DNA of 64,000 bases from a virus. Positions 1 through 64,000 of the stretch are shown here, piece after piece. The position numbers were made by a program, and so were the translations under genes. The stretch is from IMG/VR virus record IMGVR_UViG_3300028393_000039, positions 1 to 64,000 of that record, one strand, 5' to 3'. Positions within the stretch are counted from its first letter, which is position 1. Each line of letters opens with the position of its first letter. Below the pieces are notes generated by a model, which was given only the letters and a program-made list of their open reading frames with translations, was not told the origin of the DNA and did not search any database.

Positions 1-1
1 A

Positions 2-349
2 ATAATAAAAAATAGAAATAAAAATTACTTAAGATATCATAACGAAATAAAAAATAATTTATGGAAAATAAACCCAATTAAAAATTCATATATATCTAAT
101 TTTTCATATCCGATTATATCTAAAAATATTAAAAAACTAACTGAGGAGTTAAGTAATAATAATATCGAATGTAGACCATTAATTTGTGGTTCAATTAATG
201 AGCATCCTTTTTGGTATGAAAGGTATGGTAGGAAAGAATTACCTAATTCTAAACTAGTACATGATTTTGGAATATATATACCAAATAATCATCAAATGAC
301 AGATGAAGAAATAACAAAAGTAATTGAAATTGTTAATAAAAATATATAA
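2..349 (+). CDS. DegT/DnrJ/EryC1-type sugar aminotransferase, C-terminal part
   Basis: The open frame runs in from the window edge and ends at TAA 347-349, so only about 115 C-terminal residues are present. The segment RPLICGSINEHPFW followed by GIYIPNNHQMTDEEI is the usual end of PLP-dependent sugar aminotransferases or dehydratases acting on 4-keto-6-deoxy sugar nucleotides. The GDP-mannose 4,6-dehydratase gene downstream would supply a GDP-4-keto-6-deoxymannose substrate, so a perosamine- or colitose-type step is plausible. The catalytic lysine lies outside the window, so activity cannot be judged. Confidence 0.7.
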   Translation: MIKNRNKNYLRYHNEIKNNLWKINPIKNSYISNFSYPIISKNIKKLTEELSNNNIECRPLICGSINEHPFWYERYGRKELPNSKLVHDFGIYIPNNHQMTDEEITKVIEIVNKNI

Positions 350-474
350 GATATACAATATTTTGGACTAAATAGTATGGATGAAAAGATTAATCAAAAA
401 TAATTTAATTACAAAAATGGAGTTTATTTAGAGATAAGTGTGTAAATTATTGAATTAAAAATAAGATTTAATAT

Positions 475-1230
475 ATGGTTAGTATAAAATATGATGGTAG
501 ATTGGGTAATAATTTAATACAATATCTTGCAGCATTTTTTTTTGCAAAAAAACATAATTTAAAATTAAATTCCTCATCAGAAATGTGGGGAAATTTTTTT
601 AAAGAAAATAATATAAATTCAGGTAGAATAGGAAGTGACTTTTTAGAAATAAATGATTCAAACTTTATTGATTTTTTAGAAAAAAAAGAAGTCGAGGATA
701 AACATTACTATTTTAATGGGTTTTTCCAAAAAAAAGAATTTCTTCAAAATAATGAAAACAAAATAAAAGGTTTACTGAATATAGGACATACCCAAATCAA
801 TAAAGATTTAGTTTTCTTACATTATAGAATTGGAGACATTCAAAATGATAGGAGAATGTTACCGGTGGAGTACTACGAGGAGGCATTAAGTAATATGAAT
901 TTTAATGGGGGGTATATTTCTTCTGATTCAATTAATCATAAATTTTGTATTCACTTAATTAAAAAATATAACTTAATACCTATTAATATGAATCCGTCAC
1001 AAGTGATTGATTTTGGTAAAAATTTTAATAACATTGTATTATCGGAAGGTACCTTCTCTTGGTGGATTGGATTTCTAAGTCAAGCAGAAACAATTATTTG
1101 TAATAAACGAGATTTTTTTTGGCACGGAGATATCTTTTTAGATAGATGGAAAAAATTATCGTGGGATTATACAATTGAAACAATATTTGAAAACTATAAA
1201 TTAAAAGAATATAAACCAAAAAAAAATTAA
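475..1230 (+). CDS. GT11-like alpha-1,2-fucosyltransferase
   Basis: This 251-residue protein has the glycosyltransferase family 11 signature. An N-terminal GRLGNNLIQYLAAFFFAKK corresponds to the family GRLGNQLFQY motif. A central HYRIGDIQNDRRMLPVEYY corresponds to HxRRGDY...LPxEYY, and a C-terminal EGTFSWWIGFL corresponds to the nucleotide-binding SxxSTFSWW segment. It would transfer fucose or a related 6-deoxyhexose from a GDP-sugar. It lies in a plus-strand run with a sugar aminotransferase, another glycosyltransferase and gmd, which fits a glycan-modification cassette. Whether the target is the virion or the host surface cannot be read from the sequence. Confidence 0.75.
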   Translation: MVSIKYDGRLGNNLIQYLAAFFFAKKHNLKLNSSSEMWGNFFKENNINSGRIGSDFLEINDSNFIDFLEKKEVEDKHYYFNGFFQKKEFLQNNENKIKGLLNIGHTQINKDLVFLHYRIGDIQNDRRMLPVEYYEEALSNMNFNGGYISSDSINHKFCIHLIKKYNLIPINMNPSQVIDFGKNFNNIVLSEGTFSWWIGFLSQAETIICNKRDFFWHGDIFLDRWKKLSWDYTIETIFENYKLKEYKPKKN

Positions 1231-1238
1231 ATACTTTT

Positions 1239-2030
1239 ATGCATTACGAAGAAAAAGATATAATAACTCAAGATGGTTTTTTAGAGTTTTGTAAAAAAAA
1301 CGAAATATGTTTTTTGAAAACGGACTACTTTCGTTTAAATAAACAAGTTCAAATGTGGAGAGGGTCTCCTCATCCGATTAAAATTAATGACATTGTAGTT
1401 ATGGGTCATTCAGATTATCCTGTAACGGATGAAATCTCAAAAGAGTTTAAACTTGTTTTTTGTATTAATAGGAATACCAATTACATAAACACATTTGGAT
1501 TACCTTTAGGTATTACTAGTAATTGTGATGACACTCCGATACATCCAATTTATGGTAATAAATCAATTATGATTGATGTTATTAATGAAAAAATAGAAAA
1601 AGATAACTTACTTTATTTGAATTTTAGTATTCATACTTACCCATCAGTAAGAAACTTTGTTTATAATAAATTCAATAAACAAAGTTGGGTAAAAACTGGT
1701 ACTCCCGAACACACCCTTGATGGTCGTAAAAAATATTTGAGAGACATAAAATCATCTAAATTTGTTTTATGTCCAAGAGGAAACGGTATTGATACTCATA
1801 GAATATGGGAATCTTTGTATATGGGTAGTATACCAATTGTAATTTATGAAAATACTCATCAGTTATTTACTGACTTACCAATTTTATTTATTAATGATTG
1901 GGATGAAATAACATATGACTTATTAAACAATAAATATGAAGAAATAAATAGTCAAACTTGGAATTATGATAAATTAAAAATTGACTATTGGGAAAAATTT
2001 ATAATAGAAAAAATATCACAAAATATATGA
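1239..2030 (+). CDS. Exostosin-like glycosyltransferase
   Basis: This 263-residue protein contains KFVLCPRGNGIDTHRIWES followed by GSIPIV. That is the nucleotide-sugar-binding segment of exostosin-like (GT47-type) and related bacterial glycosyltransferases (FxLsPrGxGxDcyRxwEaLxxGsIPIV). The N-terminal half has no motif I recognise. Its stop overlaps the start of the next gene (ATGA), so the two are probably translationally coupled. Acceptor and donor are unknown. Confidence 0.6.
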   Translation: MHYEEKDIITQDGFLEFCKKNEICFLKTDYFRLNKQVQMWRGSPHPIKINDIVVMGHSDYPVTDEISKEFKLVFCINRNTNYINTFGLPLGITSNCDDTPIHPIYGNKSIMIDVINEKIEKDNLLYLNFSIHTYPSVRNFVYNKFNKQSWVKTGTPEHTLDGRKKYLRDIKSSKFVLCPRGNGIDTHRIWESLYMGSIPIVIYENTHQLFTDLPILFINDWDEITYDLLNNKYEEINSQTWNYDKLKIDYWEKFIIEKISQNI

Positions 2031-2998
2031 AAATTGCATTAATTACAGGAATAAACGGACAAGATGGTTCATATCTTTCGGAATTCTTATTAGAAAAAGG
2101 TTACGAAGTACACGGAACATTAAAAAGAAATTCAGTATCTGAAAATCAAACGGCAAGATTAGATAGTGTGTATGATAAAGTTATATTACATTATGCAGAT
2201 TTAACTGACCTATCTTCATTAATTAGTGTAATACAAAAAACAAACCCAAGCGAAATTTATAATTTAGCCGCGCAATCTCACGTAAGAATTTCATTTGACC
2301 AACCAATATACACGGCAAACGTAACCGGATTAGGTGCGTTAAATTTATTGGAAGCTGTTAAATTAATAAAACCTAGTATTAAAATATATCAAGCGTCATC
2401 ATCAGAAATGTTTGGTAATTCTATTGATTATGACGGATTCCAAAGAGAAACTACCTCGATGAATCCTGTGTCGCCATATGGATGTGCAAAAGTTTTCAGT
2501 TATAATATTTGTAAAAATTATAGAAACTCTTATAATATGTTTGTATCAAATGGTATTTTGTTTAATCACGAATCACCAAGAAGAGGTACAAACTTCGTAA
2601 CAAATAAAGTTTGTAAAGAGGCGGTTAAAATAAAATTAGGTTTAAGTGATACATTAAAATTAGGTAATCTTGATGCAACAAGAGATTGGGGTCACGCCAA
2701 AGACTATGTCGAGGCTATGTGGATGATTCTACAACAAGAAAATCCTGATGATTTTGTTTGTTCTACAGGTATTTCCCATTCAGTTCGTGAATTATGTGAC
2801 TACGTTTTTTCATATTTGGGTCTTGATTGGAAAAAATATGTAAAACAAGATGAAAAATTTTTAAGACCTGAGGAGTTACACAATTTAAAAGGTGATTGCT
2901 CAAAGTTAAAAAATATAACAGGATGGAAACCAAAATACACATTTGAATCTATGTTAGATGAAATGATTGAATATTGGATTAAATTATACTCAAAATAA
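2027..2998 (+). CDS. gmd: GDP-mannose 4,6-dehydratase
   Basis: This 323-residue protein is a short-chain dehydrogenase-type sugar-nucleotide enzyme. It converts GDP-D-mannose to GDP-4-keto-6-deoxy-D-mannose, the precursor of fucose, perosamine and colitose. It has the N-terminal NADP-binding loop TGINGQDGSYLSEFLL, the RNSVSENQTARL region typical of GMD, NLAAQSHVRISFDQP, and an SYK-type active site (YGCAKVFSYNICKNYR). The ATG at 2027 is chosen over an upstream TTG because the family starts directly with the nucleotide-binding strand. Its product fits the aminotransferase and GT11 genes upstream. Confidence 0.88.
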   Translation: MKIALITGINGQDGSYLSEFLLEKGYEVHGTLKRNSVSENQTARLDSVYDKVILHYADLTDLSSLISVIQKTNPSEIYNLAAQSHVRISFDQPIYTANVTGLGALNLLEAVKLIKPSIKIYQASSSEMFGNSIDYDGFQRETTSMNPVSPYGCAKVFSYNICKNYRNSYNMFVSNGILFNHESPRRGTNFVTNKVCKEAVKIKLGLSDTLKLGNLDATRDWGHAKDYVEAMWMILQQENPDDFVCSTGISHSVRELCDYVFSYLGLDWKKYVKQDEKFLRPEELHNLKGDCSKLKNITGWKPKYTFESMLDEMIEYWIKLYSK

Positions 2999-3001
2999 AA
3001 A

Positions 3002-3757
3002 ATGGAAAAAAGAGCAAGAAAAAAACCAACAAATCAAACACCAAAAGTTACGGAAGAAAAGACACAACTTTCTAAAAAAGAACAAATACTTCAAGTAATA
3101 AAAAAACCAAGTAAACAAAAATTTTTATCTGAAAATCAGAGAAAGTATTATGAAATATTAAGAGACAATCAAATTACTATTTGTGTTGGACCTGCGGGTG
3201 TCGGAAAAAGTTATATTGCGATGAAGGCTGCTCTTGATTTATTGGCGGACCCCTCAAATACCTACGAGAAAATTATTATTGTTAGGCCGGCCGTAGAAGC
3301 AGAAGAAAAACTTGGTTCATTACCTGGTAATGTTGAAGAAAAATTAGACCCATATATTTTCCCGTCGTATTATCTAATGAATAAAATTATTGGTAAGGAG
3401 GCAAGAGAAACCTTAAAAGATATGGAAGTTATTGAAGTATTCGCACTTGCTTATATGAGAGGTATGAATATTGATAATTCAATTTTAATTTTTGAGGAGG
3501 CTCAAAACTCAACACCTAATCAAATGAAATTATTATTAACAAGAATTGGTTTTAATAGTAAGTTTTTAATTTCAGGTGATTTAGAACAATTTGATAGACA
3601 CAAGGATAAAACACAAACAGGTTTATGGGATGCGATGCGTAGACATAGTAAAACTGATGATATTGGTGTTTTTGAGTTTGGTCAAGACGATATTGTTAGA
3701 AATCCGCTTATAACTAAACTATTAAAGAATTACGAAAATAATGAGGATAGGAATTGA
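3002..3757 (+). CDS. phoH: PhoH-family P-loop ATPase
   Basis: This 251-residue protein has a basic N-terminal tail of about 45 residues. A PhoH domain follows, with SENQRKYYEIL, Walker A CVGPAGVGKSYIA, the family segment VRPAVEAEEKLGSLPG and Walker B ILIFEEAQN. PhoH-like genes are common in T4-like phages. They are thought to act in RNA metabolism or phosphate stress, but the phage role is not settled. The next gene starts 17 nt before this one ends. Confidence 0.85.
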   Translation: MEKRARKKPTNQTPKVTEEKTQLSKKEQILQVIKKPSKQKFLSENQRKYYEILRDNQITICVGPAGVGKSYIAMKAALDLLADPSNTYEKIIIVRPAVEAEEKLGSLPGNVEEKLDPYIFPSYYLMNKIIGKEARETLKDMEVIEVFALAYMRGMNIDNSILIFEEAQNSTPNQMKLLLTRIGFNSKFLISGDLEQFDRHKDKTQTGLWDAMRRHSKTDDIGVFEFGQDDIVRNPLITKLLKNYENNEDRN

Positions 3758-4334
3758 AATTAATGGTGTTTTAAGGGATACATTAAAAAAAATTCAACAA
3801 GAATATGAAAAATGGTATATAGAAAATCCATTTAAAGAAGAAACTGAATTTGAATATAAAGTTATTTCTGAATTGACTACTTTGGATATTATGAATCATT
3901 TATCATTCAAAGATAAAGATGAGTTATATGATTTTTTATATAAAGAACATACGATGGAAATATTCGGACATTCCGGTTCCGTTGAGATGGCGTCGATGAA
4001 TGATTTAAATGACTTCTATTTAGATGCGAGAGATTCTCACGACATTCTGATAGTATCAGATGAAATAGGTAAATCTAAGCCGGCGTCTTTATTTTTTCTT
4101 TCAAAGTTTGGATGCCTAATTGAAAATGTAAAATTTTATAGTGAAATTACAATAAATTCGATGTGGGACTCAATAGACATTTTACTTACTGCGAATCCTA
4201 ACTTATTATTGAATATACCTCAGGATAAATTGGTTATAAAATATGAAACATCATATAATTCAGATGTTAATTGTCAATATTCAATAAAAAACTTGAAGGA
4301 ATTAAAAAATAAAATACAAGAAATTTATGCTTAA
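3741..4334 (+). CDS. Degenerate HAD-like protein
   Basis: This 197-residue protein starts MRIGIEINGVLRDT, which resembles HAD motif I (DxDGVLxDT) with the nucleophilic Asp replaced by Glu and the second Asp by Asn. LIVSDE resembles motif II and GKSKPASLFFLSKFG resembles the motif III lysine region. DILLTANPNLL sits where the acidic motif IV would be. It looks like a HAD fold that has lost phosphatase chemistry, perhaps a binding protein. It overlaps phoH by 17 nt and the next gene by 8 nt, so it is in one operon with them. Confidence 0.5.
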   Translation: MRIGIEINGVLRDTLKKIQQEYEKWYIENPFKEETEFEYKVISELTTLDIMNHLSFKDKDELYDFLYKEHTMEIFGHSGSVEMASMNDLNDFYLDARDSHDILIVSDEIGKSKPASLFFLSKFGCLIENVKFYSEITINSMWDSIDILLTANPNLLLNIPQDKLVIKYETSYNSDVNCQYSIKNLKELKNKIQEIYA

Positions 4335-4620
4335 TGTATTAGGAGAAAACTATTTTATTGATTTTGATGAAATAGAAAAATATATTGATATGTCCGACAC
4401 TCTTGAAATTGAACCAGAAACTGAGGTGTCTGGAACATCAGAAATGAAAGTTAATATCATAAAATATGAAATGATTAAAATGATGTTAGAAACCATTTTG
4501 TCAGAAGATTTAGAAGTAGATGATAAACTAGGATTGAAGAGTTCTTCTAACGCAATTAGTGTTCCTTTTAAGCTTGCCTTTAATAGTTTACTTAATAAAA
4601 ATTTAATTAATCATTATTAA
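4327..4620 (+). CDS. Small acidic protein, unknown function
   Basis: This 97-residue protein is acidic in its first half, with an amphipathic helical C-terminal half (MIKMMLETILSED...). It overlaps the HAD-like gene by 8 nt and ends 3 nt before a glycosyltransferase gene, so it is co-transcribed with them. I recognise no domain. Confidence 0.6.
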   Translation: MLNVLGENYFIDFDEIEKYIDMSDTLEIEPETEVSGTSEMKVNIIKYEMIKMMLETILSEDLEVDDKLGLKSSSNAISVPFKLAFNSLLNKNLINHY

Positions 4621-4623
4621 TAT

Positions 4624-5676
4624 ATGGAAAATACGACAGAAAAAGTTAAACAATCAATACAGAGTCTTTTAGATAGAAAATCTCGTATTTATTTTTTAGT
4701 ACAAGATACTAAAGATAATGCAAAGGCATCTGTAAGATTTATTTATGAAATCGCATATGCTTTAAAGCAGAATAATTTTAACCCGATAATTCTTCACGAA
4801 AAAAATGACTACTCAGGAGTTTCAAAATGGTTAGATGAAAAATATATGTCCGAATTACCTCACACAGTAATTGAAGGTCAGAATTTACAAATTGCTCCCG
4901 AAGACTTTATTGTAGTTCCTGAAATATTTGGATTTGTAATGGACCAAATTAAAAATTTACCTTGTGGTAAAATTGTATTATCTCAATCATACGCTTATAT
5001 TTTGGAGACACTTCAACCAGGTCAAAACTGGGCTCAGTTTGGGTTTTTAAAATGTATTACAACATCCGATATTCAAAAACAATATTTGGAAAAAGTGATG
5101 AGACAAACAACGTTTGACATCATTAAACCAACAATAGGTGAGAGTTTTGAACCAAGAAAATTACCACCGATGCCGATAGTTGCGGTTCATTCAAGAGAAC
5201 AAAGCGATACAATTAATTTGATTAAAACTTTTTATCTAAAATTCCCACAATATAGATGGTTTACATTTAAAGATATGAGAGGCCTTAGTGAAAAAGAATT
5301 TGCAGAAACATTAAAAGAATGTTTTTTAAGTGTTTGGATTGATAACGAAAGCGCTTTTGGAACATTTCCATTAGAATCTATGGCTTGTGGTGTTCCTGTT
5401 ATGGCTAAAGTACCAGATATTCAACCTGAATGGATGAATGAGAATAACGGTATGTGGGTTACAGACAAAACATTAATGGCTGATTTTGTTGCCGATTTTA
5501 TTCAAAATTGGTTGGAAGATAACATTAAACCTGAATTACAGTCAGAAGGATTAAAAACCGCTGAACAATATAAAAATAAACAAGAATTCGAATCTACTGT
5601 TGTTACTTTATTTGATGGGTACTTAAAATTAAGAGCGGATTCTTTTGAACAACAAATATCTAAAACTGAACAATAA
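4624..5676 (+). CDS. GT-B fold glycosyltransferase (GT1/GT4-like)
   Basis: This 350-residue protein reads like a two-domain GT-B enzyme. Its C-terminal domain has ESAFGTFPLESMACGVPVMAK, the donor-binding E(x)FGxxxxEAMAxGxPV motif of GT4-like transferases. The N-terminal domain begins with a Rossmann-like strand (IYFLVQD). It sits between a PhoH operon and a GT-A enzyme, so two glycosyltransferases of different folds are made together. Substrates are unknown. Confidence 0.65.
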   Translation: MENTTEKVKQSIQSLLDRKSRIYFLVQDTKDNAKASVRFIYEIAYALKQNNFNPIILHEKNDYSGVSKWLDEKYMSELPHTVIEGQNLQIAPEDFIVVPEIFGFVMDQIKNLPCGKIVLSQSYAYILETLQPGQNWAQFGFLKCITTSDIQKQYLEKVMRQTTFDIIKPTIGESFEPRKLPPMPIVAVHSREQSDTINLIKTFYLKFPQYRWFTFKDMRGLSEKEFAETLKECFLSVWIDNESAFGTFPLESMACGVPVMAKVPDIQPEWMNENNGMWVTDKTLMADFVADFIQNWLEDNIKPELQSEGLKTAEQYKNKQEFESTVVTLFDGYLKLRADSFEQQISKTEQ

Positions 5677-5677
5677 T

Positions 5678-6484
5678 ATGGAAAATAATTTATCAATATC
5701 TATCATTTTACCTATCAAAACATCATTAGAAAAGGATTTTTCTGAGTATTTTGATAAAGCAATTAAATCAATTCAAAATCAATCAGCACAACCACTTGAA
5801 TTAGTTGTTGTTCATACATCAGAAAAAACTTTAATTGAACATTTAAACAAATATGATTTTGGAACATTAACGGTTAACAAATTGTTGTGGGATAAAGAAC
5901 CTAACTATTGTGAACAAGTAAATTATGGAATTAAAAATTCTAAAGGAAATTGGTTTTCTTTATTTGAATTTGACGATGAATACTCGGCAATTTGGTTTAA
6001 AAATGTTAAAAAATATATGGATGCTTATCCTGAAGTACAAGGGTTTTTACCTGTAGTTGTGGATACCGATAATAAAAATGTTTTTGCTGGATTTACTAAT
6101 GAAGCAACATTTGCAGCGAATTTCACTATGGAAATGGGATATCTTACAAACGAAACATTACATAATTATCAGAACTTTCAAACTGCGGGAGCGGTATTTA
6201 AAAAACAAATTGTTGAAGATTTTGGTGGATTTAAACCGTCTATGAAATTAACATTTATTTATGAGTTTTTACTTAGATTAACATATAATTCCGTATCAAT
6301 TATGTCTATCCCTAAAATTGGATACAAACATATTAATATGAGAGAAGAATCTTTATTTTGGGATTACAAATTTGGTAACACAAAAATGACTGATGATGAA
6401 GTTAAATTTTGGGTACAAACTGCAAAAAAAGAGTACTTCTTCGCTGACGATAGAGTCATAAAATATGAACCTCAAACCGCATAA
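5678..6484 (+). CDS. GT-A (family 2-like) glycosyltransferase
   Basis: This 268-residue protein has the start of a GT2 fold: ISIILPIKTS, then AIKSIQNQSAQPLELVVVHTS, then NYGIKNSKGNWFSLFEFDDEY. The last segment carries a DxD-like EFDDE metal-binding site. The ATG at 5678, directly after the previous TAA, is preferred over an ATG 33 nt upstream because the fold begins here. The stop overlaps the next start (TAATG). Confidence 0.65.
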   Translation: MENNLSISIILPIKTSLEKDFSEYFDKAIKSIQNQSAQPLELVVVHTSEKTLIEHLNKYDFGTLTVNKLLWDKEPNYCEQVNYGIKNSKGNWFSLFEFDDEYSAIWFKNVKKYMDAYPEVQGFLPVVVDTDNKNVFAGFTNEATFAANFTMEMGYLTNETLHNYQNFQTAGAVFKKQIVEDFGGFKPSMKLTFIYEFLLRLTYNSVSIMSIPKIGYKHINMREESLFWDYKFGNTKMTDDEVKFWVQTAKKEYFFADDRVIKYEPQTA

Positions 6485-7230
6485 TGATAGAATCTTTATC
6501 AGGTGTTTCTGAAGAAGTTTCGTCGAAAAAAAGAGGAAGAAAGGCAATAAAGGAAAACTATTTTGATGTTAGAGAAGAAAATGCGGTTAGAGAATTTTTA
6601 ATTGCTACAACATCAGAAGAAAAAAATAAGATTTATAACCAATTTCTTAGGCATCCTTTAGATAAGATGATTTCTTCAATAATAAGACGTTACAAATTAT
6701 ATAGGAAAGATATGGATTTTACAGAAATTCATACTGATACCCATTCATTTTTAATGACTAAAGTGGACAAGTTTAAGCCTTCAAAGAACAAAAAGGCTTA
6801 TTCTTATTTTGGGACTATATGTAAAAATTACTTGATGGGTCAAATTATTAAAGACCAAAAAGAAACAAATAGAAAAGTTTCCTACGAGGATATATCATCC
6901 GCTTTGGAAGAACGTGCAGATTTGTCCTATACAATTGATGATGAAGTTTTAGAAATGGATTTTGTTATTGCAACATACTTAAAAGAATTAAAAGATTATA
7001 TTGATACTGACGAATTAAGTGAAAATGAAAAAAAATTAGGGATGGCATTAGTTGAACTTTTTGATAATTACCAAACAATATTTTTTGGTTCACAAAATAA
7101 TAAGTTTAACAAAAATGTAATTTTACTTTCACTCAGAGAAATGACAAATTTAAATACTAAAGAAATTAGAACATCAATTAAAAGATTTAAAAAATTATAT
7201 TTAATTGTTCATTCTAAATTGAAAAATTAA
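6484..7230 (+). CDS. Putative sigma factor for late transcription (gp55-like)
   Basis: This 248-residue protein has the layout of a minimal sigma factor. A basic N-terminus with KKRGRKAIKENYFD precedes a region like sigma region 2: HPLDKMISSIIRRYKLYR, then FLMTKVDKFKPSKNKKAYSYFG, then ICKNYLMGQIIKDQKE. A C-terminal helical part (MTNLNTKEIRTSIKRFKKLY) could be a DNA- or polymerase-binding helix. T4 gp55 is the known analogue and recognises TATAAATA. This window holds about thirty TATTTAT elements before genes, which would be natural targets. The call rests on pattern and context and is moderate. Confidence 0.5.
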   Translation: MIESLSGVSEEVSSKKRGRKAIKENYFDVREENAVREFLIATTSEEKNKIYNQFLRHPLDKMISSIIRRYKLYRKDMDFTEIHTDTHSFLMTKVDKFKPSKNKKAYSYFGTICKNYLMGQIIKDQKETNRKVSYEDISSALEERADLSYTIDDEVLEMDFVIATYLKELKDYIDTDELSENEKKLGMALVELFDNYQTIFFGSQNNKFNKNVILLSLREMTNLNTKEIRTSIKRFKKLYLIVHSKLKN

Positions 7231-7237
7231 AATATAA

Positions 7238-7244
7238 TATTTAT
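7238..7244 (+). promoter_or_regulatory. Late promoter-like TATTTAT, 4 nt before start
   Basis: Copy of the recurrent TATTTAT element, 4 nt upstream of the ATG at 7249. It opens the structural gene run after the putative sigma factor. Confidence 0.5.
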
Positions 7245-7248
7245 CTAT

Positions 7249-7614
7249 ATGTCAAGACCACAAAGAAAAGAAATAAATTTTACTAAAGAATCAATACTTG
7301 CATTAATGCAAGAAATCTATAATGAACTTGTAGAACAAAGAAATACCGCAATAAGAATTCAAAATAAAATGTTGACCATGATGAAAGAAGCTGAAGATAT
7401 GATAACTATTGGTCCAGTTATTGAAAAACAACAAAAAATAGTTAATGATTGCGTCGAGAAAAAAATAAATCTTTCTAAACTTCAATCCACAATTTGGGAA
7501 AAATCCAATAATAACACAGATAATTTTTCTTTGGCAGATTTGGATGATGACCTAATTCAAAATTTAATTGAGAAGGACGTATCTAATGATGAACAGAATT
7601 ACAAAATGAAATAA
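7249..7614 (+). CDS. Small helical protein, unknown function
   Basis: This 121-residue protein is predominantly helical and charged, consistent with a coiled coil over roughly residues 10-80. It is the first gene after the putative sigma factor and directly precedes a large virion gene. A chaperone or assembly role is possible but not shown. Confidence 0.6.
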   Translation: MSRPQRKEINFTKESILALMQEIYNELVEQRNTAIRIQNKMLTMMKEAEDMITIGPVIEKQQKIVNDCVEKKINLSKLQSTIWEKSNNNTDNFSLADLDDDLIQNLIEKDVSNDEQNYKMK

Positions 7615-7616
7615 TT

Positions 7617-9734
7617 ATGGGAGTTGATTTAAATTCAGATGTTAGTGATGTAAAATCTAAAATTTCCTCACTACAAACATATAATGAACTCTCTCAAGCT
7701 GAAAAACAATTAAAAAAAAGTAAAGGAGATTTATTATCCGAATCTATTGGTAGTGTATCCTCTCAATTAAATAAAATACAAGAGCAACAAAAAAGATTTC
7801 AAAGGAACGTTCCAAATTCTTTAGAAAATCTTGTTGATTTTATCGGAGGAACTAGAGGAAATAGTTCATCAACTTTTAAATACATAAGAAAAAAAGTTTT
7901 TGAAGCATTAACTAAATTAGAACCTAAAGCACAAGAAATTTTAATTGGTGAAACTTTAAAGGCTTTAGGATGTTCTCAAGAACAAACATATAATGGTGTC
8001 ACACCAAGTCCATTAAACCCTTTTCAAAGTATTCAGACATTACCTGTGAGTCAAGGAATTTATATCCCTTTAAATTCTATAGATTTTTTTGGTAATCTTA
8101 AAATAGACCCCACAACACAAGCAGGTAAATTTTTTTACGAAAAAGAAACTCCAGCAAAAGACACCATCTTTAAACCTTATGGTGGACCTAAAAATTTTCC
8201 TTTTAACAAAATGTTAAATTTAAGAATGGATTCTACTAACGTTGGTAGAACTTATGGTACAGAATTTAGCGCATTTTATAATGGTGTATCAGAACAAAAT
8301 TTATTAGATATTTCTTATGAAACTTCGAATGATTTGGGAGTTAGTGGAGATTTTTTTAGAGTGCACCTAATTGACAGGAATGGTTCCCAAAGTAATACGA
8401 TGTCTTTAAGTGGTAATACTATAAAACAATTTTTGAAAGATTATTACAGTACTATAAAATTAATAGACCCTGTTAATGTTATAGGTGTTTTGATGAATTA
8501 TGCATCAAACTGTGTTGATATTAATTTAAGTTTAAAGAAAAAACAATTAACTGATAATACAAAAATAGAAAAAATAATATCAAGAATTTTAGGTTTATGT
8601 AATGATTCAAGAAGAGAAATTGATGTTTCAGGAGTCGCAAAAATTCCAGAATTAGATGGTGTTGATGAAAGTTTTTTTGAGTTTAATGAGGCGGATTTAA
8701 GATATATAGATACTAAATTAAATAATGTACAAAAAGGAATTATAACATTACAAAGTTGTGGTGAAATAGAATTACCTGTTAATGTCGACACAATAATGAA
8801 TGAGTTGGCGGATTTTAGAAATTCAGTTTCAGGAAATACTCCTCAACAAACCGTTTCTGCGATGGAAAAAATTGTTGATACTTTTTTGGATAATCCATCT
8901 TGGAAACCAATCATACCTGTAGGTGTTAATGCAGATATTGAAGTAAATAAAAATATAATAAGAGATTTACCAAAAGCGGTTGCATCTGGAATTTTAACAC
9001 CAAAGATTTTACTTCCAATATTTACTTTACTTCAGGTTGTTGAGAAAAATGCAAAAAATAAAGTTAATAATTTAATTCAATCTGCTAATACACAAATACA
9101 ATCCGGAAATACTTTTTTACAGTCAGGTACTACGATAGGTCAAGAAGTTGATAATTTAATAGATGATGGAATAGATTTTTTAAAAAAATTTAAAACCTTT
9201 TGTATTGAATCAATTTCTAAACTTAATGCTGAGTTTCTAAAAATTTTATTTGATATTTTAAAAAAAGATATTTTAAATTTATTAGATACAATTATTCAAG
9301 ATTTACAAAAATCTCAAGCACTAAAAAAATATACAATTTATATAAGATTAATTGAATTAGGTCTAATTGTTCAACAATTAATTTCTGATTATAGGAAATG
9401 TAAGTCATTAATTGACGACATCTTAAATTTATTCAAATTAATAAATAATACATTTTCAAACAATAAAATTTCAAAGGCGTTATTACCTTTTACCGCTTTA
9501 TTACCAGGTACTTCACCTGAAAGGGCTACGATGAATATGATTGAGGTGTTACAAAGTATTGGTATGCCAACAGGACCTCTTCCAGACGGGTCGCCAAATT
9601 TGATGAATCAATTGATAATGTCAATTTCCAAAGGTTTAGACAAAGAAGAGGCGGAAAATGGTACTATAGATGCTATGGTTTTAGTTCCCCCATTAACCGG
9701 TGGATTGTTACAAGTTTTTGGTAAAAAAAGATAA
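7617..9734 (+). CDS. Putative baseplate/tail structural protein
   Basis: This 705-residue protein has no motif I can name. It starts with a coiled-coil-like segment (residues 10-65), has a mixed middle, and ends with long helical stretches. The final segment MVLVPPLTGGLLQVFGKKR is of the type seen in baseplate proteins. It precedes the gp5-like hub gene in a tightly spaced operon (ATG 2 nt after the preceding stop, next ATG right after its own stop). A structural role in the tail is inferred from size and position. Confidence 0.55.
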   Translation: MGVDLNSDVSDVKSKISSLQTYNELSQAEKQLKKSKGDLLSESIGSVSSQLNKIQEQQKRFQRNVPNSLENLVDFIGGTRGNSSSTFKYIRKKVFEALTKLEPKAQEILIGETLKALGCSQEQTYNGVTPSPLNPFQSIQTLPVSQGIYIPLNSIDFFGNLKIDPTTQAGKFFYEKETPAKDTIFKPYGGPKNFPFNKMLNLRMDSTNVGRTYGTEFSAFYNGVSEQNLLDISYETSNDLGVSGDFFRVHLIDRNGSQSNTMSLSGNTIKQFLKDYYSTIKLIDPVNVIGVLMNYASNCVDINLSLKKKQLTDNTKIEKIISRILGLCNDSRREIDVSGVAKIPELDGVDESFFEFNEADLRYIDTKLNNVQKGIITLQSCGEIELPVNVDTIMNELADFRNSVSGNTPQQTVSAMEKIVDTFLDNPSWKPIIPVGVNADIEVNKNIIRDLPKAVASGILTPKILLPIFTLLQVVEKNAKNKVNNLIQSANTQIQSGNTFLQSGTTIGQEVDNLIDDGIDFLKKFKTFCIESISKLNAEFLKILFDILKKDILNLLDTIIQDLQKSQALKKYTIYIRLIELGLIVQQLISDYRKCKSLIDDILNLFKLINNTFSNNKISKALLPFTALLPGTSPERATMNMIEVLQSIGMPTGPLPDGSPNLMNQLIMSISKGLDKEEAENGTIDAMVLVPPLTGGLLQVFGKKR

Positions 9735-9735
9735 T

Positions 9736-9957
9736 ATGACAAAATTAGAATTGGAAAATATCGTATCCCAACAAGGTAATTTAAAAAATTTACCAAATAC
9801 TGTGTTAATTGATTTTATGGATAAATTAACGTTAGAGTTTGAGTTAACCAAGGAAAAAATTATTGGGTTGACTTTACATTTGGATAAAATTGAAGAGCTT
9901 TATAACTTAACACTAAAAGAATATCAAAATAGAGGTAATGAGTCACAAAATTCATAA
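9736..9957 (+). CDS. Small protein between tail genes
   Basis: This is a 73-residue protein from the ATG at 9736, which directly follows the previous stop. An upstream alternative start would overlap the 705-residue gene and is not preferred. It is helical and charged. Its end overlaps the hub gene start by 20 nt, so it probably belongs to the same assembly module. Function unknown. Confidence 0.6.
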   Translation: MTKLELENIVSQQGNLKNLPNTVLIDFMDKLTLEFELTKEKIIGLTLHLDKIEELYNLTLKEYQNRGNESQNS

Positions 9958-11455
9958 AAATTTTTTCTATCAGGCGGAGGTTATTGACAATAAAGACCCA
10001 CTTATGTTAGGTAGGGTAAGGGCCAGAGTTCAAGTTGATAATTTTAATGATATCGTAAATAGTTTTACTAATCCTCCATTTGATGAAGCTAAAGATAAAT
10101 GGACAAGTAGAGACCCATATCTTTTTACCACTTTTTTACCATATTTTGTATATCAAATACCTAAAGAAAAAGAGTTAATTTTTGTTTTTTACTATAATAA
10201 TGATTATAAATTCCAAAACCAATTTTATATTCAGGCTTCTTTTTCATCTCCAACAACTTCACCTGAAGAATTTTATGTGGGTGCTCAATCTGAAACAGGT
10301 CTTGGTGGTCAGTATAAAAAAGCGGTGGTTTTAAAAAATCAAGATGGTACATATGCAAGTCCTAAAAATGAAGGGGTTTTCCCTGAACCAGGTGATAATG
10401 CAATTTTGGGTAGAGGTAGTGCTGATTTAATAGTTAAAGAAGATGAAGTTTTATTAAGGGCGGGTAAAACAATTGGAACTATACAACCGAATGAAATTCC
10501 CGCGGCAAACAACACAAGGTCGTTTTTACAATTATCTAAATTTCAAAGGATTAAAATTTTTGACAAAGATGTTACTTATGTTGAAAATTTTGAGAGAGTG
10601 ATAATGGTAAATTATTTAATTGAATGGGTGATAAATAACCCTGAAAATTTACAACAAAAATTTACGGGAACTGTTTATTTATACAGGTTAAAACCAAACA
10701 TTAGATGTAATTCTAAAGAACTTAAAGTTGATTCAAAAATTGACGATTTAAAATTTTTAGTTTCATCTTCTGACTTTCAATCTTTATCTTCAGTTGATAC
10801 TGCCAAATTTATAAATGACTTTATAAATGTATGTAATAAAAAAGGGAATATTAACGGTAAAAAAGTTTTCTTTAATGAACCTTATCCAATATTTTACAGA
10901 CCAAATAATCAAACTTACGAGAAGATGACTTCGGTTCCAAATTCAATTTCGGGTCTTGAAGTTCCATCAAATATTAATAGTATATACACAAAAATAAAAT
11001 TAAACAATACGACTTTAACACCTGGATACGGGTTAATTTGGAAAGAAGATACGGTTGGAAAACCTTATACAACGGTATCTAAACAAGTTCCCTTAGACCA
11101 ATATAACGATACACCCATAACATTTGGTGCCTTTGGCGCTGACAAAATATGTTTATTATCTCACGGAGAGTCAATACCGGGAAAAGGAAAAATTAATTTT
11201 GATGGTACTTTATATGGAATTTCAAATGATGTATATACAGATGAAATTTTACCTAAAACCTCAAGTATGGTAAGAGGCGAAGAACTTTTAGATTTATTAA
11301 ATGTTATTGTTAGATTTTTAACGACTCATACTCACGCATATCCTGGATTACCTCCAGTATCTGTCACACAGGATGGTTCAAACACCGCAGATTTACTTTC
11401 TCAAATGCAAAATGCGATAAATACGATTTTAAATAAGAATATTCGTTTGAATTGA
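9938..11455 (+). CDS. Baseplate hub protein with gp5/VgrG-like OB fold
   Basis: In this 505-residue protein the N-terminal FYQAEVIDNKDPLMLGRVRA is the hallmark of the OB-fold domain of T4 gp5 and gpV-type baseplate hub or spike proteins. The C-terminal RGEELLDLLNVIVRFLTTHT followed by HAYPGLPPV is also typical of these proteins in T4-like marine phages. It would sit at the centre of the baseplate and help puncture the outer membrane. No lysozyme domain is visible, unlike T4 gp5. It overlaps the preceding small gene. Confidence 0.75.
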   Translation: MSHKIHKNFFYQAEVIDNKDPLMLGRVRARVQVDNFNDIVNSFTNPPFDEAKDKWTSRDPYLFTTFLPYFVYQIPKEKELIFVFYYNNDYKFQNQFYIQASFSSPTTSPEEFYVGAQSETGLGGQYKKAVVLKNQDGTYASPKNEGVFPEPGDNAILGRGSADLIVKEDEVLLRAGKTIGTIQPNEIPAANNTRSFLQLSKFQRIKIFDKDVTYVENFERVIMVNYLIEWVINNPENLQQKFTGTVYLYRLKPNIRCNSKELKVDSKIDDLKFLVSSSDFQSLSSVDTAKFINDFINVCNKKGNINGKKVFFNEPYPIFYRPNNQTYEKMTSVPNSISGLEVPSNINSIYTKIKLNNTTLTPGYGLIWKEDTVGKPYTTVSKQVPLDQYNDTPITFGAFGADKICLLSHGESIPGKGKINFDGTLYGISNDVYTDEILPKTSSMVRGEELLDLLNVIVRFLTTHTHAYPGLPPVSVTQDGSNTADLLSQMQNAINTILNKNIRLN

Positions 11456-11462
11456 TATTTAT
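11456..11462 (+). promoter_or_regulatory. Late promoter-like TATTTAT
   Basis: Element 16 nt upstream of the ATG at 11479, in the short gap after the hub gene. Confidence 0.5.
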
Positions 11463-11478
11463 ATAATAAAACATATAA

Positions 11479-13011
11479 ATGTCAATATTCAGGTCTTACA
11501 TAAATAAAAATAATACCATAATTTCTAATTCCTACACTAACACGGGAAGAAACCCTGTTATGGAATTAAATTTTGGTGGTCAGGACATACCATCGGGTCC
11601 ATTAAGAATACCATTTAGTGGTTCTCAGGTTTATTCCGGTGGATTTACAAGATTTATCTTCAATTTAGATTTAAATGGTTTAATCAATAATATCAAAAAT
11701 AATTTGATAACAACCGCCTGTACTGATAATATGACTCACTATCTACAGATGACAAATACTTCTTCATTTCAAGAGGAGTTATTAAACACAAAAATGACTA
11801 CAGGTAGAAGAAGAGCAACTTCATTTGATTTAATATTATTTAGAATTCCAAAAACACAAGAAAATATAGGAAATCCGCAGTATTGGGATGAAGGTGTGGG
11901 ATATGATTTTAATGAGTTTAATTTAGCAACAGTAAACAATCAAGGGGGTTCTTCTCCATTAACATATGTTGATGATAGGTCTTACTCTGATAGACCTTCT
12001 AATTGGTTTAAAACAACAACTATAACTAACTGGTCTCAACAAGGAATTTATGATAATAAAGATAATGGTATTGTTAATTTTAGCGGATTAACAATAATAG
12101 ACAGGCAACATTTTGAATTTGGAAATGAAGATATTAATTTTAATATGACGGATGAAATCAATAGTATTATTGATGGTACATTAACTGGTGTGACAGGTTG
12201 GGGTGTTGCGTATCTTCCTGATGTTGAAAATATTACAGGATTAACCGAGACTTATAGTGTAGCGTTCTTTACAAGACATACACAAACTTTTTACCAACCT
12301 TATTTATTAACTACTTATGATGATTTAATACAAGACGATAGAAATAATTTTGTAAAAAATCAGACAAATAAACTATATCTGTATGTTTATCAAAATGGTA
12401 ATTTAGTTAATTTAGATTCAGCGCCAATTGCAACAATATTAGATAGAAATGATGAACCTGTTGTTTTAAATCTTACAGGATGTCCAAGAACGACGGGTGT
12501 GTATGAAGTTTTTGTTCCTGCGGTATTCAATACTTATAACACTCCTTGTGAGTTTTATGATATATGGAGTAATCTAATATTGAATGGAGAATACCTTCCA
12601 AATGTAACAAATCAATTTATATTAAAAAATGTTGGAGCAAAAGTTCAAATGGGTTCATTATCAAATACTCCTGAAGTATTTGGATTTGATTTTTATGGTA
12701 TAAAACAAGATGAAAAAATATTAAACACGGACATTAGAAAAGTTGGTGTTATAATTAAAAAAGCGTACTCAACTCAAACATTATTATCTGATGTTGACGC
12801 ATTTTATAGAATATATGTAAGAGAAGGAACTACAGAAGTTCAAGTTCAAGATTGGACTAAAATTAATAGAACACCTAACGAGTATTATTTTATTTTTGAT
12901 ACAACAGATAAAATACCTAATCAATATTATGTTGATATGAAGGTAAATATTAGTGGGCAAAAAGATACTTACAAAAAACAATTAACATTTCAGATAGTAA
13001 ACAAGAAATAA
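11479..13011 (+). CDS. Putative tail/baseplate virion protein
   Basis: This 510-residue protein is rich in beta-prone, Asn/Thr/Tyr-rich sequence, as in tail or fibre-associated proteins. I do not recognise a named family. It has its own TATTTAT element and follows the baseplate hub gene. The N-terminal third (about residues 40-250) and the C-terminal third (about 380-510) look like separate beta domains. A virion role is inferred from context. Confidence 0.55.
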   Translation: MSIFRSYINKNNTIISNSYTNTGRNPVMELNFGGQDIPSGPLRIPFSGSQVYSGGFTRFIFNLDLNGLINNIKNNLITTACTDNMTHYLQMTNTSSFQEELLNTKMTTGRRRATSFDLILFRIPKTQENIGNPQYWDEGVGYDFNEFNLATVNNQGGSSPLTYVDDRSYSDRPSNWFKTTTITNWSQQGIYDNKDNGIVNFSGLTIIDRQHFEFGNEDINFNMTDEINSIIDGTLTGVTGWGVAYLPDVENITGLTETYSVAFFTRHTQTFYQPYLLTTYDDLIQDDRNNFVKNQTNKLYLYVYQNGNLVNLDSAPIATILDRNDEPVVLNLTGCPRTTGVYEVFVPAVFNTYNTPCEFYDIWSNLILNGEYLPNVTNQFILKNVGAKVQMGSLSNTPEVFGFDFYGIKQDEKILNTDIRKVGVIIKKAYSTQTLLSDVDAFYRIYVREGTTEVQVQDWTKINRTPNEYYFIFDTTDKIPNQYYVDMKVNISGQKDTYKKQLTFQIVNKK

Positions 13012-13015
13012 AAGA

Positions 13016-13022
13016 TATTTAT
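13016..13022 (+). promoter_or_regulatory. Late promoter-like TATTTAT
   Basis: Element 16 nt upstream of the ATG at 13039. Confidence 0.5.
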
Positions 13023-13038
13023 TATAAATTAAAATATT

Positions 13039-13236
13039 ATGGCAACATATAGCGCAAATACATTCTATCAATATTCTAATCAAATATTAGGTAGTTTTTC
13101 GGGGGGTACTTGGGATTCTTCTTTGGGGAATGCTCCACATCCACAAAATATAACATATGCCCATTCATCTACAGGAGATACTGTGATTGATTACTCTTCT
13201 ATAACAATTGGTGGTTTTAACGGTTTAAATAACTAA
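13039..13236 (+). CDS. Small Gly/Ser/Thr-rich protein
   Basis: This 65-residue protein is rich in Ser, Thr, Gly and aromatic residues and has its own upstream TATTTAT element. It is probably a small virion component. No family recognised. Confidence 0.55.
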   Translation: MATYSANTFYQYSNQILGSFSGGTWDSSLGNAPHPQNITYAHSSTGDTVIDYSSITIGGFNGLNN

Positions 13237-13237
13237 T

Positions 13238-13849
13238 ATGAAAGTAAGATTAACTGAGTCGGAACTTATTAGTTTAATACGACAAACTATTAAAGAACAA
13301 AGATGTTCTAAGGGTGGATATGGATGTCATGGAACGTCATCAACAATGACTGGCGATGGAATAAAAAAAATAGGTTCTCGTTTAGGTACTGATGATTCAG
13401 GAAGTGGAGATGGTACATACGAAGACACAATTAGTGGTGGTTCAAATTTTGCGGAAATTAGTAATTTCTTATCTTACGATGATAATGATAAAGATTTAAT
13501 TATGACATCATATAAAAATGATAGAGCTTCGTTACCTGATGAAGTTCAACCACCAAGTAAAAAAAATAAAATGGATTATTATACTGCGGCTTGGAGAGAT
13601 GCTGATAGATTTAATAGAAAAAATTCTAATACAGAATATACAAAATATTTTGACACATCAGGTAATTTTAAAAATCCTGAAGATATGTCAAAGTTTATAG
13701 GCGCAGATATATATTTTCCTTTTTATAAACACCATTTCCCTAATAAACAAAAAATAACACCTCTTGATGTTATTAATCTATTTAAAAATAATCTTGGTGG
13801 ATTAGATAAATTCGTAAACACTGCTAGTACAGGATATAAAATTCAATAA
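13238..13849 (+). CDS. Internal-protein candidate with targeting-like N-terminus
   Basis: This 203-residue protein starts MKVRLTESELISLIRQTIKE, nearly the same pattern as the N-termini of the genes at 13852 and 31708 (LTExxLxxLVxxxIKEQ). IKE before Q resembles a prohead-protease site. The rest is hydrophilic with a short Cys-containing segment (RCSKGGYGCHG) and ends in a segment possibly forming a small fold (DVINLFKNNLGG). The shared leader suggests packaging into the head; the body has no known domain. Confidence 0.6.
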   Translation: MKVRLTESELISLIRQTIKEQRCSKGGYGCHGTSSTMTGDGIKKIGSRLGTDDSGSGDGTYEDTISGGSNFAEISNFLSYDDNDKDLIMTSYKNDRASLPDEVQPPSKKNKMDYYTAAWRDADRFNRKNSNTEYTKYFDTSGNFKNPEDMSKFIGADIYFPFYKHHFPNKQKITPLDVINLFKNNLGGLDKFVNTASTGYKIQ

Positions 13850-13851
13850 TT

Positions 13852-14319
13852 ATGAAAACAATTAAATTAACAGAAACAGACATAAATCGTCTCGTTAAAA
13901 AAGTTCTTAAGGAACAAGAATCACCAAATTATATGTTTTTCAGTAATTTGGAACAAATGAAAAGACAATGTGAATTATTATTGGAATTAGACCCCCGTAC
14001 GGTGGACGAGATTTTAATGAATGGGCACGATTGGGCTGATGACCATATCTCATCTGCAAAAGAGAATGTCGACCAAGTATTTGACTTTATGATGAATGAA
14101 ACAAAACGTGAAGAGAATATACCTCACGATGAAATGGATATGATGTCAGAAGGACGTAAAAAATCAGGAACTAAATTATGTGCTCGTGGTAAATCCGCAG
14201 CAAAATCTAAATTTAAGGTTTACCCCTCGGCATATGCGAACGGTTACGCGGTTCAAGTATGTAAAGGTAAAATGCCTGGTTCAGATGGTAAAAAAAGATG
14301 TTCTCCACCTTATTGTTAA
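13852..14319 (+). CDS. Cys-containing basic protein with targeting-like N-terminus
   Basis: This 155-residue protein has an N-terminus (KLTETDINRLVKKVLKEQ) matching those of the genes at 13238 and 31708. The C-terminal 50 residues (KKSGTKLCARGKSAAKSKFK, then VYPSAYANGYAVQVCKGK) form a small Cys/Lys-rich module that I recall from other large phages and viruses without assigned function. The basic tail could bind DNA in the head. It is the last gene before a bidirectional terminator. Confidence 0.65.
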   Translation: MKTIKLTETDINRLVKKVLKEQESPNYMFFSNLEQMKRQCELLLELDPRTVDEILMNGHDWADDHISSAKENVDQVFDFMMNETKREENIPHDEMDMMSEGRKKSGTKLCARGKSAAKSKFKVYPSAYANGYAVQVCKGKMPGSDGKKRCSPPYC

Positions 14320-14328
14320 GAAATAAAA

Positions 14329-14349
14329 AACCCCTCCAAAAGAGGGGTT
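14329..14349. terminator. Bidirectional terminator
   Basis: The inverted repeat CCCCTC / GAGGGG has a 5-nt loop, with A-rich sequence on the left and T-rich on the right. It lies between convergent genes ending at 14319 and 14357 and can serve both strands. Confidence 0.8.
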
Positions 14350-14356
14350 AAATTTT

Positions 14357-14782
14357 TTACTGAATATCCATCACTTCCAAATCAAATATGAGTTTTTTAC
14401 CTGCCAAAGGATGATTAGCATCAATCTTAATCATATCCTCCATAACTTCAACTACTGTTACGTTTACAGGTCCCATAGCGCTTTGAGCATTTAGAATATC
14501 ACCTGTTTTAACTCCTTCAGGGAATTGACCTTTTGGAACATCGAATATCATTTCTTCTTTATAATCACCATAAGCATCTACCGCCTCAATTTCGATTGTT
14601 TTCTTTTCTCCAATCTCCATTTCAAGAAGTCCATTTTCAAATCCTGGAATTACTTGTTTTTCACCAATAGTCGCTTTAATAGGTTCTCTTCCTTCAATTA
14701 AGGAAGTATCAAAAATTTGTCCATCTTCAAATTTTCCTGTGTAATTTACACTTACTGTGTTTCCGTTTTGTACTTTTTTCAT
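14357..14782 (-). CDS. FKBP-type peptidyl-prolyl isomerase (SlyD-like)
   Basis: This 141-residue protein reads as a SlyD-class FKBP. The N-terminal FKBP part has VSVNYTGKFEDGQIFDTS and VIPGFENGLLEMEIGEKK. An insert-in-flap chaperone domain follows (YGDYKEEMIFDVPKGQFPEG), with the closing LAGKKLIFDLEVMDI strand. It catalyses prolyl isomerisation and binds unfolded chains. The metal-binding His-rich tail of bacterial SlyD is absent. Upstream there is a TTG, a 20-nt gap and TATTTTTA, a possible host-type promoter. It belongs to the set of phage proteostasis genes in this window. Confidence 0.88.
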   Translation of the reverse strand: MKKVQNGNTVSVNYTGKFEDGQIFDTSLIEGREPIKATIGEKQVIPGFENGLLEMEIGEKKTIEIEAVDAYGDYKEEMIFDVPKGQFPEGVKTGDILNAQSAMGPVNVTVVEVMEDMIKIDANHPLAGKKLIFDLEVMDIQ

Positions 14783-14836
14783 TATTATTTTTTTTTAAAA
14801 ATAGGTGACTATGTTTATTTAATCAATAAAAAACAC

Positions 14837-14844
14837 TAATTTTG
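14837..14844 (+). promoter_or_regulatory. Possible host-type -7 element TAATTTTG
   Basis: This matches the Bacteroidota -7 consensus TAnnTTTG and lies 4 nt before the ATG at 14849. No clear -33 TTG is seen at the expected distance, so support is partial. Confidence 0.4.
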
Positions 14845-14848
14845 TGGT

Positions 14849-15250
14849 ATGAATACTGAAAAAAAATCCGGACTATTACATAGATTATATCTATATCTCA
14901 AAAACAAATTTGACCCCACTCCTGAACCTAAAGAAGAAGAAATTTACGCAATTCAAATATGCCAAAAGTTAATTATGAATCCTAATTCAAAATTAACAAA
15001 TGCCCCCATATCTTTTAAAAGATTTATAAAAAACGACGATAACAATATGTTTATTGTTATTAATAGCAGGACAATTAGTCTAATAAATCACGTATATAGT
15101 TATAATGTTTTTATTGAATCATTTGAATATTATTCAAACATTTGTGAATTATTTGATAATGAGATGGAAAAAAGAAGACAAGAACTTGAAGATGAAATAA
15201 AAAATAATATCCAACATTCTTTAAAAGAAATACTTAAAAAAGTTAGTTAA
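14849..15250 (+). CDS. Unknown protein, charged
   Basis: This 133-residue protein has a positively charged N-terminus and a helical, strongly charged C-terminus (residues 100-133). Its end overlaps the convergent minus-strand gene by 8 nt. It is flanked by a possible host-type promoter, so it may be expressed early. No family recognised. Confidence 0.55.
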   Translation: MNTEKKSGLLHRLYLYLKNKFDPTPEPKEEEIYAIQICQKLIMNPNSKLTNAPISFKRFIKNDDNNMFIVINSRTISLINHVYSYNVFIESFEYYSNICELFDNEMEKRRQELEDEIKNNIQHSLKEILKKVS

Positions 15251-15929
15251 AATTTTCTCTTAATATTTTTCTAATTAAATCTCTTGTAGATTCATTTTTT
15301 GGCTTGTAATGAGTCATTTTTGGTTTGTTTCCCGTACCTGATTTTGAATGTGATTTTTCAGCCTTTCTTTTTTGTTGACACGCACTTCTTTTTTGAGAAT
15401 CCGTCATTTTGGATGCAACTCCCGCCGCTCTACATTTAGGGTACCCCTTATCTGATGCGTCCGGTCTACCACAAGGAGGATGTCCACCGCCTTCTTTTTT
15501 ACGACAAATATTAACCCAAGGACCTTTTGGTTGACTACTACCTTTTGGTTTCTTTTTTGTTCCAAACCAAACACCCAAATCTTCTTTAACCAAATCAGAT
15601 TCTTTGCCAGGCGTCCCTGATGTAGTATCTCCCATAGGAATAAAACCATTTAATGGATTTCCATCATCATCATTTTGTCCAAATGCTTCTGACGCCTTTC
15701 TTGAAAGCTTTTTTGTAAGTCTTTCTATTTTGTCCGCCTTTTCTTTTGAAATATCTAAAGAACCATCATAACTATCGTAAGCTAAAGTTGGATTTAAATA
15801 GTCAGACACCCTTATGTTAAAAGGTTCTAATGGTTCTTTACCCCAATCAAGTGGTGCAAAGTTTATCGGTGTTTTAAAACTTCCCGAACTTCCCGAACCC
15901 GTTGATTCTTTTAATTGTTTTTTATTCAT
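15243..15929 (-). CDS. Cys-rich basic protein, DUF5872-like module
   Basis: In this 228-residue protein, residues about 135-195 contain WVNICRKKEGGGHPPCGRPD and a KCRAAGVASKMTDSQK segment. That Cys/Lys-rich module resembles DUF5872 of large phages and viruses. The C-terminus (STRDLIRKILRENFN) resembles the amphipathic leader found at the N-terminus of other proteins here, but at the opposite end. It is very basic overall and may bind nucleic acid inside the head. A TATTTAT element lies 15 nt upstream of the start. Confidence 0.6.
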   Translation of the reverse strand: MNKKQLKESTGSGSSGSFKTPINFAPLDWGKEPLEPFNIRVSDYLNPTLAYDSYDGSLDISKEKADKIERLTKKLSRKASEAFGQNDDDGNPLNGFIPMGDTTSGTPGKESDLVKEDLGVWFGTKKKPKGSSQPKGPWVNICRKKEGGGHPPCGRPDASDKGYPKCRAAGVASKMTDSQKRSACQQKRKAEKSHSKSGTGNKPKMTHYKPKNESTRDLIRKILRENFN

Positions 15930-15944
15930 ATATTTACGTATATT

Positions 15945-15951
15945 ATAAATA
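15945..15951 (-). promoter_or_regulatory. Late promoter-like TATTTAT (minus)
   Basis: Element 15 nt upstream of the minus-strand start at 15929. Confidence 0.5.
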
Positions 15952-15966
15952 TCTTAAATTTTAATT

Positions 15967-16203
15967 ATGACAGGAACAACAGAACCAATTGGATATCTTT
16001 TTGAAAGTATTGCGATATATGAACCATCAGCGGTTCCAAAATTTATTGATAAAATGACTCCCGAACAAGCATTTTATGTGTTAACACAAGCAATTCAAAT
16101 GGCTTATACTAAAAGTTTATACTCGATGCAAGAATCAGAAATACTCTCAAAAGCGTTAAGAATATTAACCCAACCCGAAAATGAAGAAACCCCCACTGAG
16201 TAA
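15967..16203 (+). CDS. Small protein, unknown function
   Basis: This 78-residue protein has a helical middle (MTPEQAFYVLTQAIQMAYTK). It is divergent from the Cys-rich gene and stands alone before the homing endonuclease gene. No family recognised. Confidence 0.55.
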   Translation: MTGTTEPIGYLFESIAIYEPSAVPKFIDKMTPEQAFYVLTQAIQMAYTKSLYSMQESEILSKALRILTQPENEETPTE

Positions 16204-16221
16204 TGTGTTGGGGATATAAAT

Positions 16222-16911
16222 TTATACTAAAATATTATTAGATTTTCTAATATTTTCGTCCGCCCACATCGGTTGAAGATTATCCAAACTCCAACACCTC
16301 ATAAATTCATTATCTCCGATTTCTTGGAAGTTAAATGATGTGATAGGTAATCTATGGTCAACGTGCCATTCCCCGTAATTTTCCCACGTCATATCTTCTG
16401 TAAACTGATTTTCCAAGTGTATTGCAAGTTCCTCAGGACTATACTGTAAAATTTCAAAATAATGTCCGTATTTATTCATATTATTTTCTTTTAATACGGT
16501 ATATATCGCAGTCCTAAAATTAGCAACTAGTTTATAGAGGGGGTCGTTCGCTTTCCGGTTTCTTTCATAGTTACGTTTAACCTCTCGGATTTTATCGATG
16601 TTATTTTCTCGGTATTCATCCATATATTTTTTTCTGTGGTCTTTATTTTGTTCGTACCACTCATAATAATTTTTCTTTTTTCTCTCTTTTGTTTCCGGTT
16701 TTGATTCGTATTTCTTCATAGCAACCGTTCTACCACCAATAAAACGTCTACCTGATGGACCTAATTTAACACCATTTTCTCTTAAAGCATTTAATACGAT
16801 TGTTTTGTGTATTTTTAGTTTTTCACTTATTGCCGGAGAACCTAATAATTCATCATTATACAATCTTAAAATTTCGTCAACTTGTTCTTTTGTTAATATT
16901 ATCTTTCTCAT
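16222..16911 (-). CDS. HNH homing endonuclease
   Basis: This 229-residue protein has an N-terminal helix-turn-helix (LTKEQVDEILRLYND ... SPAISEKLKIHKTIVLNALR). A charged linker follows, then an HNH nuclease domain with WHVDHRLPITSF and SLDNLQPMWADENIRKSN. The start at 16911 (MRKIILT) is chosen because a TATTTAT element lies 4 nt upstream; a longer reading extends through that element. It lies next to the major capsid gene, separated by a terminator, as free-standing homing nucleases often do in T4-like phages. Confidence 0.82.
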   Translation of the reverse strand: MRKIILTKEQVDEILRLYNDELLGSPAISEKLKIHKTIVLNALRENGVKLGPSGRRFIGGRTVAMKKYESKPETKERKKKNYYEWYEQNKDHRKKYMDEYRENNIDKIREVKRNYERNRKANDPLYKLVANFRTAIYTVLKENNMNKYGHYFEILQYSPEELAIHLENQFTEDMTWENYGEWHVDHRLPITSFNFQEIGDNEFMRCWSLDNLQPMWADENIRKSNNILV

Positions 16912-16915
16912 AATA

Positions 16916-16922
16916 ATAAATA
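16916..16922 (-). promoter_or_regulatory. Late promoter-like TATTTAT (minus), 4 nt before start
   Basis: Element 4 nt upstream of the HNH start at 16911. It supports this start over an in-frame upstream one. Confidence 0.45.
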
Positions 16923-16969
16923 TAATAAATTTGTCCAAAAAATCAACTATTATTATTTTTAATAAAAAA

Positions 16970-16993
16970 AAGGAGACAATTTCTTGTCTCCTT
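16970..16993. terminator. Terminator after capsid gene
   Basis: The inverted repeat AGGAGACAA / TTGTCTCCT has a 4-nt loop. On the minus strand it is followed by a T run. It lies just downstream of the major capsid gene. Confidence 0.8.
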
Positions 16994-17015
16994 AAGTGTA
17001 TTTTTAAAAGATTGA

Positions 17016-18824
17016 TTATCTCAATTCTTTCAAATCAAATGTTCTAACACCATCTACAGTAATTCTTCCGTAAAACCTGTTATTTACCATTTTTTTCGCG
17101 TATCTCGTCATAATACCCTTAATTGGAGTAAAATTGAACGGATTGTACATAGTTGGAGTTAATTGTAGAGGTACGTACGGTGCGTAGATGTAACCTGTAT
17201 CTAACAATGACGTTCCTTTGTGTCCCATCAACACTTGGTTAGCTGGGAAGTAAGGGTCACGATAAACTTGGTAACGACCAGCCAAAGTACCTACTCTTTC
17301 AATACCCATGTTGTATTGGTCTTGCTCAGGAGCTGCGTTTGATACGTGGAAATATTCCAAATCATCAAAAATTGCACTGATTTCAGAAGAAACAACAATC
17401 CAGTTAGCACCACCTCTTAAGGTAGACTTATGAATTTGTGCAGAAATTTGGTTGATTGCGGTAATCAAAGTTTGGTTCCAATCTTTTTGAGTGTATGGAA
17501 CTGCTTGACTTCCTAATCTCTTCCAACCGTTGTAATCCCAACGTAAGTTCCAAGCTGCACCTTTACGTAAATCACGAAGGATTTCACGGTCGATTTCAGC
17601 CGCAACTTGTTCAGACAATAAAGCCGTTAATTCAGCTTCAGCGTCAATGTTGTGGAATGCTGCAACGTCTTGAGCCATTTCAGGTGACCATTGAGCTCTT
17701 AATTTTCTTTCAGTAACAGAAACTGTAACAGATTGAAGGTCAAAAGAAACTTCACCAATTTTATCTTCAAACTCCATTGTTTTGTAAACTCTGTAAGTTG
17801 CACTAAATTGACTGTTTACTGCTGCAGTACCATCAACTGTAATGGTTCTACCAGAATATCCATCAAGTGAATTTGAATTTACAGTACAAGGTGTTTGTAA
17901 ATCAACTTCAATATAGATTTTACCATCAGCATCACAAAGGTTATCGTATGTACCACCATTACCTGTTGAAGGGAATGAAGTAGTCGCATTAATATTACCA
18001 TATTGAACAATACCTCTACCGTATTTCTGAGTTACTAATCTGAATAATAAATTACCCGTACCTGTTCCTGAGAAAGCACCTGTACTAACAGATTTAACTG
18101 TCAAATCAGACAAGAAAGCTTCATTATCCATTACTTGACCATCAGGACCAATTAATTTACCCGCTCCGTTATTTGTGAAACCTGATAAAACAACAATTGC
18201 TTTTCTATAACCTTCAGCAGGTTGTGCTGCGATTGTATATGCACCTGGTAACATTTGTCCATTTGTCCATAAAACAGTAGTCGCACTAGCACTAACGGCA
18301 GAAAATTGTCCTTTTGAGTAATCAAATAAACCTGGAGGGTCTAATGCTGGTTCATTACCTTCATAGAATCTGTCATACAAACTCTTGTCAGTGTTAAAAT
18401 CAAAACCTGCATTTACACCTTGAGTTGCGCCTGGTGCTCCATAAGGTGAATAATGTGTACCACCTACAATACCGTCTCCACTTTCGTAAGACTGAATGTT
18501 AGGTACAAAGTAGAACAATTTACCAATTGGTAAGTTCATAGCTTGTACAGAAACGATATCATTCGCCAACAACTTAGAGAATACTCTACGTACGATTGGG
18601 AAAACAACTGTTTCAAATGCACCTGTATCAGATGTTGATGATGCTTCGTTTATCAAGAATGATGCTTGGTTTTCATATAACTGTGCAACATTTTCTTTTA
18701 GGTGGCCTTTAAGACCTTCAAGGAACCCTAATTTGTCCCATTTGCTAATAGTATCTTCTTTGATAACTTTAAGGTGCTTAAGACCGATGTTACCAACGAG
18801 ACCTGATTCTAATAATGCTCCCAT
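17016..18824 (-). CDS. gp23: Major capsid protein precursor (T4 gp23-like)
   Basis: This 602-residue protein matches the T4 gp23 type. A propeptide of about 60 residues ends SFLINE before ASSTSDTGAFE, an (I/L)xE/A prohead-protease site. The conserved FPIVRRVFSKLLANDIVSVQ and MNLPIGKLFYFVPN follow. Later signatures include a TERKLRAQWSPEMAQDVAAF segment and the C-terminal VNNRFYGRITVDGV. It forms the icosahedral shell after gp21-like cleavage. It is transcribed with the scaffold gene, since no TATTTAT element lies in the 37-nt gap before it. A strong terminator follows. Confidence 0.93.
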   Translation of the reverse strand: MGALLESGLVGNIGLKHLKVIKEDTISKWDKLGFLEGLKGHLKENVAQLYENQASFLINEASSTSDTGAFETVVFPIVRRVFSKLLANDIVSVQAMNLPIGKLFYFVPNIQSYESGDGIVGGTHYSPYGAPGATQGVNAGFDFNTDKSLYDRFYEGNEPALDPPGLFDYSKGQFSAVSASATTVLWTNGQMLPGAYTIAAQPAEGYRKAIVVLSGFTNNGAGKLIGPDGQVMDNEAFLSDLTVKSVSTGAFSGTGTGNLLFRLVTQKYGRGIVQYGNINATTSFPSTGNGGTYDNLCDADGKIYIEVDLQTPCTVNSNSLDGYSGRTITVDGTAAVNSQFSATYRVYKTMEFEDKIGEVSFDLQSVTVSVTERKLRAQWSPEMAQDVAAFHNIDAEAELTALLSEQVAAEIDREILRDLRKGAAWNLRWDYNGWKRLGSQAVPYTQKDWNQTLITAINQISAQIHKSTLRGGANWIVVSSEISAIFDDLEYFHVSNAAPEQDQYNMGIERVGTLAGRYQVYRDPYFPANQVLMGHKGTSLLDTGYIYAPYVPLQLTPTMYNPFNFTPIKGIMTRYAKKMVNNRFYGRITVDGVRTFDLKELR

Positions 18825-18861
18825 TTTTATTGGTTTTTTGTTTTTAGTTTATTATTATTGT

Positions 18862-20340
18862 TTACAACATCTTACCCATCAAATCTTTGATTCTCAAAAA
18901 TTGAGGATTTTCGTAAGTTTTTGATTCAATAAGTGTTGTTGAAGAACCTGTAGAAACATTTTTATTTAATTTAGTTTCAACTGATTCGTTCATTGGTTTA
19001 CTTTCAACCTTTCCTAATTCGTCTTTGATTGACTTATAAAGATTTTTAGATTCTTTTAAAGTCTCAACATCGTCGAATCTTCTGAGGATGTTTATTTTTT
19101 CTTTCTTAGTAGTTGAGTGTTCTGTGAACAATCTTGTAGCGTAAGCTAAATTTGAGTTGAAAATTGCAACTTCATTTAACTTTTCTCTGAACGTATTCAG
19201 AGCTTTTCTGTATTCTTCATTTTTTTCTCTCAACATACCAACTTCTTGTGATAGAGTTTCCTCTTTAAGGTTTCTATTAGGTGTGATTCCTTTTCTAAGT
19301 CCACCGCCTTTTCTTGGGCCCATACCCATCGTTCTAGCAGCTTCTTTAGTTTCGGTTTTCTTAACCATTTGGTTTTTACCGCCCATGTTTTCACCTTTTT
19401 TGTACTCAAATTTTGGTTTACCTGTTCCAACAGATTTTGGTCCTTCTTTCTTGTCTTCTTTAAAACCGCCAGAAGTTTTCTTGTATTGGAATTTAGGTTT
19501 ACCGATTCCGAGTCCTTTAGGTTTCATACCTTTTTTTGCTTTCTTGTGACTGTATGCTTCATCCATTTGCCAAGATTCATCTTCTTCTTCATCATCTTCA
19601 TGATGACGAGATTCCGTGAATTCTTCGTCCATTTCTTCGTCCATTTCTTCGTCCATAGAGATTTCATAGATTGTTTCTTCCATTTCAGATTCATCCATTT
19701 CTTCTTCCATTTCTTCTTCCATTTCTTCGTCCATTTCTTCGTCCATTTGGATTTCATACATAACATCTTCTTCCATTTCTTCGTTACCAAAAATTTGTGC
19801 GATGATGTCGTCAGTTTCTGTGTCGTCCATTTCTGTTTCGTACATTTCGTTTTCGTATTCTTCCTCAACTGATTCTCCTAATCTGATAAGATATTCAGAA
19901 TCTGTGTTATTATCTTTAAGGGTTACATCAGAACCATCTTTTTTGATAATAATTCCGTCTTCTTCACCCATAGCTTTAAAAACTTTAAGGATTTCTTCAT
20001 CAGACGCACCGGTTAAATCAATTGGAGTTTCATCAGAATCCATATTTACGTCCATATCTACGTCATCCATATCGGTGTCAGTATCTACGTCCATATCAAC
20101 TTCATCGTCGTTATCAGTATCAACATCTACATCTACGTCAGTATCTGTGTCTGTATCAACATCTGCGCCAACAACGTCCTCTTCTTCGTCATCTTGCTCA
20201 GAAAGGGATTCTTTTACTAATTGATTGATTTCTTCCTTCATTGTAGAAGCAAGTATTCCTTTTGCATTTTCGGCTATAGCTTCTTCAACATTTTTCATTT
20301 GAATAAGTGCCTCTTCAACTAAGTTTTTGTTTTCTTGCAT
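18862..20340 (-). CDS. gp22: Prohead scaffold/core protein (T4 gp22-like)
   Basis: This 492-residue protein sits directly upstream of the capsid gene, as gp22 does in T4. The first third is very acidic, with Asp/Val/Thr repeats (DVDTDTDTDVDVD...) and then Glu/Met repeats (EEMDEEMEEEMEEEMDESEM). A Lys/Gly-rich middle and a helical C-terminus (about residues 370-470) follow. The C-terminal LRIKDLMGKML resembles scaffold ends. The low-complexity DNA produces long spurious frames on other strands. Assignment is by position and composition. Confidence 0.75.
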   Translation of the reverse strand: MQENKNLVEEALIQMKNVEEAIAENAKGILASTMKEEINQLVKESLSEQDDEEEDVVGADVDTDTDTDVDVDVDTDNDDEVDMDVDTDTDMDDVDMDVNMDSDETPIDLTGASDEEILKVFKAMGEEDGIIIKKDGSDVTLKDNNTDSEYLIRLGESVEEEYENEMYETEMDDTETDDIIAQIFGNEEMEEDVMYEIQMDEEMDEEMEEEMEEEMDESEMEETIYEISMDEEMDEEMDEEFTESRHHEDDEEEDESWQMDEAYSHKKAKKGMKPKGLGIGKPKFQYKKTSGGFKEDKKEGPKSVGTGKPKFEYKKGENMGGKNQMVKKTETKEAARTMGMGPRKGGGLRKGITPNRNLKEETLSQEVGMLREKNEEYRKALNTFREKLNEVAIFNSNLAYATRLFTEHSTTKKEKINILRRFDDVETLKESKNLYKSIKDELGKVESKPMNESVETKLNKNVSTGSSTTLIESKTYENPQFLRIKDLMGKML

Positions 20341-20363
20341 AGAAAATTTATTTATTTTAACTA

Positions 20364-20370
20364 ATAAATA
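20364..20370 (-). promoter_or_regulatory. Late promoter-like TATTTAT (minus)
   Basis: Element 23 nt upstream of the scaffold start. It would drive scaffold plus major capsid protein, after the terminator at 20467. Confidence 0.5.
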
Positions 20371-20466
20371 GTATCAAAAATGAAAAAAGTTTAATTTTTT
20401 CAGTTGTGAGTGATTATTTTTTTATGGGAAAGGACTTCCGTAGTAATAAATAGTGTATAAAAACAA

Positions 20467-20492
20467 AAAAGGTGAGTTAATACTCACCTTTT
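20467..20492. terminator. Terminator between protease block and scaffold
   Basis: AAGGTGAGT / ACTCACCTT with a 4-nt loop and flanking A and T runs. It separates transcription of the 20510-21448 genes from the scaffold-capsid pair. Confidence 0.75.
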
Positions 20493-20509
20493 AAATAAAC
20501 CTAATAAAT

Positions 20510-20728
20510 TTAGTCTTCAATAACTTCATCAATTTTACTTTCTGAAACTGAAGTTATTCTCCAATCGTTTGAGAAACCTTCGTATCTTTTTGTTACTTTA
20601 GCTTCAACATCGGTTACTGAGAACCCTTTTACCAATTTTTCTTCTCTAATTTTTTTAATTTTACCTGTTTGGTCATCAGGTAAATCGTACTGAATTTTTG
20701 CTACAAAATACTTTTCATCCATTTCCAT
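20510..20728 (-). CDS. Small protein in head block
   Basis: This 72-residue charged protein starts 6 nt after the protease gene ends, so the two are co-transcribed. Position (between gp21- and gp22-like genes) is compatible with a small prohead core protein, but no similarity is visible. Confidence 0.6.
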   Translation of the reverse strand: MEMDEKYFVAKIQYDLPDDQTGKIKKIREEKLVKGFSVTDVEAKVTKRYEGFSNDWRITSVSESKIDEVIED

Positions 20729-20734
20729 AATTAT

Positions 20735-21448
20735 TTATTTTCCTAAATAATCGGATAATTTTCTCATTAAATCAATAGAGTGGTCAACATCTCCGCCAGA
20801 TTTTAATTTTTTTTCTTCTTCCAAATTCTCCTCATACTTTTCTCTATCATTTTTATCAGAGAATAAATAAGCACCTGGTGTAGATGGAGATGAAACTAAA
20901 TCAAAACAAATCAATTCAAAATCATCTTGAACTTCATTTCTTTCACCAACTTTTTTAAGTGAACCAACACCCCTTGATGATATACCAAGAGTAACACCTT
21001 GTCTCATAAGATTGGCCGCAATATCTCCTTTAGTTGATACTATACCTCTTTCGTGAAATCCTGGTGATGTTAATAGTTTTAATTTACCCATTAAGATATT
21101 CTTATCCCACCAAATATCGGTAATCAAATGAGACACTCTATCCAAATCAATTAAAGACGATTCTGGATGATTTAATTCTGAAGTTGATAAACCTTTTTGA
21201 ATAGTTGTTTTATACTTATCTGCCTCTCTTTTTAAGATTGGTTCAGGATAAAATCTACCATTTCTATTTGGTGTGTTGTATTTTTGTAGAACGGCATAAA
21301 ATTCAAATGGATTTCTATAATCCATAAGTTTTTGTTCTTGTAAAAATTTTTCGTTAAAACTATCTCTTGGTGATATGTATCCCGCATCCATTTCAACAAG
21401 AATACCAAATCCTAACTCGTTTGCTTCTAAAAGTCTTAATTCTTTCAT
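20735..21448 (-). CDS. gp21: Prohead protease (T4 gp21-like)
   Basis: This 237-residue protein carries the T4 prohead protease signatures. N-terminal QKYNTPNRNGRFYPEPIL is followed by SELNHPESSL with the catalytic His near residue 94. GISSRGVGS gives the catalytic Ser near 157-158, and SPSTPGAYLF follows. The enzyme cleaves scaffold, capsid and internal proteins after (I/L)xE. Its own N-terminus has RLLE before A, a possible self-processing site. It sits in the canonical place between portal and scaffold. A TATTTAT element lies 14 nt upstream. Confidence 0.9.
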   Translation of the reverse strand: MKELRLLEANELGFGILVEMDAGYISPRDSFNEKFLQEQKLMDYRNPFEFYAVLQKYNTPNRNGRFYPEPILKREADKYKTTIQKGLSTSELNHPESSLIDLDRVSHLITDIWWDKNILMGKLKLLTSPGFHERGIVSTKGDIAANLMRQGVTLGISSRGVGSLKKVGERNEVQDDFELICFDLVSSPSTPGAYLFSDKNDREKYEENLEEEKKLKSGGDVDHSIDLMRKLSDYLGK

Positions 21449-21462
21449 TTATTTCTTTTAAG

Positions 21463-21469
21463 ATAAATA
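21463..21469 (-). promoter_or_regulatory. Late promoter-like TATTTAT (minus)
   Basis: Element 14 nt upstream of the prohead protease start. Confidence 0.5.
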
Positions 21470-21483
21470 TTGCAAATAATGAG

Positions 21484-21912
21484 TTATTTTTTTGTGAGGG
21501 TAAAATCAAAGTATTTGTTGGAGGTAATGTTATAATCTTGGATATTATTTACAATCTTTTTTATTGAATTTTTTAAATCGTTTGATTTAAAATCTAATTC
21601 TTTTTCTGTAAAAAGGTTAATTTCTAAATTTAAAAAAGATTTTTTTCCAAAGAAAATTCCACTTGTTCTTAAATCTAAATCAACGATTGATTTTGGTGTG
21701 AATAGTGATGAATCAATTGAATCAAATACCGTATGTTTAAGTTCTCTACTAAAATTACAAACTATTCTGTTCCAATTTTCTAATTCTTCTTTTGGGGATA
21801 CCCAAGATTGAATGTTTATATATACAGATTTTAGATTTTTAGAATCCACGGTTCCATAGACCGATTTAAATGAATTAGATAAATTCAATTTTACACTTTT
21901 CCCTTTTTTCAT
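21484..21912 (-). CDS. Unknown protein in head block
   Basis: This 142-residue protein has alternating strands and helices (SVYINIQSW, SFLNLEINLF) and a conserved-looking structured body. It lies between the bS21 gene (opposite strand) and the prohead protease. No named family recognised. An assembly role is inferred only from location. Confidence 0.6.
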   Translation of the reverse strand: MKKGKSVKLNLSNSFKSVYGTVDSKNLKSVYINIQSWVSPKEELENWNRIVCNFSRELKHTVFDSIDSSLFTPKSIVDLDLRTSGIFFGKKSFLNLEINLFTEKELDFKSNDLKNSIKKIVNNIQDYNITSNKYFDFTLTKK

Positions 21913-21998
21913 TAAGTTCCATAATTAATTTGTTTATTTTTTATAAAAATAGAAGTAATTATGTGTAATATCAAATTTTTTAATATATATTAGGTAAT

Positions 21999-22184
21999 AT
22001 GTTAATAGTACAACTAAAAAATGGAGAAAATATTGAGAAGGCGCTGAAAACCTTGAAATCTAAAGTGATTAAAACTAAACAAAATCAATCACTTACTAAA
22101 AGAAAGGAATATGTGAAAAAATCTGTGTCCCGAAGAGCCGAAATACTAAAGGCGAAATATAATGAACAAAGAAAAAAATCTTAA
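21999..22184 (+). CDS. rpsU: Ribosomal protein bS21 homologue
   Basis: This 61-residue protein matches bS21 along its length. It has an N-terminal strand and GENIEKALKTLKSK, where bacterial bS21 has xExxxxALrrfKr. The second half reads KRKEYVKKSVSRRAEILKAK, corresponding to the R-x-F/Y-x-K-P-S-x-R-R-x-x-x-K segment of Bacteroidota bS21. It would bind the 30S platform near the 3' end of 16S rRNA. It is the only plus-strand gene inside the minus-strand head block and converges with its neighbour by 4 nt. Phage bS21 genes are known from metagenomes. Confidence 0.8.
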   Translation: MLIVQLKNGENIEKALKTLKSKVIKTKQNQSLTKRKEYVKKSVSRRAEILKAKYNEQRKKS

Positions 22185-22873
22185 AGAGACTCCACCAATT
22201 TTTTAAGTTTAAAATAACTTAATTGGTCAAATTTTTCATTTTGTATTTTAAGTATTGTTTCTGAAATTTTTGACTTTGTTTCTTGGTCTGATTCTTTTTC
22301 AATTAATGAATTTAATTTAATTGCTGCGTCATCCTTTAATGAATTGAACTTAATCTTTAAAGATTTTGTATCTTCACTTATAATAGTTTCCAATTCTTTT
22401 TTAGATGTTTCGTCTAAAGTTTGAATAAAATTTTTAATAGTTTGATTTGCAATTTTAACCATCGAACTAATAGGAATATTTACAGATTCTTTAATTTTTG
22501 TTTTTTCCAGAGTTAAAACTTTAACTAATTCTTTTTTACTCTCTACTCTTTCTTTAATTGATGTTGAATTATATACTAAATTATCAATAACCTTGTAGTT
22601 ATTATCATTACCAAATTTTTCATTTGGCAAACTTATATTTTCAATTAATTTTTGAATTAAATTAATCCCTTCGTTTACAAATTCAACCGCATCACGTTCT
22701 GATAATCCTTGAGGTGTAGATAACTCCTCATACAGAGAATACAACTTTGCGATACTTTTATTTTCCAAAACATCTTCTTTAAATCCAAGTAAAGATTTTT
22801 TGAAACTTTTCTTATCTGAATAAGATTCAAGTAATTGATTATCTACGTATGTTTTAATTTGTCCAAAAGTCAT
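22181..22873 (-). CDS. Putative prohead core/assembly protein
   Basis: This 230-residue, largely helical and charged protein directly follows the portal gene. The N-terminus MTFGQIKTYVDNQLLESYSD is an amphipathic leader with LLE before S, similar to other candidate prohead-cleavage leaders here. Position equals that of the T4 core genes 67/68 between portal and protease, but no sequence similarity is claimed. Confidence 0.6.
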   Translation of the reverse strand: MTFGQIKTYVDNQLLESYSDKKSFKKSLLGFKEDVLENKSIAKLYSLYEELSTPQGLSERDAVEFVNEGINLIQKLIENISLPNEKFGNDNNYKVIDNLVYNSTSIKERVESKKELVKVLTLEKTKIKESVNIPISSMVKIANQTIKNFIQTLDETSKKELETIISEDTKSLKIKFNSLKDDAAIKLNSLIEKESDQETKSKISETILKIQNEKFDQLSYFKLKKLVESL

Positions 22874-22889
22874 TTTAATATATTTTATA

Positions 22890-22896
22890 ATAAATA
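22890..22896 (-). promoter_or_regulatory. Late promoter-like TATTTAT (minus)
   Basis: Element 16 nt upstream of the start at 22873. It overlaps the end of the portal stop region. Confidence 0.45.
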
Positions 22897-24753
22897 TTAC
22901 GAATTTAATAACTTATCTAATTCTATATCCATTTCATTAAGTGAATCTATACCGGTTTCAACATCTAGTATTACCGAACCCTCTATAAACCTTTTTTCAA
23001 CTAAAATATTTAAGTTATTCTTTCTTGATTCAGGAGTTATTCCCCCTCCTTCAGGTGGTGCTTCTCCTCCTGGTGGAGGTGGTGGCGGTGCCCCTAAATC
23101 GCCTCCTTCAGGTGGTGGAGCTCCCCCTCCCCCTAAATCAGGTGGTGCTGAAGTTTCTTCACCCGCAGGTTCAGCACCTGCAGTAGATGTTCCACCACTT
23201 GCGTTGTTACCATAAAGCTTATCGATAGTATCAAATAAACCTGTTTTAGTAATAACTGTTGCTGTTGATTTAAGTTCTTCTCCCACTGCCTTCTCAAATC
23301 TTTGTTGTAATAAATCAACTCTAATTTCTTCATCTGAAAAACCAAAAATATGTTTTTTAGCCCAAGTGGAAGAAACTGCTTGAATACCATTTCCTGGGTC
23401 TGAAACCAAATCTTTATATAAAAGAATTTTTTCTTTATAAACATCAATTTTAAGCAAGTCCGCCTGAGTAGACGGGTTAGTTAAACCTAAAGTGAAATTT
23501 GATAATTCATCTTCAAATCCAAGTAAAAATAAATGCACAATTGCAACTTTATTTAACTCTTGAATCATACTTTTTTGAATTCTATTGATTGTTCTTGCAA
23601 AACGAATATCCTGTAATGATAAATTTTTACCGTCACCTACAACTTCCTCAAAACCCAAAAATGCTTTAGGAACACGAAGAGCCGTTAATAATTTCTTTTG
23701 GATATATTCGATATCCGCAATTTCTGATAGGTTTGTTGCTCCCGGTAATGTCTCAATTGGACTCGGTGAGGCTGGGTCACGAACAGGTACAAAATAATCT
23801 TGGTCAACCGCCATTTGATTAAATCTCATATCCACATTACCTGTATTTTTATCCACCACTTGTTGTCTTTTAAACTTATCGGCAACACGGTTTACGTAAG
23901 GTTCAACATCTTCATCATTCATATTACCAACAAACACTTTAAAAATTCTTCTTTCAGGTGCTCTTGAGGTACGATAAATTAACATCGCATCTTCAGATAA
24001 TAATAATTGTTTCCAAATTCTTCTAGCCTTTTCCAACATAGAAGTACCATAAGGAAGTTTTCTATCGTCACCTAATAATCTAAAGTGAGCAATTTCCCAA
24101 GATTGGAATGTAATTGCTTTTTGTTTCCAAGTAAAAGTTAACGCCTTTTTAGCTTCAGTCTTACCTAAATCTACAGGGTGTTTATCACCCATACCAACTT
24201 CGTGTCTTTCAATTTCAATATTAGGTAACTGTTGGCAACCAACAACACCCTTTTCAGGGTCTAATTTTAAGTAAACAAAATTATCACCAAATTTACAAGT
24301 ATTTCTTGTCCACATCGGTAAGTTTGTATTAATATCTAAAACATTATTAAACAAATCCGCCAATACAGACTTAATCCTTTTTGATTCGGAATAAATCTGT
24401 AACATAAATCCATCTTCATTAACTGTTGTAGATTCTTCTGCATATATGTCTAACGCTGCGGAAATTTCGGGAGTGTACTCCATAGATTCATAATCATAAA
24501 CAGAAGATAATCTTGTTGGTTCGTAATAAATTGCTTGAGAGTATAAATTATTCTCTACTTTAGCCCACTGTTGTGCTAAATAAAATGTTTGTTGAGCCTG
24601 TAGTTTTTCTCTTTCGTATTCTCCCTTATCTTTAGTTCTTAATAATTCTGTTTTATCAAGTTTAAATTGGGGGTAGTCTTGTCCTAGCAAAGAATTGGGT
24701 CCGAATGTCTTACCGAGCCTCTGCCATACCGTTAAATTGTTATTTTCAGCCAT
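22897..24753 (-). CDS. gp20: Portal vertex protein (T4 gp20-like)
   Basis: This 618-residue protein has the T4 portal type of sequence: YTPEISAALDIYAEESTTVN, FGDNFVYLKLDPEKGVVG, a RTSRAPERRIFKVFVGN segment, and LRVPKAFLGFEEVVGDGKN. It forms the dodecameric ring for DNA packaging. The C-terminal about 90 residues include a Pro/Gly-rich low-complexity tail (GGGGAPPPEGGDLG..., PPPPPP) that T4 gp20 lacks. Next upstream is the large terminase. Confidence 0.92.
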   Translation of the reverse strand: MAENNNLTVWQRLGKTFGPNSLLGQDYPQFKLDKTELLRTKDKGEYEREKLQAQQTFYLAQQWAKVENNLYSQAIYYEPTRLSSVYDYESMEYTPEISAALDIYAEESTTVNEDGFMLQIYSESKRIKSVLADLFNNVLDINTNLPMWTRNTCKFGDNFVYLKLDPEKGVVGCQQLPNIEIERHEVGMGDKHPVDLGKTEAKKALTFTWKQKAITFQSWEIAHFRLLGDDRKLPYGTSMLEKARRIWKQLLLSEDAMLIYRTSRAPERRIFKVFVGNMNDEDVEPYVNRVADKFKRQQVVDKNTGNVDMRFNQMAVDQDYFVPVRDPASPSPIETLPGATNLSEIADIEYIQKKLLTALRVPKAFLGFEEVVGDGKNLSLQDIRFARTINRIQKSMIQELNKVAIVHLFLLGFEDELSNFTLGLTNPSTQADLLKIDVYKEKILLYKDLVSDPGNGIQAVSSTWAKKHIFGFSDEEIRVDLLQQRFEKAVGEELKSTATVITKTGLFDTIDKLYGNNASGGTSTAGAEPAGEETSAPPDLGGGGAPPPEGGDLGAPPPPPPGGEAPPEGGGITPESRKNNLNILVEKRFIEGSVILDVETGIDSLNEMDIELDKLLNS

Positions 24754-24783
24754 ATAATAAATTTAATTGAAGTAATCAATATT

Positions 24784-24790
24784 ATAAATA
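24784..24790 (-). promoter_or_regulatory. Late promoter-like TATTTAT (minus)
   Basis: Element 30 nt upstream of the portal start. Confidence 0.45.
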
Positions 24791-24791
24791 C

Positions 24792-26555
24792 TTATCTACC
24801 ACCAAATAACCAACCATATTTTTTATAGTCTTCCATACCAGGTCCTTGACTTGGGAAATGTCCCATTTTTGGTGCTGCTTGAGGTACTAAAGGGTTAAAG
24901 AAGTTTGAAGAGTTTCTATCTTCATTAACTGATGTTGCCCACGAATTAATCATAGCCTTTGTTTGGTTAACATTTTTCTCTAATTGTTGAAATGATTTTT
25001 CGCCAACATAGATTGCCATAGAAATAGACATAATACAATCATCGTGTCCGTTTTTTTGGTGGTCAGGTCTTCCATTAATATAAACAAACCCATTCATTTC
25101 ATTATGGAGTCGGTTTGAACGAACCGCAAAATTATGTCTAATTGCTTCTTCAAAAGAGGCAATAATTTGAACTCTTTTGGAGTTAAAATTAATTCCTGGT
25201 ATTTTTTCAGCCATTTTTGGGTCCCATTTCCATTTATTTTGAGTATCCACGTTATCTACGTACATACCACCCTTATAATTCATCTCCTGTAACTTCCTTG
25301 CAGTTGCAACACCCATTCCTCCTGTTAAATCCGTAACACAGTAAGCATTATACATCGTACCCCATTTATAGGCTATTTCTGCAACAATATCGGGTGGTAC
25401 TTTTCCAACATATTCTAATACCTGTTTTCTTTCATCAAAATCAATTATTTGAATACAAGAGAAATCTTCAGAATCTCCCCTTGAAACGTCAATACCCATA
25501 ACATATTTATGTCCCGCTTCAGGTTCATCAAAAATCCATAAAGCATTACCCATAAGTTTTGCCTTAGGCTCCTGTATTGTATTATTTTTAATTCTTTGTA
25601 ATGTTTCGGAGTCAAACACGTTATCACCCGAACTTAAAAAGTTACATTCCAACTCCTGAGCCACTTTTCTCCTATCAAATTTAAGTTTTTTAACCATTTT
25701 CTCAAACCAATCAGAACAAGGTTTATATCCCTGTTCAATATAATCTTTTGTAATTTCGTGGTCTCTTTCATATGGATTATCAACACTTAAATCAACAATT
25801 GCATCTTTTGGATATTCTTCTATATTAAGTAAGAAATGAACCAAATCGGTTGTTTTAACCATATACAAATCTTTTGTATATCTCGGGTCTTTATACCAAA
25901 ACATTTCAGAAATCTTGAAGTCATTCATACTTCTTAATGCTTGGTCGTAAATCTCGTAATAAATCGGGTCCTGTCCGTTTGGTGTTGATACTACAATAAC
26001 CTTACCACCCGTAGATAGTGATGCCATACAAGCCGCCCAAAAGTCTGAATCCGCATCAATAAACGCCGCTTCATCAAAAATAAGGATAGTAGGTGTATAA
26101 CCACGAAGAGCATCTTTTGATGTTGCAACCGCCTTTACCTCACAATCATTATTTAACTTAAAATGTCTTGCGGCGTTCTTTTCGGCCGAAAATCCAATAC
26201 CAACCCAAGACGGCCATTGTTCTGTAAAGGCTCTTATTTTATTTGCCATCTCAACTGACGTATCAAGTTTGTTTGCAATAATCAAAACTTTTTCAGGTTT
26301 GCTTTTTTTAGCAAACGCAAGTTTTTTTGAGGCCCACGCCGCAGTTACCGTAGAAACACCCGCCTGCCTGTATTTTAGGGCGATATTCTCGTTGTATTTT
26401 TCGTAGTCCTCAATAAGACTAATTTGGTCTGGAAATAGGTCTAATGGTACATACTTTGATTTTGTATTATCAAAAGTTTGTAAATACGTTCTTAACGCAT
26501 ATGGAGTATCTCTCATACACTTTGTAACTTCAATTATTAATTGTTCTTTCGTCAT
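24792..26555 (-). CDS. gp17: Large terminase subunit (T4 gp17-like)
   Basis: This 587-residue packaging motor has a Walker A-like KYRQAGVSTVTAA near residue 62 and Walker B TILIFDEAAFID. A coupling motif VVSTPNGQ follows, then an RNase H-type nuclease domain with MGIDVSRGDSEDFS, YCVTDLTGGMG and GHDDCIMSISMA carrying the acidic metal ligands. It cuts and translocates DNA into proheads at the portal. Length is close to T4 gp17 (610). A TATTTAT element lies 6 nt before the start. Confidence 0.93.
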   Translation of the reverse strand: MTKEQLIIEVTKCMRDTPYALRTYLQTFDNTKSKYVPLDLFPDQISLIEDYEKYNENIALKYRQAGVSTVTAAWASKKLAFAKKSKPEKVLIIANKLDTSVEMANKIRAFTEQWPSWVGIGFSAEKNAARHFKLNNDCEVKAVATSKDALRGYTPTILIFDEAAFIDADSDFWAACMASLSTGGKVIVVSTPNGQDPIYYEIYDQALRSMNDFKISEMFWYKDPRYTKDLYMVKTTDLVHFLLNIEEYPKDAIVDLSVDNPYERDHEITKDYIEQGYKPCSDWFEKMVKKLKFDRRKVAQELECNFLSSGDNVFDSETLQRIKNNTIQEPKAKLMGNALWIFDEPEAGHKYVMGIDVSRGDSEDFSCIQIIDFDERKQVLEYVGKVPPDIVAEIAYKWGTMYNAYCVTDLTGGMGVATARKLQEMNYKGGMYVDNVDTQNKWKWDPKMAEKIPGINFNSKRVQIIASFEEAIRHNFAVRSNRLHNEMNGFVYINGRPDHQKNGHDDCIMSISMAIYVGEKSFQQLEKNVNQTKAMINSWATSVNEDRNSSNFFNPLVPQAAPKMGHFPSQGPGMEDYKKYGWLFGGR

Positions 26556-26561
26556 ATTATT

Positions 26562-26568
26562 ATAAATA
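26562..26568 (-). promoter_or_regulatory. Late promoter-like TATTTAT (minus), 6 nt before start
   Basis: Element 6 nt upstream of the terminase start, directly after the terminator of the preceding operon. Confidence 0.5.
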
Positions 26569-26571
26569 GTA

Positions 26572-26605
26572 AAAACCCTCCAATAGTCGCCTAAGGGAGG
26601 GTTTT
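26572..26605. terminator. Terminator before terminase gene
   Basis: AAAACCCTCC / GGAGGGTTTT inverted repeat with a 14-nt loop. It ends the minus-strand operon 30340-26623. Confidence 0.75.
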
Positions 26606-26622
26606 AATATTATTATGTTATT

Positions 26623-27963
26623 TTATTTTGGCATCGATATACCTAAACCACTTAAAAAATCATCCAAATCATCGTCGTCATCTTCACCATCATTAGAAGG
26701 TTCTTCACCTTTTTCTTCTTTTTTCCAATTATCATATTCAGATTTTAAATCTTGAGCTTCACGCATAATTTCTTCAAATCTTGAGGTTGCTTTCTTATTT
26801 TTTTTCTCATCAGTTGAAATTACATCACCCATTATCTGCAAAAACTCTTGAGCTGGAATTTGGTAAAGTTGAATATGGAACCAATTTATTAAACCTTTAT
26901 TGTCTTCATCAAACATTTCATCAGGTAATGTAAATCTTAATTTTTCATAAATTTCAGGTCCAATTCTCAATTGCATCGGCTCATTTGCCAAAGTATCAGT
27001 TTGTCCCATCACATTTGCTCTCATACTTGGTTCTTTTGGTAATCCGTGCCTACCTTTAGACGCTTCAATTCCTTTAATAATTTCGTGACATAAGATTGGG
27101 AAAAATGCTCCTGTAGCAACAATTTTTGTATCGGGTGCCTCTTCTCTATCTCCACCTTGTTCTTCAAAATTATCTAAATCTTCCTCGTCAGGTTCGTCTA
27201 ATTCTACTTTACCGGCAACACCTTGTCCTGTTTCAGACATCATTTCAATCATTTGTTCCATACTAAAATAGAAGAAATCATTAATAGCCATTATTGTTAA
27301 ATAATTAGGATATAATCTTGGATTGATTGCGTCTAATCTTCTTTTAACTTCAGGTTTTTGAAATACGTAGTGTCCTTTTTTTGCGGCACCTTGAATAAGT
27401 GCGTTTATAATATTTCTTTTGTGTTTTTCTAACTCAAATTCTTCTTCAGGTGTTAAATCTTCAATATCAAAAGATGGTATTTCTAACTTTGGTTTTTTAT
27501 CGCCTTCTTCTTCATCCTCTTCATCATCATCTTTTGGTTCTTCGGGAGAGTATCTAAAATTTGAAACGTCGATTTGTTCCCCTAAACGAGGGTCAATAAT
27601 ATACCAACTTGGGTCAGCTTCAGTTTCATCTAAACAAATTTCAACAGCCAAATCTTTAAGAGGTTCTTTTACTCTTGATTCTAAATTCATAACTTCTTGG
27701 GCTTTTCTCATCATTTCACCCATAAGCATTTGCTTAACTTGTCCAGCACTTAAATCTTGAATACCTGTAACTTCTTTTAGTTTATCAACAACTTTTCCAA
27801 ATCTTGATGAAACAAGTTTTTGTACGTCTTGTACTCCACCTTTTAAAGCCGGATTTTTAGCGTATAAACTTTCGGGGTCACCCAATTTTCTTTCCAAATT
27901 TGGGTCCATTCTTTCAGGTCTACCGCCGTAATCAATCTGTTCTTTTATTCTTTTTTTATTCAT
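26623..27963 (-). CDS. Putative virion protein upstream of terminase
   Basis: This 446-residue protein starts MNKKRIKEQIDYG, a short basic leader with IKE before Q. It has two acidic low-complexity stretches (PKDDDEEDEEEGDKKPK near residue 150 and DGEDDDDDLDDF at the end). The rest is helical, with a conserved-looking core VATGAFFPILCHEIIKGIEA. Location in the head block suggests a capsid or neck role. No named family recognised. The start overlaps the upstream gene by 8 nt. Confidence 0.6.
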   Translation of the reverse strand: MNKKRIKEQIDYGGRPERMDPNLERKLGDPESLYAKNPALKGGVQDVQKLVSSRFGKVVDKLKEVTGIQDLSAGQVKQMLMGEMMRKAQEVMNLESRVKEPLKDLAVEICLDETEADPSWYIIDPRLGEQIDVSNFRYSPEEPKDDDEEDEEEGDKKPKLEIPSFDIEDLTPEEEFELEKHKRNIINALIQGAAKKGHYVFQKPEVKRRLDAINPRLYPNYLTIMAINDFFYFSMEQMIEMMSETGQGVAGKVELDEPDEEDLDNFEEQGGDREEAPDTKIVATGAFFPILCHEIIKGIEASKGRHGLPKEPSMRANVMGQTDTLANEPMQLRIGPEIYEKLRFTLPDEMFDEDNKGLINWFHIQLYQIPAQEFLQIMGDVISTDEKKNKKATSRFEEIMREAQDLKSEYDNWKKEEKGEEPSNDGEDDDDDLDDFLSGLGISMPK

Positions 27964-28729
27964 TGTCTAAAATTTTCATTATTGCGTTAATTACTTCAGT
28001 TTTTGCTCTTTCAGGTGAAATTGCTCTTGGAGCTTCTTTCTCACCAGGATTTGGATTTTGACCGGGACTTATTGGTCTTGGTCTAGTTGTAGGTTTTGTT
28101 ATTGGTTTTGTTGGTGCAGTTGTTGTATTCGCCCTTGGAGCTTCTTTCTCACCAGGATTTGGATTTTGACCGGGACTTATTGGTCTTGGTCTAGTTGTAG
28201 GTTTTGTCACCGGTTTTGTAGGTGCGGTTGTTGTATCTTCTGAAAGATATTGTAATAAATCACCTTTACTGATTCTTGGTGGTATATGTTTTTCTACTAT
28301 TCTCATAATTTCGTTTTCTAAAAACAAAGATACAGGATTTTTTCCTTCTTTCAAACTTTTTTTTACTGCTTGAACGCATCTTTCAAATTTTCTTGTTTTT
28401 TTAGGTCCAACTTGAGAGTGACATATTGCCCAAGGATTAGGTTCAGATTTTTTAACTTTATTTTTACCCTCCTCCATTTCTCCTTCCATTTTTGTTGCGG
28501 TTATGGAGTTATCTAAAGGATTTTTTTTAATTGCGTAACCTTTATCACTAGCAGGTAGTGTCCCCCCTTTATCTCCAACTTTATAAGACGGTTGAGATGG
28601 TAATGTGGTAATTTGTTCACCAATCATTTTACTATGTAACTCATCAATTTGAGATTCTGTTAACTTTGAAACAGTCTTGGATGATAATCCTGATTTTATC
28701 AGTTGAAGTGCCTTTATATTATTTTTCAT
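27956..28729 (-). CDS. Protein with NPWAICHS module and Pro-rich repeats
   Basis: This 257-residue protein is read from the ATG at 28729 (MKNNIKALQLIKSG). Residues about 22-40 carry the leader-like pattern SKLTESQIDELHSKMIGEQ. A short Cys-containing module, NPWAICHSQVGPKKTRKFER, then CVQAVKK, follows and is similar to small modules I recall from marine phages. The C-terminal third is two near-identical 36-residue Pro/Thr-rich repeats (TTTAPTKPxTKPTTRPRPIS...). It is probably an internal or decorating virion protein. Confidence 0.55.
   Translation of the reverse strand: MKNNIKALQLIKSGLSSKTVSKLTESQIDELHSKMIGEQITTLPSQPSYKVGDKGGTLPASDKGYAIKKNPLDNSITATKMEGEMEEGKNKVKKSEPNPWAICHSQVGPKKTRKFERCVQAVKKSLKEGKNPVSLFLENEIMRIVEKHIPPRISKGDLLQYLSEDTTTAPTKPVTKPTTRPRPISPGQNPNPGEKEAPRANTTTAPTKPITKPTTRPRPISPGQNPNPGEKEAPRAISPERAKTEVINAIMKILDNE
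28022..28237. repeat. Tandem repeat, two 108-bp units
   Basis: Two adjacent 108-bp copies (offset measured from the shared AGCTTCTTTCTCACCAGG at 28031 and 28139) lie inside the Pro-rich protein gene and differ at a few positions. They encode 36 residues each and keep the frame. Confidence 0.85.
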
Positions 28730-29114
28730 ATACAACTTTTTTTTCAAACTCAAGGATTAAATCCTTTTCGTATAATAAATCTTTTATTTTTTGTTCTGTA
28801 TCATTAAACCTAAAAACCATTCTCGGTTGTTTAACCGTATCATCCTCTTCCCACGCTAAAGCGACAACCCCATCAACAGCATCAATCATCGAAAAATAAT
28901 CGGAGTTTTGAATTAACTCCAACTTTATGTTAGTGTCCCTCAAAACTCCTACTTTTGTAATATATTTTAGTTCAGGTGGTAAAGGGTAACCATTACAAGG
29001 TTTACTATCCCATCCATCTCCCCAAACTTCTTGTTCATCCGAAAAAATAAATTCATAAATGTTATCACCTTTAAAGTTTGGTCCCAAACCATTAACATAA
29101 ATTAGATAACTCAT
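28719..29114 (-). CDS. Conserved-looking unknown protein in head block
   Basis: This 131-residue compact acidic protein has a readable globular pattern (YIYVNGLGPNFKGDNIYEFI-like start, DGWDSKPCNGYPLPPE, AVDGVVALAWEEDD). It overlaps both neighbours by a few nt, so it is translated within the 30340-26623 operon. Function unknown. Confidence 0.65.
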   Translation of the reverse strand: MSYLIYVNGLGPNFKGDNIYEFIFSDEQEVWGDGWDSKPCNGYPLPPELKYITKVGVLRDTNIKLELIQNSDYFSMIDAVDGVVALAWEEDDTVKQPRMVFRFNDTEQKIKDLLYEKDLILEFEKKVVYEK

Positions 29115-30340
29115 AGAACAAGTCCTTCAGGTGAAATTTTAATTTGTTTATCTTTATTTTCAAAAACCAAATTTTTCTTATTTGTTTTACCAACAAAAAC
29201 AAAGGTACGATTTTCTTCTAAAAATTTTTGTGATGCAAGTTCTTGTTCAATAGTTTCACTTAATTTGATAACGTCTTTCATTTTTCTTTTTGCATCAGAT
29301 TTAGTAACTAATTTTCTTTTTTGTTGACTTTCTTTAATCATTCTTTGTTCTTTATCTGAAACTTGGAAATATTTTGAAATAACTTTATCAATTTTTGACT
29401 CACCAAAAATGCTATCAATTATTGAATGATACATTTCACCCATCTCTCCTTCAGGTTCTGTACCCATATCAGGCATTTCACCTCCCGTATCTTCTCCGCC
29501 CATATCAGGAATATCAGGTATTTCTTCTTCTCCGCCCATATCTTCCATCCCTTCTTCTTCGTCAAATTTTGAAATAATATCTTCCTTATCTTCTTCTGAT
29601 AAATTTTTCAAATCAGCGGCAGATAAAACCATATTAATAACGTACTTAATATTCTCAGATGTTAATCCTTTTTCATTATCAAATTCTCTCATTTTCTGGG
29701 TTAATTTACCTGTAAGTTTTTGAATTGATTTGAATGTAACTTCTTCTTCTTTTTCACCCATATCAGGCATTCCTTCATCGCCTCCCATATCACCCATATC
29801 AGGCATATCTCCTCCTTCCATATCTCCTGTTGGTATTTCAGCCCCTTCAGGTGAAGGAGGTGTTGCATCAGGTGAAGCTGGTAATTCAGGTGTTGGTACT
29901 GCTGGTGGTTCTGATGGTGGAGGAAGTTCCGCAATAGGTTCATCTCCTGCCGGAGCAGATTTTGGAGTTTTTAAAACAAACTTTTTTTGTTCTCCAAATA
30001 AAGAAGTACCTTCTTCATTCTCAGTCAATCTATTAACTTCTTTTGTTAAAAGATTTAATCTTTTTAGAGCCTGAGAATACGAAGAATAATACTTTCTGTT
30101 TTTCATAGGTTCAATATAATCAGTCGCAGATTCAGAAATTGTTTTTTTGATGATATAACCCTGTTTTTCTTTTACAATTTCATAGTTATTTCCATCTGCT
30201 AAACTAATCCCATATTCTGACCTAGATGTTTCGTTGATGTTGGATGGTCTATTTTCATTATATCTTGAGAGTTCAATTATTCTCTTGATTTTTTCTTGCC
30301 CTTCCAATTTTTCACTTCCGAGCGGTTTTAAGTCTCCCAT
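29111..30340 (-). CDS. Virion protein with Met/Asp/Gly-rich disordered region
   Basis: This 409-residue protein has an N-terminal globular part of about 110 residues. A Pro-rich segment (PPPSEPPAVPTPELPASP) and acidic MPDMG-type repeats follow in two places (about residues 175-200 and 265-305). The C-terminus is helical and basic. It is the first gene of the operon, with two TATTTAT elements upstream. A structural or assembly role is inferred. Confidence 0.6.
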   Translation of the reverse strand: MGDLKPLGSEKLEGQEKIKRIIELSRYNENRPSNINETSRSEYGISLADGNNYEIVKEKQGYIIKKTISESATDYIEPMKNRKYYSSYSQALKRLNLLTKEVNRLTENEEGTSLFGEQKKFVLKTPKSAPAGDEPIAELPPPSEPPAVPTPELPASPDATPPSPEGAEIPTGDMEGGDMPDMGDMGGDEGMPDMGEKEEEVTFKSIQKLTGKLTQKMREFDNEKGLTSENIKYVINMVLSAADLKNLSEEDKEDIISKFDEEEGMEDMGGEEEIPDIPDMGGEDTGGEMPDMGTEPEGEMGEMYHSIIDSIFGESKIDKVISKYFQVSDKEQRMIKESQQKRKLVTKSDAKRKMKDVIKLSETIEQELASQKFLEENRTFVFVGKTNKKNLVFENKDKQIKISPEGLVL

Positions 30341-30374
30341 ATTTTGAGTTTTTAAATTATTTTAATTTTTCTTT

Positions 30375-30392
30375 ATAAATATACAATAAATA
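30375..30392 (-). promoter_or_regulatory. Two late promoter-like TATTTAT elements (minus)
   Basis: Copies at 30375-30381 and 30386-30392, 34 and 45 nt upstream of the start at 30340. They head the operon that ends at the terminator 26572-26605. Confidence 0.5.
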
Positions 30393-30401
30393 GTAAATAT
30401 T

Positions 30402-31142
30402 TTATTCTATCGTTTTTCTTTCAATAGATAATTCTTTATCTTTAAGTTTTGTTTTAAGTTCAAATAACCTACCGATATACCCTGAACGTCTCAAATACTT
30501 AAAAACCAAATTTTCATAAGAAAGTTCCCCTTCTTTTTCTAAACCTGATTGTCTATATTCTTTAATCTTTTCTTTTAAGTCTTTTAATTTTTTCCCATCA
30601 TTTCCCTCTTTGGCTTCTTCAAGAGCCTTATCTATCTTTGATGTCCAAGTTTTAATTTTGGTTTTTAATAATTCCATATCAATATTCTTATGTTTTTTTG
30701 GCGGAACATTAACCCACTCATCATACATTACAGAATATATACCTTCACTAAATTTTTCATCTTTTGCATCTTGGGCGTAAACCTCAACATCAAAACCATA
30801 AATTTTTATATCATGTTTATCATTAAATGCATCTTTTTTCAAATCAAACATTTCTTTATAAAGCTCAGGATTATCTAAACCTTCAAAATCAACTAAAAGG
30901 TGTAAGTCAAAATCTGAATATTCCGACCAATTAAAATTGGCTAATGAACCCATTAAATGAATATCTACTATGAATACATCTTCACCCAATTCATCAGAAA
31001 ATTCATCAGCAATTTTTAATAATTTTGTTCTAATATTATTTTTAAGTTTTGCTTTTTTTGGTTCTGCGGAATTTTCCCAAACTTTGGGATTTAGAGTATC
31101 CCTAACTTCAAAACTATTCAATATTTTTTGAAAATCTTTCAT
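30402..31142 (-). CDS. Nucleotidyltransferase-fold protein
   Basis: This 246-residue protein has the polymerase-beta-type nucleotidyltransferase signature LMGSLANFNWSEYSDFDLHL (hGS...DhDh), and a third acidic residue in GFDVEVYAQD. These are the three metal-binding carboxylates. The C-terminal half is helical and basic. Such proteins transfer nucleotides to RNA, protein or small molecules; the target here is unknown. It sits among head genes and has a TATTTAT element 5 nt before its start, so it is expressed like a virion gene. Confidence 0.7.
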   Translation of the reverse strand: MKDFQKILNSFEVRDTLNPKVWENSAEPKKAKLKNNIRTKLLKIADEFSDELGEDVFIVDIHLMGSLANFNWSEYSDFDLHLLVDFEGLDNPELYKEMFDLKKDAFNDKHDIKIYGFDVEVYAQDAKDEKFSEGIYSVMYDEWVNVPPKKHKNIDMELLKTKIKTWTSKIDKALEEAKEGNDGKKLKDLKEKIKEYRQSGLEKEGELSYENLVFKYLRRSGYIGRLFELKTKLKDKELSIERKTIE

Positions 31143-31147
31143 TAATA

Positions 31148-31154
31148 ATAAATA
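31148..31154 (-). promoter_or_regulatory. Late promoter-like TATTTAT (minus), 5 nt before start
   Basis: Element 5 nt upstream of the nucleotidyltransferase start at 31142. Confidence 0.5.
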
Positions 31155-31163
31155 GTTGGATAA

Positions 31164-31406
31164 TTAGAGTTTTTTATATTTGTATTTTTTTGCTATTTCA
31201 GCCATAAAAAATTTTCCTTGAGATTCTGCGGTTCTAAATTTTGTGTAGATTTGGTGGGGGACATTTTCATACTCATAAACTAACCCGTTATTAAATTCTG
31301 TAATAAGTGATTTTGTCTCTGTATCAAATGTTGTTTTTTTAATGTTTGAGGACTCAATTTCATTAATAATCTTCGTCCCATCTATCATCTCTCTTTTTAC
31401 TGCCAT
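31164..31406 (-). CDS. KTSC-domain protein
   Basis: In this 80-residue protein, after about 18 residues comes a KTSC-type domain: SSNIKKTTFDTETKSLITEF, then NNGLVYEYENVPHQIYTKF, then AESQGKFFMAEIAKKYKY. That matches the SS.i....Y......L.v.F..G..Y.Y..VP pattern. The domain is small and of uncertain function, often near nucleic-acid genes. It overlaps the next upstream gene by 44 nt. Confidence 0.75.
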   Translation of the reverse strand: MAVKREMIDGTKIINEIESSNIKKTTFDTETKSLITEFNNGLVYEYENVPHQIYTKFRTAESQGKFFMAEIAKKYKYKKL

Positions 31407-31698
31407 CTTTTAAAGGTGTTAATTCGTTTATTTGTTTTAACTTTGGAATCATATATTCTTCAAATTCTTCCCAAGTAATATCAAAATAAGATTTTAAGTC
31501 GTTAAATAAAGTCAATTTTTCATTTTGCATAGTGTGATGCAACCTCATCAATTCTTCTGTATAAAATGGAGGTTTCTCCAAATCTTTTTCACTCCATTCG
31601 TATCTTTGAAATAATTCCCTTAACTCTTTGTAAATTGAGAGGAATTTTTTATCAAAATCACTATACTTTAAAAATTTCTCAAATGGTTTTAGTTTCAT
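31363..31698 (-). CDS. Small helical protein, unknown function
   Basis: This 111-residue, mostly helical, charged protein (FEKFLKYSDFDKKFLSIYKE, ITWEEFEEYMIPKLKQINEL) overlaps the KTSC gene by 44 nt in a different frame, an unusually long overlap in this genome. No family recognised. Confidence 0.55.
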   Translation of the reverse strand: MKLKPFEKFLKYSDFDKKFLSIYKELRELFQRYEWSEKDLEKPPFYTEELMRLHHTMQNEKLTLFNDLKSYFDITWEEFEEYMIPKLKQINELTPLKDGSKKRDDRWDEDY

Positions 31699-31707
31699 CT
31701 TACTATA

Positions 31708-32211
31708 TTATGAGTTTGTTGTCGTATTTTTATTATATTCTAAACAAGTTGGTATTTTAGCAATTGTTTGGAATTTTTTTAATCGATTCCAAGTGTCATC
31801 CCAATTATACTTCATCTCACCTTCCATCCATCGCCAAAGATTTTGATTATCATATTTAAATGTTTTCCAAATTGCTGATAATTCATTAACCGTTTTAATT
31901 TCATCTAATACTTTAATAAAATCTTCATTTGTTCCTCTCCCTTTCATAGACTTGTATAATCTGTCATTCCACGCCTTTATTTTAGTAGTATTTGAATCAG
32001 GTTGAATTTTACCGCAATAAGTAAGAAGTTGACTTAATTTATTTTTTGCAGGATTTTCTTTTTTACATCCTCCTTTCTCTATTCCTGGAGTAAAGATAAC
32101 ACCCGCTAAAGCTGGGTCTGAAGCAACATCAAAAAGACCAGGTTGTTCTTTTATTACTCTTTTAACAATTTTTACTAAATCATTTTCTGTTATTCTTATT
32201 ATCCTTGCCAT
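31708..32211 (-). CDS. Internal-protein candidate with targeting-like N-terminus
   Basis: This 167-residue protein has an N-terminus (RIITENDLVKIVKRVIKEQ-type: IIRITENDLVKIVKRVIKEQ) that matches the leaders of the genes at 13238 and 13852. The body has two pairs of Cys (GGCKKENPAKN, LLTYCGKIQ) and a helical segment GRGTNEDFIKVLDEIKTVNE. The leader and putative IKE/Q site suggest packaging and cleavage in the prohead. Function of the body is unknown. Confidence 0.6.
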   Translation of the reverse strand: MARIIRITENDLVKIVKRVIKEQPGLFDVASDPALAGVIFTPGIEKGGCKKENPAKNKLSQLLTYCGKIQPDSNTTKIKAWNDRLYKSMKGRGTNEDFIKVLDEIKTVNELSAIWKTFKYDNQNLWRWMEGEMKYNWDDTWNRLKKFQTIAKIPTCLEYNKNTTTNS

Positions 32212-32224
32212 AACATTTTTTATA

Positions 32225-32231
32225 ATAAATA
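32225..32231 (-). promoter_or_regulatory. Late promoter-like TATTTAT (minus)
   Basis: Element 13 nt upstream of the start at 32211. Confidence 0.5.
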
Positions 32232-32246
32232 CCCCATAAAATTAAA

Positions 32247-32266
32247 AACCCCCATTTAAGGGGGTT
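32247..32266. terminator. Terminator after heat-shock gene
   Basis: AACCCCC / GGGGGTT stem with a 6-nt loop, just downstream of the minus-strand Hsp20 gene. Confidence 0.75.
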
Positions 32267-32271
32267 AATGA

Positions 32272-32658
32272 TTACAACAAACTTATTCTTTTTTTCTTTT
32301 CCGTTTTCTTGTAGTTTGCAACAAATACGGTAAGTATACCATCTTCAATTGTTGCTTCGATGTTGTCGGGGTTATATTCTTGTCCGATTCTAAATTTTTG
32401 TGAAATAACTTTTTCTGTGTCTTCACCATTTAATTTATATGTTCTTTTACCATCAAGGTAAAGAACTCCCCCTTCCATTTCTACTTTTAAATTTGACTTA
32501 TTAAAGCCAGGAACATCAAAGAATAAGTAAGCTCCGTCTTTGGTGTAGTTTACCTCATAAGGTTCTTTATCTGAATTTTTAACAACCATATTACTATAAG
32601 TAGGTTGTGCGAAAAACCCATCAAAAAATTTGTCGAAATGTGAATTCAAGTAAATCAT
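32272..32658 (-). CDS. Small heat-shock protein (Hsp20 family)
   Basis: This 128-residue protein contains an alpha-crystallin domain. It has YLFFDVPGFNKSNLKVEMEG, then VLYLDGKRTY, then the characteristic IEATIEDGILTVFVANYKK ending and a C-terminal IXI-like RISLL. It would hold unfolded proteins for refolding or degradation. Its start faces the ClpC-like gene across a 170-nt intergenic region, so the two are divergent. T4-like marine phages often carry Hsp20 genes. A terminator follows. Confidence 0.88.
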   Translation of the reverse strand: MIYLNSHFDKFFDGFFAQPTYSNMVVKNSDKEPYEVNYTKDGAYLFFDVPGFNKSNLKVEMEGGVLYLDGKRTYKLNGEDTEKVISQKFRIGQEYNPDNIEATIEDGILTVFVANYKKTEKKKRISLL

Positions 32659-32670
32659 AATTTTTTTGTT

Positions 32671-32700
32671 TTGTTTTTTAAATTTATTTAATTATCTTTG
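32671..32700 (+). promoter_or_regulatory. Host-type promoter TTG-N19-TATCTTTG for clp gene
   Basis: TTG at 32671-32673, a 19-nt spacer and TATCTTTG at 32693-32700 match the Bacteroidota housekeeping promoter. The predicted leader to the ATG at 32829 is about 120 nt. A second, weaker candidate, TTG-N20-AACCTTTG, lies closer to the gene. Confidence 0.65.
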
Positions 32701-32828
32701 ATTAGTCAAGTTATGTGCCAACAGAACATATTATGACAAAATGACATACATAGAAAATTTTCAGGACAATTTGACAAAAAGTTTGGTAATGTCCAAAATT
32801 TGATGAACCTTTGTAAAAATTATAAATT

Positions 32829-34886
32829 ATGAATGAACTAATGGATGATGACGAAAAAATGATGAGTAAGAAAAAAACCTCATCAGAAAGTGATACACCT
32901 GTGTTAGATAATTTCAGTAGAGATTTAATTAAACTTGCCGAACAAGGTAAATTAGACCCTGTTATTGGTAGAGAAAAAGAAATCCTACGTATCGCACAGA
33001 TTTTATCTCGCAGAAAGAAAAATAACCCGATTATTATTGGTGACCCAGGTTGTGGTAAGACTGCAATTGTTGAGGGATTGGCAATTAAAATCTATAATGG
33101 TGATTGCCCGAGAAATTTGGTTGATAAAAGAATTGTTGAACTTGATTTGACTTCCGTTGTTGCTGGTACAAAATACAGAGGACAATTTGAGGAAAGATTG
33201 AAAGTTATTATGGAAGAACTCCACAACAATCCAAACATTATTGTCTTTATTGACGAGATTCATACTTTGGTTGGTTCTGGAAACTCTTCAGGTTCTATGG
33301 ACGGCTCCAACATCTTTAAACCTGCTCTTGCTCGTGGTGAGCTCCAATGCATCGGTGCAACCACATTAAATGAGTTCAGAAAGAATATTGAAAAAGATGG
33401 TGCATTAGAGCGCAGATTCCAAAAAATAATTGTTGAACCTTCATCAGTTAAGGAAACAATTGAGATTCTCAAAAACATAAGAGAAAAATATGAAACCTAT
33501 CACAAGGTGAATTATAGTGATGAAGTAATTGAAGCTTGTGTTAAACTTGCCGATAGATATATCACGGATAGAGGTTTTCCTGATAAAGCATTTGATATTT
33601 TGGATGAAGTTGGGGCGAGAATGCAAACCGAACTAAAAGTTCCTGAAGAAATTGAGGTATTGAAAAAACAAGCTGCGGAATTGAAACAATTAAAAGTTGA
33701 CGTTGTTAAAAGACAACAATACGAGAAAGCTGCAGAGTTAAGAGACAAAGAGAAAAAACTTATAACCAAGTTAGACGCCGAAAAAAAGAAGTTTGAAGAA
33801 CAAATGCAAAAAGATAAACAAAAAATATCTGTTGAAGATGTCTATTCTGTTGTATCGACTATGACTAATATTCCTGTGAGTAAAATGAATGTTGACGATA
33901 ACAAGGCACTTATAAATCTTGATAAATCCTTAATTGATAAGGTTATTGGACAGAATAATGCGGTTATTAAGATTGCGAAATCTATCAAAAGAAACAGATT
34001 AGGTATCAAAGACCCAAATCGTCCAATTGGTTCATTTGTATTTCTTGGTTCAACAGGTGTTGGTAAGACCTATCTGGCAAAGCAACTGGCAAAAGAGATT
34101 TTTGGTAGTGAGGATTCACTTATCAGAGTTGATATGTCTGAATACCAAGAGAAACATACTGTATCTAAATTAGTAGGAGCACCTCCGGGTTATGTTGGAT
34201 ATGAAGAAGGTGGACTTTTAACCGAAAAAGTTAAAAATAAACCATATTCGGTAATCTTGTTTGATGAAGTTGAGAAAGCTCATAAGGACGTGTTTACGGT
34301 TCTACTTCAAATACTTGATGATGGACACGTAACAGATAGTTTGGGTAGAAAAATCAACTTCAAAAACACCTTGATTATCCTTACATCAAACCTTGGGGTT
34401 AAAAAACTTCAGGACTTCGGAACAGGTATTGGTTTTAGTTCAAATGCTTATAGCAACGAAGAAGCCAAAAAACAAATGTTGATGAAAGAAATGAAAGCGT
34501 TTTTCGCACCTGAATTTATCAACAGGATTGATGACACGATTGTCTTCAACACGTTGTCTCCTGACGACATTAAGAAAATCACCCGAATTGAGTTGGATAA
34601 ACTGATGACTCGTTTGTTGGATATGAAATATGTTATCAAATATGACGATACGCTTGTTGATTATCTCACCAAGGTTGGTTATGATGAGGCATTTGGTGCA
34701 AGACCACTCAAAAGAGCAATCCAAGACAAAGTTGAGGATTTCTTATCAGAGGAGGTGTTACTTGGTAAAGTATTTGAGGACAAAACTTATATGTTGAGTG
34801 TTTCAGAAGAACAAGTCAATATAAATGAAGAGTTGGTTGTTGAGGAAAAACCAAAAAGAGTTAGTAGAAAAAAGAAAGTAGATTAA
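32829..34886 (+). CDS. ClpC-like AAA+ unfoldase with two ATPase domains
   Basis: This 685-residue protein has a first ATPase domain with Walker A GDPGCGKT (71-78) and Walker [12 protein letters not shown] short middle domain carries a UVR-type motif ([16 protein letters not shown], near 297-312) as in ClpC. The second ATPase domain has GSTGVGKT (407-414) and [15 protein letters not shown] at 533-536 corresponds to the ClpP-docking [LIV]GF loop that ClpB lacks. The usual N-terminal Clp_N repeat domain is missing, so substrate or adaptor choice must differ. A phage ClpP lies 11.6 kb downstream. It is followed by a strong terminator. Confidence 0.9.
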
Positions 34887-34897
34887 TTTTTTTATCA

Positions 34898-34922
34898 GGG
34901 GAACAAATGTTCCCCTTTTTTT
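34898..34922 (+). terminator. Terminator after ClpC-like gene
   Basis: GGGGAACA / TGTTCCCC hairpin followed by a long T run. Confidence 0.85.
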
Positions 34923-34933
34923 ATATTTTAAGA

Positions 34934-34940
34934 TATTTAT
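34934..34940 (+). promoter_or_regulatory. Late promoter-like TATTTAT, 4 nt before start
   Basis: Element 4 nt upstream of the HNH start at 34945. Confidence 0.45.
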
Positions 34941-34944
34941 AAAT

Positions 34945-35361
34945 ATGGAAAAATGGATTGAAATAAAAAAATTAGATAATCTCTATTCGGTATCAAATTT
35001 GGGCAGAGTTAAAAATAATAAAACCGGTAGAATTTTAAAACCAAGACTACATAAAAAAACAGGTTATATGAGAATAACAATAACATATAAAAAAAATATG
35101 TATTATTTTGAGTTACACAGATTAGTATTATCCTGTTTTAATGAAATTGAAGATATTAAAAATATGGAGGTTAATCATATTAACTGGAATGTTGCCGACA
35201 ATAGATTAGAAAATTTAGAATGGGTGACTAAATTTGATAATTTATCTAAAAAAAAGATAATAAATACTAAATCTTACAAGCTTTTTAAAAAATTAATAAT
35301 AAAATATGGTGACGATAATCTTTTAAATCTTTTGAAAGAAATAAAAAACCCCACCTTCTAA
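34945..35361 (+). CDS. NUMOD4/HNH homing endonuclease
   Basis: This 138-residue protein has an N-terminal NUMOD4-like motif (WIEIKKLDNLYSVSNLGRVK, then NNKTGRILKP). An HNH domain follows, with LHRLVLSCFN, EVNHINWNVADNRLENLEWV and a final N. It is a free-standing homing nuclease cassette with its own TATTTAT element and flanking terminators, inserted after the clp gene. Confidence 0.85.
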   Translation: MEKWIEIKKLDNLYSVSNLGRVKNNKTGRILKPRLHKKTGYMRITITYKKNMYYFELHRLVLSCFNEIEDIKNMEVNHINWNVADNRLENLEWVTKFDNLSKKKIINTKSYKLFKKLIIKYGDDNLLNLLKEIKNPTF

Positions 35362-35375
35362 TAAGAGTGGGGATT
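35347..35375. terminator. Bidirectional terminator between convergent genes
   Basis: AACCCCAC / GTGGGG stem that overlaps the last codons of the HNH gene. It serves the converging genes ending at 35361 and 35380. Confidence 0.7.
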
Positions 35376-35379
35376 TAAA

Positions 35380-36219
35380 TTAAAATATTGAACTGTAAGT
35401 TCTTTTCTTCTCGTCCTGTCGTTTTTTGTGTTTAACATATCCGAGAGATTCAATCATCTGTTTACCTATCTCAATTCCGTTATAAACATCCTCAATCACC
35501 ACATATTCATTTCTTGTATGATAGTCATAATATCCAATTGAGAAGTTGATACAAGCAAAATCAAATTTGTCTGATAAAGCATAAACATCAGTATAAGGAT
35601 GAACCATATATCTCATTCTATCATTATCCATTCCTTCGGTTAATACCTTATCACATTTCTCAAAAAAGTCAGAATCTCTATCAAAAAGGACATTTCCAAA
35701 ACACTGTTCAGTAATCATCCAATTTTCAGGTGCATCAAATTGAATACCATATCCAACATTTTCAAAAAAAGTTGGGTCTGCCATTCGTGAGCCGTGACAT
35801 CCCGTTTCTTCTGAAACAAAAAACGCTGCTTTCACATATGGTAATTCTTGTAAAAGTGTTAGACAGGCAAATACACCACATTTATCATCACCACCAATTC
35901 CTGTTGGAACATTATTATCATTATACGCCTTAAAAGATGGTTTTAATTCACCTTGAGCATTTTTTAACATCTCTTCTCTAACATTTATTGTATCAAGATT
36001 GTGAACAGTATCTGTGTGGGAAATTACACAAGGAAAATAAAAGTCATCTGAAACTTCTTGTTCCTTCTTGGTCGCATAAACATTACCATAATCATCCATA
36101 TAATGGTTGATGTTATTTTCCGTTAACCAATTTAACAGATAGATAATCATCTTTTCTTCTTTATATGTTTTGGTGGGAACTGAAAGAACCTCTTTTAATA
36201 ATTCTAAATTTTGTATCAT
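35380..36219 (-). CDS. M20-family-like metallopeptidase
   Basis: This 279-residue protein has the co-catalytic zinc peptidase layout: SHTDTVH (His and Asp), GIGGDDKCGVFACL (bridging Asp), FFVSEETGCHGS (Glu-Glu pair), a QFDAPEN segment and a C-terminal His (YDYHTRNEYVV). This resembles PepT/M20 or M42 peptidases that trim short peptides. A -7-type CAAAGATA (TATCTTTG on the minus strand) lies at 36237-36244, without a clear -33 element. In context it could finish digestion of peptides released by Clp proteases. Confidence 0.75.
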   Translation of the reverse strand: MIQNLELLKEVLSVPTKTYKEEKMIIYLLNWLTENNINHYMDDYGNVYATKKEQEVSDDFYFPCVISHTDTVHNLDTINVREEMLKNAQGELKPSFKAYNDNNVPTGIGGDDKCGVFACLTLLQELPYVKAAFFVSEETGCHGSRMADPTFFENVGYGIQFDAPENWMITEQCFGNVLFDRDSDFFEKCDKVLTEGMDNDRMRYMVHPYTDVYALSDKFDFACINFSIGYYDYHTRNEYVVIEDVYNGIEIGKQMIESLGYVKHKKRQDEKKRTYSSIF

Positions 36220-36236
36220 TTAATATTTGTTTGATA

Positions 36237-36244
36237 CAAAGATA
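36237..36244 (-). promoter_or_regulatory. Possible host-type -7 element (minus)
   Basis: TATCTTTG on the minus strand, 17 nt before the M20 peptidase start. No TTG at the right distance, so support is partial. Confidence 0.4.
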
Positions 36245-36262
36245 GGTAAAAAATGTGAATAA

Positions 36263-37381
36263 TTAAAACTTTCTTAATTTTTTAATTATATTTTCTTGCA
36301 ATTTGAATAATTCGGGGTGATTTAATAGTAATTTTAATCCTTCAATATCAACGCTCCTAAGTGTTCCCTCATCATTCCAATCATAAGGAGTTTGAGACAA
36401 CTTAACTCTTATTTTTAATGTGTCTCTATCAACGCTTTCAATTCTAAATTTATATTTATTATCTTTCGGTAGTTCTTCCCACCTTTGTAAATCATACCCC
36501 ATCTCAAATATTTGCTTATAAATCTGACTAACTCTAAGAGTATCTTCATCTTCCTCAAGTTTTTCAATTATTCTATCAAGTTGGGTTTCAATTCCTCTAT
36601 TAAATGCAACATCATCAAAATTGTCGGAGTCTCTAAACTCATATTGGTTTTCATTCCATCCACCAAGTCTTTCTCTTCCTCTTGAATCACTCATTGTAAA
36701 TTCACAAATTTTGGTAAATAAATCTTCAAAATCTAAATCTTTCTCATTAAGTCTCAAATACCACATTAAAAGATTTGCGGGGGTTGATATGAGCATATCA
36801 AAATTCCTGTATAATTTAAAACCAATTTTATTTAAAAAGTCGTTTAATTCTGTACTGATTGACTCTTTGGCGGTTATTCTAATTTCTTCATTAAGATATG
36901 TATGAAAATAATCAATCATATTACTCGCTTCATTTCTAAAAAGTTCATCTAATGTTTTCGCCAAAAGAGAGTTGTCCGATTCGATACTTAATTCAATTTT
37001 TTTTCCAATAATCATTTGTGAAATTTCTTGTAGTTTTTTCAAATTCTCTTTATTAAAGTTATAAAAAAGTGAGCCGTACCCCTGAATAAAATCATCATAC
37101 ATACTATCATAAGCTTCAATATCAATATTTGAGTATGAATCCATAACCCTTCTCGCAAACCATCCGTCATCTTCATCTAATCCCAATAATTCAAATATTT
37201 TTTCATCATCACTAAATTCAAATGTGATTTCTGATTGTGCAGGATTACTTGCACGGGAGATTCTATAGATGTCTTTATCGGCACCATCAAGTTCATCCTC
37301 ATCAATTTTACCCCTTGTATATAATCTTAACGCTTTATATAGGGTTATGTCTTCATCATCTTCTTCTAATATAAATCTCAC
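36263..37381 (-). CDS. Large acidic protein, unknown function
   Basis: This 372-residue protein begins with GTG (an alternative start, giving RFILEEDDEDITLYKALRLY). It is acidic and mostly helical. The N-terminal ILEEDDEDITLYKALRLYTR is readable as a helical cap. No domain recognised. It has a TATTTAT element 13 nt upstream and lies next to the tmRNA gene in divergent orientation. Confidence 0.65.
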   Translation of the reverse strand: MRFILEEDDEDITLYKALRLYTRGKIDEDELDGADKDIYRISRASNPAQSEITFEFSDDEKIFELLGLDEDDGWFARRVMDSYSNIDIEAYDSMYDDFIQGYGSLFYNFNKENLKKLQEISQMIIGKKIELSIESDNSLLAKTLDELFRNEASNMIDYFHTYLNEEIRITAKESISTELNDFLNKIGFKLYRNFDMLISTPANLLMWYLRLNEKDLDFEDLFTKICEFTMSDSRGRERLGGWNENQYEFRDSDNFDDVAFNRGIETQLDRIIEKLEEDEDTLRVSQIYKQIFEMGYDLQRWEELPKDNKYKFRIESVDRDTLKIRVKLSQTPYDWNDEGTLRSVDIEGLKLLLNHPELFKLQENIIKKLRKF

Positions 37382-37394
37382 AGAAATTTTATTA

Positions 37395-37401
37395 ATAAAT
37401 A
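37395..37401 (-). promoter_or_regulatory. Late promoter-like TATTTAT (minus)
   Basis: Element 13 nt upstream of the GTG start at 37381. Confidence 0.45.
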
Positions 37402-37411
37402 TTCTTTTGTT

Positions 37412-37441
37412 TTGAATATTGAATATTTATTCTTACCTTTA
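37412..37441 (+). promoter_or_regulatory. Host-type promoter TTG-N19-TACCTTTA for tmRNA
   Basis: TTG at 37412-37414 and TACCTTTA at 37434-37441, 19 nt apart, are one base from the TAnnTTTG consensus. A short leader would be removed to give the tmRNA 5' end at 37462. Confidence 0.5.
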
Positions 37442-37461
37442 CAAAAGTTATTTGAAATTAT

Positions 37462-37855
37462 GGGGGTGAAATGGAATTGATTGGCGTTTATAGGGTTAGA
37501 TGGCACGTAGGAGCTGAATTAACTCCTTAAAAACTGATTTAAAACGTAAATGGCAAAACCATTTCTAAACTTTCTACTCTTGGTCTTATCAGAGAAGAAA
37601 GCGTTGTAGCTGCTTAATTAGTAGAGTACGACATTGGGGTCGGTTAGGACATACACCTTGCAACAGAAGTCCGTTGTACGGGTCACAGGTCAGAGCTCGT
37701 TTAAAATAATTCTGAGACCAAGTTGTTTGCAGGTAGGTTTCTCACATACATCAAACCTGATATTTCGTAACGTTGAGAATTAATGTTGTACTAAACGTGT
37801 AGTCATCTGATTTTATGGCGAACAAGACTCGGCTTCGACGCCGACACCTCCACCA
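37462..37855 (+). ncRNA. ssrA: tmRNA (transfer-messenger RNA)
   Basis: A 394-nt tmRNA. The 5' GGGGGTG (37462-37468) pairs with CACCTCC (37845-37851), followed by discriminator A and an encoded CCA. A T-arm-like hairpin lies just before (TCGGC/GCCGA, 37829-37844, with a 6-nt loop). The tag frame probably resumes at GGC 37552 and ends TAA at 37615-37617. It encodes 21 residues starting GKTISKLS and ending EESVVAA, longer than usual and ending VVAA rather than ALAA. The resume codon is inferred. No SmpB gene is seen in the window, so host SmpB would be used. Confidence 0.85.
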
Positions 37856-37858
37856 AAT

Positions 37859-37886
37859 TAACCCTCCCCATAAAGGAGGGTTTTTT
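37859..37886 (+). terminator. Terminator after tmRNA
   Basis: ACCCTCC / GGAGGGT stem with a short A/T loop followed by a T run. Confidence 0.85.
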
Positions 37887-37897
37887 AATTTATAGTA

Positions 37898-37904
37898 TAT
37901 TTAT
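37898..37904 (+). promoter_or_regulatory. Late promoter-like TATTTAT, 4 nt before start
   Basis: Element 4 nt upstream of the ATG at 37909. Confidence 0.5.
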
Positions 37905-37908
37905 CATT

Positions 37909-39372
37909 ATGAAATTTTCTGAATTTGTCCTATCTGAAGGTAGAAGAGAAACATTACTTAAAAAGTATATGGGTGAGTATGATATGCAAACCTTAGATGC
38001 GATTTTAAATGATGAATTTACAAAAGCAACAAATTACAAATATGTTGATTGGATTTTTAATCATTTAGATTTTGCTTCCACCACACACGCATTAGAAGTT
38101 TTACAATTAGTTAAAGACTTTGATAGGATAGGTAAGAATTTAGAAAAAAAAGACATCAATCAATATCCTGATGTTGCAGAACTAATGGGCGTTATACAAT
38201 CTTATAGTTCAAAATCTCAAGAAAAAAAGATTGACTCTGACGCAAAAAAAATATATGAGGATGGTAGAGTTCTTATTGTGAAACCTTTATCTCATAAAGC
38301 GTCTTGTAAATATGGTGCCGGAACCAAATGGTGCACAACAGAAACTTCACCAGGATATTACGACAAACATACATCAGGTAATCAGGGACTTTATTATATA
38401 ATAATGAAAGAGTTTGATATTAGCAATAAGTTTTATAAAATCGCATTACATAGAGATAATAATCAAGATACTTGGTATGATGCAAAAGATACACCGATGC
38501 CTCCAAGAGAAGTTGATGTATTAAAAGTGGGATTAGGAAAAAAAGCAACAAAGGCAATTGATGATGATTTTAATGAGAACAAAAACAAAATAATTAAAGA
38601 ACTTTTTAATCCAAAAAATCACGACCACGTAGTTGCCACCTATGACCTCTTTAATTCAAAAAAACCATTAACACTTGAATTTAAAAATCCTCAAATATCT
38701 AATGAAGGTGCAGGATTTGCGGAAATGGATTTAATTGTTTATTTAGGTTGGGAAGATAATGAACAGATAATTGAACAGGGAACTTTAAAAATTTCTTATA
38801 ATAAACTACCTGGAAATGATTCATATTCTTTTGATGTTGGTTATGAACCCGATGATAACTTTGAACCGCCTGCCGAACTTACTACTTTGTGGCATATGGA
38901 TGCCAATTTTGGATTAAACCTAACGCAAAGCACTATTCCCCCATTTAAACAAGTTTGTAATATATTGAATTCTCAAATTTGGAGAAGGCTTGAATATGAT
39001 AAAAACTTACAAAAATTTGTTTTAGGTGGTAAAAAAAGTTGGAGTCCAAATAGAAGTAGTTATGGATTTACCTTTGAAAGAAAGGGTGGTTTAATCAATA
39101 AATTAGTTGATTATATAGATAGTGGAAAAGAAGGAAATGCAATAGATTTCTTGGAAGACGCAAAAGTTGTTAGAATTTTAGTCAACCCTGACGGAACAAA
39201 AAAATATATTGGAAAAAGAGGTCATATACAACCAAAAGGATATTTTAGTGCGTTTTTCGCATCTGCAAGAAACGCCGGAATATTAAATTACGAAAGAAAA
39301 AATAAAAAAAATATTTTAACAAAAGGCCCTAACTTTGATGATTTCAAAGAAGGTAATTTAGTCCCGCTTTAA
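37909..39372 (+). CDS. WCTT-motif protein (paralogue of 55752 gene)
   Basis: This 487-residue protein starts MKFSEFVLSEGRR, which contains an LSE/G prohead-protease-like site at residues 8-11 and is close in style to T4 internal-protein leaders. Residues about 122-200 hold VLIVKPLSHKASCKYGAGTK then WCTTETS, then YYIIMKEF and FYKIALH. This block is shared with the gene at 55752 (PLSFEASAKYGASTKWCTT). I recall the KYGxxTKWCT block from other phage proteins of unknown function. The Cys is invariant between the two copies. The C-terminal region is unique. It may be a packaged enzyme. Confidence 0.6.
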   Translation: MKFSEFVLSEGRRETLLKKYMGEYDMQTLDAILNDEFTKATNYKYVDWIFNHLDFASTTHALEVLQLVKDFDRIGKNLEKKDINQYPDVAELMGVIQSYSSKSQEKKIDSDAKKIYEDGRVLIVKPLSHKASCKYGAGTKWCTTETSPGYYDKHTSGNQGLYYIIMKEFDISNKFYKIALHRDNNQDTWYDAKDTPMPPREVDVLKVGLGKKATKAIDDDFNENKNKIIKELFNPKNHDHVVATYDLFNSKKPLTLEFKNPQISNEGAGFAEMDLIVYLGWEDNEQIIEQGTLKISYNKLPGNDSYSFDVGYEPDDNFEPPAELTTLWHMDANFGLNLTQSTIPPFKQVCNILNSQIWRRLEYDKNLQKFVLGGKKSWSPNRSSYGFTFERKGGLINKLVDYIDSGKEGNAIDFLEDAKVVRILVNPDGTKKYIGKRGHIQPKGYFSAFFASARNAGILNYERKNKKNILTKGPNFDDFKEGNLVPL

Positions 39373-39373
39373 T

Positions 39374-39706
39374 ATGAAATATAAACTCTCAAACGAAAGA
39401 TTTAAAAAATTAGTTTTCAATTTACTTAATAAAGAATTGGGGCGTGGAAGATTTCGTAGTTGGGAATATCATCAGGGTTTTTTTGATATTACAAAAAATG
39501 ATAAGTATGATGGTGCGATGGTTCTTGTTGATGAAGAAGAAATAAGAATATATCCCGCATTATATCAAACTATGATGGAAGCTCTTGGTATGGATGTATA
39601 CCAATTATATGATTTTTTAACTGATTGGGCATACATTGAATTACCCAAAATAATGCCAGGTAAGAAATTTTCTTATGAAAATAAGTTTGTAGATATTCTA
39701 TATTAG
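39374..39706 (+). CDS. Small protein with helical leader
   Basis: This 110-residue protein has an N-terminus (YKLSNERFKKLVFNLLNKEL) resembling the amphipathic leaders of other candidates here. The body is compact and acidic at the end. It is separated from the preceding gene by 1 nt, so the two are co-translated. No family recognised. Confidence 0.6.
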   Translation: MKYKLSNERFKKLVFNLLNKELGRGRFRSWEYHQGFFDITKNDKYDGAMVLVDEEEIRIYPALYQTMMEALGMDVYQLYDFLTDWAYIELPKIMPGKKFSYENKFVDILY

Positions 39707-39927
39707 TTTTTCTTAGAAAGCCTGCGAAAGTAGATATATAATCCAAAGAATACTCCCGCAATACAATACATAACGAAGTTGGCTTTCCATAAACTTCCTG
39801 TCCATAACATCAGAGAATACTGAACGGCATCGAACCCAAAAGGATTGAAAAATAATGCCAACATTAAAAATATTTGGGAGAGATTGTCTTGAAACGTGGC
39901 TCTCCAAGTTTTTCTGTTTATCTGCAT
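39703..39927 (-). CDS. Small two-helix membrane protein
   Basis: This 74-residue protein has two hydrophobic segments (about residues 18-33 and 45-66) and a basic C-terminus (YFRRLSKKN). It overlaps the convergent plus-strand gene by 4 nt. T4-like phages carry small membrane proteins with a similar ...QDNLSQIFLMLALFFNPFGFD-type layout. Function unknown. Confidence 0.65.
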   Translation of the reverse strand: MQINRKTWRATFQDNLSQIFLMLALFFNPFGFDAVQYSLMLWTGSLWKANFVMYCIAGVFFGLYIYFRRLSKKN

Positions 39928-39999
39928 CAGCCATAGGGTTAAATTTTAAATTTATGTCTTAATGACTAAATTTTATTATATTTAAATAAATATTAGAAT

Positions 40000-40191
40000 A
40001 TGATAGATATTAAAAAAATTTTAGAAGAAGGAGGCCCGATGAAAAAGTATGATGGCATCGCCCCTGATGGATTTATATTGATTACTGAAGGCGCATTAGA
40101 AGAACTTAAAGTCTTTGATACTTGGAAAGAATGGAAAAATAACACATTATCAATTAAAGAACTTAACAACAGGAATTTTCCTGAAATTTAA
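40000..40191 (+). CDS. Small protein, unknown function
   Basis: This is a 63-residue protein starting MIDIKKILEEGGPMKKYDGI. It directly precedes the M15 peptidase gene. No family recognised. The upstream sequence is AT-rich without a perfect TATTTAT. Confidence 0.5.
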   Translation: MIDIKKILEEGGPMKKYDGIAPDGFILITEGALEELKVFDTWKEWKNNTLSIKELNNRNFPEI

Positions 40192-40192
40192 G

Positions 40193-40199
40193 TATTTAT
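40193..40199 (+). promoter_or_regulatory. Late promoter-like TATTTAT, 4 nt before start
   Basis: Element 4 nt upstream of the ATG at 40204. Confidence 0.5.
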
Positions 40200-40203
40200 T
40201 AGT

Positions 40204-41433
40204 ATGAAAAAATTAAATGAAAATATTACTAGGTTAAAAACACTTATGAATATTTCAGAGGCGGATGATGTATACGCAAATGTTGATTTTAAAGATAGAG
40301 TCGTAGGTAGTAGTACACCATCTAAAGATAATATTAATGTCGCACTTTTAAAGGATGTTCAAACTGCAGCTGAAAGAGCTAATGTAAAGGTTGATGTCAC
40401 GACAGCAGTTTCAGGACACAAAACAGGTAAATCAAGACATACAACAGGTAATGCGGTTGATATTGCAATAATTAATGGTAAAGCAGTTAGTAACTCAAAT
40501 AGAGGAGACGCCGACAAACTTGTAGGTGAATTGATAAAAATGGGTTATACTAAAAATAGAGAATCTGGTAACCCTAAAGCAGTATTAACTTTTGGATTTC
40601 CCGGTCACGATAATCACGTTCACGTTTCAAATACAACAGGTACCCCAACAGAAAAACAAGATACCCCAATTTCAGAACCTCTCTCACCTTCAAAAGACTT
40701 TGCAACATCACAATCAGGAAGTACTCCTACAGATGATATAGAAAGAAATTTTATAAAATCTATAGGTGCTTCATTTGGTTTAAAAGAAGAAAAAATATAT
40801 TCAGAATTCGGTAAAGATAAAGTTTTAAGTTCGGGCACAATTAAATTACCAAAAAATAGTAATTCACAAATTAAAAGTCCTGTCGATGGTATTGTAAATA
40901 ATAAAAAAGATTCTAGTACGTCTTGTGTTAATAAAATTGTAATTCAACATCTTATTAAAGAGAAAAAATATTATTTAGAATTTTGCAATATAACCAAACC
41001 TTACGTTTCTGATGGTGAAAAAGTACGTAAAGGAAAAATAATAGGTGAAACAAATGATGATGTTATTATTTCACTTTACAACTCTACTTATGATAAGGTA
41101 TCAATAACAAAATATCTTAACGTAGATACAGACGATGATAAAGACAAAGATGACGATAAAGAAAAAGAATATAAAAAATCTAAAACATACAAAGACCCAT
41201 TAATGGCTGCATTAATACAAGCGCCTTTCAAGTTATTAAATCCATTTAAAGACAAATACGATAAAAAAACAGGTGAAAGGATTGAAAAAAGATGGGCAAG
41301 AGCAACTGACAAAGAACAACCAACACCTAATTGGTTAACAAAAATGAGTCCCACATATAAAGAAAAAGAGGTGGATAAAGAAGATGAAAAAATTAACGAG
41401 AATATAGAAAGAATAAAAAAATTACTTAAATAA
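40204..41433 (+). CDS. M15-type cell-wall peptidase with degenerate M23-like domain
   Basis: This 409-residue protein starts with a leader KLNENITRLKTLMNISEADD that contains ISE/A, a prohead-protease-like site. Residues about 60-145 form an M15/D,D-carboxypeptidase-type domain with SRHTTGNAVDI (H-x6-D) and HDNHVHV. Residues about 195-300 resemble an M23/LytM beta fold (IKSPVDGIVNNKK, VSDGEKVRKGKIIGET) but lack the HxH pair. The C-terminus (KINENIERIKKLLK) repeats the leader pattern. It is probably a virion-carried peptidoglycan hydrolase. A terminator follows. Confidence 0.7.
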   Translation: MKKLNENITRLKTLMNISEADDVYANVDFKDRVVGSSTPSKDNINVALLKDVQTAAERANVKVDVTTAVSGHKTGKSRHTTGNAVDIAIINGKAVSNSNRGDADKLVGELIKMGYTKNRESGNPKAVLTFGFPGHDNHVHVSNTTGTPTEKQDTPISEPLSPSKDFATSQSGSTPTDDIERNFIKSIGASFGLKEEKIYSEFGKDKVLSSGTIKLPKNSNSQIKSPVDGIVNNKKDSSTSCVNKIVIQHLIKEKKYYLEFCNITKPYVSDGEKVRKGKIIGETNDDVIISLYNSTYDKVSITKYLNVDTDDDKDKDDDKEKEYKKSKTYKDPLMAALIQAPFKLLNPFKDKYDKKTGERIEKRWARATDKEQPTPNWLTKMSPTYKEKEVDKEDEKINENIERIKKLLK

Positions 41434-41436
41434 AAA

Positions 41437-41458
41437 AACCCACCTAAAAAGGTGGGTT
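41437..41458. terminator. Bidirectional terminator
   Basis: AACCCACC / GGTGGGTT stem with a 6-nt loop between convergent genes ending at 41433 and 41479. Confidence 0.8.
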
Positions 41459-41478
41459 CTTCTTTTTCGGTAGAAAAA

Positions 41479-41667
41479 TTATTTCATTTCTACAGCTTTT
41501 GTGGTATCAACAGGAGTAGTTGTAGTATCTACAACAACTTTAGTTGAGTCACAAGAAGTAGAGTCCATACATACTTTAGTTGAGTCTGTAGTTGGGGTCT
41601 CAGTTGATTGTCCACCGCCGCAAGATGCTAATGCTACGATAGAAAGAATTGCGATTACTTTTTTCAT
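41479..41667 (-). CDS. Small lipoprotein (outer-spanin candidate)
   Basis: This 62-residue protein is read from the ATG at 41667 (an upstream alternative start is not needed). The signal sequence MKKVIAILSIVALASC has a lipobox (ALAS-C), and the mature part is Thr/Asp/Pro-rich with paired Cys. It faces the holin gene 127 nt away. Small lipoproteins next to holins can act as outer-membrane spanins (Rz1-like) or in superinfection exclusion; neither is proven here. Confidence 0.65.
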   Translation of the reverse strand: MKKVIAILSIVALASCGGGQSTETPTTDSTKVCMDSTSCDSTKVVVDTTTTPVDTTKAVEMK

Positions 41668-41756
41668 AATTGTGTTTTTTAATTTATTTCTGTACATAAA
41701 TATACACAAATATTGGACAAGTGTCAAATGATTTGGAATTTTTTTTAAAAAAAAGA

Positions 41757-41763
41757 TATTTAT
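41757..41763 (+). promoter_or_regulatory. Late promoter-like TATTTAT before holin
   Basis: Element 30 nt upstream of the holin start at 41794. Confidence 0.5.
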
Positions 41764-41793
41764 TAATAAATAAACTTTTAAAATTTTTTAAAA

Positions 41794-41964
41794 ATGATTG
41801 TAAAAGAACAAGTTTTAGGTTTGATTAGACACGCACTAACATTTGCTGGTGGTCTTCTAATCGCTAAAGGACTCATCACTGAATCAGTATCTGTTGATAT
41901 TATCGGTGGTGTAATGACATTGGTTGGCTCAATTTGGTCAATCTTATCAAAGAAAACTGCTTAA
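41794..41964 (+). CDS. Holin candidate (Pam3-gp28-like small membrane protein)
   Basis: This 56-residue frame was read directly from the DNA. Two hydrophobic segments (HALTFAGGLLIAKGLI and IIGGVMTLVGSIWSIL) are separated by a short charged loop, with a basic C-terminus (SKKTA). The R-H-x-L-T-x-x-G-G layout and length match small phage holins. It would form membrane lesions that release the endolysin. A hairpin terminator follows. Confidence 0.7.
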   Translation: MIVKEQVLGLIRHALTFAGGLLIAKGLITESVSVDIIGGVMTLVGSIWSILSKKTA

Positions 41965-41988
41965 GTTTTAATAGTTCTAAAAAAGAAA

Positions 41989-42012
41989 AAGGTCAGATTA
42001 ATCTGACCTTTT
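41989..42012. terminator. Bidirectional terminator after holin
   Basis: AAGGTCAGATTAATCTGACCTT, an almost perfect palindrome followed by a T run. It closes both the holin gene and the minus-strand RNA cluster. Confidence 0.85.
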
Positions 42013-42017
42013 TTTAT

Positions 42018-42152
42018 AACCGAGTGATAAGTTTTATCAGGTATCCCGTCGGCTCACGTTTAACCACTTCACACACCATAAGAGAATTACTAAGTGTGTA
42101 CCCTTGCGTCTCTGTTCTCCCAGATAACTCATCTACGCATTTCTACTCGGTT
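42018..42152 (-). ncRNA. Structured RNA candidate, closed by an 8-bp helix
   Basis: AACCGAGT (42018-42025) and ACTCGGTT (42145-42152) are perfect complements closing 135 nt. Inside are TGATAA/TTATCA (42025-42039, 3-nt loop), ACACAC/GTGTGT and TCTG/CAGA hairpins. It has higher G+C than its surroundings and sits next to tRNA genes in the same orientation. There is no TTCRA T-loop, so it is not a normal tRNA. A 43-codon frame without ATG crosses the region on the minus strand and is the main alternative. Confidence 0.45.
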
Positions 42153-42160
42153 TAATTGTT

Positions 42161-42301
42161 TAGTTGGTACAGGAATCGAACCTGTTAGGATTTGAATCAG
42201 GAATCAACCTTATTTGATACTCTATCGGATGTATCTATTCGGCCTCTTCCATACCTAAAGCACCGATGATTGCTATGAGGGAACCTCCCACTGCCCAACT
42301 A
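42161..42301 (-). tRNA. tRNA-like RNA with a long insertion
   Basis: The ends pair as an acceptor helix (CCAACTA 42295-42301 on plus with TAGTTGG 42161-42167). A normal T arm is present (ACAGG-TTCGATT-CCTGT on the minus strand, 42185-42169). The total of 141 nt is about 67 nt too long and I could not find a convincing anticodon arm. The middle contains GATAC/GTATC and ATCGG/CCGAT helices. It may be a tRNA with an intron or insert, or a tRNA mimic. No CCA is encoded. Confidence 0.45.
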
Positions 42302-42309
42302 AAAAATTG

Positions 42310-42381
42310 TACCCCGGACGGGAATTGAACCCGTGACTCTTCCGTGAAAGGGAAGCGTCTTAACCCCTTGACCACCGCGGC
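42310..42381 (-). tRNA. tRNA-Glu (TTC)
   Basis: This 72-nt cloverleaf has anticodon arm CTTCC-CTTTCAC-GGAAG with anticodon TTC, and T arm CGGG-TTCAATT-CCCG. The acceptor GCCGCGG/CCGGGGT has one mismatch. CCA is not encoded. Confidence 0.85.
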
Positions 42382-42387
42382 ATTCTG

Positions 42388-42460
42388 CACGCACGTGAGG
42401 ACTCGAACCTACCATCTTCGGTTTTGGAGACCGATGTTCTACCAATTGAACTACGCACGC
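42388..42460 (-). tRNA. tRNA-Trp (CCA)
   Basis: This 73-nt cloverleaf has anticodon arm TCGGT-CTCCAAA-ACCGA with anticodon CCA and T loop TTCGAGT. The acceptor helix GCGTGCG/CGTGCGT has three G-U pairs, and the T stem has two mismatches, so it is a little degenerate. The discriminator is G, as in bacterial tRNA-Trp. CCA is not encoded. Confidence 0.8.
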
Positions 42461-42467
42461 ATTTTAT

Positions 42468-42851
42468 TTACAATTTAACTTCAAATCTATTTTTCATAAA
42501 TACTAACTTATCTTCAGGAACTCCGTGTTCGTTTACTCCTCCGTGTCTATTCTCCACTATGATAGAATGAACTCTATACCCGTATTTTTTGGCTAATTCA
42601 TAGTACGATTTCATCTCCCACTCTTGAGTGAATGTATTGGAAACAATTATTTTTTCGTGTTCATCCAACATCGCAATTTGTGTTTGGTTTTGACAATGAC
42701 TATGGGCATTACTTAATAATGACGGATTAAACTTGTATTCACCCTCAAACATAAAAAAATTGTCGGCTTCAAATACTGGTCCACCTAATGTTTTTGCTAA
42801 TGTTGATTTACCACTTCCGGGTAATCCTCTTAATAGTATTAATTCTTTCAT
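42468..42851 (-). CDS. P-loop kinase-like protein (AAA_33 / polynucleotide kinase type)
   Basis: This 127-residue protein has Walker A LRGLPGSGKSTLAKTL at residues 7-22 and a FEADNFFMFEGEYKF segment. This is the layout of small ATP/GTP-binding kinases related to the T4 Pnk kinase domain and NEDD4BP2-like proteins. It lies immediately downstream of the tRNA cluster on the same strand. RNA 5'-end phosphorylation is possible but unproven. It lacks the phosphatase half of T4 Pnk. Confidence 0.7.
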   Translation of the reverse strand: MKELILLRGLPGSGKSTLAKTLGGPVFEADNFFMFEGEYKFNPSLLSNAHSHCQNQTQIAMLDEHEKIIVSNTFTQEWEMKSYYELAKKYGYRVHSIIVENRHGGVNEHGVPEDKLVFMKNRFEVKL

Positions 42852-42854
42852 AAT

Positions 42855-43064
42855 TTATTGTTTAACGTAATCCATTGTCTCTCTCAATTTGGCTATTAAC
42901 GCCTCCAAACTTTCTGTGTTCAAATACAATCTAGTTTTATAATCCGCATCATCAACATCTTTAAACTCCAACGTAATTCCATCAAATTCAGGTGTTGGCT
43001 GAATCCTTATATCTTGTTCTGTGTGTGTTGTAATCTCTGTTTTAATCCAAACTTTATTTTTCAT
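42855..43064 (-). CDS. Small protein, unknown function
   Basis: This 69-residue protein has beta-prone sequence (WIKTEITTHTEQDIRI, GITLEFKDV) and a helical end. It sits 3 nt from the kinase gene and 5 nt from the phosphoesterase gene, so the three form an operon. Confidence 0.6.
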   Translation of the reverse strand: MKNKVWIKTEITTHTEQDIRIQPTPEFDGITLEFKDVDDADYKTRLYLNTESLEALIAKLRETMDYVKQ

Positions 43065-43069
43065 ATATT

Positions 43070-43726
43070 TTATCCTTTATCTTTATTTACAATATCATCT
43101 GTGTGGTGGTCTTCACCAATTTCCGATTTAATCGGTCTTTTCTTTAATAATGGAACAACTTCTCTTATTAAGTTATAAGGTCTGAACTCAGGATGTCCGT
43201 CCATTCCAACATCCATTCTTTTACCCACACCAAATCTTCTATTAGTAGGAAGGTGACAGTGTCCGTGTAAGTGCATTACACCCTTATTTAACCCATCCCA
43301 GCTCGAAATGGGATAGTGCATCAATTGGAATTTATAATCTCCTATTTCAACTGTATTGTAGTGAGAAACACTTTGGAACAATCCTTGTGAACCATCTCTA
43401 TTTCTATCTATGTGGTGGTCGTGATTTCCAAGTATAAGGTGAATGTTTTTACAAACTAATCTATCCCAAAATTCTCTGATTTGTTCGTAACCACCAAAAC
43501 TCCAATCCCCAAGGTGAATAAGAATATCATCCTGTCCCACAACTTCGTTAATGTTATTAACAATTGCGGTATTCATCTTTTCAATAGTTGTAAAATCCCT
43601 TGTTTGTCCCACAGGAATTTCACCATTAGGTAGTCTCCAATTAGTCACACCACGACATATATTTTTGTGAGAGAAGTGAGAATCACTTGTCACCCAAACA
43701 TTTGTATTTGTATCTATTTTTATCAT
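43070..43726 (-). CDS. Calcineurin-like metallophosphoesterase
   Basis: This 218-residue protein has the full metal-binding set: TSDSHFSHKN, HLGDWSFGG, LILGNHDHH, LMHYPISSWDG and HLHGHCH. It would hydrolyse phosphodiesters or phosphomonoesters; the substrate is unknown. A host-type promoter ends 5 nt before its start, so transcription would begin at or next to the start codon. Confidence 0.85.
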   Translation of the reverse strand: MIKIDTNTNVWVTSDSHFSHKNICRGVTNWRLPNGEIPVGQTRDFTTIEKMNTAIVNNINEVVGQDDILIHLGDWSFGGYEQIREFWDRLVCKNIHLILGNHDHHIDRNRDGSQGLFQSVSHYNTVEIGDYKFQLMHYPISSWDGLNKGVMHLHGHCHLPTNRRFGVGKRMDVGMDGHPEFRPYNLIREVVPLLKKRPIKSEIGEDHHTDDIVNKDKG

Positions 43727-43730
43727 AGGA

Positions 43731-43760
43731 CAAAGATACGAAACTTTTTTTAATTACCAA
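43731..43760 (-). promoter_or_regulatory. Host-type promoter TTG-N19-TATCTTTG (minus)
   Basis: CAAAGATA at 43731-43738 and CAA at 43758-43760 on plus give TTG-N19-TATCTTTG on the minus strand. It directly abuts the phosphoesterase gene, implying a leaderless mRNA. Confidence 0.6.
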
Positions 43761-43873
43761 AAAATATTTTAAGGAAAACAGAAGATGGGCGAGTGGACAT
43801 CTGTTTTTACAATTGGCTTTACTTGAGATTTCTCCCCTCCTCACCCTTTCGGGTTTCCCAATCAACCTATTAT

Positions 43874-44254
43874 TTATTCACATTCGTATTCGTACATAAC
43901 ACCCGTATCATAAAGAATTGAGTATAACATATGACTTGATACTTCGGGTTTAAATTTTTTCATCATAAAAACGCATTTATCACCATTTCCGTTTACACAC
44001 TTCCAAGTATAACATACGTGACTTTCATATGTTGTTTTTTCAGGGTCATCATAAGTTTTAAACTTATATGTTCCAATTGTAATGTCCCAATCTTTCATAA
44101 TTACAAACATATCTGTGGGTTTACTTGATGATGTTACCTTCCATTCGGTACCATTCCATTCACTTTTACTGGCAACAATAACTCTATTAAAATCTTGTGA
44201 ATAACTAAATAAAGTTAGGAGTAGACTGACTACTATGAGTGTTACTTTTTTCAT
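43874..44254 (-). CDS. Secreted protein with signal peptide
   Basis: This 126-residue protein has an N-terminal signal peptide (KKVTLIVVSLLLTLFSYSQ) of the Bacteroidota style. A small beta-rich domain with two Cys pairs (CYTWKCVNGNGDKC) follows. It is expected in the periplasm or envelope. A TTG-N19-TATATTTG promoter precedes it. A role in altering the host envelope or excluding other phages is possible. Confidence 0.65.
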   Translation of the reverse strand: MKKVTLIVVSLLLTLFSYSQDFNRVIVASKSEWNGTEWKVTSSSKPTDMFVIMKDWDITIGTYKFKTYDDPEKTTYESHVCYTWKCVNGNGDKCVFMMKKFKPEVSSHMLYSILYDTGVMYEYECE

Positions 44255-44274
44255 ATTGTTTTAATGTTAATAAA

Positions 44275-44304
44275 CAAATATAAATAAAAAACCCGAACTA
44301 CCAA
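44275..44304 (-). promoter_or_regulatory. Host-type promoter TTG-N19-TATATTTG (minus)
   Basis: CAAATATA at 44275-44282 and CAA at 44302-44304 on plus, 19 nt apart, upstream of the secreted-protein gene. The -33 box lies in the terminator of the preceding gene. Confidence 0.6.
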
Positions 44305-44316
44305 AGTCCGGGTTAA
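44289..44316. terminator. Terminator after 44334 gene
   Basis: AACCCG / CGGGTT stem followed on the minus strand by a T run, downstream of the gene ending at 44334. Confidence 0.7.
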
Positions 44317-44333
44317 TCTTTTTTCAAATTATT

Positions 44334-45053
44334 TTATTTTCCAAATTCCCCTTCAAATAGTGTTGTTGTTGTACTATTTTGTTCATTCCACGTATGATTT
44401 AATTCTGCCGTGTTATTTTCCATATTAAATATAAAATTACCTTCAGACCCTTCGTTATCTCCCCAACTTCCAAAATTTCTTGATAATTGTATTTCACACC
44501 AATTTTCAACAGGACCTGGTACTGGTTCACCATTTTCAAATCTATCTTCCAAATAACCGCTATCACCTGAACCATTATATTTTAATTCCATAATAGGTTC
44601 AACTTCAGTACAGTATTCTCTAATTGAATTAAATACCTCCATACCAATTTCATCATTTTCTGCGGAGAATTCTAAATTTCTTCCATTACCTGCTTCAATA
44701 TATGTAATATAATGAATTAACGTAATTTCATTACTTACACAATCAATTTCAATTTCAATTCTACCATAATTAACATAATCGGGAAAATCTATATCATCTT
44801 GTCTTTTTTGTCCTGCAACCATAATCTTCTCAAGAATTGGTATTAATCCTTCAGGTACTTCAACAGAATAATTATTTGAAAAATTTGTAACTCTATCGAA
44901 TCTAATATCAGAAATTTCATAAATTTCATAACCATCTTCAAGTTCAAGAAGTTCAATATCTCCTCGTTGTAATCCATATGATTGCAAATATCTTGAAACT
45001 TTTCTAAGGTATTTTTTATCTTCGGGTGTTAAAATTGATATACTTTGTTCCAT
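44334..45053 (-). CDS. Unknown protein with GSGDSG / GxWGxNEGS pattern
   Basis: This 239-residue acidic protein has a C-terminal third with ELKYNGSGDSGYLED and GSWGDNEGSEGNFIF. I recall this layout from Bacteroidota proteins of unknown function (possibly the DUF6878 group). The N-terminal part (SILTPEDKKYLRKVSRYLQS) is helical. A TATTTAT element lies 5 nt before the start. Confidence 0.6.
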   Translation of the reverse strand: MEQSISILTPEDKKYLRKVSRYLQSYGLQRGDIELLELEDGYEIYEISDIRFDRVTNFSNNYSVEVPEGLIPILEKIMVAGQKRQDDIDFPDYVNYGRIEIEIDCVSNEITLIHYITYIEAGNGRNLEFSAENDEIGMEVFNSIREYCTEVEPIMELKYNGSGDSGYLEDRFENGEPVPGPVENWCEIQLSRNFGSWGDNEGSEGNFIFNMENNTAELNHTWNEQNSTTTTLFEGEFGK

Positions 45054-45058
45054 AAACT

Positions 45059-45065
45059 ATAAATA
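45059..45065 (-). promoter_or_regulatory. Late promoter-like TATTTAT (minus), 5 nt before start
   Basis: Element 5 nt upstream of the start at 45053. Confidence 0.5.
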
Positions 45066-45070
45066 TCTCT

Positions 45071-45424
45071 TTAATCTTCAAATTCTAATTTTAAAACTTT
45101 TATCATCCAAAGAGGTCTTTCATTTGATGAAATGTTATTAACCCACTCTTTGGCAGAAGGAATATATCCATTACAATCTTCCTTGACGTGTTGTTCCCCA
45201 ACATATCTTGTATATACCGTTTTCCCATCAGAGTTTTTAAATTCCGTACCAAACCTCTGTTCCATTTCAAATATACCTTCGCTGTGATGTCTAAACATTC
45301 TATGTAAAGAATCTCCAAACCATCCTTTGGTTTCATCAAGCCATTCGTGCAGATGAATATAATCTTCCCATTTCCCACCAAATTTCTTGGCGGAACTCTT
45401 CGCGTGTAAATTTGGATGAGCCAT
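45071..45424 (-). CDS. DUF6915-like protein
   Basis: This is a 117-residue protein from the ATG at 45424 (MAHPNLHAKSSAKKFGGKWE). It contains HEWLDETKGWFGDSLHRMF, RHHSEGIFEMEQRFG and CNGYIPSAKEWV, the pattern of a conserved bacterial and phage family I recall as DUF6915, rich in His. Function unknown. The start lies 2 nt from the preceding small gene's stop. Confidence 0.7.
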   Translation of the reverse strand: MAHPNLHAKSSAKKFGGKWEDYIHLHEWLDETKGWFGDSLHRMFRHHSEGIFEMEQRFGTEFKNSDGKTVYTRYVGEQHVKEDCNGYIPSAKEWVNNISSNERPLWMIKVLKLEFED

Positions 45425-45425
45425 A

Positions 45426-45584
45426 TTATATTTCTTTAAGTATGTATTCGTGAGCAGAATCGGAGTTTGATTGAAACAACAATCTTGTTTTTTCAGCTTC
45501 GGCGTAATCTTCAAAATCTAACACCTCTCCGTGTGTATCTATTATTACTACAGGTACTTTAACACCCTTTTCGGTTAATTCCAT
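45426..45584 (-). CDS. Very small acidic protein
   Basis: This 52-residue frame (MELTEKGVKVPVVIIDTHGE...) was read directly from the DNA. Its stop lies immediately before the DUF6915-like start, so the two are probably coupled. Beta-strand-then-helix pattern; function unknown. Confidence 0.6.
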   Translation of the reverse strand: MELTEKGVKVPVVIIDTHGEVLDFEDYAEAEKTRLLFQSNSDSAHEYILKEI

Positions 45585-45606
45585 TTTTTTAATTATTATC
45601 CACATA

Positions 45607-45945
45607 TTATTTAATTATTTGTATTAAAATTATTATTATAGCCAAAAGTATTGAAATTAATGTTTTAATTGTAAATGGTTCTTTAAATAAAAGTGAACTC
45701 ATTATACTAAAAACAATAATACCTATTCCAAAACCTATAAATCTTGATTGCCAAATTTCACCTCCAAAATATAAAACTAAACTTTTTACAGATTGAATAT
45801 ATAACCAACTTATTGGTATACTCACCAATAATAATATATACGGATGTTTCTCATACCAACCATATTTTACATTACCCTGTAACTGCAAAAAACTACCTAT
45901 CTGTCCAAACAATCCATATAACACACCAAAAAATAAGTTATTCAT
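45607..45945 (-). CDS. Four-helix membrane protein (SMR-like size)
   Basis: This 112-residue protein has about four hydrophobic helices (residues 3-20, 33-52, 58-84, 89-111). The length and layout resemble small multidrug-resistance or EamA half-type transporters; the usual Glu14 of SMR pumps is not evident. Function unknown. Confidence 0.6.
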   Translation of the reverse strand: MNNLFFGVLYGLFGQIGSFLQLQGNVKYGWYEKHPYILLLVSIPISWLYIQSVKSLVLYFGGEIWQSRFIGFGIGIIVFSIMSSLLFKEPFTIKTLISILLAIIIILIQIIK

Positions 45946-45991
45946 AAAATAAAATTAGTAAAAATATTTGATATTACAAACTTTTTTTTGA

Positions 45992-45998
45992 TATTTAT
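45992..45998 (+). promoter_or_regulatory. Late promoter-like TATTTAT without large ORF
   Basis: Element followed by no sizeable ORF on the plus strand before a hairpin at about 46111-46125. Only a 23-codon frame (46016-46087) follows. Confidence 0.4.
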
Positions 45999-46003
45999 AG
46001 TAT

Positions 46004-46137
46004 ATCTTCAAAAGAATGTCTTTTGGGATAATATATGAGAAATTGGTTAGTACGAGACGTGATATATCTCAAACCATAAAATTCTAAAATCAATTTATAG
46101 AGGAAATCGAGAGTCATTTGACTCCCATTTTTATTTT
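46004..46137 (+). ncRNA. Short transcript candidate from a TATTTAT element
   Basis: This is the region between a TATTTAT element (45992) and a GAGTC-ATTT-GACTC hairpin with following T-rich sequence. It could make a 120-130-nt RNA or a 23-residue peptide (start 46016, MSFGIIYEK...). Neither can be decided from sequence. The hairpin overlaps the -33 box of the next promoter. Confidence 0.3.
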
Positions 46138-46148
46138 TAGTATGTTTG
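46118..46148 (+). promoter_or_regulatory. Host-type promoter TTG-N20-TATGTTTG for clpP operon
   Basis: TTG at 46118-46120 and TATGTTTG at 46141-46148, 16 nt before the ATG at 46165. It drives the membrane coiled-coil gene and clpP. Confidence 0.6.
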
Positions 46149-46164
46149 AACAAAATAAAATACT

Positions 46165-46476
46165 ATGAAAAAAATTATTAAACATTTGACTTATTTTAGT
46201 CGTGAAATTCTAATTGTTTCCTTATCTTTGCTTTTATTCATTAATACCATCACACAAAGTAGTGAGAAAAAACTATATCATCTTCAATCAATTGAAAACA
46301 AACAATTAAGAAAAGAATCAGATAGCTTAAAAATGATTAATGATAGTTTAGTTAGTGATAACATCATTATGGAAATGGAATTATACAGACACGAAATGAC
46401 GAGACAAGAAGTATTTTTAAAAAACCCAAAAGTTGGACAAGAATATGAATACTATTTAGGACACTACACAGAATAA
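46165..46476 (+). CDS. Membrane-anchored coiled-coil protein (inner-spanin candidate)
   Basis: This 103-residue protein has a basic N-terminus, one transmembrane helix (about residues 13-30) and a coiled coil (about 33-80), so it would be an inner-membrane protein with a periplasmic coil. That is the shape of Rz-type inner spanins. It is transcribed with clpP (10-nt gap), which is unusual for a spanin. It could instead be a membrane partner for ClpP. Confidence 0.6.
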   Translation: MKKIIKHLTYFSREILIVSLSLLLFINTITQSSEKKLYHLQSIENKQLRKESDSLKMINDSLVSDNIIMEMELYRHEMTRQEVFLKNPKVGQEYEYYLGHYTE

Positions 46477-46486
46477 AATATAATAT

Positions 46487-47161
46487 ATGAATATCGGACA
46501 AGAATTTACAAGTTATTACACCAAACATTTGGGTAAAGGTTCATTAGATTTACACAACTATGGTAATCAAATTGAATCATCTATGACTCCTTATATCCTT
46601 GAAGAACGGGAAATGAGGGCAACACAAATTGATATTTTTTCGAGGCTTATGCGCGATAGGATACTATGGGTTGCCGGTCCTGTTGATGATAGAATGTCTA
46701 CTATTGTTCAGGCACAACTTATGTTCTTGGATAATACGGATAAAACTGATATTACTATGCATATTGACTCCGGTGGAGGCTCGGTTAAATCAGGTCTTTC
46801 TATGGTTGATGTGATGAATTACATCGGATGCGATATCAGGACAGTAAACACAGGAATGGCGGCTTCTATGGGTTCAGTATTGCTAGGTGCGGGTACAAAA
46901 GGTAAGAGAAGTTCTTTAAGATTTTCAAGAACGATGCTTCACCAATCATCAGGTGGTTTCCACGGAAATATTCAGGATGCCGAGATTGATATGAAGGAGT
47001 GGTACAAAATTAACAATACTCTTTTTGAACTTCTTGGTGAATATTGTGGTAAACCCGCAAAACAAGTTATGAAAGATGCCTCAAGGGATTTATGGTTAGA
47101 TAGTCAGGAATCTTTAGATTATGGTATTATTGATGAAATTGTTAAAACCAAAAAGAAGTAA
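46487..47161 (+). CDS. clpP: ClpP-family serine protease
   Basis: This 224-residue protein has the ClpP active site: Ser in NTGMAASMGSVLL (residue 127), His in RTMLHQSSGG (152) and Asp in SRDLWLDSQ (201). HIDSGGGSVKSGLSMVDVM, the substrate-binding segment, and a DYGIIDEIV end are also present. The N-terminus is about 35 residues longer than typical mature ClpP. It would form a barrel that degrades proteins fed by an AAA+ unfoldase such as the phage ClpC-like protein. A host-type promoter precedes the operon and a terminator follows. Confidence 0.9.
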   Translation: MNIGQEFTSYYTKHLGKGSLDLHNYGNQIESSMTPYILEEREMRATQIDIFSRLMRDRILWVAGPVDDRMSTIVQAQLMFLDNTDKTDITMHIDSGGGSVKSGLSMVDVMNYIGCDIRTVNTGMAASMGSVLLGAGTKGKRSSLRFSRTMLHQSSGGFHGNIQDAEIDMKEWYKINNTLFELLGEYCGKPAKQVMKDASRDLWLDSQESLDYGIIDEIVKTKKK

Positions 47162-47170
47162 CAAAAAAAA

Positions 47171-47195
47171 GGGTGTCTTTCGACACCCTCCTTTT
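47171..47195 (+). terminator. Terminator after clpP
   Basis: GGGTGTC / GACACCC hairpin with a 4-nt loop and a downstream T-rich stretch. Confidence 0.75.
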
Positions 47196-47261
47196 AGATT
47201 TTGGAACACCCCCTTTTTTTTAAGAATCACCGTTTATACTAAAGAGTTTTACCTCTATAGA

Positions 47262-47945
47262 TTAACTTGTTGCAACTGCGGGTTGAGGCTCAGCATTTTT
47301 GAGTCCACCCAAACTTGCAGAAACTTTTTTAGCGTTATCACCAATTTTACCAAATAAACCACAAACAGTCTCAGCCAAACCCCCTTCAAGTTTTTGAGCT
47401 AAAGGACTTTCATTTATTGTGTCTAATAAAGTATTTCTAATTAAATCAAAACCAAAACCACCTAAACCCTTTTCTTTTTGGAAAGTCATAACTACTCCCT
47501 CAACAAGAGCTTCTGCCAAAATTTTTGTCATTTCTTTACAATTACTGAAAGCTTTAACAATTCTTGCAGGGTTTCTTGTAACAAATGAAATAATAACATT
47601 TTTCCAATATCCAGATAAACCAATTGAACTTAAAAAAGAATTAACAAAAGGTTCCACAAAAGTTTCAACACCCCCACCAATTATATTACCAAATAAACCT
47701 TTAAACATTCCTGTTAAATCAAAATCTTCTTTAATTAAACCAGTTTGTTGTAAATAGTTTATTTCATTCATCAATCTGAAACTCATATTGAGTTTCTTTT
47801 TCTCTGAAAGTGAATTAAAGTTTTTAATATTATCGGTATTTTCAAATATTACCAATAATCTACTTTTAATTATTTTTTCTTCAATTAAAAGAGTGTCTTT
47901 TTTTTCTTTAGCCTCAATTATTGCTTTTCTAATTTGTTTTTTCAT
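47262..47945 (-). CDS. Internal/ejected protein candidate
   Basis: This 227-residue protein has an N-terminal leader (MKKQIRKAIIEAKEKK) with IIE/A, a prohead-protease-like site. A hydrophobic Gly-rich middle (FKGLFGNIIGGGVETFVEPF) and further amphipathic helices follow. It is last of four minus-strand genes with leaders and hydrophobic parts. It could insert into the host membrane at infection. No family recognised. Confidence 0.55.
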   Translation of the reverse strand: MKKQIRKAIIEAKEKKDTLLIEEKIIKSRLLVIFENTDNIKNFNSLSEKKKLNMSFRLMNEINYLQQTGLIKEDFDLTGMFKGLFGNIIGGGVETFVEPFVNSFLSSIGLSGYWKNVIISFVTRNPARIVKAFSNCKEMTKILAEALVEGVVMTFQKEKGLGGFGFDLIRNTLLDTINESPLAQKLEGGLAETVCGLFGKIGDNAKKVSASLGGLKNAEPQPAVATS

Positions 47946-47955
47946 AAAAATATTG

Positions 47956-49095
47956 TTATGTTATTCTATATGGATTAGTTCTTTCAGGTGAAGTACCGAT
48001 TGAATTATTTTCCCCTGAGAAGAAATCAATAATGTCGTCCATTTTTCTTGAACCACCCATAAGACCTAATTTCCAACTACCTTGACATTTTCCTTGAGTT
48101 TTTGAAATGTTTTTAGAACAGAATTTTCTCTTACAAGATTGAACGTCTTTTTTCATTTGAGTAAATGCGGTTGTTGTTGCGTCTACACCATTTTCATATG
48201 CTTCCATATAATTCTTTAAAAAGTCTTTACAGGTGTCATTATCAATTTTTCTATATCCTGATTCAGTACTAACAACATCTTTTGATGCTTGTCTAATTTT
48301 ACTTAAACATTCAGGACTAACAAATATTTTTAACCCTTCTGTCACACCATATTCTGCACCTCCAACAACATTTTCTAAAGACCATTTCGGCTCACTCAAA
48401 GGCTCTTCTCCTTGGAATGCCCAACAAAAACCTTGTGATGGTTGTTTTAATTTTCTTTGGAATCTTGCTCCGTATCTATTGGTTAAAAAATCAATAACCT
48501 CAGTTTGTTCTTGTGAGCCAGCACCACCTACAGTAATTCCTTTCTTTTTGAAATATTGTACACCATTAATTGTCTTTTGCTCGTAGAATTTAGGGTCAGT
48601 AAGGTTTATACCCGCAGCTTTGGCCTCATCATACGTCATCCAACCACCTGCGTCAACTTCTTGTTTACCTGCAGTCGCACTAAAATCATCCGCCTGTGCA
48701 GTTAATCCCGCACATTTCCACTTATATGTTCCTTTTTTAACCCAATTATTATTTGCTGCCTTTGTTCCATCATATACATCATAAGTCATATCACTTTTAT
48801 ATACAAGAACATCACCTGTAACATATTTTGGTTTGTTGGTAACAGCACTTAACGGGCCGTCTTTGGCTGCGGTAATCTTAATTGCACGACTTCCACTTAC
48901 TCTAACAAAAGCACCATTTTTTAATGTGGGACAAACATTTTTGGCTTTTTTGATAAGGTCGTCACCTGTTGGTGCGGTTATCTGCTCGGATAAAACTAAT
49001 TTATTTTTTAATCTATTTTCTAAAATAGATTTAAAACTTTTATGTTTATCTAATATTTCTTTTTTTTCTGTTTCTGAAATTATAAATTTTTTCAT
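47956..49095 (-). CDS. Cys-rich internal protein candidate
   Basis: This 379-residue protein has a leader (KKFIISETEKKEILDK ... NKLVLSEQ) that ends LSE before Q, a plausible cleavage site near residue 37. The body contains about ten Cys (CPTLKNG, CKRKFCSKNISK, KCQGSWK), two long Gly/Ala segments and an ordered centre (TEVIDFLTNRYGARFQRKLK). It is probably disulphide-stabilised after export. Function unknown. Confidence 0.55.
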   Translation of the reverse strand: MKKFIISETEKKEILDKHKSFKSILENRLKNKLVLSEQITAPTGDDLIKKAKNVCPTLKNGAFVRVSGSRAIKITAAKDGPLSAVTNKPKYVTGDVLVYKSDMTYDVYDGTKAANNNWVKKGTYKWKCAGLTAQADDFSATAGKQEVDAGGWMTYDEAKAAGINLTDPKFYEQKTINGVQYFKKKGITVGGAGSQEQTEVIDFLTNRYGARFQRKLKQPSQGFCWAFQGEEPLSEPKWSLENVVGGAEYGVTEGLKIFVSPECLSKIRQASKDVVSTESGYRKIDNDTCKDFLKNYMEAYENGVDATTTAFTQMKKDVQSCKRKFCSKNISKTQGKCQGSWKLGLMGGSRKMDDIIDFFSGENNSIGTSPERTNPYRIT

Positions 49096-49109
49096 TTTTT
49101 TCTTATATT

Positions 49110-50075
49110 TTAAGCCTCATCAGCATCATCCGCCGATTGTGTTGATTGATTTGAAGTAGTATCTTCCTCATTATCATCTTGAAATGGAGATGGTGTTGTT
49201 CCACCACCACAAACTTTATCTACAGTATCTTGTGTAATTTCTGTTCCTGTAAGTCCTTTGGCTTCTAAAGCTGCTTGTGTTTTAGGTCCAAACGCACTAT
49301 CTGATGCAACACCTAAACATCCTTGAACTTTTCTAATTGTTTCATTTTTACAATACATAGCAATTGGGAAAGTATCAGGACAAGATTTATATTGACTTGG
49401 CTGAGGTACTGGTGTAACATCTGGTGGAGGTGGTGGTGGTTCTTCTCCGTGTAGTTTAGTCCAAATCCAAGAAACAGCCGCGATAGATAGTCCTATTCCT
49501 GCGCCCCATTTTAACATTTTTTTCCAATTCCAGTTTTTACCTTCAGGTGGCAATTGTTTAATTCCTTTTCCTCCGTCATCAATATCTTTTTGCGTTCGTG
49601 GTGCTTTTGGTTCAAATTTAGCAGCTTTTAATTTATTTGTTGCGGTGATATCATCTTTAATTACCTTAACTTCATCCGCAGTTAAAGGACCTCCCTTTAT
49701 TTTACTATCCGCAGCAATTTTTCTTAATGCATCTACTTTAGACACATCTTTAGCTGCAGGACCAAGTGTTCCTTTAGGAAACCCATTTTTTATATCTTCC
49801 TCAAAAGCCTTTGCTAATTGTTTTTCAAAACTTTTAGCATCCATCTTAAGTAATTTTGCAATTTCATCAATTTCTTTTGTAATCTTCATCTCATTTCTTA
49901 ATGATTCAACGGATTTGAATGCTGCCTCAACATCTCTTAATGTTGCGGCTGGAGAAGGACCCGCCTCATTTAAACTATTTTCAACATTTTTTAAATTTTC
50001 AGATAATGTTAATTTTGTATTATAACTTGAAAGAGTTAAATATCTTTCCAGTTGTTCTTTTAATGTTTGTTTCAT
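49110..50075 (-). CDS. Internal protein with transmembrane helix and peptidoglycan-binding-like end
   Basis: This 321-residue protein has a leader of about 35 residues ending NSLNE before AGPSPAA, a good prohead-protease site. Residues about 188-205 are a transmembrane helix (MLKWGAGIGLSIAAVSWIW), followed by a Pro-rich spacer (PPPPPPDVTPVP). A short peptidoglycan-binding-like module (RKVQGCLGVASDSAFGPKTQ) with two Cys follows, then an acidic tail. The layout suits a protein ejected to span the envelope. Confidence 0.65.
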   Translation of the reverse strand: MKQTLKEQLERYLTLSSYNTKLTLSENLKNVENSLNEAGPSPAATLRDVEAAFKSVESLRNEMKITKEIDEIAKLLKMDAKSFEKQLAKAFEEDIKNGFPKGTLGPAAKDVSKVDALRKIAADSKIKGGPLTADEVKVIKDDITATNKLKAAKFEPKAPRTQKDIDDGGKGIKQLPPEGKNWNWKKMLKWGAGIGLSIAAVSWIWTKLHGEEPPPPPPDVTPVPQPSQYKSCPDTFPIAMYCKNETIRKVQGCLGVASDSAFGPKTQAALEAKGLTGTEITQDTVDKVCGGGTTPSPFQDDNEEDTTSNQSTQSADDADEA

Positions 50076-50098
50076 ATTGTGTTTATTTTATTTAATTT

Positions 50099-51382
50099 TT
50101 AACCCCATCCATCTGCAAAACTACCGTATTTTTCTTCATAATTTTTTATTGATGGTTGTGATAGTTCCGCTAGTTTCATTTCATCATCACCAATACCATA
50201 ATACATCTGAGCACCTTTTTTTATTCCTGTTTCCAAACCATAAACAATACCAGCAGTTTTTAAAGTTTCTTTTCCTGCAACTTTTGCAAATTGTTTTGTT
50301 CCTGCGACCGTTGGTAATGAAGATTTGACTTTTTGTATAAAAGAAGATACATTTCCCATTATTCCCTCAATAAATTTTGCACCACTTGGAAATCTTGGTT
50401 TAAGATAATCAATTGCTTTTTGAAGGAATCCAGGAACTTTATCTATATTTTTCTCCATCGTTATAATAGTTGATTTCAACTCAGGATTTTTCGCCATCGC
50501 TGCGGCTAATTGCTCGGTACTTTTTAAACCTGCAGTTCCCGCTTGAATAGCTTTTCTAGCACCAACTGCGGTAACACCTGCAACAACTAAACCTAAAGCA
50601 TCACAACCAACCATAAGTATTCTTAACCATAACGGCATTTCTTCTTCGTAATTATTAGTTGCAATTTCGTAGATATCAAGAGCCACAATTATTGCCCAAG
50701 GTATCCACTGAACCGCTTTACCAATTCCCGACGCAACCAAAATACCATCTAAAATCATACCGACAGGGTGATACATAGCACTTCTGATACTACGAGCAAG
50801 ATATATAACACCTTTACCTATTATATCAAGTATTTTAGTCCATTCTCCATTAGAAATTGCGGAAACTAATTGTTTTCCACCTGAATACGCTTTTGATACA
50901 AAAGTTTTAACTCCACTAACCGCTTCCTCACCTTTTTTAACTGTCCAATCACCAAAACCCTTTACAGCGTTTTTTGTTGCATCCCAAGCATCTCCTAACC
51001 AATTTTCTTTTATAATTTCTCTTACGGATTCCTTAAGAAAAGAAATATCTTGAATTGATTCAGTTATTATTAACTTATCCAAATCATTTAAAACACTTTC
51101 TTTTATTTGTTTCGAAATGCCTGATACAGATTCAAAAGAATGTTTTAAAAAAAACTTAAAGTTTTCAAAATTTTCAAAAATATTACCTAATTTGGTTTTA
51201 TTTCTAATATCATATAATTCATCTAAAAAAATACAAAAATTTTCATCAGGTGAAAGCCATTCTTTAATAACAAAATCAGAAGTTTCATCAGTAATGGTTT
51301 CCAAAACTGCATGATGTTTTTGTACACCATACATTTGTTGTATATTTCTTTTTTCTCCTTCAGTTATAAAAAATTTTCCCAT
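50099..51382 (-). CDS. Large internal protein with hydrophobic segments
   Basis: This 427-residue protein has an N-terminal leader (GKFFITEGEKRNIQQMYG) that fits the shared pattern. Residues 1-130 are helical. The middle has two hydrophobic stretches (GMILDGILVASGIGKAVQWI; then LVVAGVTAVGARKAIQAGT), and the end is basic and then acidic. It is the largest member of the 47262-51382 cassette. An ejected pore-forming or DNA-passage role is inferred. Confidence 0.6.
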   Translation of the reverse strand: MGKFFITEGEKRNIQQMYGVQKHHAVLETITDETSDFVIKEWLSPDENFCIFLDELYDIRNKTKLGNIFENFENFKFFLKHSFESVSGISKQIKESVLNDLDKLIITESIQDISFLKESVREIIKENWLGDAWDATKNAVKGFGDWTVKKGEEAVSGVKTFVSKAYSGGKQLVSAISNGEWTKILDIIGKGVIYLARSIRSAMYHPVGMILDGILVASGIGKAVQWIPWAIIVALDIYEIATNNYEEEMPLWLRILMVGCDALGLVVAGVTAVGARKAIQAGTAGLKSTEQLAAAMAKNPELKSTIITMEKNIDKVPGFLQKAIDYLKPRFPSGAKFIEGIMGNVSSFIQKVKSSLPTVAGTKQFAKVAGKETLKTAGIVYGLETGIKKGAQMYYGIGDDEMKLAELSQPSIKNYEEKYGSFADGWG

Positions 51383-51415
51383 TAGTATTTTAACTCTTCT
51401 TAAGTTTTTTTATTT

Positions 51416-51422
51416 ATAAATA
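51416..51422 (-). promoter_or_regulatory. Late promoter-like TATTTAT (minus)
   Basis: Element 33 nt upstream of the start at 51382. Confidence 0.45.
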
Positions 51423-51431
51423 TATCAATTG

Positions 51432-51674
51432 TTAATAAAACAGTGAATTTGCGTGACCTCTTTGAACGTCAGAATTCCAAACGTATTTAACATCATTCAT
51501 ATATGTTTTACCAAATTTTCTTCCTGATTCCCACTTTTTAGGTGTTTTTCCACTTCCTCCGCTTGGTGCCGAAGCTCCGGCAGCCGCCGCATCCTGTTCA
51601 GTAAATTCTTCTTTACTTTCAGATTTAGTATTATTTTTATAAAATTTGATTAAAAAATCTACGTCTAAATTCAT
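51432..51674 (-). CDS. Small internal protein candidate
   Basis: This 80-residue protein contains FTEQDAAAAGASAPSGGSG, in which a leader-like N-terminus ends at TEQ and an Ala/Gly spacer follows. The C-terminal 30 residues (GRKFGKTYMNDVKYVWNSD) are basic and aromatic. It has a TATTTAT element 5 nt upstream. Probably packaged with the cassette. Confidence 0.55.
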   Translation of the reverse strand: MNLDVDFLIKFYKNNTKSESKEEFTEQDAAAAGASAPSGGSGKTPKKWESGRKFGKTYMNDVKYVWNSDVQRGHANSLFY

Positions 51675-51679
51675 AACTT

Positions 51680-51686
51680 ATAAATA
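51680..51686 (-). promoter_or_regulatory. Late promoter-like TATTTAT (minus), 5 nt before start
   Basis: Element 5 nt upstream of the start at 51674. Confidence 0.5.
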
Positions 51687-51983
51687 TCAGTAAAATTCGG
51701 ATTTCGGTATTGATTTAGAATTTATTGTATAATATTCATTTAAGAAAGATATTAATATGTCTTCATCTAATTCAGTTTCATCTGTAGTAGGTTCATCTTC
51801 GTCATCGTCTTCAAAAAAATCAAATGATTCTGTCTCTAATTCATATCCGTATTCTTCTGCTAATGTGTAGTCAATTTGGTCGTTTCTTAAAACATCCTCG
51901 TTATCATCTATTGTTCTGAAACTTACTTCTAATATATTTGAATCTGTATTGAGGAAGTAAGATATTATTTCTTTAATTTCCAT
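51687..51983 (-). CDS. Small acidic protein, unknown function
   Basis: This is a 98-residue very acidic protein (FEDDDEDEPTTDETELDED). The start at 51983 (MEIKEI) is preferred to an upstream frame start because the extra residues do not look structured. Its acidic nature suggests an assembly chaperone or DNA mimic; nothing more is visible. Confidence 0.55.
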   Translation of the reverse strand: MEIKEIISYFLNTDSNILEVSFRTIDDNEDVLRNDQIDYTLAEEYGYELETESFDFFEDDDEDEPTTDETELDEDILISFLNEYYTINSKSIPKSEFY

Positions 51984-52042
51984 ATGGTTTGTTTTATAAA
52001 GAAATATCACAAAATATATGAAAATCTATATTTGCATAAAAA

Positions 52043-52063
52043 AACCCTCCGTTTTGGAGGGTT
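52043..52063. terminator. Terminator after 52070 gene
   Basis: AACCCTCC / GGAGGGTT hairpin with a 5-nt loop. Confidence 0.8.
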
Positions 52064-52069
52064 AATTTT

Positions 52070-52840
52070 TTAATTATATCTATTCATTCGGTTGAACATC
52101 TCATTTATCTTTGTTTTTTGTGTGATAAATGATTCTTTAATATCTTCATCAATTTCTTCCCAATCAATATCTTCAACATCACCCATTTTTCTTTTCATTC
52201 TTTTTGGTGCTGTGTCTCTTTCTCCGTAATCTACTAAATCATAAAATTTATCGCTATAATCTGTAAAATCATCATAATCATTTGTATCATAAAAACCTTC
52301 TTCCATTTCTTGCTCATTACGAGTATATGGTCCTTGAGCTTGATTAGGCCCATCAGATTTAAAATCATACGCCTCAAAATCAATATCAGAATATAATGGA
52401 CTTGGTCCTGAAATTTCATCTAACTCATCAGAAAATGCAGATTCCATTTGTTCGTATTCAACTTCTTCGTCTGTGTAATCAAATTTATTTTTTGATTTAT
52501 TAAATGGTTTTGCAACATCATAAATCCCTTCTTCTTCCATATCTTCTTCCATATATCCTCTTCCACATTCCATACATTCTCCTTCCATTAATGGTGAACC
52601 ACATTCAGAACATACTTCTTTTGATTCTTTCATATAAATTTTATTGTTATATGAACTAACTTCGCCTGAACCATTAACGGTAATGCCTTCTTTATCGTTT
52701 GCAAAATCTTGAACGTAAAGTGGTTGTTCGTTTTGAACTTCGTTCTGCATTCTTTTGTATCCGTTATAAACTTCTCTGTGTTTACCTAAAATGTCTGACT
52801 TCTCATCATTTGATAATTGTCCTAAAGTATAAAATCTCAT
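52070..52840 (-). CDS. Acidic protein with zinc-ribbon-like motif
   Basis: This 256-residue protein has a four-Cys motif CSECGSPLMEGECMECGRG (residues about 77-95) fitting a zinc ribbon. Most of the rest is acidic and Tyr/Asp-rich. The C-terminal ITQKTKINEMFNRMNRYN resembles the amphipathic leader but sits at the end. It has an upstream TATTTAT element. Likely a virion or assembly protein; no family recognised. Confidence 0.6.
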   Translation of the reverse strand: MRFYTLGQLSNDEKSDILGKHREVYNGYKRMQNEVQNEQPLYVQDFANDKEGITVNGSGEVSSYNNKIYMKESKEVCSECGSPLMEGECMECGRGYMEEDMEEEGIYDVAKPFNKSKNKFDYTDEEVEYEQMESAFSDELDEISGPSPLYSDIDFEAYDFKSDGPNQAQGPYTRNEQEMEEGFYDTNDYDDFTDYSDKFYDLVDYGERDTAPKRMKRKMGDVEDIDWEEIDEDIKESFITQKTKINEMFNRMNRYN

Positions 52841-52856
52841 AATATATTATTTTATA

Positions 52857-52863
52857 ATAAATA
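52857..52863 (-). promoter_or_regulatory. Late promoter-like TATTTAT (minus)
   Basis: Element 16 nt upstream of the start at 52840. Confidence 0.5.
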
Positions 52864-52883
52864 CATTCTTATTTGAGAAATTA

Positions 52884-52914
52884 TTGATTATTGATTTTAT
52901 TTCTTTTATCTTTG
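52884..52914 (+). promoter_or_regulatory. Host-type promoter TTG-N20-TATCTTTG
   Basis: TTG at 52884-52886 and TATCTTTG at 52907-52914. It precedes a structured 105-nt leader and the genes from 53026. Confidence 0.6.
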
Positions 52915-52920
52915 TGGAAA

Positions 52921-52995
52921 CAAGTTGAATTCTTTTTTTTCTGATAGTTTATTGGTAGTTTACTAGAGAACTAATTTGAATTCACTTGTTTTTTT
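52921..52995 (+). ncRNA. Structured leader or small RNA before 53026
   Basis: CAAGTTGAATTC (52921-52932) pairs with GAATTCACTTG (52978-52988) apart from one bulge and is followed by a run of T. TAGTT/AACTA forms an inner hairpin. It begins right after the promoter, so it is either an attenuator or a separate small RNA. Confidence 0.45.
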
Positions 52996-53025
52996 AAATT
53001 TAAACATTAACAAAATTACAAAACG

Positions 53026-53256
53026 ATGCAAACATTAGTATTTGACACAACATTAAAGACAGTTAAAGTCTATGAGACGGATACAGAATCAAAAATTCTT
53101 TATCAATTTGGTAACATTCCAACAGTAAAAGTAAAAGAAGAAGGACAGTATTATGAAGTTATTCAAAAAGGTATTGATATGATGACTTCCGAAGAAAGAA
53201 GTCTTCCAATCGCAAGATTCCCTATCGCTAATACAAATATGCTTATTGAAAAATAA
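53026..53256 (+). CDS. Small protein, unknown function
   Basis: This 76-residue protein has a beta-rich first half (MQTLVFDTTLKTVKVYETDT) and a helical second half. Its stop overlaps the next start (TAATG). Driven by a host-type promoter, so probably expressed early. Confidence 0.6.
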   Translation: MQTLVFDTTLKTVKVYETDTESKILYQFGNIPTVKVKEEGQYYEVIQKGIDMMTSEERSLPIARFPIANTNMLIEK

Positions 53257-53438
53257 TGCCGAACTTTGAAAAAATATTGAATGAGAATATCTCTCACAGT
53301 ATGATTCTTGATAGAGATGGGATTTTAAAAGCTCTCAAAATTTCATATGAAATTGGTAAAGTAGAGGCTTTAGAATCCCTTCTTTCTTTTGATATTTCCG
53401 CAGAATTAAAAGAAAAAATAATTAAGGAATTATATTAG
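53256..53438 (+). CDS. Small helical protein
   Basis: This is a 60-residue helical protein that overlaps the preceding gene by 1 nt. The N-terminus (MPNFEKILNENISHSM) resembles the leader pattern weakly. Function unknown. Confidence 0.5.
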   Translation: MPNFEKILNENISHSMILDRDGILKALKISYEIGKVEALESLLSFDISAELKEKIIKELY

Positions 53439-54022
53439 ATGAAATTTCCGTAAAAATCCCACATTTTAATTGCCAATTTTCTAATATTAGAATTAACATT
53501 ATCAACTGAAACTTCTTTTCCCTTCGATTCCAGATATTTCATAGTGCCTCTAATCATCATACTTTTAACACTGTCAGCCATATCTAAAACTTGTTCAAAC
53601 GCTTCTTTATCGGGTGGATTTTCGCCGTAGTATCTATCAATATGTTCCCTACCTGCATAAAGTAATGGAGACGCCGCAAACATATTAGTAATTCCACTTT
53701 CTCTAACTTTCATAAGAAAATCTCTTACATCTCTATGTTTAAAATATTTTAATAAATCTCCATTATCCCTTAACCAATCTTCTGCGGACTCATCTATGTT
53801 CTTTTTTTTTACGTGTTTCCAAACATCGTAGTTTGATAAGATAGATAAACTACTTCCGTTGTCCCATTTTACGGTGAGAATTTTATTACCATCCTCAAAT
53901 GGGTCATTTGCGATATGTGTAACAGTTCCTTCTGTACCGGGGTTAACAGTTGTCTCGCCTTCCATATGGTATAGAATAATTCTATCTCCAAGGTTTAATT
54001 CAGGATTTTTTGCACTTTTCAT
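53435..54022 (-). CDS. DUF4314-like protein with helical C-terminus
   Basis: In this 195-residue protein, residues 5-65 match a DUF4314-type small beta-barrel (LGDRIILYHMEGETTVNPGT, then EGTVTHI, then KILTVKWDNGSSLSIL). The remainder is helical. It has a TATTTAT element 4 nt upstream, back to back with that of the next plus-strand gene. Function unknown. Confidence 0.6.
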   Translation of the reverse strand: MKSAKNPELNLGDRIILYHMEGETTVNPGTEGTVTHIANDPFEDGNKILTVKWDNGSSLSILSNYDVWKHVKKKNIDESAEDWLRDNGDLLKYFKHRDVRDFLMKVRESGITNMFAASPLLYAGREHIDRYYGENPPDKEAFEQVLDMADSVKSMMIRGTMKYLESKGKEVSVDNVNSNIRKLAIKMWDFYGNFI

Positions 54023-54026
54023 AACA

Positions 54027-54033
54027 ATAAATA
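54027..54033 (-). promoter_or_regulatory. Late promoter-like TATTTAT (minus), 4 nt before start
   Basis: Element 4 nt upstream of the start at 54022. Confidence 0.5.
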
Positions 54034-54042
54034 TTATAATTA

Positions 54043-54049
54043 TATTTAT
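54043..54049 (+). promoter_or_regulatory. Late promoter-like TATTTAT, 6 nt before start
   Basis: Element 6 nt upstream of the ATG at 54056. It forms a divergent pair with the element at 54027. Confidence 0.5.
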
Positions 54050-54055
54050 ATAAAT

Positions 54056-54676
54056 ATGAACTTTTTAATAACAGAAACACAATTAAAATTTTTAGTTGAA
54101 GGAATTTCAAGTCCAAGGGTCGTTGAATCTTTGAGAAAGATGAATTCATTCACAAATAGAATGGTTAATAAGGTTGGGAAAAAATACGGACTTAATTTAA
54201 GATTATTAACTACTTGGGGTCCGGCGGTTGGTGGACTTGTTATGCCACTTGATAATTTTATTAGAACGGGTGAATTTAATTTGGATGATAATCAAATTGC
54301 ATTAATATTATGTGGAGCGGCTGCCACATTATTTTTTGATAATAAACCTTTAATGAGGGAATTGGTTAAAAAAATTAAAGAAGAGGGTATTGAGGACGCT
54401 TTTAAAGCGGTTTTACGTAAAGGAAAGGATTTGAAATATGCTTTCACAACATTTATTGAATCTTTAAATGTTACAATCAATAGTGCATCTGAAATATTAT
54501 CTTACGCATTTTTATTACCAATTATTCCTGATATTCAAAGTATGATTGCAAGAAGTGCTGACTTAACTAAAACGGCAACTTTAATTGGTGAAAGAATGGG
54601 TGCTTCGGGTTTGATTTTGATTAGTTCTGCCGCCCTTATATCGATATTGAATAAAATATTAAAAAGATTATCTTAA
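54056..54676 (+). CDS. Internal membrane-interacting protein candidate
   Basis: This 206-residue protein has a leader (MNFLITETQLKFLVEGISS) that has LVE/G, a prohead-protease-like site, at residues 13-16. Three hydrophobic regions follow (about residues 75-95, 145-165 and 185-200), so it could insert into membranes. It is convergent with the metallopeptidase-like gene (4-nt overlap). Confidence 0.6.
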   Translation: MNFLITETQLKFLVEGISSPRVVESLRKMNSFTNRMVNKVGKKYGLNLRLLTTWGPAVGGLVMPLDNFIRTGEFNLDDNQIALILCGAAATLFFDNKPLMRELVKKIKEEGIEDAFKAVLRKGKDLKYAFTTFIESLNVTINSASEILSYAFLLPIIPDIQSMIARSADLTKTATLIGERMGASGLILISSAALISILNKILKRLS

Positions 54677-55668
54677 TTTCCAAAATTGGCAATTTTCTTT
54701 TTTAACTTATCAATATGTTTTTGTTTTAATCTGTGATTTTTTTTATTTTTTCTAAACCATTCATCCATCACAGATTCCAAACTTCTTTTTTCTGCTCTTG
54801 CTCTTCTCATAAATCCGTTGTATTGAGCTTCTAATTCGTGTTGTTGAGTATAATAATCATATGGTTTTTCTGGGTCTTCAGGAAATTCATAACCACTTTC
54901 GTGTTGAACCATATGTGTTAATTCGTGAGTAAGGGTTTCATTTAATTCACCTGTTAAATCTTGTAGGTATTCTCTGCCTTCATTTGGATTGATTGTTATT
55001 GTAATTTTAATAATATCTTCATCTCTATAATAATCTGCGTCCAATTCATATCCCGAAATAGATTCATCTTCAATAATATTTAATTCAACTGAAAATTCTG
55101 TATCTAATTGCGTAAAACTATATAACATATCTCCACCACTTACATCTTCGGGTAAGGAAAATTCTCCTTCTTGTCCAAACTTTAAAAATTGTATAATATC
55201 TGCGGTTATTTTTCTAACAACGCTGTCTAATTTACCTTCAACAATTAAATTTTCGTTCATAGTTTCTTGTTCAGGGTACAAATTTACAACTTTATTACAA
55301 AATACCAAATAATCTTGCCCCCAATATTGTAAAAAATTTTCTAAAATTACATCAACATCATTAGATAATCTCAAATAAAAAGTGGATTGGTTAATTGAGC
55401 TTGGATTGTTAATAACTTTTTCACCGGGTATTAGATTTTTCATAACTTTATCAGTATCCGCATCTCCCGATGGAACTATGTAGATTGTATACATAAGATA
55501 TTTAACATATTCCCCCCTCCTAATTAAACTCCTAAAATCTGTTAATTCAATTTTGATTGTTATTGGATAAAAATTATCAATCAAAGGATAATTAACACTA
55601 AATGTGTGAGTTTTAAGGAATTTATTAACTCTTGCCAATAACTTATCTTGTGAAAATTCATTTTCCAT
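54673..55668 (-). CDS. Putative zinc metallopeptidase (HExxH)
   Basis: This 331-residue protein has THELTHMVQHE (HExxH, residues about 250-260), followed about 25 residues later by HELEAQYN, which could give the third ligand (gluzincin-like). The N-terminal 130 residues are a beta-rich unknown domain, and the C-terminus is basic and helical. The central GKLDSVVRKITADIIQF is leader-like. A TATTTAT element lies 6 nt upstream. Substrate unknown. Confidence 0.6.
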   Translation of the reverse strand: MENEFSQDKLLARVNKFLKTHTFSVNYPLIDNFYPITIKIELTDFRSLIRRGEYVKYLMYTIYIVPSGDADTDKVMKNLIPGEKVINNPSSINQSTFYLRLSNDVDVILENFLQYWGQDYLVFCNKVVNLYPEQETMNENLIVEGKLDSVVRKITADIIQFLKFGQEGEFSLPEDVSGGDMLYSFTQLDTEFSVELNIIEDESISGYELDADYYRDEDIIKITITINPNEGREYLQDLTGELNETLTHELTHMVQHESGYEFPEDPEKPYDYYTQQHELEAQYNGFMRRARAEKRSLESVMDEWFRKNKKNHRLKQKHIDKLKKKIANFGN

Positions 55669-55674
55669 ATCACT

Positions 55675-55681
55675 ATAAATA
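55675..55681 (-). promoter_or_regulatory. Late promoter-like TATTTAT (minus), 6 nt before start
   Basis: Element 6 nt upstream of the start at 55668. Confidence 0.5.
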
Positions 55682-55751
55682 CCGAAAAAATAATAAGTGT
55701 TTTAGTTGATTGAGATTTTTAATTTTCTTACTTTTTTAAAAAATATATTGT

Positions 55752-56840
55752 ATGTCGAGAATAGATGAATTAAAAAAACAACACCCACAATTTAACATAA
55801 ATTATTTTGATATTTTCAGGAGGTTAGATATTTCAAAATCAGGTAAATATATGCCAGTAATATCACATATGGTTAATGAATCATTAAAAAAAAGGGTTGA
55901 GCACAGAAGTGAGTTAGATTCTGTAAAATCAAGATGTGAGGAATATGGATTTGATTATAAGGGACTGAATGAGTATGAAATTATTGTCTCATATCTCATA
56001 TTAGATTATGTTACTTCAAGAGATTGGGATATTATGAGAGAATTTATGGAGTATATGGAAAGGGGGGTTATTGATAATAAGGATATTTTAACATATAAAA
56101 ATATGGAAGATGTTAGAGCCGCAGTATCATCCGCAACCTTAAAATTATACTCAAAAGAACTTCAAAATCAAATTCATAAAGAGTTTGAAGATGATACTTG
56201 GATTGCGGTTAGGCCACTTTCATTTGAAGCGTCTGCAAAATACGGGGCATCCACCAAATGGTGCACCACATACAAAAAAGAAAAAGAATATTTTGCAAAA
56301 TATTTTTCAAGAGGTGTGTTGGTTTATTTTATCAATAAAATTACAGGTTATAAATTCGCATTATATAGCGAAGTTTATGATATAGATAATGAAATTTCAT
56401 TTTGGAACGCTGAAGACACAAGAGTTGATTTTTTACAATTAGATATTGACTCATATCTATTACCAATTATTAAAAACTTGGCGACTTGTAAGATAAAGAA
56501 TAGTGAGATGTTGCATCCTGATGATTTAGATAAAGTTTTAGTTGATTGTAAATATTTTTTATACAAAAGCAGTTTGGTGGAAGGAATAGATTTGGCAGAA
56601 GGGCCTATGCAACCGGTGGCGGGTATTACTATGAGATATGCCAATAATGCTAATAATACTCTAACAATTAATCATCCCCCTTATCCCGATGATTACGAAT
56701 ATGAGGAGGTTGTTGGAGACGTTGAAGTATCGACGGCAACTCTTATACGACCAGCAGGTGATTACATAGTATACGGTAACCCAAATCAATTTAGAATAAC
56801 AAGGACAGATAATGGCGAAGTTCAATTAACAAGTGCATAA
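55752..56840 (+). CDS. WCTT-motif protein (paralogue of 37909 gene)
   Basis: In this 362-residue protein, residues about 148-235 contain WIAVRPLSFEASAKYGASTK then WCTTYKK, VLVYFINKITGYKFALY, and ISFWNAEDTRVD. This aligns with the block at residues 122-200 of the 37909 product. The first 140 residues are helical, and the C-terminal 80 are beta-rich. Unlike its paralogue it has no prohead-cleavage leader, so the two may work at different stages. Function unknown. Confidence 0.6.
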   Translation: MSRIDELKKQHPQFNINYFDIFRRLDISKSGKYMPVISHMVNESLKKRVEHRSELDSVKSRCEEYGFDYKGLNEYEIIVSYLILDYVTSRDWDIMREFMEYMERGVIDNKDILTYKNMEDVRAAVSSATLKLYSKELQNQIHKEFEDDTWIAVRPLSFEASAKYGASTKWCTTYKKEKEYFAKYFSRGVLVYFINKITGYKFALYSEVYDIDNEISFWNAEDTRVDFLQLDIDSYLLPIIKNLATCKIKNSEMLHPDDLDKVLVDCKYFLYKSSLVEGIDLAEGPMQPVAGITMRYANNANNTLTINHPPYPDDYEYEEVVGDVEVSTATLIRPAGDYIVYGNPNQFRITRTDNGEVQLTSA

Positions 56841-56857
56841 GTTTTAATTTTACCAGA

Positions 56858-56864
56858 TATTTAT
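56858..56864 (+). promoter_or_regulatory. Late promoter-like TATTTAT, 5 nt before start
   Basis: Element 5 nt upstream of the ATG at 56870. Confidence 0.5.
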
Positions 56865-56869
56865 TTCAT

Positions 56870-57637
56870 ATGCAAAATCTGCAAGAGCTATACGACAAAT
56901 ACCAAGTAACGGAAAAAAACATATCAACAGGTAATTTATCCCGACTTGAAAAAACAATAACTGAATTAGATAAGTTAGACAAGGTGTTATTACTCGCCTG
57001 CTCCAACAGATATAATTGGAATAAGGATGACGTTGATATACCAAAATCAACAATTCTCGCTATGATAATTCAGGAAGCTCTTGGAGATAAAGCAACTCTA
57101 ATAGATGTTCCTGAATTAACCATTCACCCTTGTGAAGGAAATGTTTCAAGAAAAGATGGTAACTCCTGTGGATTGAAAAAAGCGTTACTTAAAGATGATA
57201 AAAAAAATCCATCGGGATTTCACAGATGTTGGGCTAGTCTTAATAATAGCGATGACGAACTTTGGAGAATTTCAAAAGAATTATTTGAATCAAACGCAGT
57301 TATATTTTTTACTTCCGTAAGATGGGGACAAGCAAGTATGTTCTACCAAAAACTTATTGAGAGATTAACTTGGATTGAAAATAGACACGACACTCTTGGT
57401 GAATCAAATATAATTAAAGATATTGAGAGTGGTTTTATCTGCACAGGACAAAACTGGCACGGGTTAGATGTTGTTGAAACTCAAAGAAAAGTTCATTCTT
57501 TTTATGGTTTCAAACCTAACGATAAGTTTTATTGGAATTGGCAATACACAAGTAAAGTTACTGATGAAACTCAAACATCTTATAAAGATTCATTCGGTGC
57601 TTTCGCCAAAAAGTTTGGATTGGATAAGTTATATTAA
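56870..57637 (+). CDS. Flavodoxin-fold NAD(P)H:FMN reductase-like protein
   Basis: In this 255-residue protein, after about 40 residues, DKVLLLACSNRYNWNKDDVD starts a flavodoxin-like fold. Later parts include LTIHPCEGNVSRKDGNSCGL, SNAVIFFTSVRWGQASMFYQ and GFICTGQNWHGLDVVETQRK, which match the phosphate- and FMN-binding loops of NADPH-dependent FMN reductases. It could supply reduced flavin or act in redox metabolism. A homologue in a phage is unusual. Confidence 0.65.
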   Translation: MQNLQELYDKYQVTEKNISTGNLSRLEKTITELDKLDKVLLLACSNRYNWNKDDVDIPKSTILAMIIQEALGDKATLIDVPELTIHPCEGNVSRKDGNSCGLKKALLKDDKKNPSGFHRCWASLNNSDDELWRISKELFESNAVIFFTSVRWGQASMFYQKLIERLTWIENRHDTLGESNIIKDIESGFICTGQNWHGLDVVETQRKVHSFYGFKPNDKFYWNWQYTSKVTDETQTSYKDSFGAFAKKFGLDKLY

Positions 57638-57830
57638 TCCAATCAAATTTTCCGTTAATAGTTTTTGGTTTGGAATTTTGATATTCCAATTTATATTGTC
57701 CCGTTTTTTTAATGTATTTTAAAATCTCCTCTGTAATTGGATATTCCCTAATGCAATCGGCAATATTAGGATTGGTGGGGTAGTATTTGTAATAACCTAT
57801 ATTTTTTATTTTATTTTCCAAGCCAATCAA
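57558..57830 (-). CDS. Small unknown protein overlapping the flavodoxin gene end
   Basis: This 90-residue minus-strand frame overlaps the flavodoxin gene by 80 nt. The part upstream of 57638 (NPNIADCIREYPITEEILKY) looks like protein; the overlapping end may not be. It fills the only gap before the next minus-strand gene. Low certainty. Confidence 0.4.
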   Translation of the reverse strand: MIGLENKIKNIGYYKYYPTNPNIADCIREYPITEEILKYIKKTGQYKLEYQNSKPKTINGKFDWINITYPIQTFWRKHRMNLYKMFEFHQ

Positions 57831-57851
57831 TATTTGTTTTTATTAATTGGC

Positions 57852-58151
57852 TTAATATAGCGGACGACTGTTAAATTGAATACTAATAAGTTTTTTAACA
57901 CCTAAACTATTAATAAAGTCTTTAATATCTTTACTAATAGTTTTAGAAACATAATAACCACTAGGTAAATCGGGGTCAATATCTAAAAATATAGACATCT
58001 CCATTGGTAAATGTTCTTTTGGTTTTATATCGTATATTGAAATAGTGACTGGTTCGTACCCTTCTTGTGACGCAAAATGTCTATTAACTTTTGGAGTAAT
58101 CACAGTATCCAAATAAATTTTCAAATATTTTTTTAATTTACTAATTTCCAT
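57852..58151 (-). CDS. Small protein, unknown function
   Basis: This is a 99-residue protein from the ATG at 58151 (an upstream TTG is not preferred). It reads as a compact alpha/beta protein (EISKLKKYLKIYLD, PVTISIYDIKPK). The start is 2 nt from the preceding stop, so it is coupled with the 58154 gene. Confidence 0.6.
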   Translation of the reverse strand: MEISKLKKYLKIYLDTVITPKVNRHFASQEGYEPVTISIYDIKPKEHLPMEMSIFLDIDPDLPSGYYVSKTISKDIKDFINSLGVKKLISIQFNSRPLY

Positions 58152-58153
58152 AA

Positions 58154-58546
58154 TTACCAAGTTCTACAAGCCCAATATCTTGCTTTCCAGCGAGGTCCGG
58201 GGTTATCACAATTCATTCTCGCCCTAAATGACTTTCTTCTTGCAGGATTGTTCTTTTTAATAGTCATTCTTTTTCCGTGTGCTGATTTACCACCAAACCC
58301 GAAATTAACTTTGACTACATTTCCTTTGTCGTTCTTAACATACACTTTCGATTTTTTAACATCGCCCTGCATAACCTTACCCAACTGAACTTTTCTACCT
58401 TTATATTCCGCCTCATTCAAATTATTATCATCAGCGATAAAATCTGTTATTTCCACAGAACCATACTCATCTTCATATATGATATTTTCTCTTTCTTTAA
58501 TTATATTATTTAACGCTTCTCTAATAATAAACTTTAAATTCTCCAT
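58154..58546 (-). CDS. Conserved internal protein with basic Cys/Trp-rich end
   Basis: This 130-residue protein has a leader (NLKFIIREALNNIIKERE) that fits the targeting pattern; NLNE before A at residue about 44 is a further possible cleavage site. The C-terminal 70 residues hold KVQLGK...KVYVKNDKGNVVKVNFG and a basic Arg/Asn/Trp-rich end (ARRKSFRARMNCDNPGPRWK). I recall this ending in T4-like marine phages with unassigned function. Likely packaged and nucleic-acid-binding. Confidence 0.65.
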   Translation of the reverse strand: MENLKFIIREALNNIIKERENIIYEDEYGSVEITDFIADDNNLNEAEYKGRKVQLGKVMQGDVKKSKVYVKNDKGNVVKVNFGFGGKSAHGKRMTIKKNNPARRKSFRARMNCDNPGPRWKARYWACRTW

Positions 58547-58562
58547 ATAGTGTATTTTCTAA

Positions 58563-58569
58563 ATAAATA
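58563..58569 (-). promoter_or_regulatory. Late promoter-like TATTTAT (minus)
   Basis: Element 16 nt upstream of the start at 58546. Confidence 0.5.
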
Positions 58570-58586
58570 CTTCTATATTTCACAAT

Positions 58587-58784
58587 ATGAAATCATTTTT
58601 TGTCTTATTAGTCCTAATTGGTAAAATTTATTTAGGTGCGAGAATAATGTGGTGGGTATTCTTAAAATTTTCCGCACCCGAACTACACAATATTAGTGAA
58701 ATTGATGTATATGTTGTCCTTTTGATATTTGATATATGGATTGGGGGACAATCTGTTGAAATTGAGAGAATAAAAAAAAATTAG
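58587..58784 (+). CDS. Small membrane protein
   Basis: This 65-residue protein has two hydrophobic segments (residues 4-28 and 42-55). It precedes the endolysin gene by 58 nt. It might help lysis, but there is no motif. Confidence 0.55.
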   Translation: MKSFFVLLVLIGKIYLGARIMWWVFLKFSAPELHNISEIDVYVVLLIFDIWIGGQSVEIERIKKN

Positions 58785-58842
58785 TATCTCCTTTTAATAA
58801 CTTAAATACTTATTAGTAAATAAACAAAGCAAATATACGAAA

Positions 58843-59658
58843 ATGTTATTAAAAAAAGGCTCACAAGGCGAAGAAGTTAAAAAAATTCAACAAAAGTTGG
58901 GTTTGGTTGCCGATGGAATATTCGGCGCAGGAACCGAGCAAGCGGTAAAAACTTGGCAATCACAAAACGGATTGATTAATGATGGTGTTATTGGTGTAAA
59001 CACTTGGGACAAGATGTTTCCAAAGGTAGTTGCCCCACCCGCACCTGCACCAGTATCATCTGGAACATTAAAATTCGAAAATTTAAGAGATTACATACCT
59101 GCAAATGTATTGGCACAAATTCCCGATACAATTACAAAATTTCAAATTAACACACCTTTAAGACTTGCACACTTTTTATCACAGTGTGCTCACGAATCAG
59201 GTAAATTTAAAATTACAGAGGAAAATCTTAACTATTCTGCTGATGGTTTAAGAAAAACTTTTACAAAATATTTTCCTGGTACTCTCGCAGAATCATACGC
59301 AAAACAACCTGAAAAAATTGCATCAAAAGTTTATGGTGCAAGAATGGGAAATGGTGATGAAACTACAAAAGAAGGGTATAAATTCCGTGGCCGAGGTTAT
59401 ATACAATTAACTGGTAAAGATAATTATAAATCATTTGGGCAATCTATAAATGAGGATATTATTTCTAATCCGGATTTAGTTGCCTCAAAATATCCATTAC
59501 TTTCAGCTGCTTGGTTCTTTCAAAGATGTTTAACAAAATGTGATGTAGGAGCAACAAAAGATGCTGTTATTGGTGTAACAAAATGTGTAAACGGTGGAAC
59601 TAATGGTTTGGATGATAGACTTGAATATTTTAACCAATTTTACTTCCTTTTAAAGTAA
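58843..59658 (+). CDS. Endolysin: peptidoglycan-binding plus GH19-type lysozyme
   Basis: This 271-residue protein has an N-terminal peptidoglycan-binding domain 1 (residues about 1-60, LKKGSQGEEVKKIQQKLGLV, DGIFGAGTEQAVKTWQSQNG). The GH19 chitinase-like lytic domain follows (about 80-271), with LAHFLSQCAHESGKFKITEE (catalytic Glu region) and FRGRGYIQLTGKDNYKSFG. No signal peptide is seen, so a holin is needed for release; the candidate is at 41794. An element like TACTTAT lies upstream. Confidence 0.85.
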   Translation: MLLKKGSQGEEVKKIQQKLGLVADGIFGAGTEQAVKTWQSQNGLINDGVIGVNTWDKMFPKVVAPPAPAPVSSGTLKFENLRDYIPANVLAQIPDTITKFQINTPLRLAHFLSQCAHESGKFKITEENLNYSADGLRKTFTKYFPGTLAESYAKQPEKIASKVYGARMGNGDETTKEGYKFRGRGYIQLTGKDNYKSFGQSINEDIISNPDLVASKYPLLSAAWFFQRCLTKCDVGATKDAVIGVTKCVNGGTNGLDDRLEYFNQFYFLLK

Positions 59659-59685
59659 AAACTTGATTTTATAAAAAAAATGTGA

Positions 59686-59692
59686 TATTTAT
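59686..59692 (+). promoter_or_regulatory. Late promoter-like TATTTAT without ORF
   Basis: Element after the endolysin gene, followed by about 90 nt with two hairpins and no ORF. See the RNA feature at 59697. Confidence 0.45.
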
Positions 59693-59696
59693 TTCT

Positions 59697-59785
59697 TACA
59701 TCACTCCTTTTTGAGAGTGTCTCATATATCAATCCTAAAAGACTCGCAAAAAAATAATTTTGACGAGTCTTTTTTTTTTCTTATC
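59697..59785 (+). ncRNA. Small RNA candidate with own terminator
   Basis: A CACTC/GAGTG hairpin, then an AAGACTCG / CGAGTCTT stem followed by a long T run, lie downstream of a TATTTAT element. An RNA of about 80-90 nt would start shortly after the element. The terminator also ends endolysin transcription. It may simply be a long 3' end, which would be the alternative. Confidence 0.4.
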
Positions 59786-59789
59786 TTTG
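59760..59789 (+). promoter_or_regulatory. Host-type promoter TTG-N19-TATCTTTG
   Basis: TTG at 59760-59762 and TATCTTTG at 59782-59789, 18 nt before the ATG at 59808. It would drive the small-gene block at the end of the window. Confidence 0.65.
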
Positions 59790-59807
59790 TTGTAAAATAA
59801 ATTTTAT

Positions 59808-60698
59808 ATGCCATTATTACAAAAACCAACCAACATTTACCACACGGGTGAACAAAATACTGGAGGAGCAAAAGATTCTTGGATGAATGAGTTTGAGGAT
59901 ATGTTTAAGACAGAACTTGGTGAGAAAGTTGTCGAGGAAACATTAAAACAAGATAAAACACAAGAATTTACGGAACCCGAAAAGGTTGTGGAACCAACTA
60001 TTGATGAACTTTCATATGATGAAAAGTTAGAATTTATGAAAAAATTTGCGAAAGAATTTAATTTGGAATTTACGATGAAAGTCACGCCCTCTATACCTGT
60101 AAATTCAACTCCCTCTGTAACCCCAACTATTGAACCTGTAAAAGAAGAGGAAGTAATTGAACCTGAACCTGTTAAAGAAGAAGTTAAGGTTGAAACTCCA
60201 AAACAAACGGAAAAGCCGATTACCTTTAATTTTGAAAAACCTGAAGGGTGGAATAAGAAAAGAAGTAGAATGAGTTTTTCTAAAGTTTTTTTTAATGGAT
60301 TATTCGGTATTGATATGGACCCATCTGATTTTAGAAGATATGAGAAATTTATGGATAATTTTAAACCAGTACTTATTATTTTATTAATTGCGGGACTTAT
60401 TATTTCAGGTTATTACTTTAAGGTTGATTATAAAAATACAGGAAAAAAAGTAACACTTATTGATAGGACTTTTAATTTTTTTGTTGATACGTATGATAAA
60501 TGGACAGGAAGAGATAAAAAATATAACCCTACTTATACAATAAAAGATTATAATCAGGACACACCTGTAACCGAAACATTTAATATTAATTATCAACCAT
60601 ATTATCTTGATTCACTTAATAAAATAGACACAATTAAAATAGATACTACTCAAATTTCAAGTGATTGGGAAAAAGAATATCAACAATTAAATAATTAA
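59808..60698 (+). CDS. Membrane protein with long N-terminal region
   Basis: This 296-residue protein has 180 N-terminal residues that are acidic and Pro/Glu-rich (EPVKEEEVIEPEPVKEEVKV). A hydrophobic helix (PVLIILLIAGLIISGYYF) lies at about residues 185-205. The C-terminal part may form a small outer domain. No signal peptide. Function unknown; probably early because of its promoter. Confidence 0.6.
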   Translation: MPLLQKPTNIYHTGEQNTGGAKDSWMNEFEDMFKTELGEKVVEETLKQDKTQEFTEPEKVVEPTIDELSYDEKLEFMKKFAKEFNLEFTMKVTPSIPVNSTPSVTPTIEPVKEEEVIEPEPVKEEVKVETPKQTEKPITFNFEKPEGWNKKRSRMSFSKVFFNGLFGIDMDPSDFRRYEKFMDNFKPVLIILLIAGLIISGYYFKVDYKNTGKKVTLIDRTFNFFVDTYDKWTGRDKKYNPTYTIKDYNQDTPVTETFNINYQPYYLDSLNKIDTIKIDTTQISSDWEKEYQQLNN

Positions 60699-60702
60699 AC
60701 TT

Positions 60703-61215
60703 ATGAGAAAATTTATAAAATCTTTAACGAATTTTTGGACTTTTAGAAAAGTAATTTGGAATTTCAGGTGGTGGGATTACTATTTCACTTTGGATGTATT
60801 AAAAGTGTGTTTGAAAGAGATGTCCGACAATCTTGAAACAAAGGGTATTGAAGTTGATGAACCGAGAATTAAAAAAGTTGCCAAAATGAGAAGAGCAATT
60901 GAGATTATGAATAATATGAAGGGTGTTCAACATATTGAAATGGCAGAAAAAGAACTTGGTGAATTACATATTGAACCATTTCAATTTAAACCATCTGAAT
61001 CGCATCCCGGTTCATTTGAATTAGTTGATAATAAAAAACCTGAACAAAAAGAACATAATAATAAAGTTTATGCAAGAGCTCGTGAAATAGAAGAACAAGA
61101 GTGGACGGAACTTTGGGAGATATTCAAAGGACAAGATAATTCCAAATATAAACCTAAAAAACAAGATTGGAATGATTGGTTTGACGGGACGGGAGCCCGC
61201 GGATGGTGGGATTAA
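60703..61215 (+). CDS. Charged helical protein, unknown function
   Basis: This 170-residue protein starts with an aromatic segment (TFRKVIWNFRWWDYYF), then a long charged helix (IKKVAKMRRAIEIMNNMKGV) and an acidic, Trp-rich end. It is 4 nt after the membrane-protein gene and co-transcribed with it. No family recognised. Confidence 0.6.
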   Translation: MRKFIKSLTNFWTFRKVIWNFRWWDYYFTLDVLKVCLKEMSDNLETKGIEVDEPRIKKVAKMRRAIEIMNNMKGVQHIEMAEKELGELHIEPFQFKPSESHPGSFELVDNKKPEQKEHNNKVYARAREIEEQEWTELWEIFKGQDNSKYKPKKQDWNDWFDGTGARGWWD

Positions 61216-61234
61216 TATTAAAAAAATTTATAAT

Positions 61235-61390
61235 ATGTGGAAAATATATTTAGTAATATTTGTTATTACAGCAATTATTTCCTATCTTTGGACAATAGGG
61301 ATTGATAAAATGAAGGATAAACACCCTGACTATAAGGGTGATGACTTTTTAAATTTTGAAGAAGATGAAGACTATAAAATTCATAAGTGA
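61235..61390 (+). CDS. Small single-pass membrane protein
   Basis: This is a 51-residue protein from the ATG at 61235 (MWKIYLVIFVITAIISYLW), one transmembrane helix and an acidic end. The upstream in-frame extension is not needed. The end overlaps the phosphoesterase start by 26 nt. Confidence 0.6.
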   Translation: MWKIYLVIFVITAIISYLWTIGIDKMKDKHPDYKGDDFLNFEEDEDYKIHK

Positions 61391-62042
61391 TACTCACGGA
61401 AAACACGAATATCTCACAAGTAAGGGTATGGGAAACATTTTAGGTAGTGGCGATATTTTAATTCACTGCGGAGATGTAACTAATATGGGAAGAAGTCACG
61501 AAATCAAGGAATTTTTAGATTGGTTTAGTAATACTCCATTTACTCACAAGGTATTTATCGCAGGAAACCACGATTTTGGATTCCAATATGCAGATACAAT
61601 TGCACCTGAATATATTGAGAAAGGTGTTCATTACCTTTTTGATAGTAGTGTTGAAATTGATGGGATAAAATTTTATGGTAGTCCTTGGCAACCTGAATTT
61701 TATGATTGGGCGTTTAATCTTCCAAGAGGAGAAAAACTTGCTGAAAAGTGGGCTAAAATACCGGGTAATACTGATATTCTTATAACTCACGGACCATCAT
61801 TTAGAATGTTAGACCACACCATAAGTGGGCAAATGGTTGGGGATGAAGATTTATTTAACAGAATTATGGAAATTCAACCAAAAATTCACGCGTGCGGGCA
61901 CATCCATTGGGCTTACGGACAAAAGAGTTTTAATGATGTTGATTTTATAAATGCTTCCGTTCTTAATGAAAGATATGAACACGAAAACAAACCTATTGTT
62001 GTTAATTTTGATGAAAACACCAAATTATTTGATTACATTTAA
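61365..62042 (+). CDS. Calcineurin-like phosphoesterase (MPPED-type)
   Basis: This 225-residue protein has FISDTHGKHEY, LIHCGDVTNMG, FIAGNHDFGF, LITHGPSFRMLDHT and HACGHIHWAYG, the full metal set. A short AT-rich start is chosen at 61365 because the track-like longer reading begins with TTG. The second such enzyme in the window is at 43070; the two are different subtypes. Substrate unknown. Confidence 0.85.
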   Translation: MKTIKFISDTHGKHEYLTSKGMGNILGSGDILIHCGDVTNMGRSHEIKEFLDWFSNTPFTHKVFIAGNHDFGFQYADTIAPEYIEKGVHYLFDSSVEIDGIKFYGSPWQPEFYDWAFNLPRGEKLAEKWAKIPGNTDILITHGPSFRMLDHTISGQMVGDEDLFNRIMEIQPKIHACGHIHWAYGQKSFNDVDFINASVLNERYEHENKPIVVNFDENTKLFDYI

Positions 62043-62053
62043 AAAAAATTAAA

Positions 62054-62242
62054 ATGAAAACATTAAAAGCGTTAAAACACTGGATTAAGGGCTATAGATT
62101 ACACCCAAAAGAAGCCAGAAGAATTGAAGACTTGTGGAATAATATTAAAATTGGAGTAATAACAATATTAGTCGTTTCACTAATAATTTGGTTATTATTA
62201 GGTATTGGTTTTTTTGATACAAAGGTTGGATTAAATAATTAA
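62054..62242 (+). CDS. Small single-pass membrane protein
   Basis: This 62-residue protein has a basic N-terminal half (HWIKGYRLHPKEARRIEDLW) and one transmembrane helix near residues 33-53. Part of the plus-strand small-gene run. Confidence 0.6.
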   Translation: MKTLKALKHWIKGYRLHPKEARRIEDLWNNIKIGVITILVVSLIIWLLLGIGFFDTKVGLNN

Positions 62243-62244
62243 AA

Positions 62245-62451
62245 ATGACACCACAGGAGGCGTATAAAAACTATTACAGATATTGTAGAGATACAGAAAC
62301 TTGGACTTCTGATTTTATTAAACATAATCTCAAGAAGAGTTGGATTGACTATGAGGAGTTTAATTTTGAGGAGTTCAAGGATAAGATATTAACTGATGAT
62401 AAGTTTAATGAGCGGTGGGGTAATGGATGTAGAGAAGAGTTAAAAAAATAA
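62245..62451 (+). CDS. Small protein, unknown function
   Basis: 68 residues, acidic/aromatic (MTPQEAYKNYYRYCRDTETW). Starts 2 nt after the previous stop. No family recognised. Confidence 0.6.
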   Translation: MTPQEAYKNYYRYCRDTETWTSDFIKHNLKKSWIDYEEFNFEEFKDKILTDDKFNERWGNGCREELKK

Positions 62452-62455
62452 GATT

Positions 62456-62716
62456 ATGAATGAACTTTATCAACAAATTAAGAGCGAATGTGAATTACCG
62501 GTCGCACTATTAAGATACACATACAAAGATTTTGAAGGCGTGTTACATCCATTTGCTAGTATTCATATTAGTTTTAAAGATAGCGATGAAATCAACATTC
62601 AAAAAATGGAAAACGTAAAAAGTAAGTATGGAGAATTTTTTATGTTCTTTAATAATAGTAAGGAAGGTAGAGAATTTTGGAAAAATAACCCAATAACAAT
62701 AACACAAAAACAATAG
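62456..62716 (+). CDS. Small protein, unknown function
   Basis: 86 residues with an alpha/beta look (NELYQQIKSECELPVALLRY). Next in the plus-strand small-gene run. No family recognised. Confidence 0.6.
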   Translation: MNELYQQIKSECELPVALLRYTYKDFEGVLHPFASIHISFKDSDEINIQKMENVKSKYGEFFMFFNNSKEGREFWKNNPITITQKQ

Positions 62717-62722
62717 AAAGTT

Positions 62723-62854
62723 ATGACAAACGAACAATTTATTTATTGGTTGAAAGGATATATGGCAGCACAAATTGACTGTCAGATTAAGACTGATATT
62801 GAGAAAGCACTTGCAAGCGTAGGAATTAAGTCTACTAGTACACTCATGGGTTAA
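62723..62854 (+). CDS. Very small helical protein
   Basis: 43 residues (MTNEQFIYWLKGYMAAQIDC), read directly from the DNA. It begins inside the repeated leader AATAGAAAGTTATGA. No family recognised. Confidence 0.55.
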   Translation: MTNEQFIYWLKGYMAAQIDCQIKTDIEKALASVGIKSTSTLMG

Positions 62855-62913
62855 TTACCAAAACTTATAAGGGTTAAAAAAACTATAACAATAGAAAGTT
62901 ATGAATAAAAAAT

Positions 62914-63063
62914 ATGAAGAATAGACAAGTTATTAAAGTAGAAGTGCCAAAAGAAATCTGGGATGCTGATATGTCAATATGGAATGTATTGTTCGGAAGA
63001 AGAGATATTATGGGTGCTTGGATGAAGAGTATAGTAAGCGTAGTTAATCAGATAAAACATTAA
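62914..63063 (+). CDS. Very small protein, unknown function
   Basis: 49 residues (MKNRQVIKVEVPKEIWDADM) read directly from the DNA. The repeated leader lies just upstream, with a 7-codon frame between; the start at 62914 is preferred. Confidence 0.5.
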   Translation: MKNRQVIKVEVPKEIWDADMSIWNVLFGRRDIMGAWMKSIVSVVNQIKH

Positions 63064-63078
63064 ACAAAATAGAAAGTT

Positions 63079-63516
63079 ATGAATAGTGAAATAATAAAGA
63101 ATAAACTTGGTGATGAATCTATGTGGAATCAGCCAGGGTTTCCCGAAGGTTTTGATAAATTCATTGAGGATAAAACATCTCCCATAGGCGAAGGAAATGG
63201 CCCGTGGAAATACATCATTCCATTAAATGAATTAACCATTAACGCATCTCAAGTAGAACAACCCGTGTTTGTATATAATGGACGTGTATATCAATCTCAA
63301 ATTAGAAAAGCACCTTTATTAAGAACTCACGAATTAGATAAAAACTTTTCAAATCTTGAGGATAATTTGCAAATAAAAAAAGAGTTGGAGGATTTTATAA
63401 ACAACAACTACACCCATATCTACCAAGTTATTGAGGAGAGAATGGCATCCTTTGTTGGTGATAATAGAGTAATGAATGAAGTTACATACATTATTAGAGG
63501 CGTTAAAATAATTTAA
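63079..63516 (+). CDS. Unknown protein
   Basis: 145 residues; soluble, with a central FVYNGRVYQSQIRKAPLLRT segment. Starts inside the third copy of the repeated leader, so expression is probably controlled like its small neighbours. No family recognised. Confidence 0.6.
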   Translation: MNSEIIKNKLGDESMWNQPGFPEGFDKFIEDKTSPIGEGNGPWKYIIPLNELTINASQVEQPVFVYNGRVYQSQIRKAPLLRTHELDKNFSNLEDNLQIKKELEDFINNNYTHIYQVIEERMASFVGDNRVMNEVTYIIRGVKII

Positions 63517-63518
63517 TT

Positions 63519-63728
63519 ATGAATATAGATAACAAATACATTATTAATGGTATTTCCATTGACAAAACAAAATATGGGTATAGAGTATTCACAATACCAA
63601 CCCAACACTTTAACATAGTTAATTTGGATGAATTAACAAATGAAAGATTTGAAGAGGCGATAAAATTCCAAAATGAAGGAGAGGATTTAGAAAATCAACT
63701 TATAAAATTAATGTATGAAAATGAATAA
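63519..63728 (+). CDS. Small protein, unknown function
   Basis: 69 residues (MNIDNKYIINGISIDKTKYG). Follows 2 nt after the previous gene; overlaps the next by a few nt. Confidence 0.55.
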   Translation: MNIDNKYIINGISIDKTKYGYRVFTIPTQHFNIVNLDELTNERFEEAIKFQNEGEDLENQLIKLMYENE

Positions 63729-63909
63729 TATAGACAAAAAGTTTTACACAAGATTATCTGAAAGTCACAGACCTGATTTGCAACCTAATGGTAAAATAGT
63801 AAAATGTATTGGTGATAAAGGTAATGGATATTTAGTCGTTACTACTGATGAAGAAATGGTGCCTAATACTTGGATAACTCACAAATCTCAACTTAAAGAA
63901 ATAATATAA
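63715..63909 (+). CDS. Small protein, unknown function
   Basis: 64 residues with a beta-rich middle (GKIVKCIGDKGNGYLVVTTD). The start could be 63715 or the ATG at 63721. Overlaps the previous gene. Confidence 0.5.
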   Translation: MKMNNIDKKFYTRLSESHRPDLQPNGKIVKCIGDKGNGYLVVTTDEEMVPNTWITHKSQLKEII

Positions 63910-63914
63910 AAGTT

Positions 63915-64000
63915 ATGAAAAAAATTTTATTTGTATTAGCATTAATAGTATCATTATCATCTTGTTATGTTGAACCCCCATATTATTCGCAGTGTGGGGA
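63915..64000 (+). CDS. Lipoprotein, truncated by window end
   Basis: The visible 28 codons give KKILFVLALIVSLSSCYVEP, a signal peptide with lipobox (LSS-C) ending at the window edge. The start follows AAAGTTATGA, similar to the repeated leader. An envelope lipoprotein, perhaps acting on superinfection; the rest is outside the window. Confidence 0.6.
   Translation, partial: MKKILFVLALIVSLSSCYVEPPYYSQCG

Follow-up and report, generated by a model that had tools for sequence, protein, structure and literature searches.

Of all ribosomal proteins, bS21 is the one most often found in phages, by a wide margin, and many aquatic phages carry a gene for it. What such a gene might do for a phage, and why it should sit among the head genes on the opposite strand, are the questions raised by a 61-residue reading frame in the window, the whole 64-kb stretch of DNA analysed here, which is part of an 87.9-kb linear virus fragment. 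The bS21 phage of the window is well identified and belongs to a published group; the new element is a regulatory contrast between phage bS21 genes and the rpsU genes of Bacteroidota.

A bS21 gene inside the head block

Between 16222 and 32658 every predicted gene lies on the minus strand with the sole exception of bS21, and this minus-strand block contains the genes for the large terminase (TerL), portal, head-maturation protease and major capsid protein. The features that matter for the argument are the following, with the position of the word TATTTAT given where it applies:

17016-18824, minus strand: major capsid protein (phrog_138); A-rich long leader, no TATTTAT box within 80 nt
20735-21448, minus strand: head maturation protease (phrog_207); TATTTAT 21 nt before the ATG
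21484-21912, minus strand: 142-aa neighbour, divergent to bS21; candidate for the bS21_CN of Chen et al.
21946-21974, minus strand: candidate divergent promoter of the 142-aa gene, TTGATA-17-TATTTT
21975-21998, plus strand: bS21 start region; no usable Shine–Dalgarno (SD) sequence, with AGGT 3 nt before the ATG (−3.8 kcal/mol)
21999-22184, plus strand: phage bS21 gene, 61 aa, ATG to TAA
22181-22873, minus strand: 230-aa neighbour, convergent with bS21; TATTTAT 23 nt before the ATG
22897-24753, minus strand: portal protein (phrog_213); TATTTAT 37 nt before the ATG
24792-26555, minus strand: large terminase; TATTTAT 13 nt before the ATG

Judged by its sequence, the product of 21999-22184 is a genuine bS21. 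It matches both the Pfam Ribosomal_S21 model (PF01165; 41.8 bits against a cut-off of 27, E = 9.1e-11, residues 4–55) and the NCBIfam bS21 equivalog TIGR00030 (31 bits against a cut-off of 28.95), and the closest solved structure, to which it aligns over the full length, is Flavobacterium johnsoniae bS21 (7JIL chain z, E = 2e-9). The residue that blocks the anti-SD sequence, Tyr54, is present; the Y54A variant of F. johnsoniae bS21 loses anti-SD blocking (McNutt et al. 2023, PMC9976891). Position 54 is aromatic in all 66 distinct bS21 proteins of the clade (Y in 57, H in 8 and F in 1), and the window protein thus carries the aromatic residue that marks a Bacteroidota-type, anti-SD-occluding bS21. 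Residues 21–30 are different: the phage protein reads SKVIKTKQNQ where the host counterpart reads RKFDKTGTVR, and this block is nearly invariant and phage-specific, with S21, V23 and Q28 in place of host R, F and T. Two statements of the preliminary description are therefore borne out, namely that the 61-residue product keeps the bS21 pattern, as seen in both family models, the 7JIL alignment and Tyr54, and that its gene is the only plus-strand gene inside the minus-strand head block.

A chance reading frame is excluded by the number of related loci, their constant layout and the selection acting on them. A search of IMG/VR gave close bS21 relatives at no fewer than 565 loci. Among the 80 loci retrieved, bS21 is opposite in strand to its flanking genes in every case, with homologues of 21484-21912 in 79 and of 22181-22873 in 78. 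Further, the median pairwise dN/dS in the clade bS21 family is 0.20, indicating purifying selection.

The two flanking proteins are less easily read. The structure model of the 142-aa neighbour is confident (pLDDT 88.9), and comparison of the predicted fold with the PDB gave no match at E 0.001 or better; its sole clear fold match is an uncharacterised myovirus protein (ctPuP5, TM 0.88). The model of the 230-aa protein is weak (pLDDT 64.5), too weak for a fold search. Neither neighbour matches the genes at the same place in Flavobacterium phage Immuto. The bS21 and 230-aa genes have in common the TTAA palindrome at 22181-22184, which supplies both TAA stops. On the other side, the candidate promoter at 21946-21974 scores no better than chance against the consensus, and its sole support is conservation, its −35-like part being the conserved GTCAAAAATTTT block upstream of bS21 in relatives.

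Elsewhere, the window encodes a 246-aa protein (30402-31142, minus strand) with a weak, below-cut-off nucleotidyltransferase-like match and a strong match to a PHROG of unknown function, and it has adjoining tRNA genes for Glu(ttc) and Trp(cca) (42309-42460, minus strand). A Clp-type AAA+ unfoldase (32829-34886, plus strand) and a ClpP (46487-47161, plus strand) possibly make up a complete phage Clp protease. We considered this ClpP as a protease that removes bS21 and rejected it as not tied to bS21, since ClpP is also present in a relative without bS21 (G003).

Place within a published group of phages

The gene, its orientation, its neighbours, the probable Bacteroidota hosts and the idea of a bS21 swap are already published (PMC9723584). 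Chen et al. 2022 described bS21-encoding jumbo myophages of Bacteroidota, in clades a–e, in which two hypothetical genes flank bS21 and the TerL, portal, protease and capsid genes run on the other strand; in relatives of the window phage bS21 is expressed late, together with the head genes. Their proposal was that phage bS21 is substituted into Bacteroidota ribosomes and favours late phage transcripts. The genomes of that study are about 293–331 kb, and two relatives found here (G001 and G002) are 321 and 326 kb, the window record being a fragment. The setting of the window is Bacteroidota-like, because its bS21 is nearest to that of F. johnsoniae among solved structures and its terminase has its best match in that of Immuto. 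The carrier is probably a jumbo myophage of Bacteroidota with Flavobacteriales-like hosts.

Host and phage bS21 genes differ in their start regions

In F. johnsoniae, the host bS21 gene, rpsU, bears an extended SD, and ribosomes that lack bS21 translate it most efficiently, which makes an autoregulatory loop (PMC9976891). We counted an SD as extended when its pairing with the 16S tail fell below −13 kcal/mol. The scan of genome contigs gave two bacterial relatives only, and hosts were sampled across the Bacteroidota phylum by a separate genome search. Pairing was below −13 kcal/mol in 46 of the 70 sampled rpsU start regions (median −15.1), and in 9 of the 17 whose bS21 is aromatic at position 54; about a third of the sampled host rpsU genes have no strong SD. 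By contrast, none of the 35 distinct clade bS21 start regions reached this value (median −1.1, strongest −4.9), and the window gene is without the extended SD of autoregulated Bacteroidota rpsU. The same was true of all 35 distinct bS21 start regions from other phage lineages, 2 of which fell below −9 kcal/mol. Fisher tests of host against phage gave p below 1e-11, a figure that overstates the case because the sequences are related.

On these pairing energies, the phage bS21 genes are without the strong SD that most sampled Bacteroidota rpsU genes carry, and this is new here: we found no statement of the contrast in Chen et al., in McNutt et al. or in a literature search, which covered subscription journals and preprints thinly. 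The bS21 of the 735-kb phage LR756501 (8001-8201 of locus L164) has a strong SD, AAAGGAGG, at −12.1 kcal/mol, most of its neighbouring genes having none, and this phage may have kept host-type feedback.

Absence of SD sites is general in the window. SD words of at least 4 nt precede 6 of the 89 genes, close to the roughly 4 found in shuffled sequence, so the lack of SD sites noted from the first reading stands. Most Bacteroidota genes have no SD. Being normal for the phylum, the missing sites need no special bS21 to explain them.

A promoter-like motif close to some start codons

TATTTAT starts 11–13 nt before the ATG in 13 of the 89 window genes, TerL included, against 0.3 expected (dinucleotide shuffles; maximum 3 in 500), and a second class has it at 20–23 nt (8 genes, 0.4 expected). 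Dinucleotide shuffles served as the control; an antisense count of so short and AT-rich a word was dropped as uninformative. Examples of the upstream element are found at 34934-34944 (plus strand), 26556-26568 (minus strand) and 45054-45065 (minus strand). On the opposite strand, TATTTATA reads as TATAAATA, the T4 late promoter sequence.

Each gene family keeps its own distance between motif and start codon, even in diverged relatives, and a promoter would be expected to behave in this way. It is 11–12 nt in 26 of 28 distinct upstreams of the orthologues of the gene at 30402, 16–22 nt for the protease (55 of 56) and 35–37 nt for the portal (41 of 45). For bS21 itself, a TATTT box lies 11–13 nt before the ATG in 50 of 62 distinct upstreams of the clade, whereas in the window the box is degenerate (TATATTA, 13 nt before the ATG). 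F. johnsoniae mRNAs are mostly leadered; the −7 element of their promoters has its first T at −12, and transcription begins 4–5 nt past the element (PMC6847099). Given this spacing, a motif at 11–13 nt would place the start at or near the ATG, and if the motif is treated as a promoter by analogy with F. johnsoniae, near-leaderless mRNAs are predicted for these genes. The leaderless-like late genes that the preliminary description had noticed are accordingly upheld for 13 of 89 genes, TerL among them, and not for the capsid gene and most head genes, which are leadered.

Close relatives without bS21

Four loci (L138, L139, L141 and L133) have a terminase 79% identical to that of the window, keep both neighbours and have no bS21. 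Its slot is occupied by 135–138 bp (15336-15470 in L138) that contain a terminator-like hairpin and, after it, a run of T; no match to bS21 turned up in the whole 309-kb L138 record. In the phages of Chen et al., bS21 was missing only where similarity fell under about 70%, and bS21_CN was missing from the bS21-free outgroups (PMC9723584), unlike the present group, which keeps both neighbours at 79% terminase identity. We rejected the two neighbours as partners of bS21, both being present in these bS21-free relatives. The group falls among bS21 carriers in a portal-protein tree (support 85/87, below threshold, with the root unsure), and bS21 was likely lost in it. As close relatives without it exist, bS21 is dispensable, and these relatives are natural bS21-minus controls.

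A candidate escape from host feedback

An extended SD on the host gene, none on the phage gene and a conserved anti-SD contact together offer a simple hypothesis for why phages carry bS21. With the anti-SD contact kept and the self-limiting element of the mRNA absent, the simplest reading is unregulated synthesis of phage bS21 with host rpsU repressed. The phage protein would be made late, if the timing in relatives applies to the window phage, and would enter host 30S subunits. bS21 is a loosely held, last-assembling 30S protein (literature including PMC9976891), and the bS21 of phage HTVC008M enters E. coli ribosomes (PMC6375957). Once incorporated, the window protein would sequester the 16S rRNA tail through Tyr54, as the host protein does. 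Its own mRNA, with no SD and a predicted start at the ATG or a few bases away, would still be translated by bS21-replete ribosomes, without feedback. Rising phage bS21 would then close the anti-SD on all subunits and hold host rpsU down, and phage bS21 would gradually take over the ribosome pool.

We give slightly less than an even chance to the core of this scheme, in which an anti-SD-closing phage bS21, itself unrepressed by the host loop, would keep host rpsU repressed. Its full outcome, a feedback-blind takeover that would silence host bS21 via its own circuit and convert the ribosome pool without nuclease or protease, we consider unlikely. Lack of an SD is the default for the genes of these phages, so that its absence on bS21 may be passive. 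The dispensability of bS21 in close relatives and the degenerate box before the window gene also weigh against the scheme. If the true host belongs to the third whose rpsU has no strong SD, there would be no loop to escape, and as LR756501 keeps a strong SD, escape is not universal. The contrast also bears on the suggestion of McNutt et al. that host autoregulation is a possible counter-defence (PMC9976891).

Other explanations for a phage bS21

The specialised ribosome of Chen et al. 2022, in which phage bS21 takes the place of the host protein and, through a changed N-terminal helix, biases the 30S towards late mRNAs of the phage, is supported by the phage-specific 21–30 block, kept nearly invariant alongside the C-terminal anti-SD contact, and by late co-expression in relatives (PMC9723584). 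However, no mRNA feature tracks bS21, the head-block leader classes being alike in bS21-plus and bS21-minus relatives, and E. coli ribosomes with pelagiphage bS21 are about 5% active (PMC6375957). We hold this explanation to be somewhat unlikely.

Alternatively, phage bS21 might simply top up a labile protein after host shut-off, with specificity unchanged and the missing SD allowing constitutive translation. Such a supply role is consistent with the easy exchange of bS21 and its last place in 30S assembly (literature including PMC9976891), with Tyr54 and the overall pattern being kept, and with purifying selection, but the near invariance of a phage-specific block at residues 21–30 suggests more than replacement, and we think it unlikely that supply is the whole account.

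The preliminary description had proposed that the phage exchanges bS21 to alter initiation, arguing from the lack of SD sites and the leaderless-like late genes. The general idea of exchange is sound, and published; the reasoning from those two features is unsupported. A retuning of ribosomes for leaderless late mRNAs would fit the motif 11–13 nt before the ATG, conserved by gene family, set against the mostly leadered mRNAs of F. johnsoniae (PMC6847099). Yet in the bS21-free group the readable orthologues of the genes at 30402 and 31363 (minus strand) still have the motif at 11 nt. Because relatives without bS21 retain the near-leaderless signals, these are no evidence for bS21 exchange, and we discarded leaderless late genes as an explanation for the presence of bS21. 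Additionally, in 16-kb regions of four unrelated bS21 huge phages the motif at 11–14 nt was absent from three and occurred once in the fourth, and the capsid gene and most head genes of the window are leadered, all of which makes such retuning improbable.

Finally, a bS21-like basic protein outside the ribosome, for example one packaged in the virion, would suit a very basic 61-aa product encoded among head genes, but is highly improbable against two curated models above cut-off, a full-length alignment to ribosomal bS21 and a kept anti-SD contact.

Comparison with known systems

The host protein of F. johnsoniae (7JIL, PMC9976891) resembles that of the window in sequence pattern and in the contact of Tyr54 with the 16S tail. 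It differs at residues 21–30, and its gene has the extended SD and SD-based feedback that the phage gene is without. LR756501 encodes a bS21 63% identical to that of the window, but with a strong SD on the gene, and its terminase is not among the matches to the window terminase. Pelagibacter phage HTVC008M (Mizuno et al. 2019, PMC6375957) likewise encodes a bS21, one that enters E. coli ribosomes, although its host is a proteobacterium (Pelagibacter) and not one of the Bacteroidota with anti-SD occlusion. Immuto (MW353175) shares a T4-like head block and the same TATTTAT promoter-like element; in contrast to the window, its record is without bS21 and its TATTTAT lies about 20 nt or more from the ATG.

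The phages of Chen et al. are the most direct parallel, with an antisense bS21 in a block of TerL, portal, protease and major capsid protein genes, an aromatic residue at position 54 and Bacteroidota-like hosts. To these, the present analysis adds 80 further loci, the absence of an SD on bS21 and the promoter footprint.
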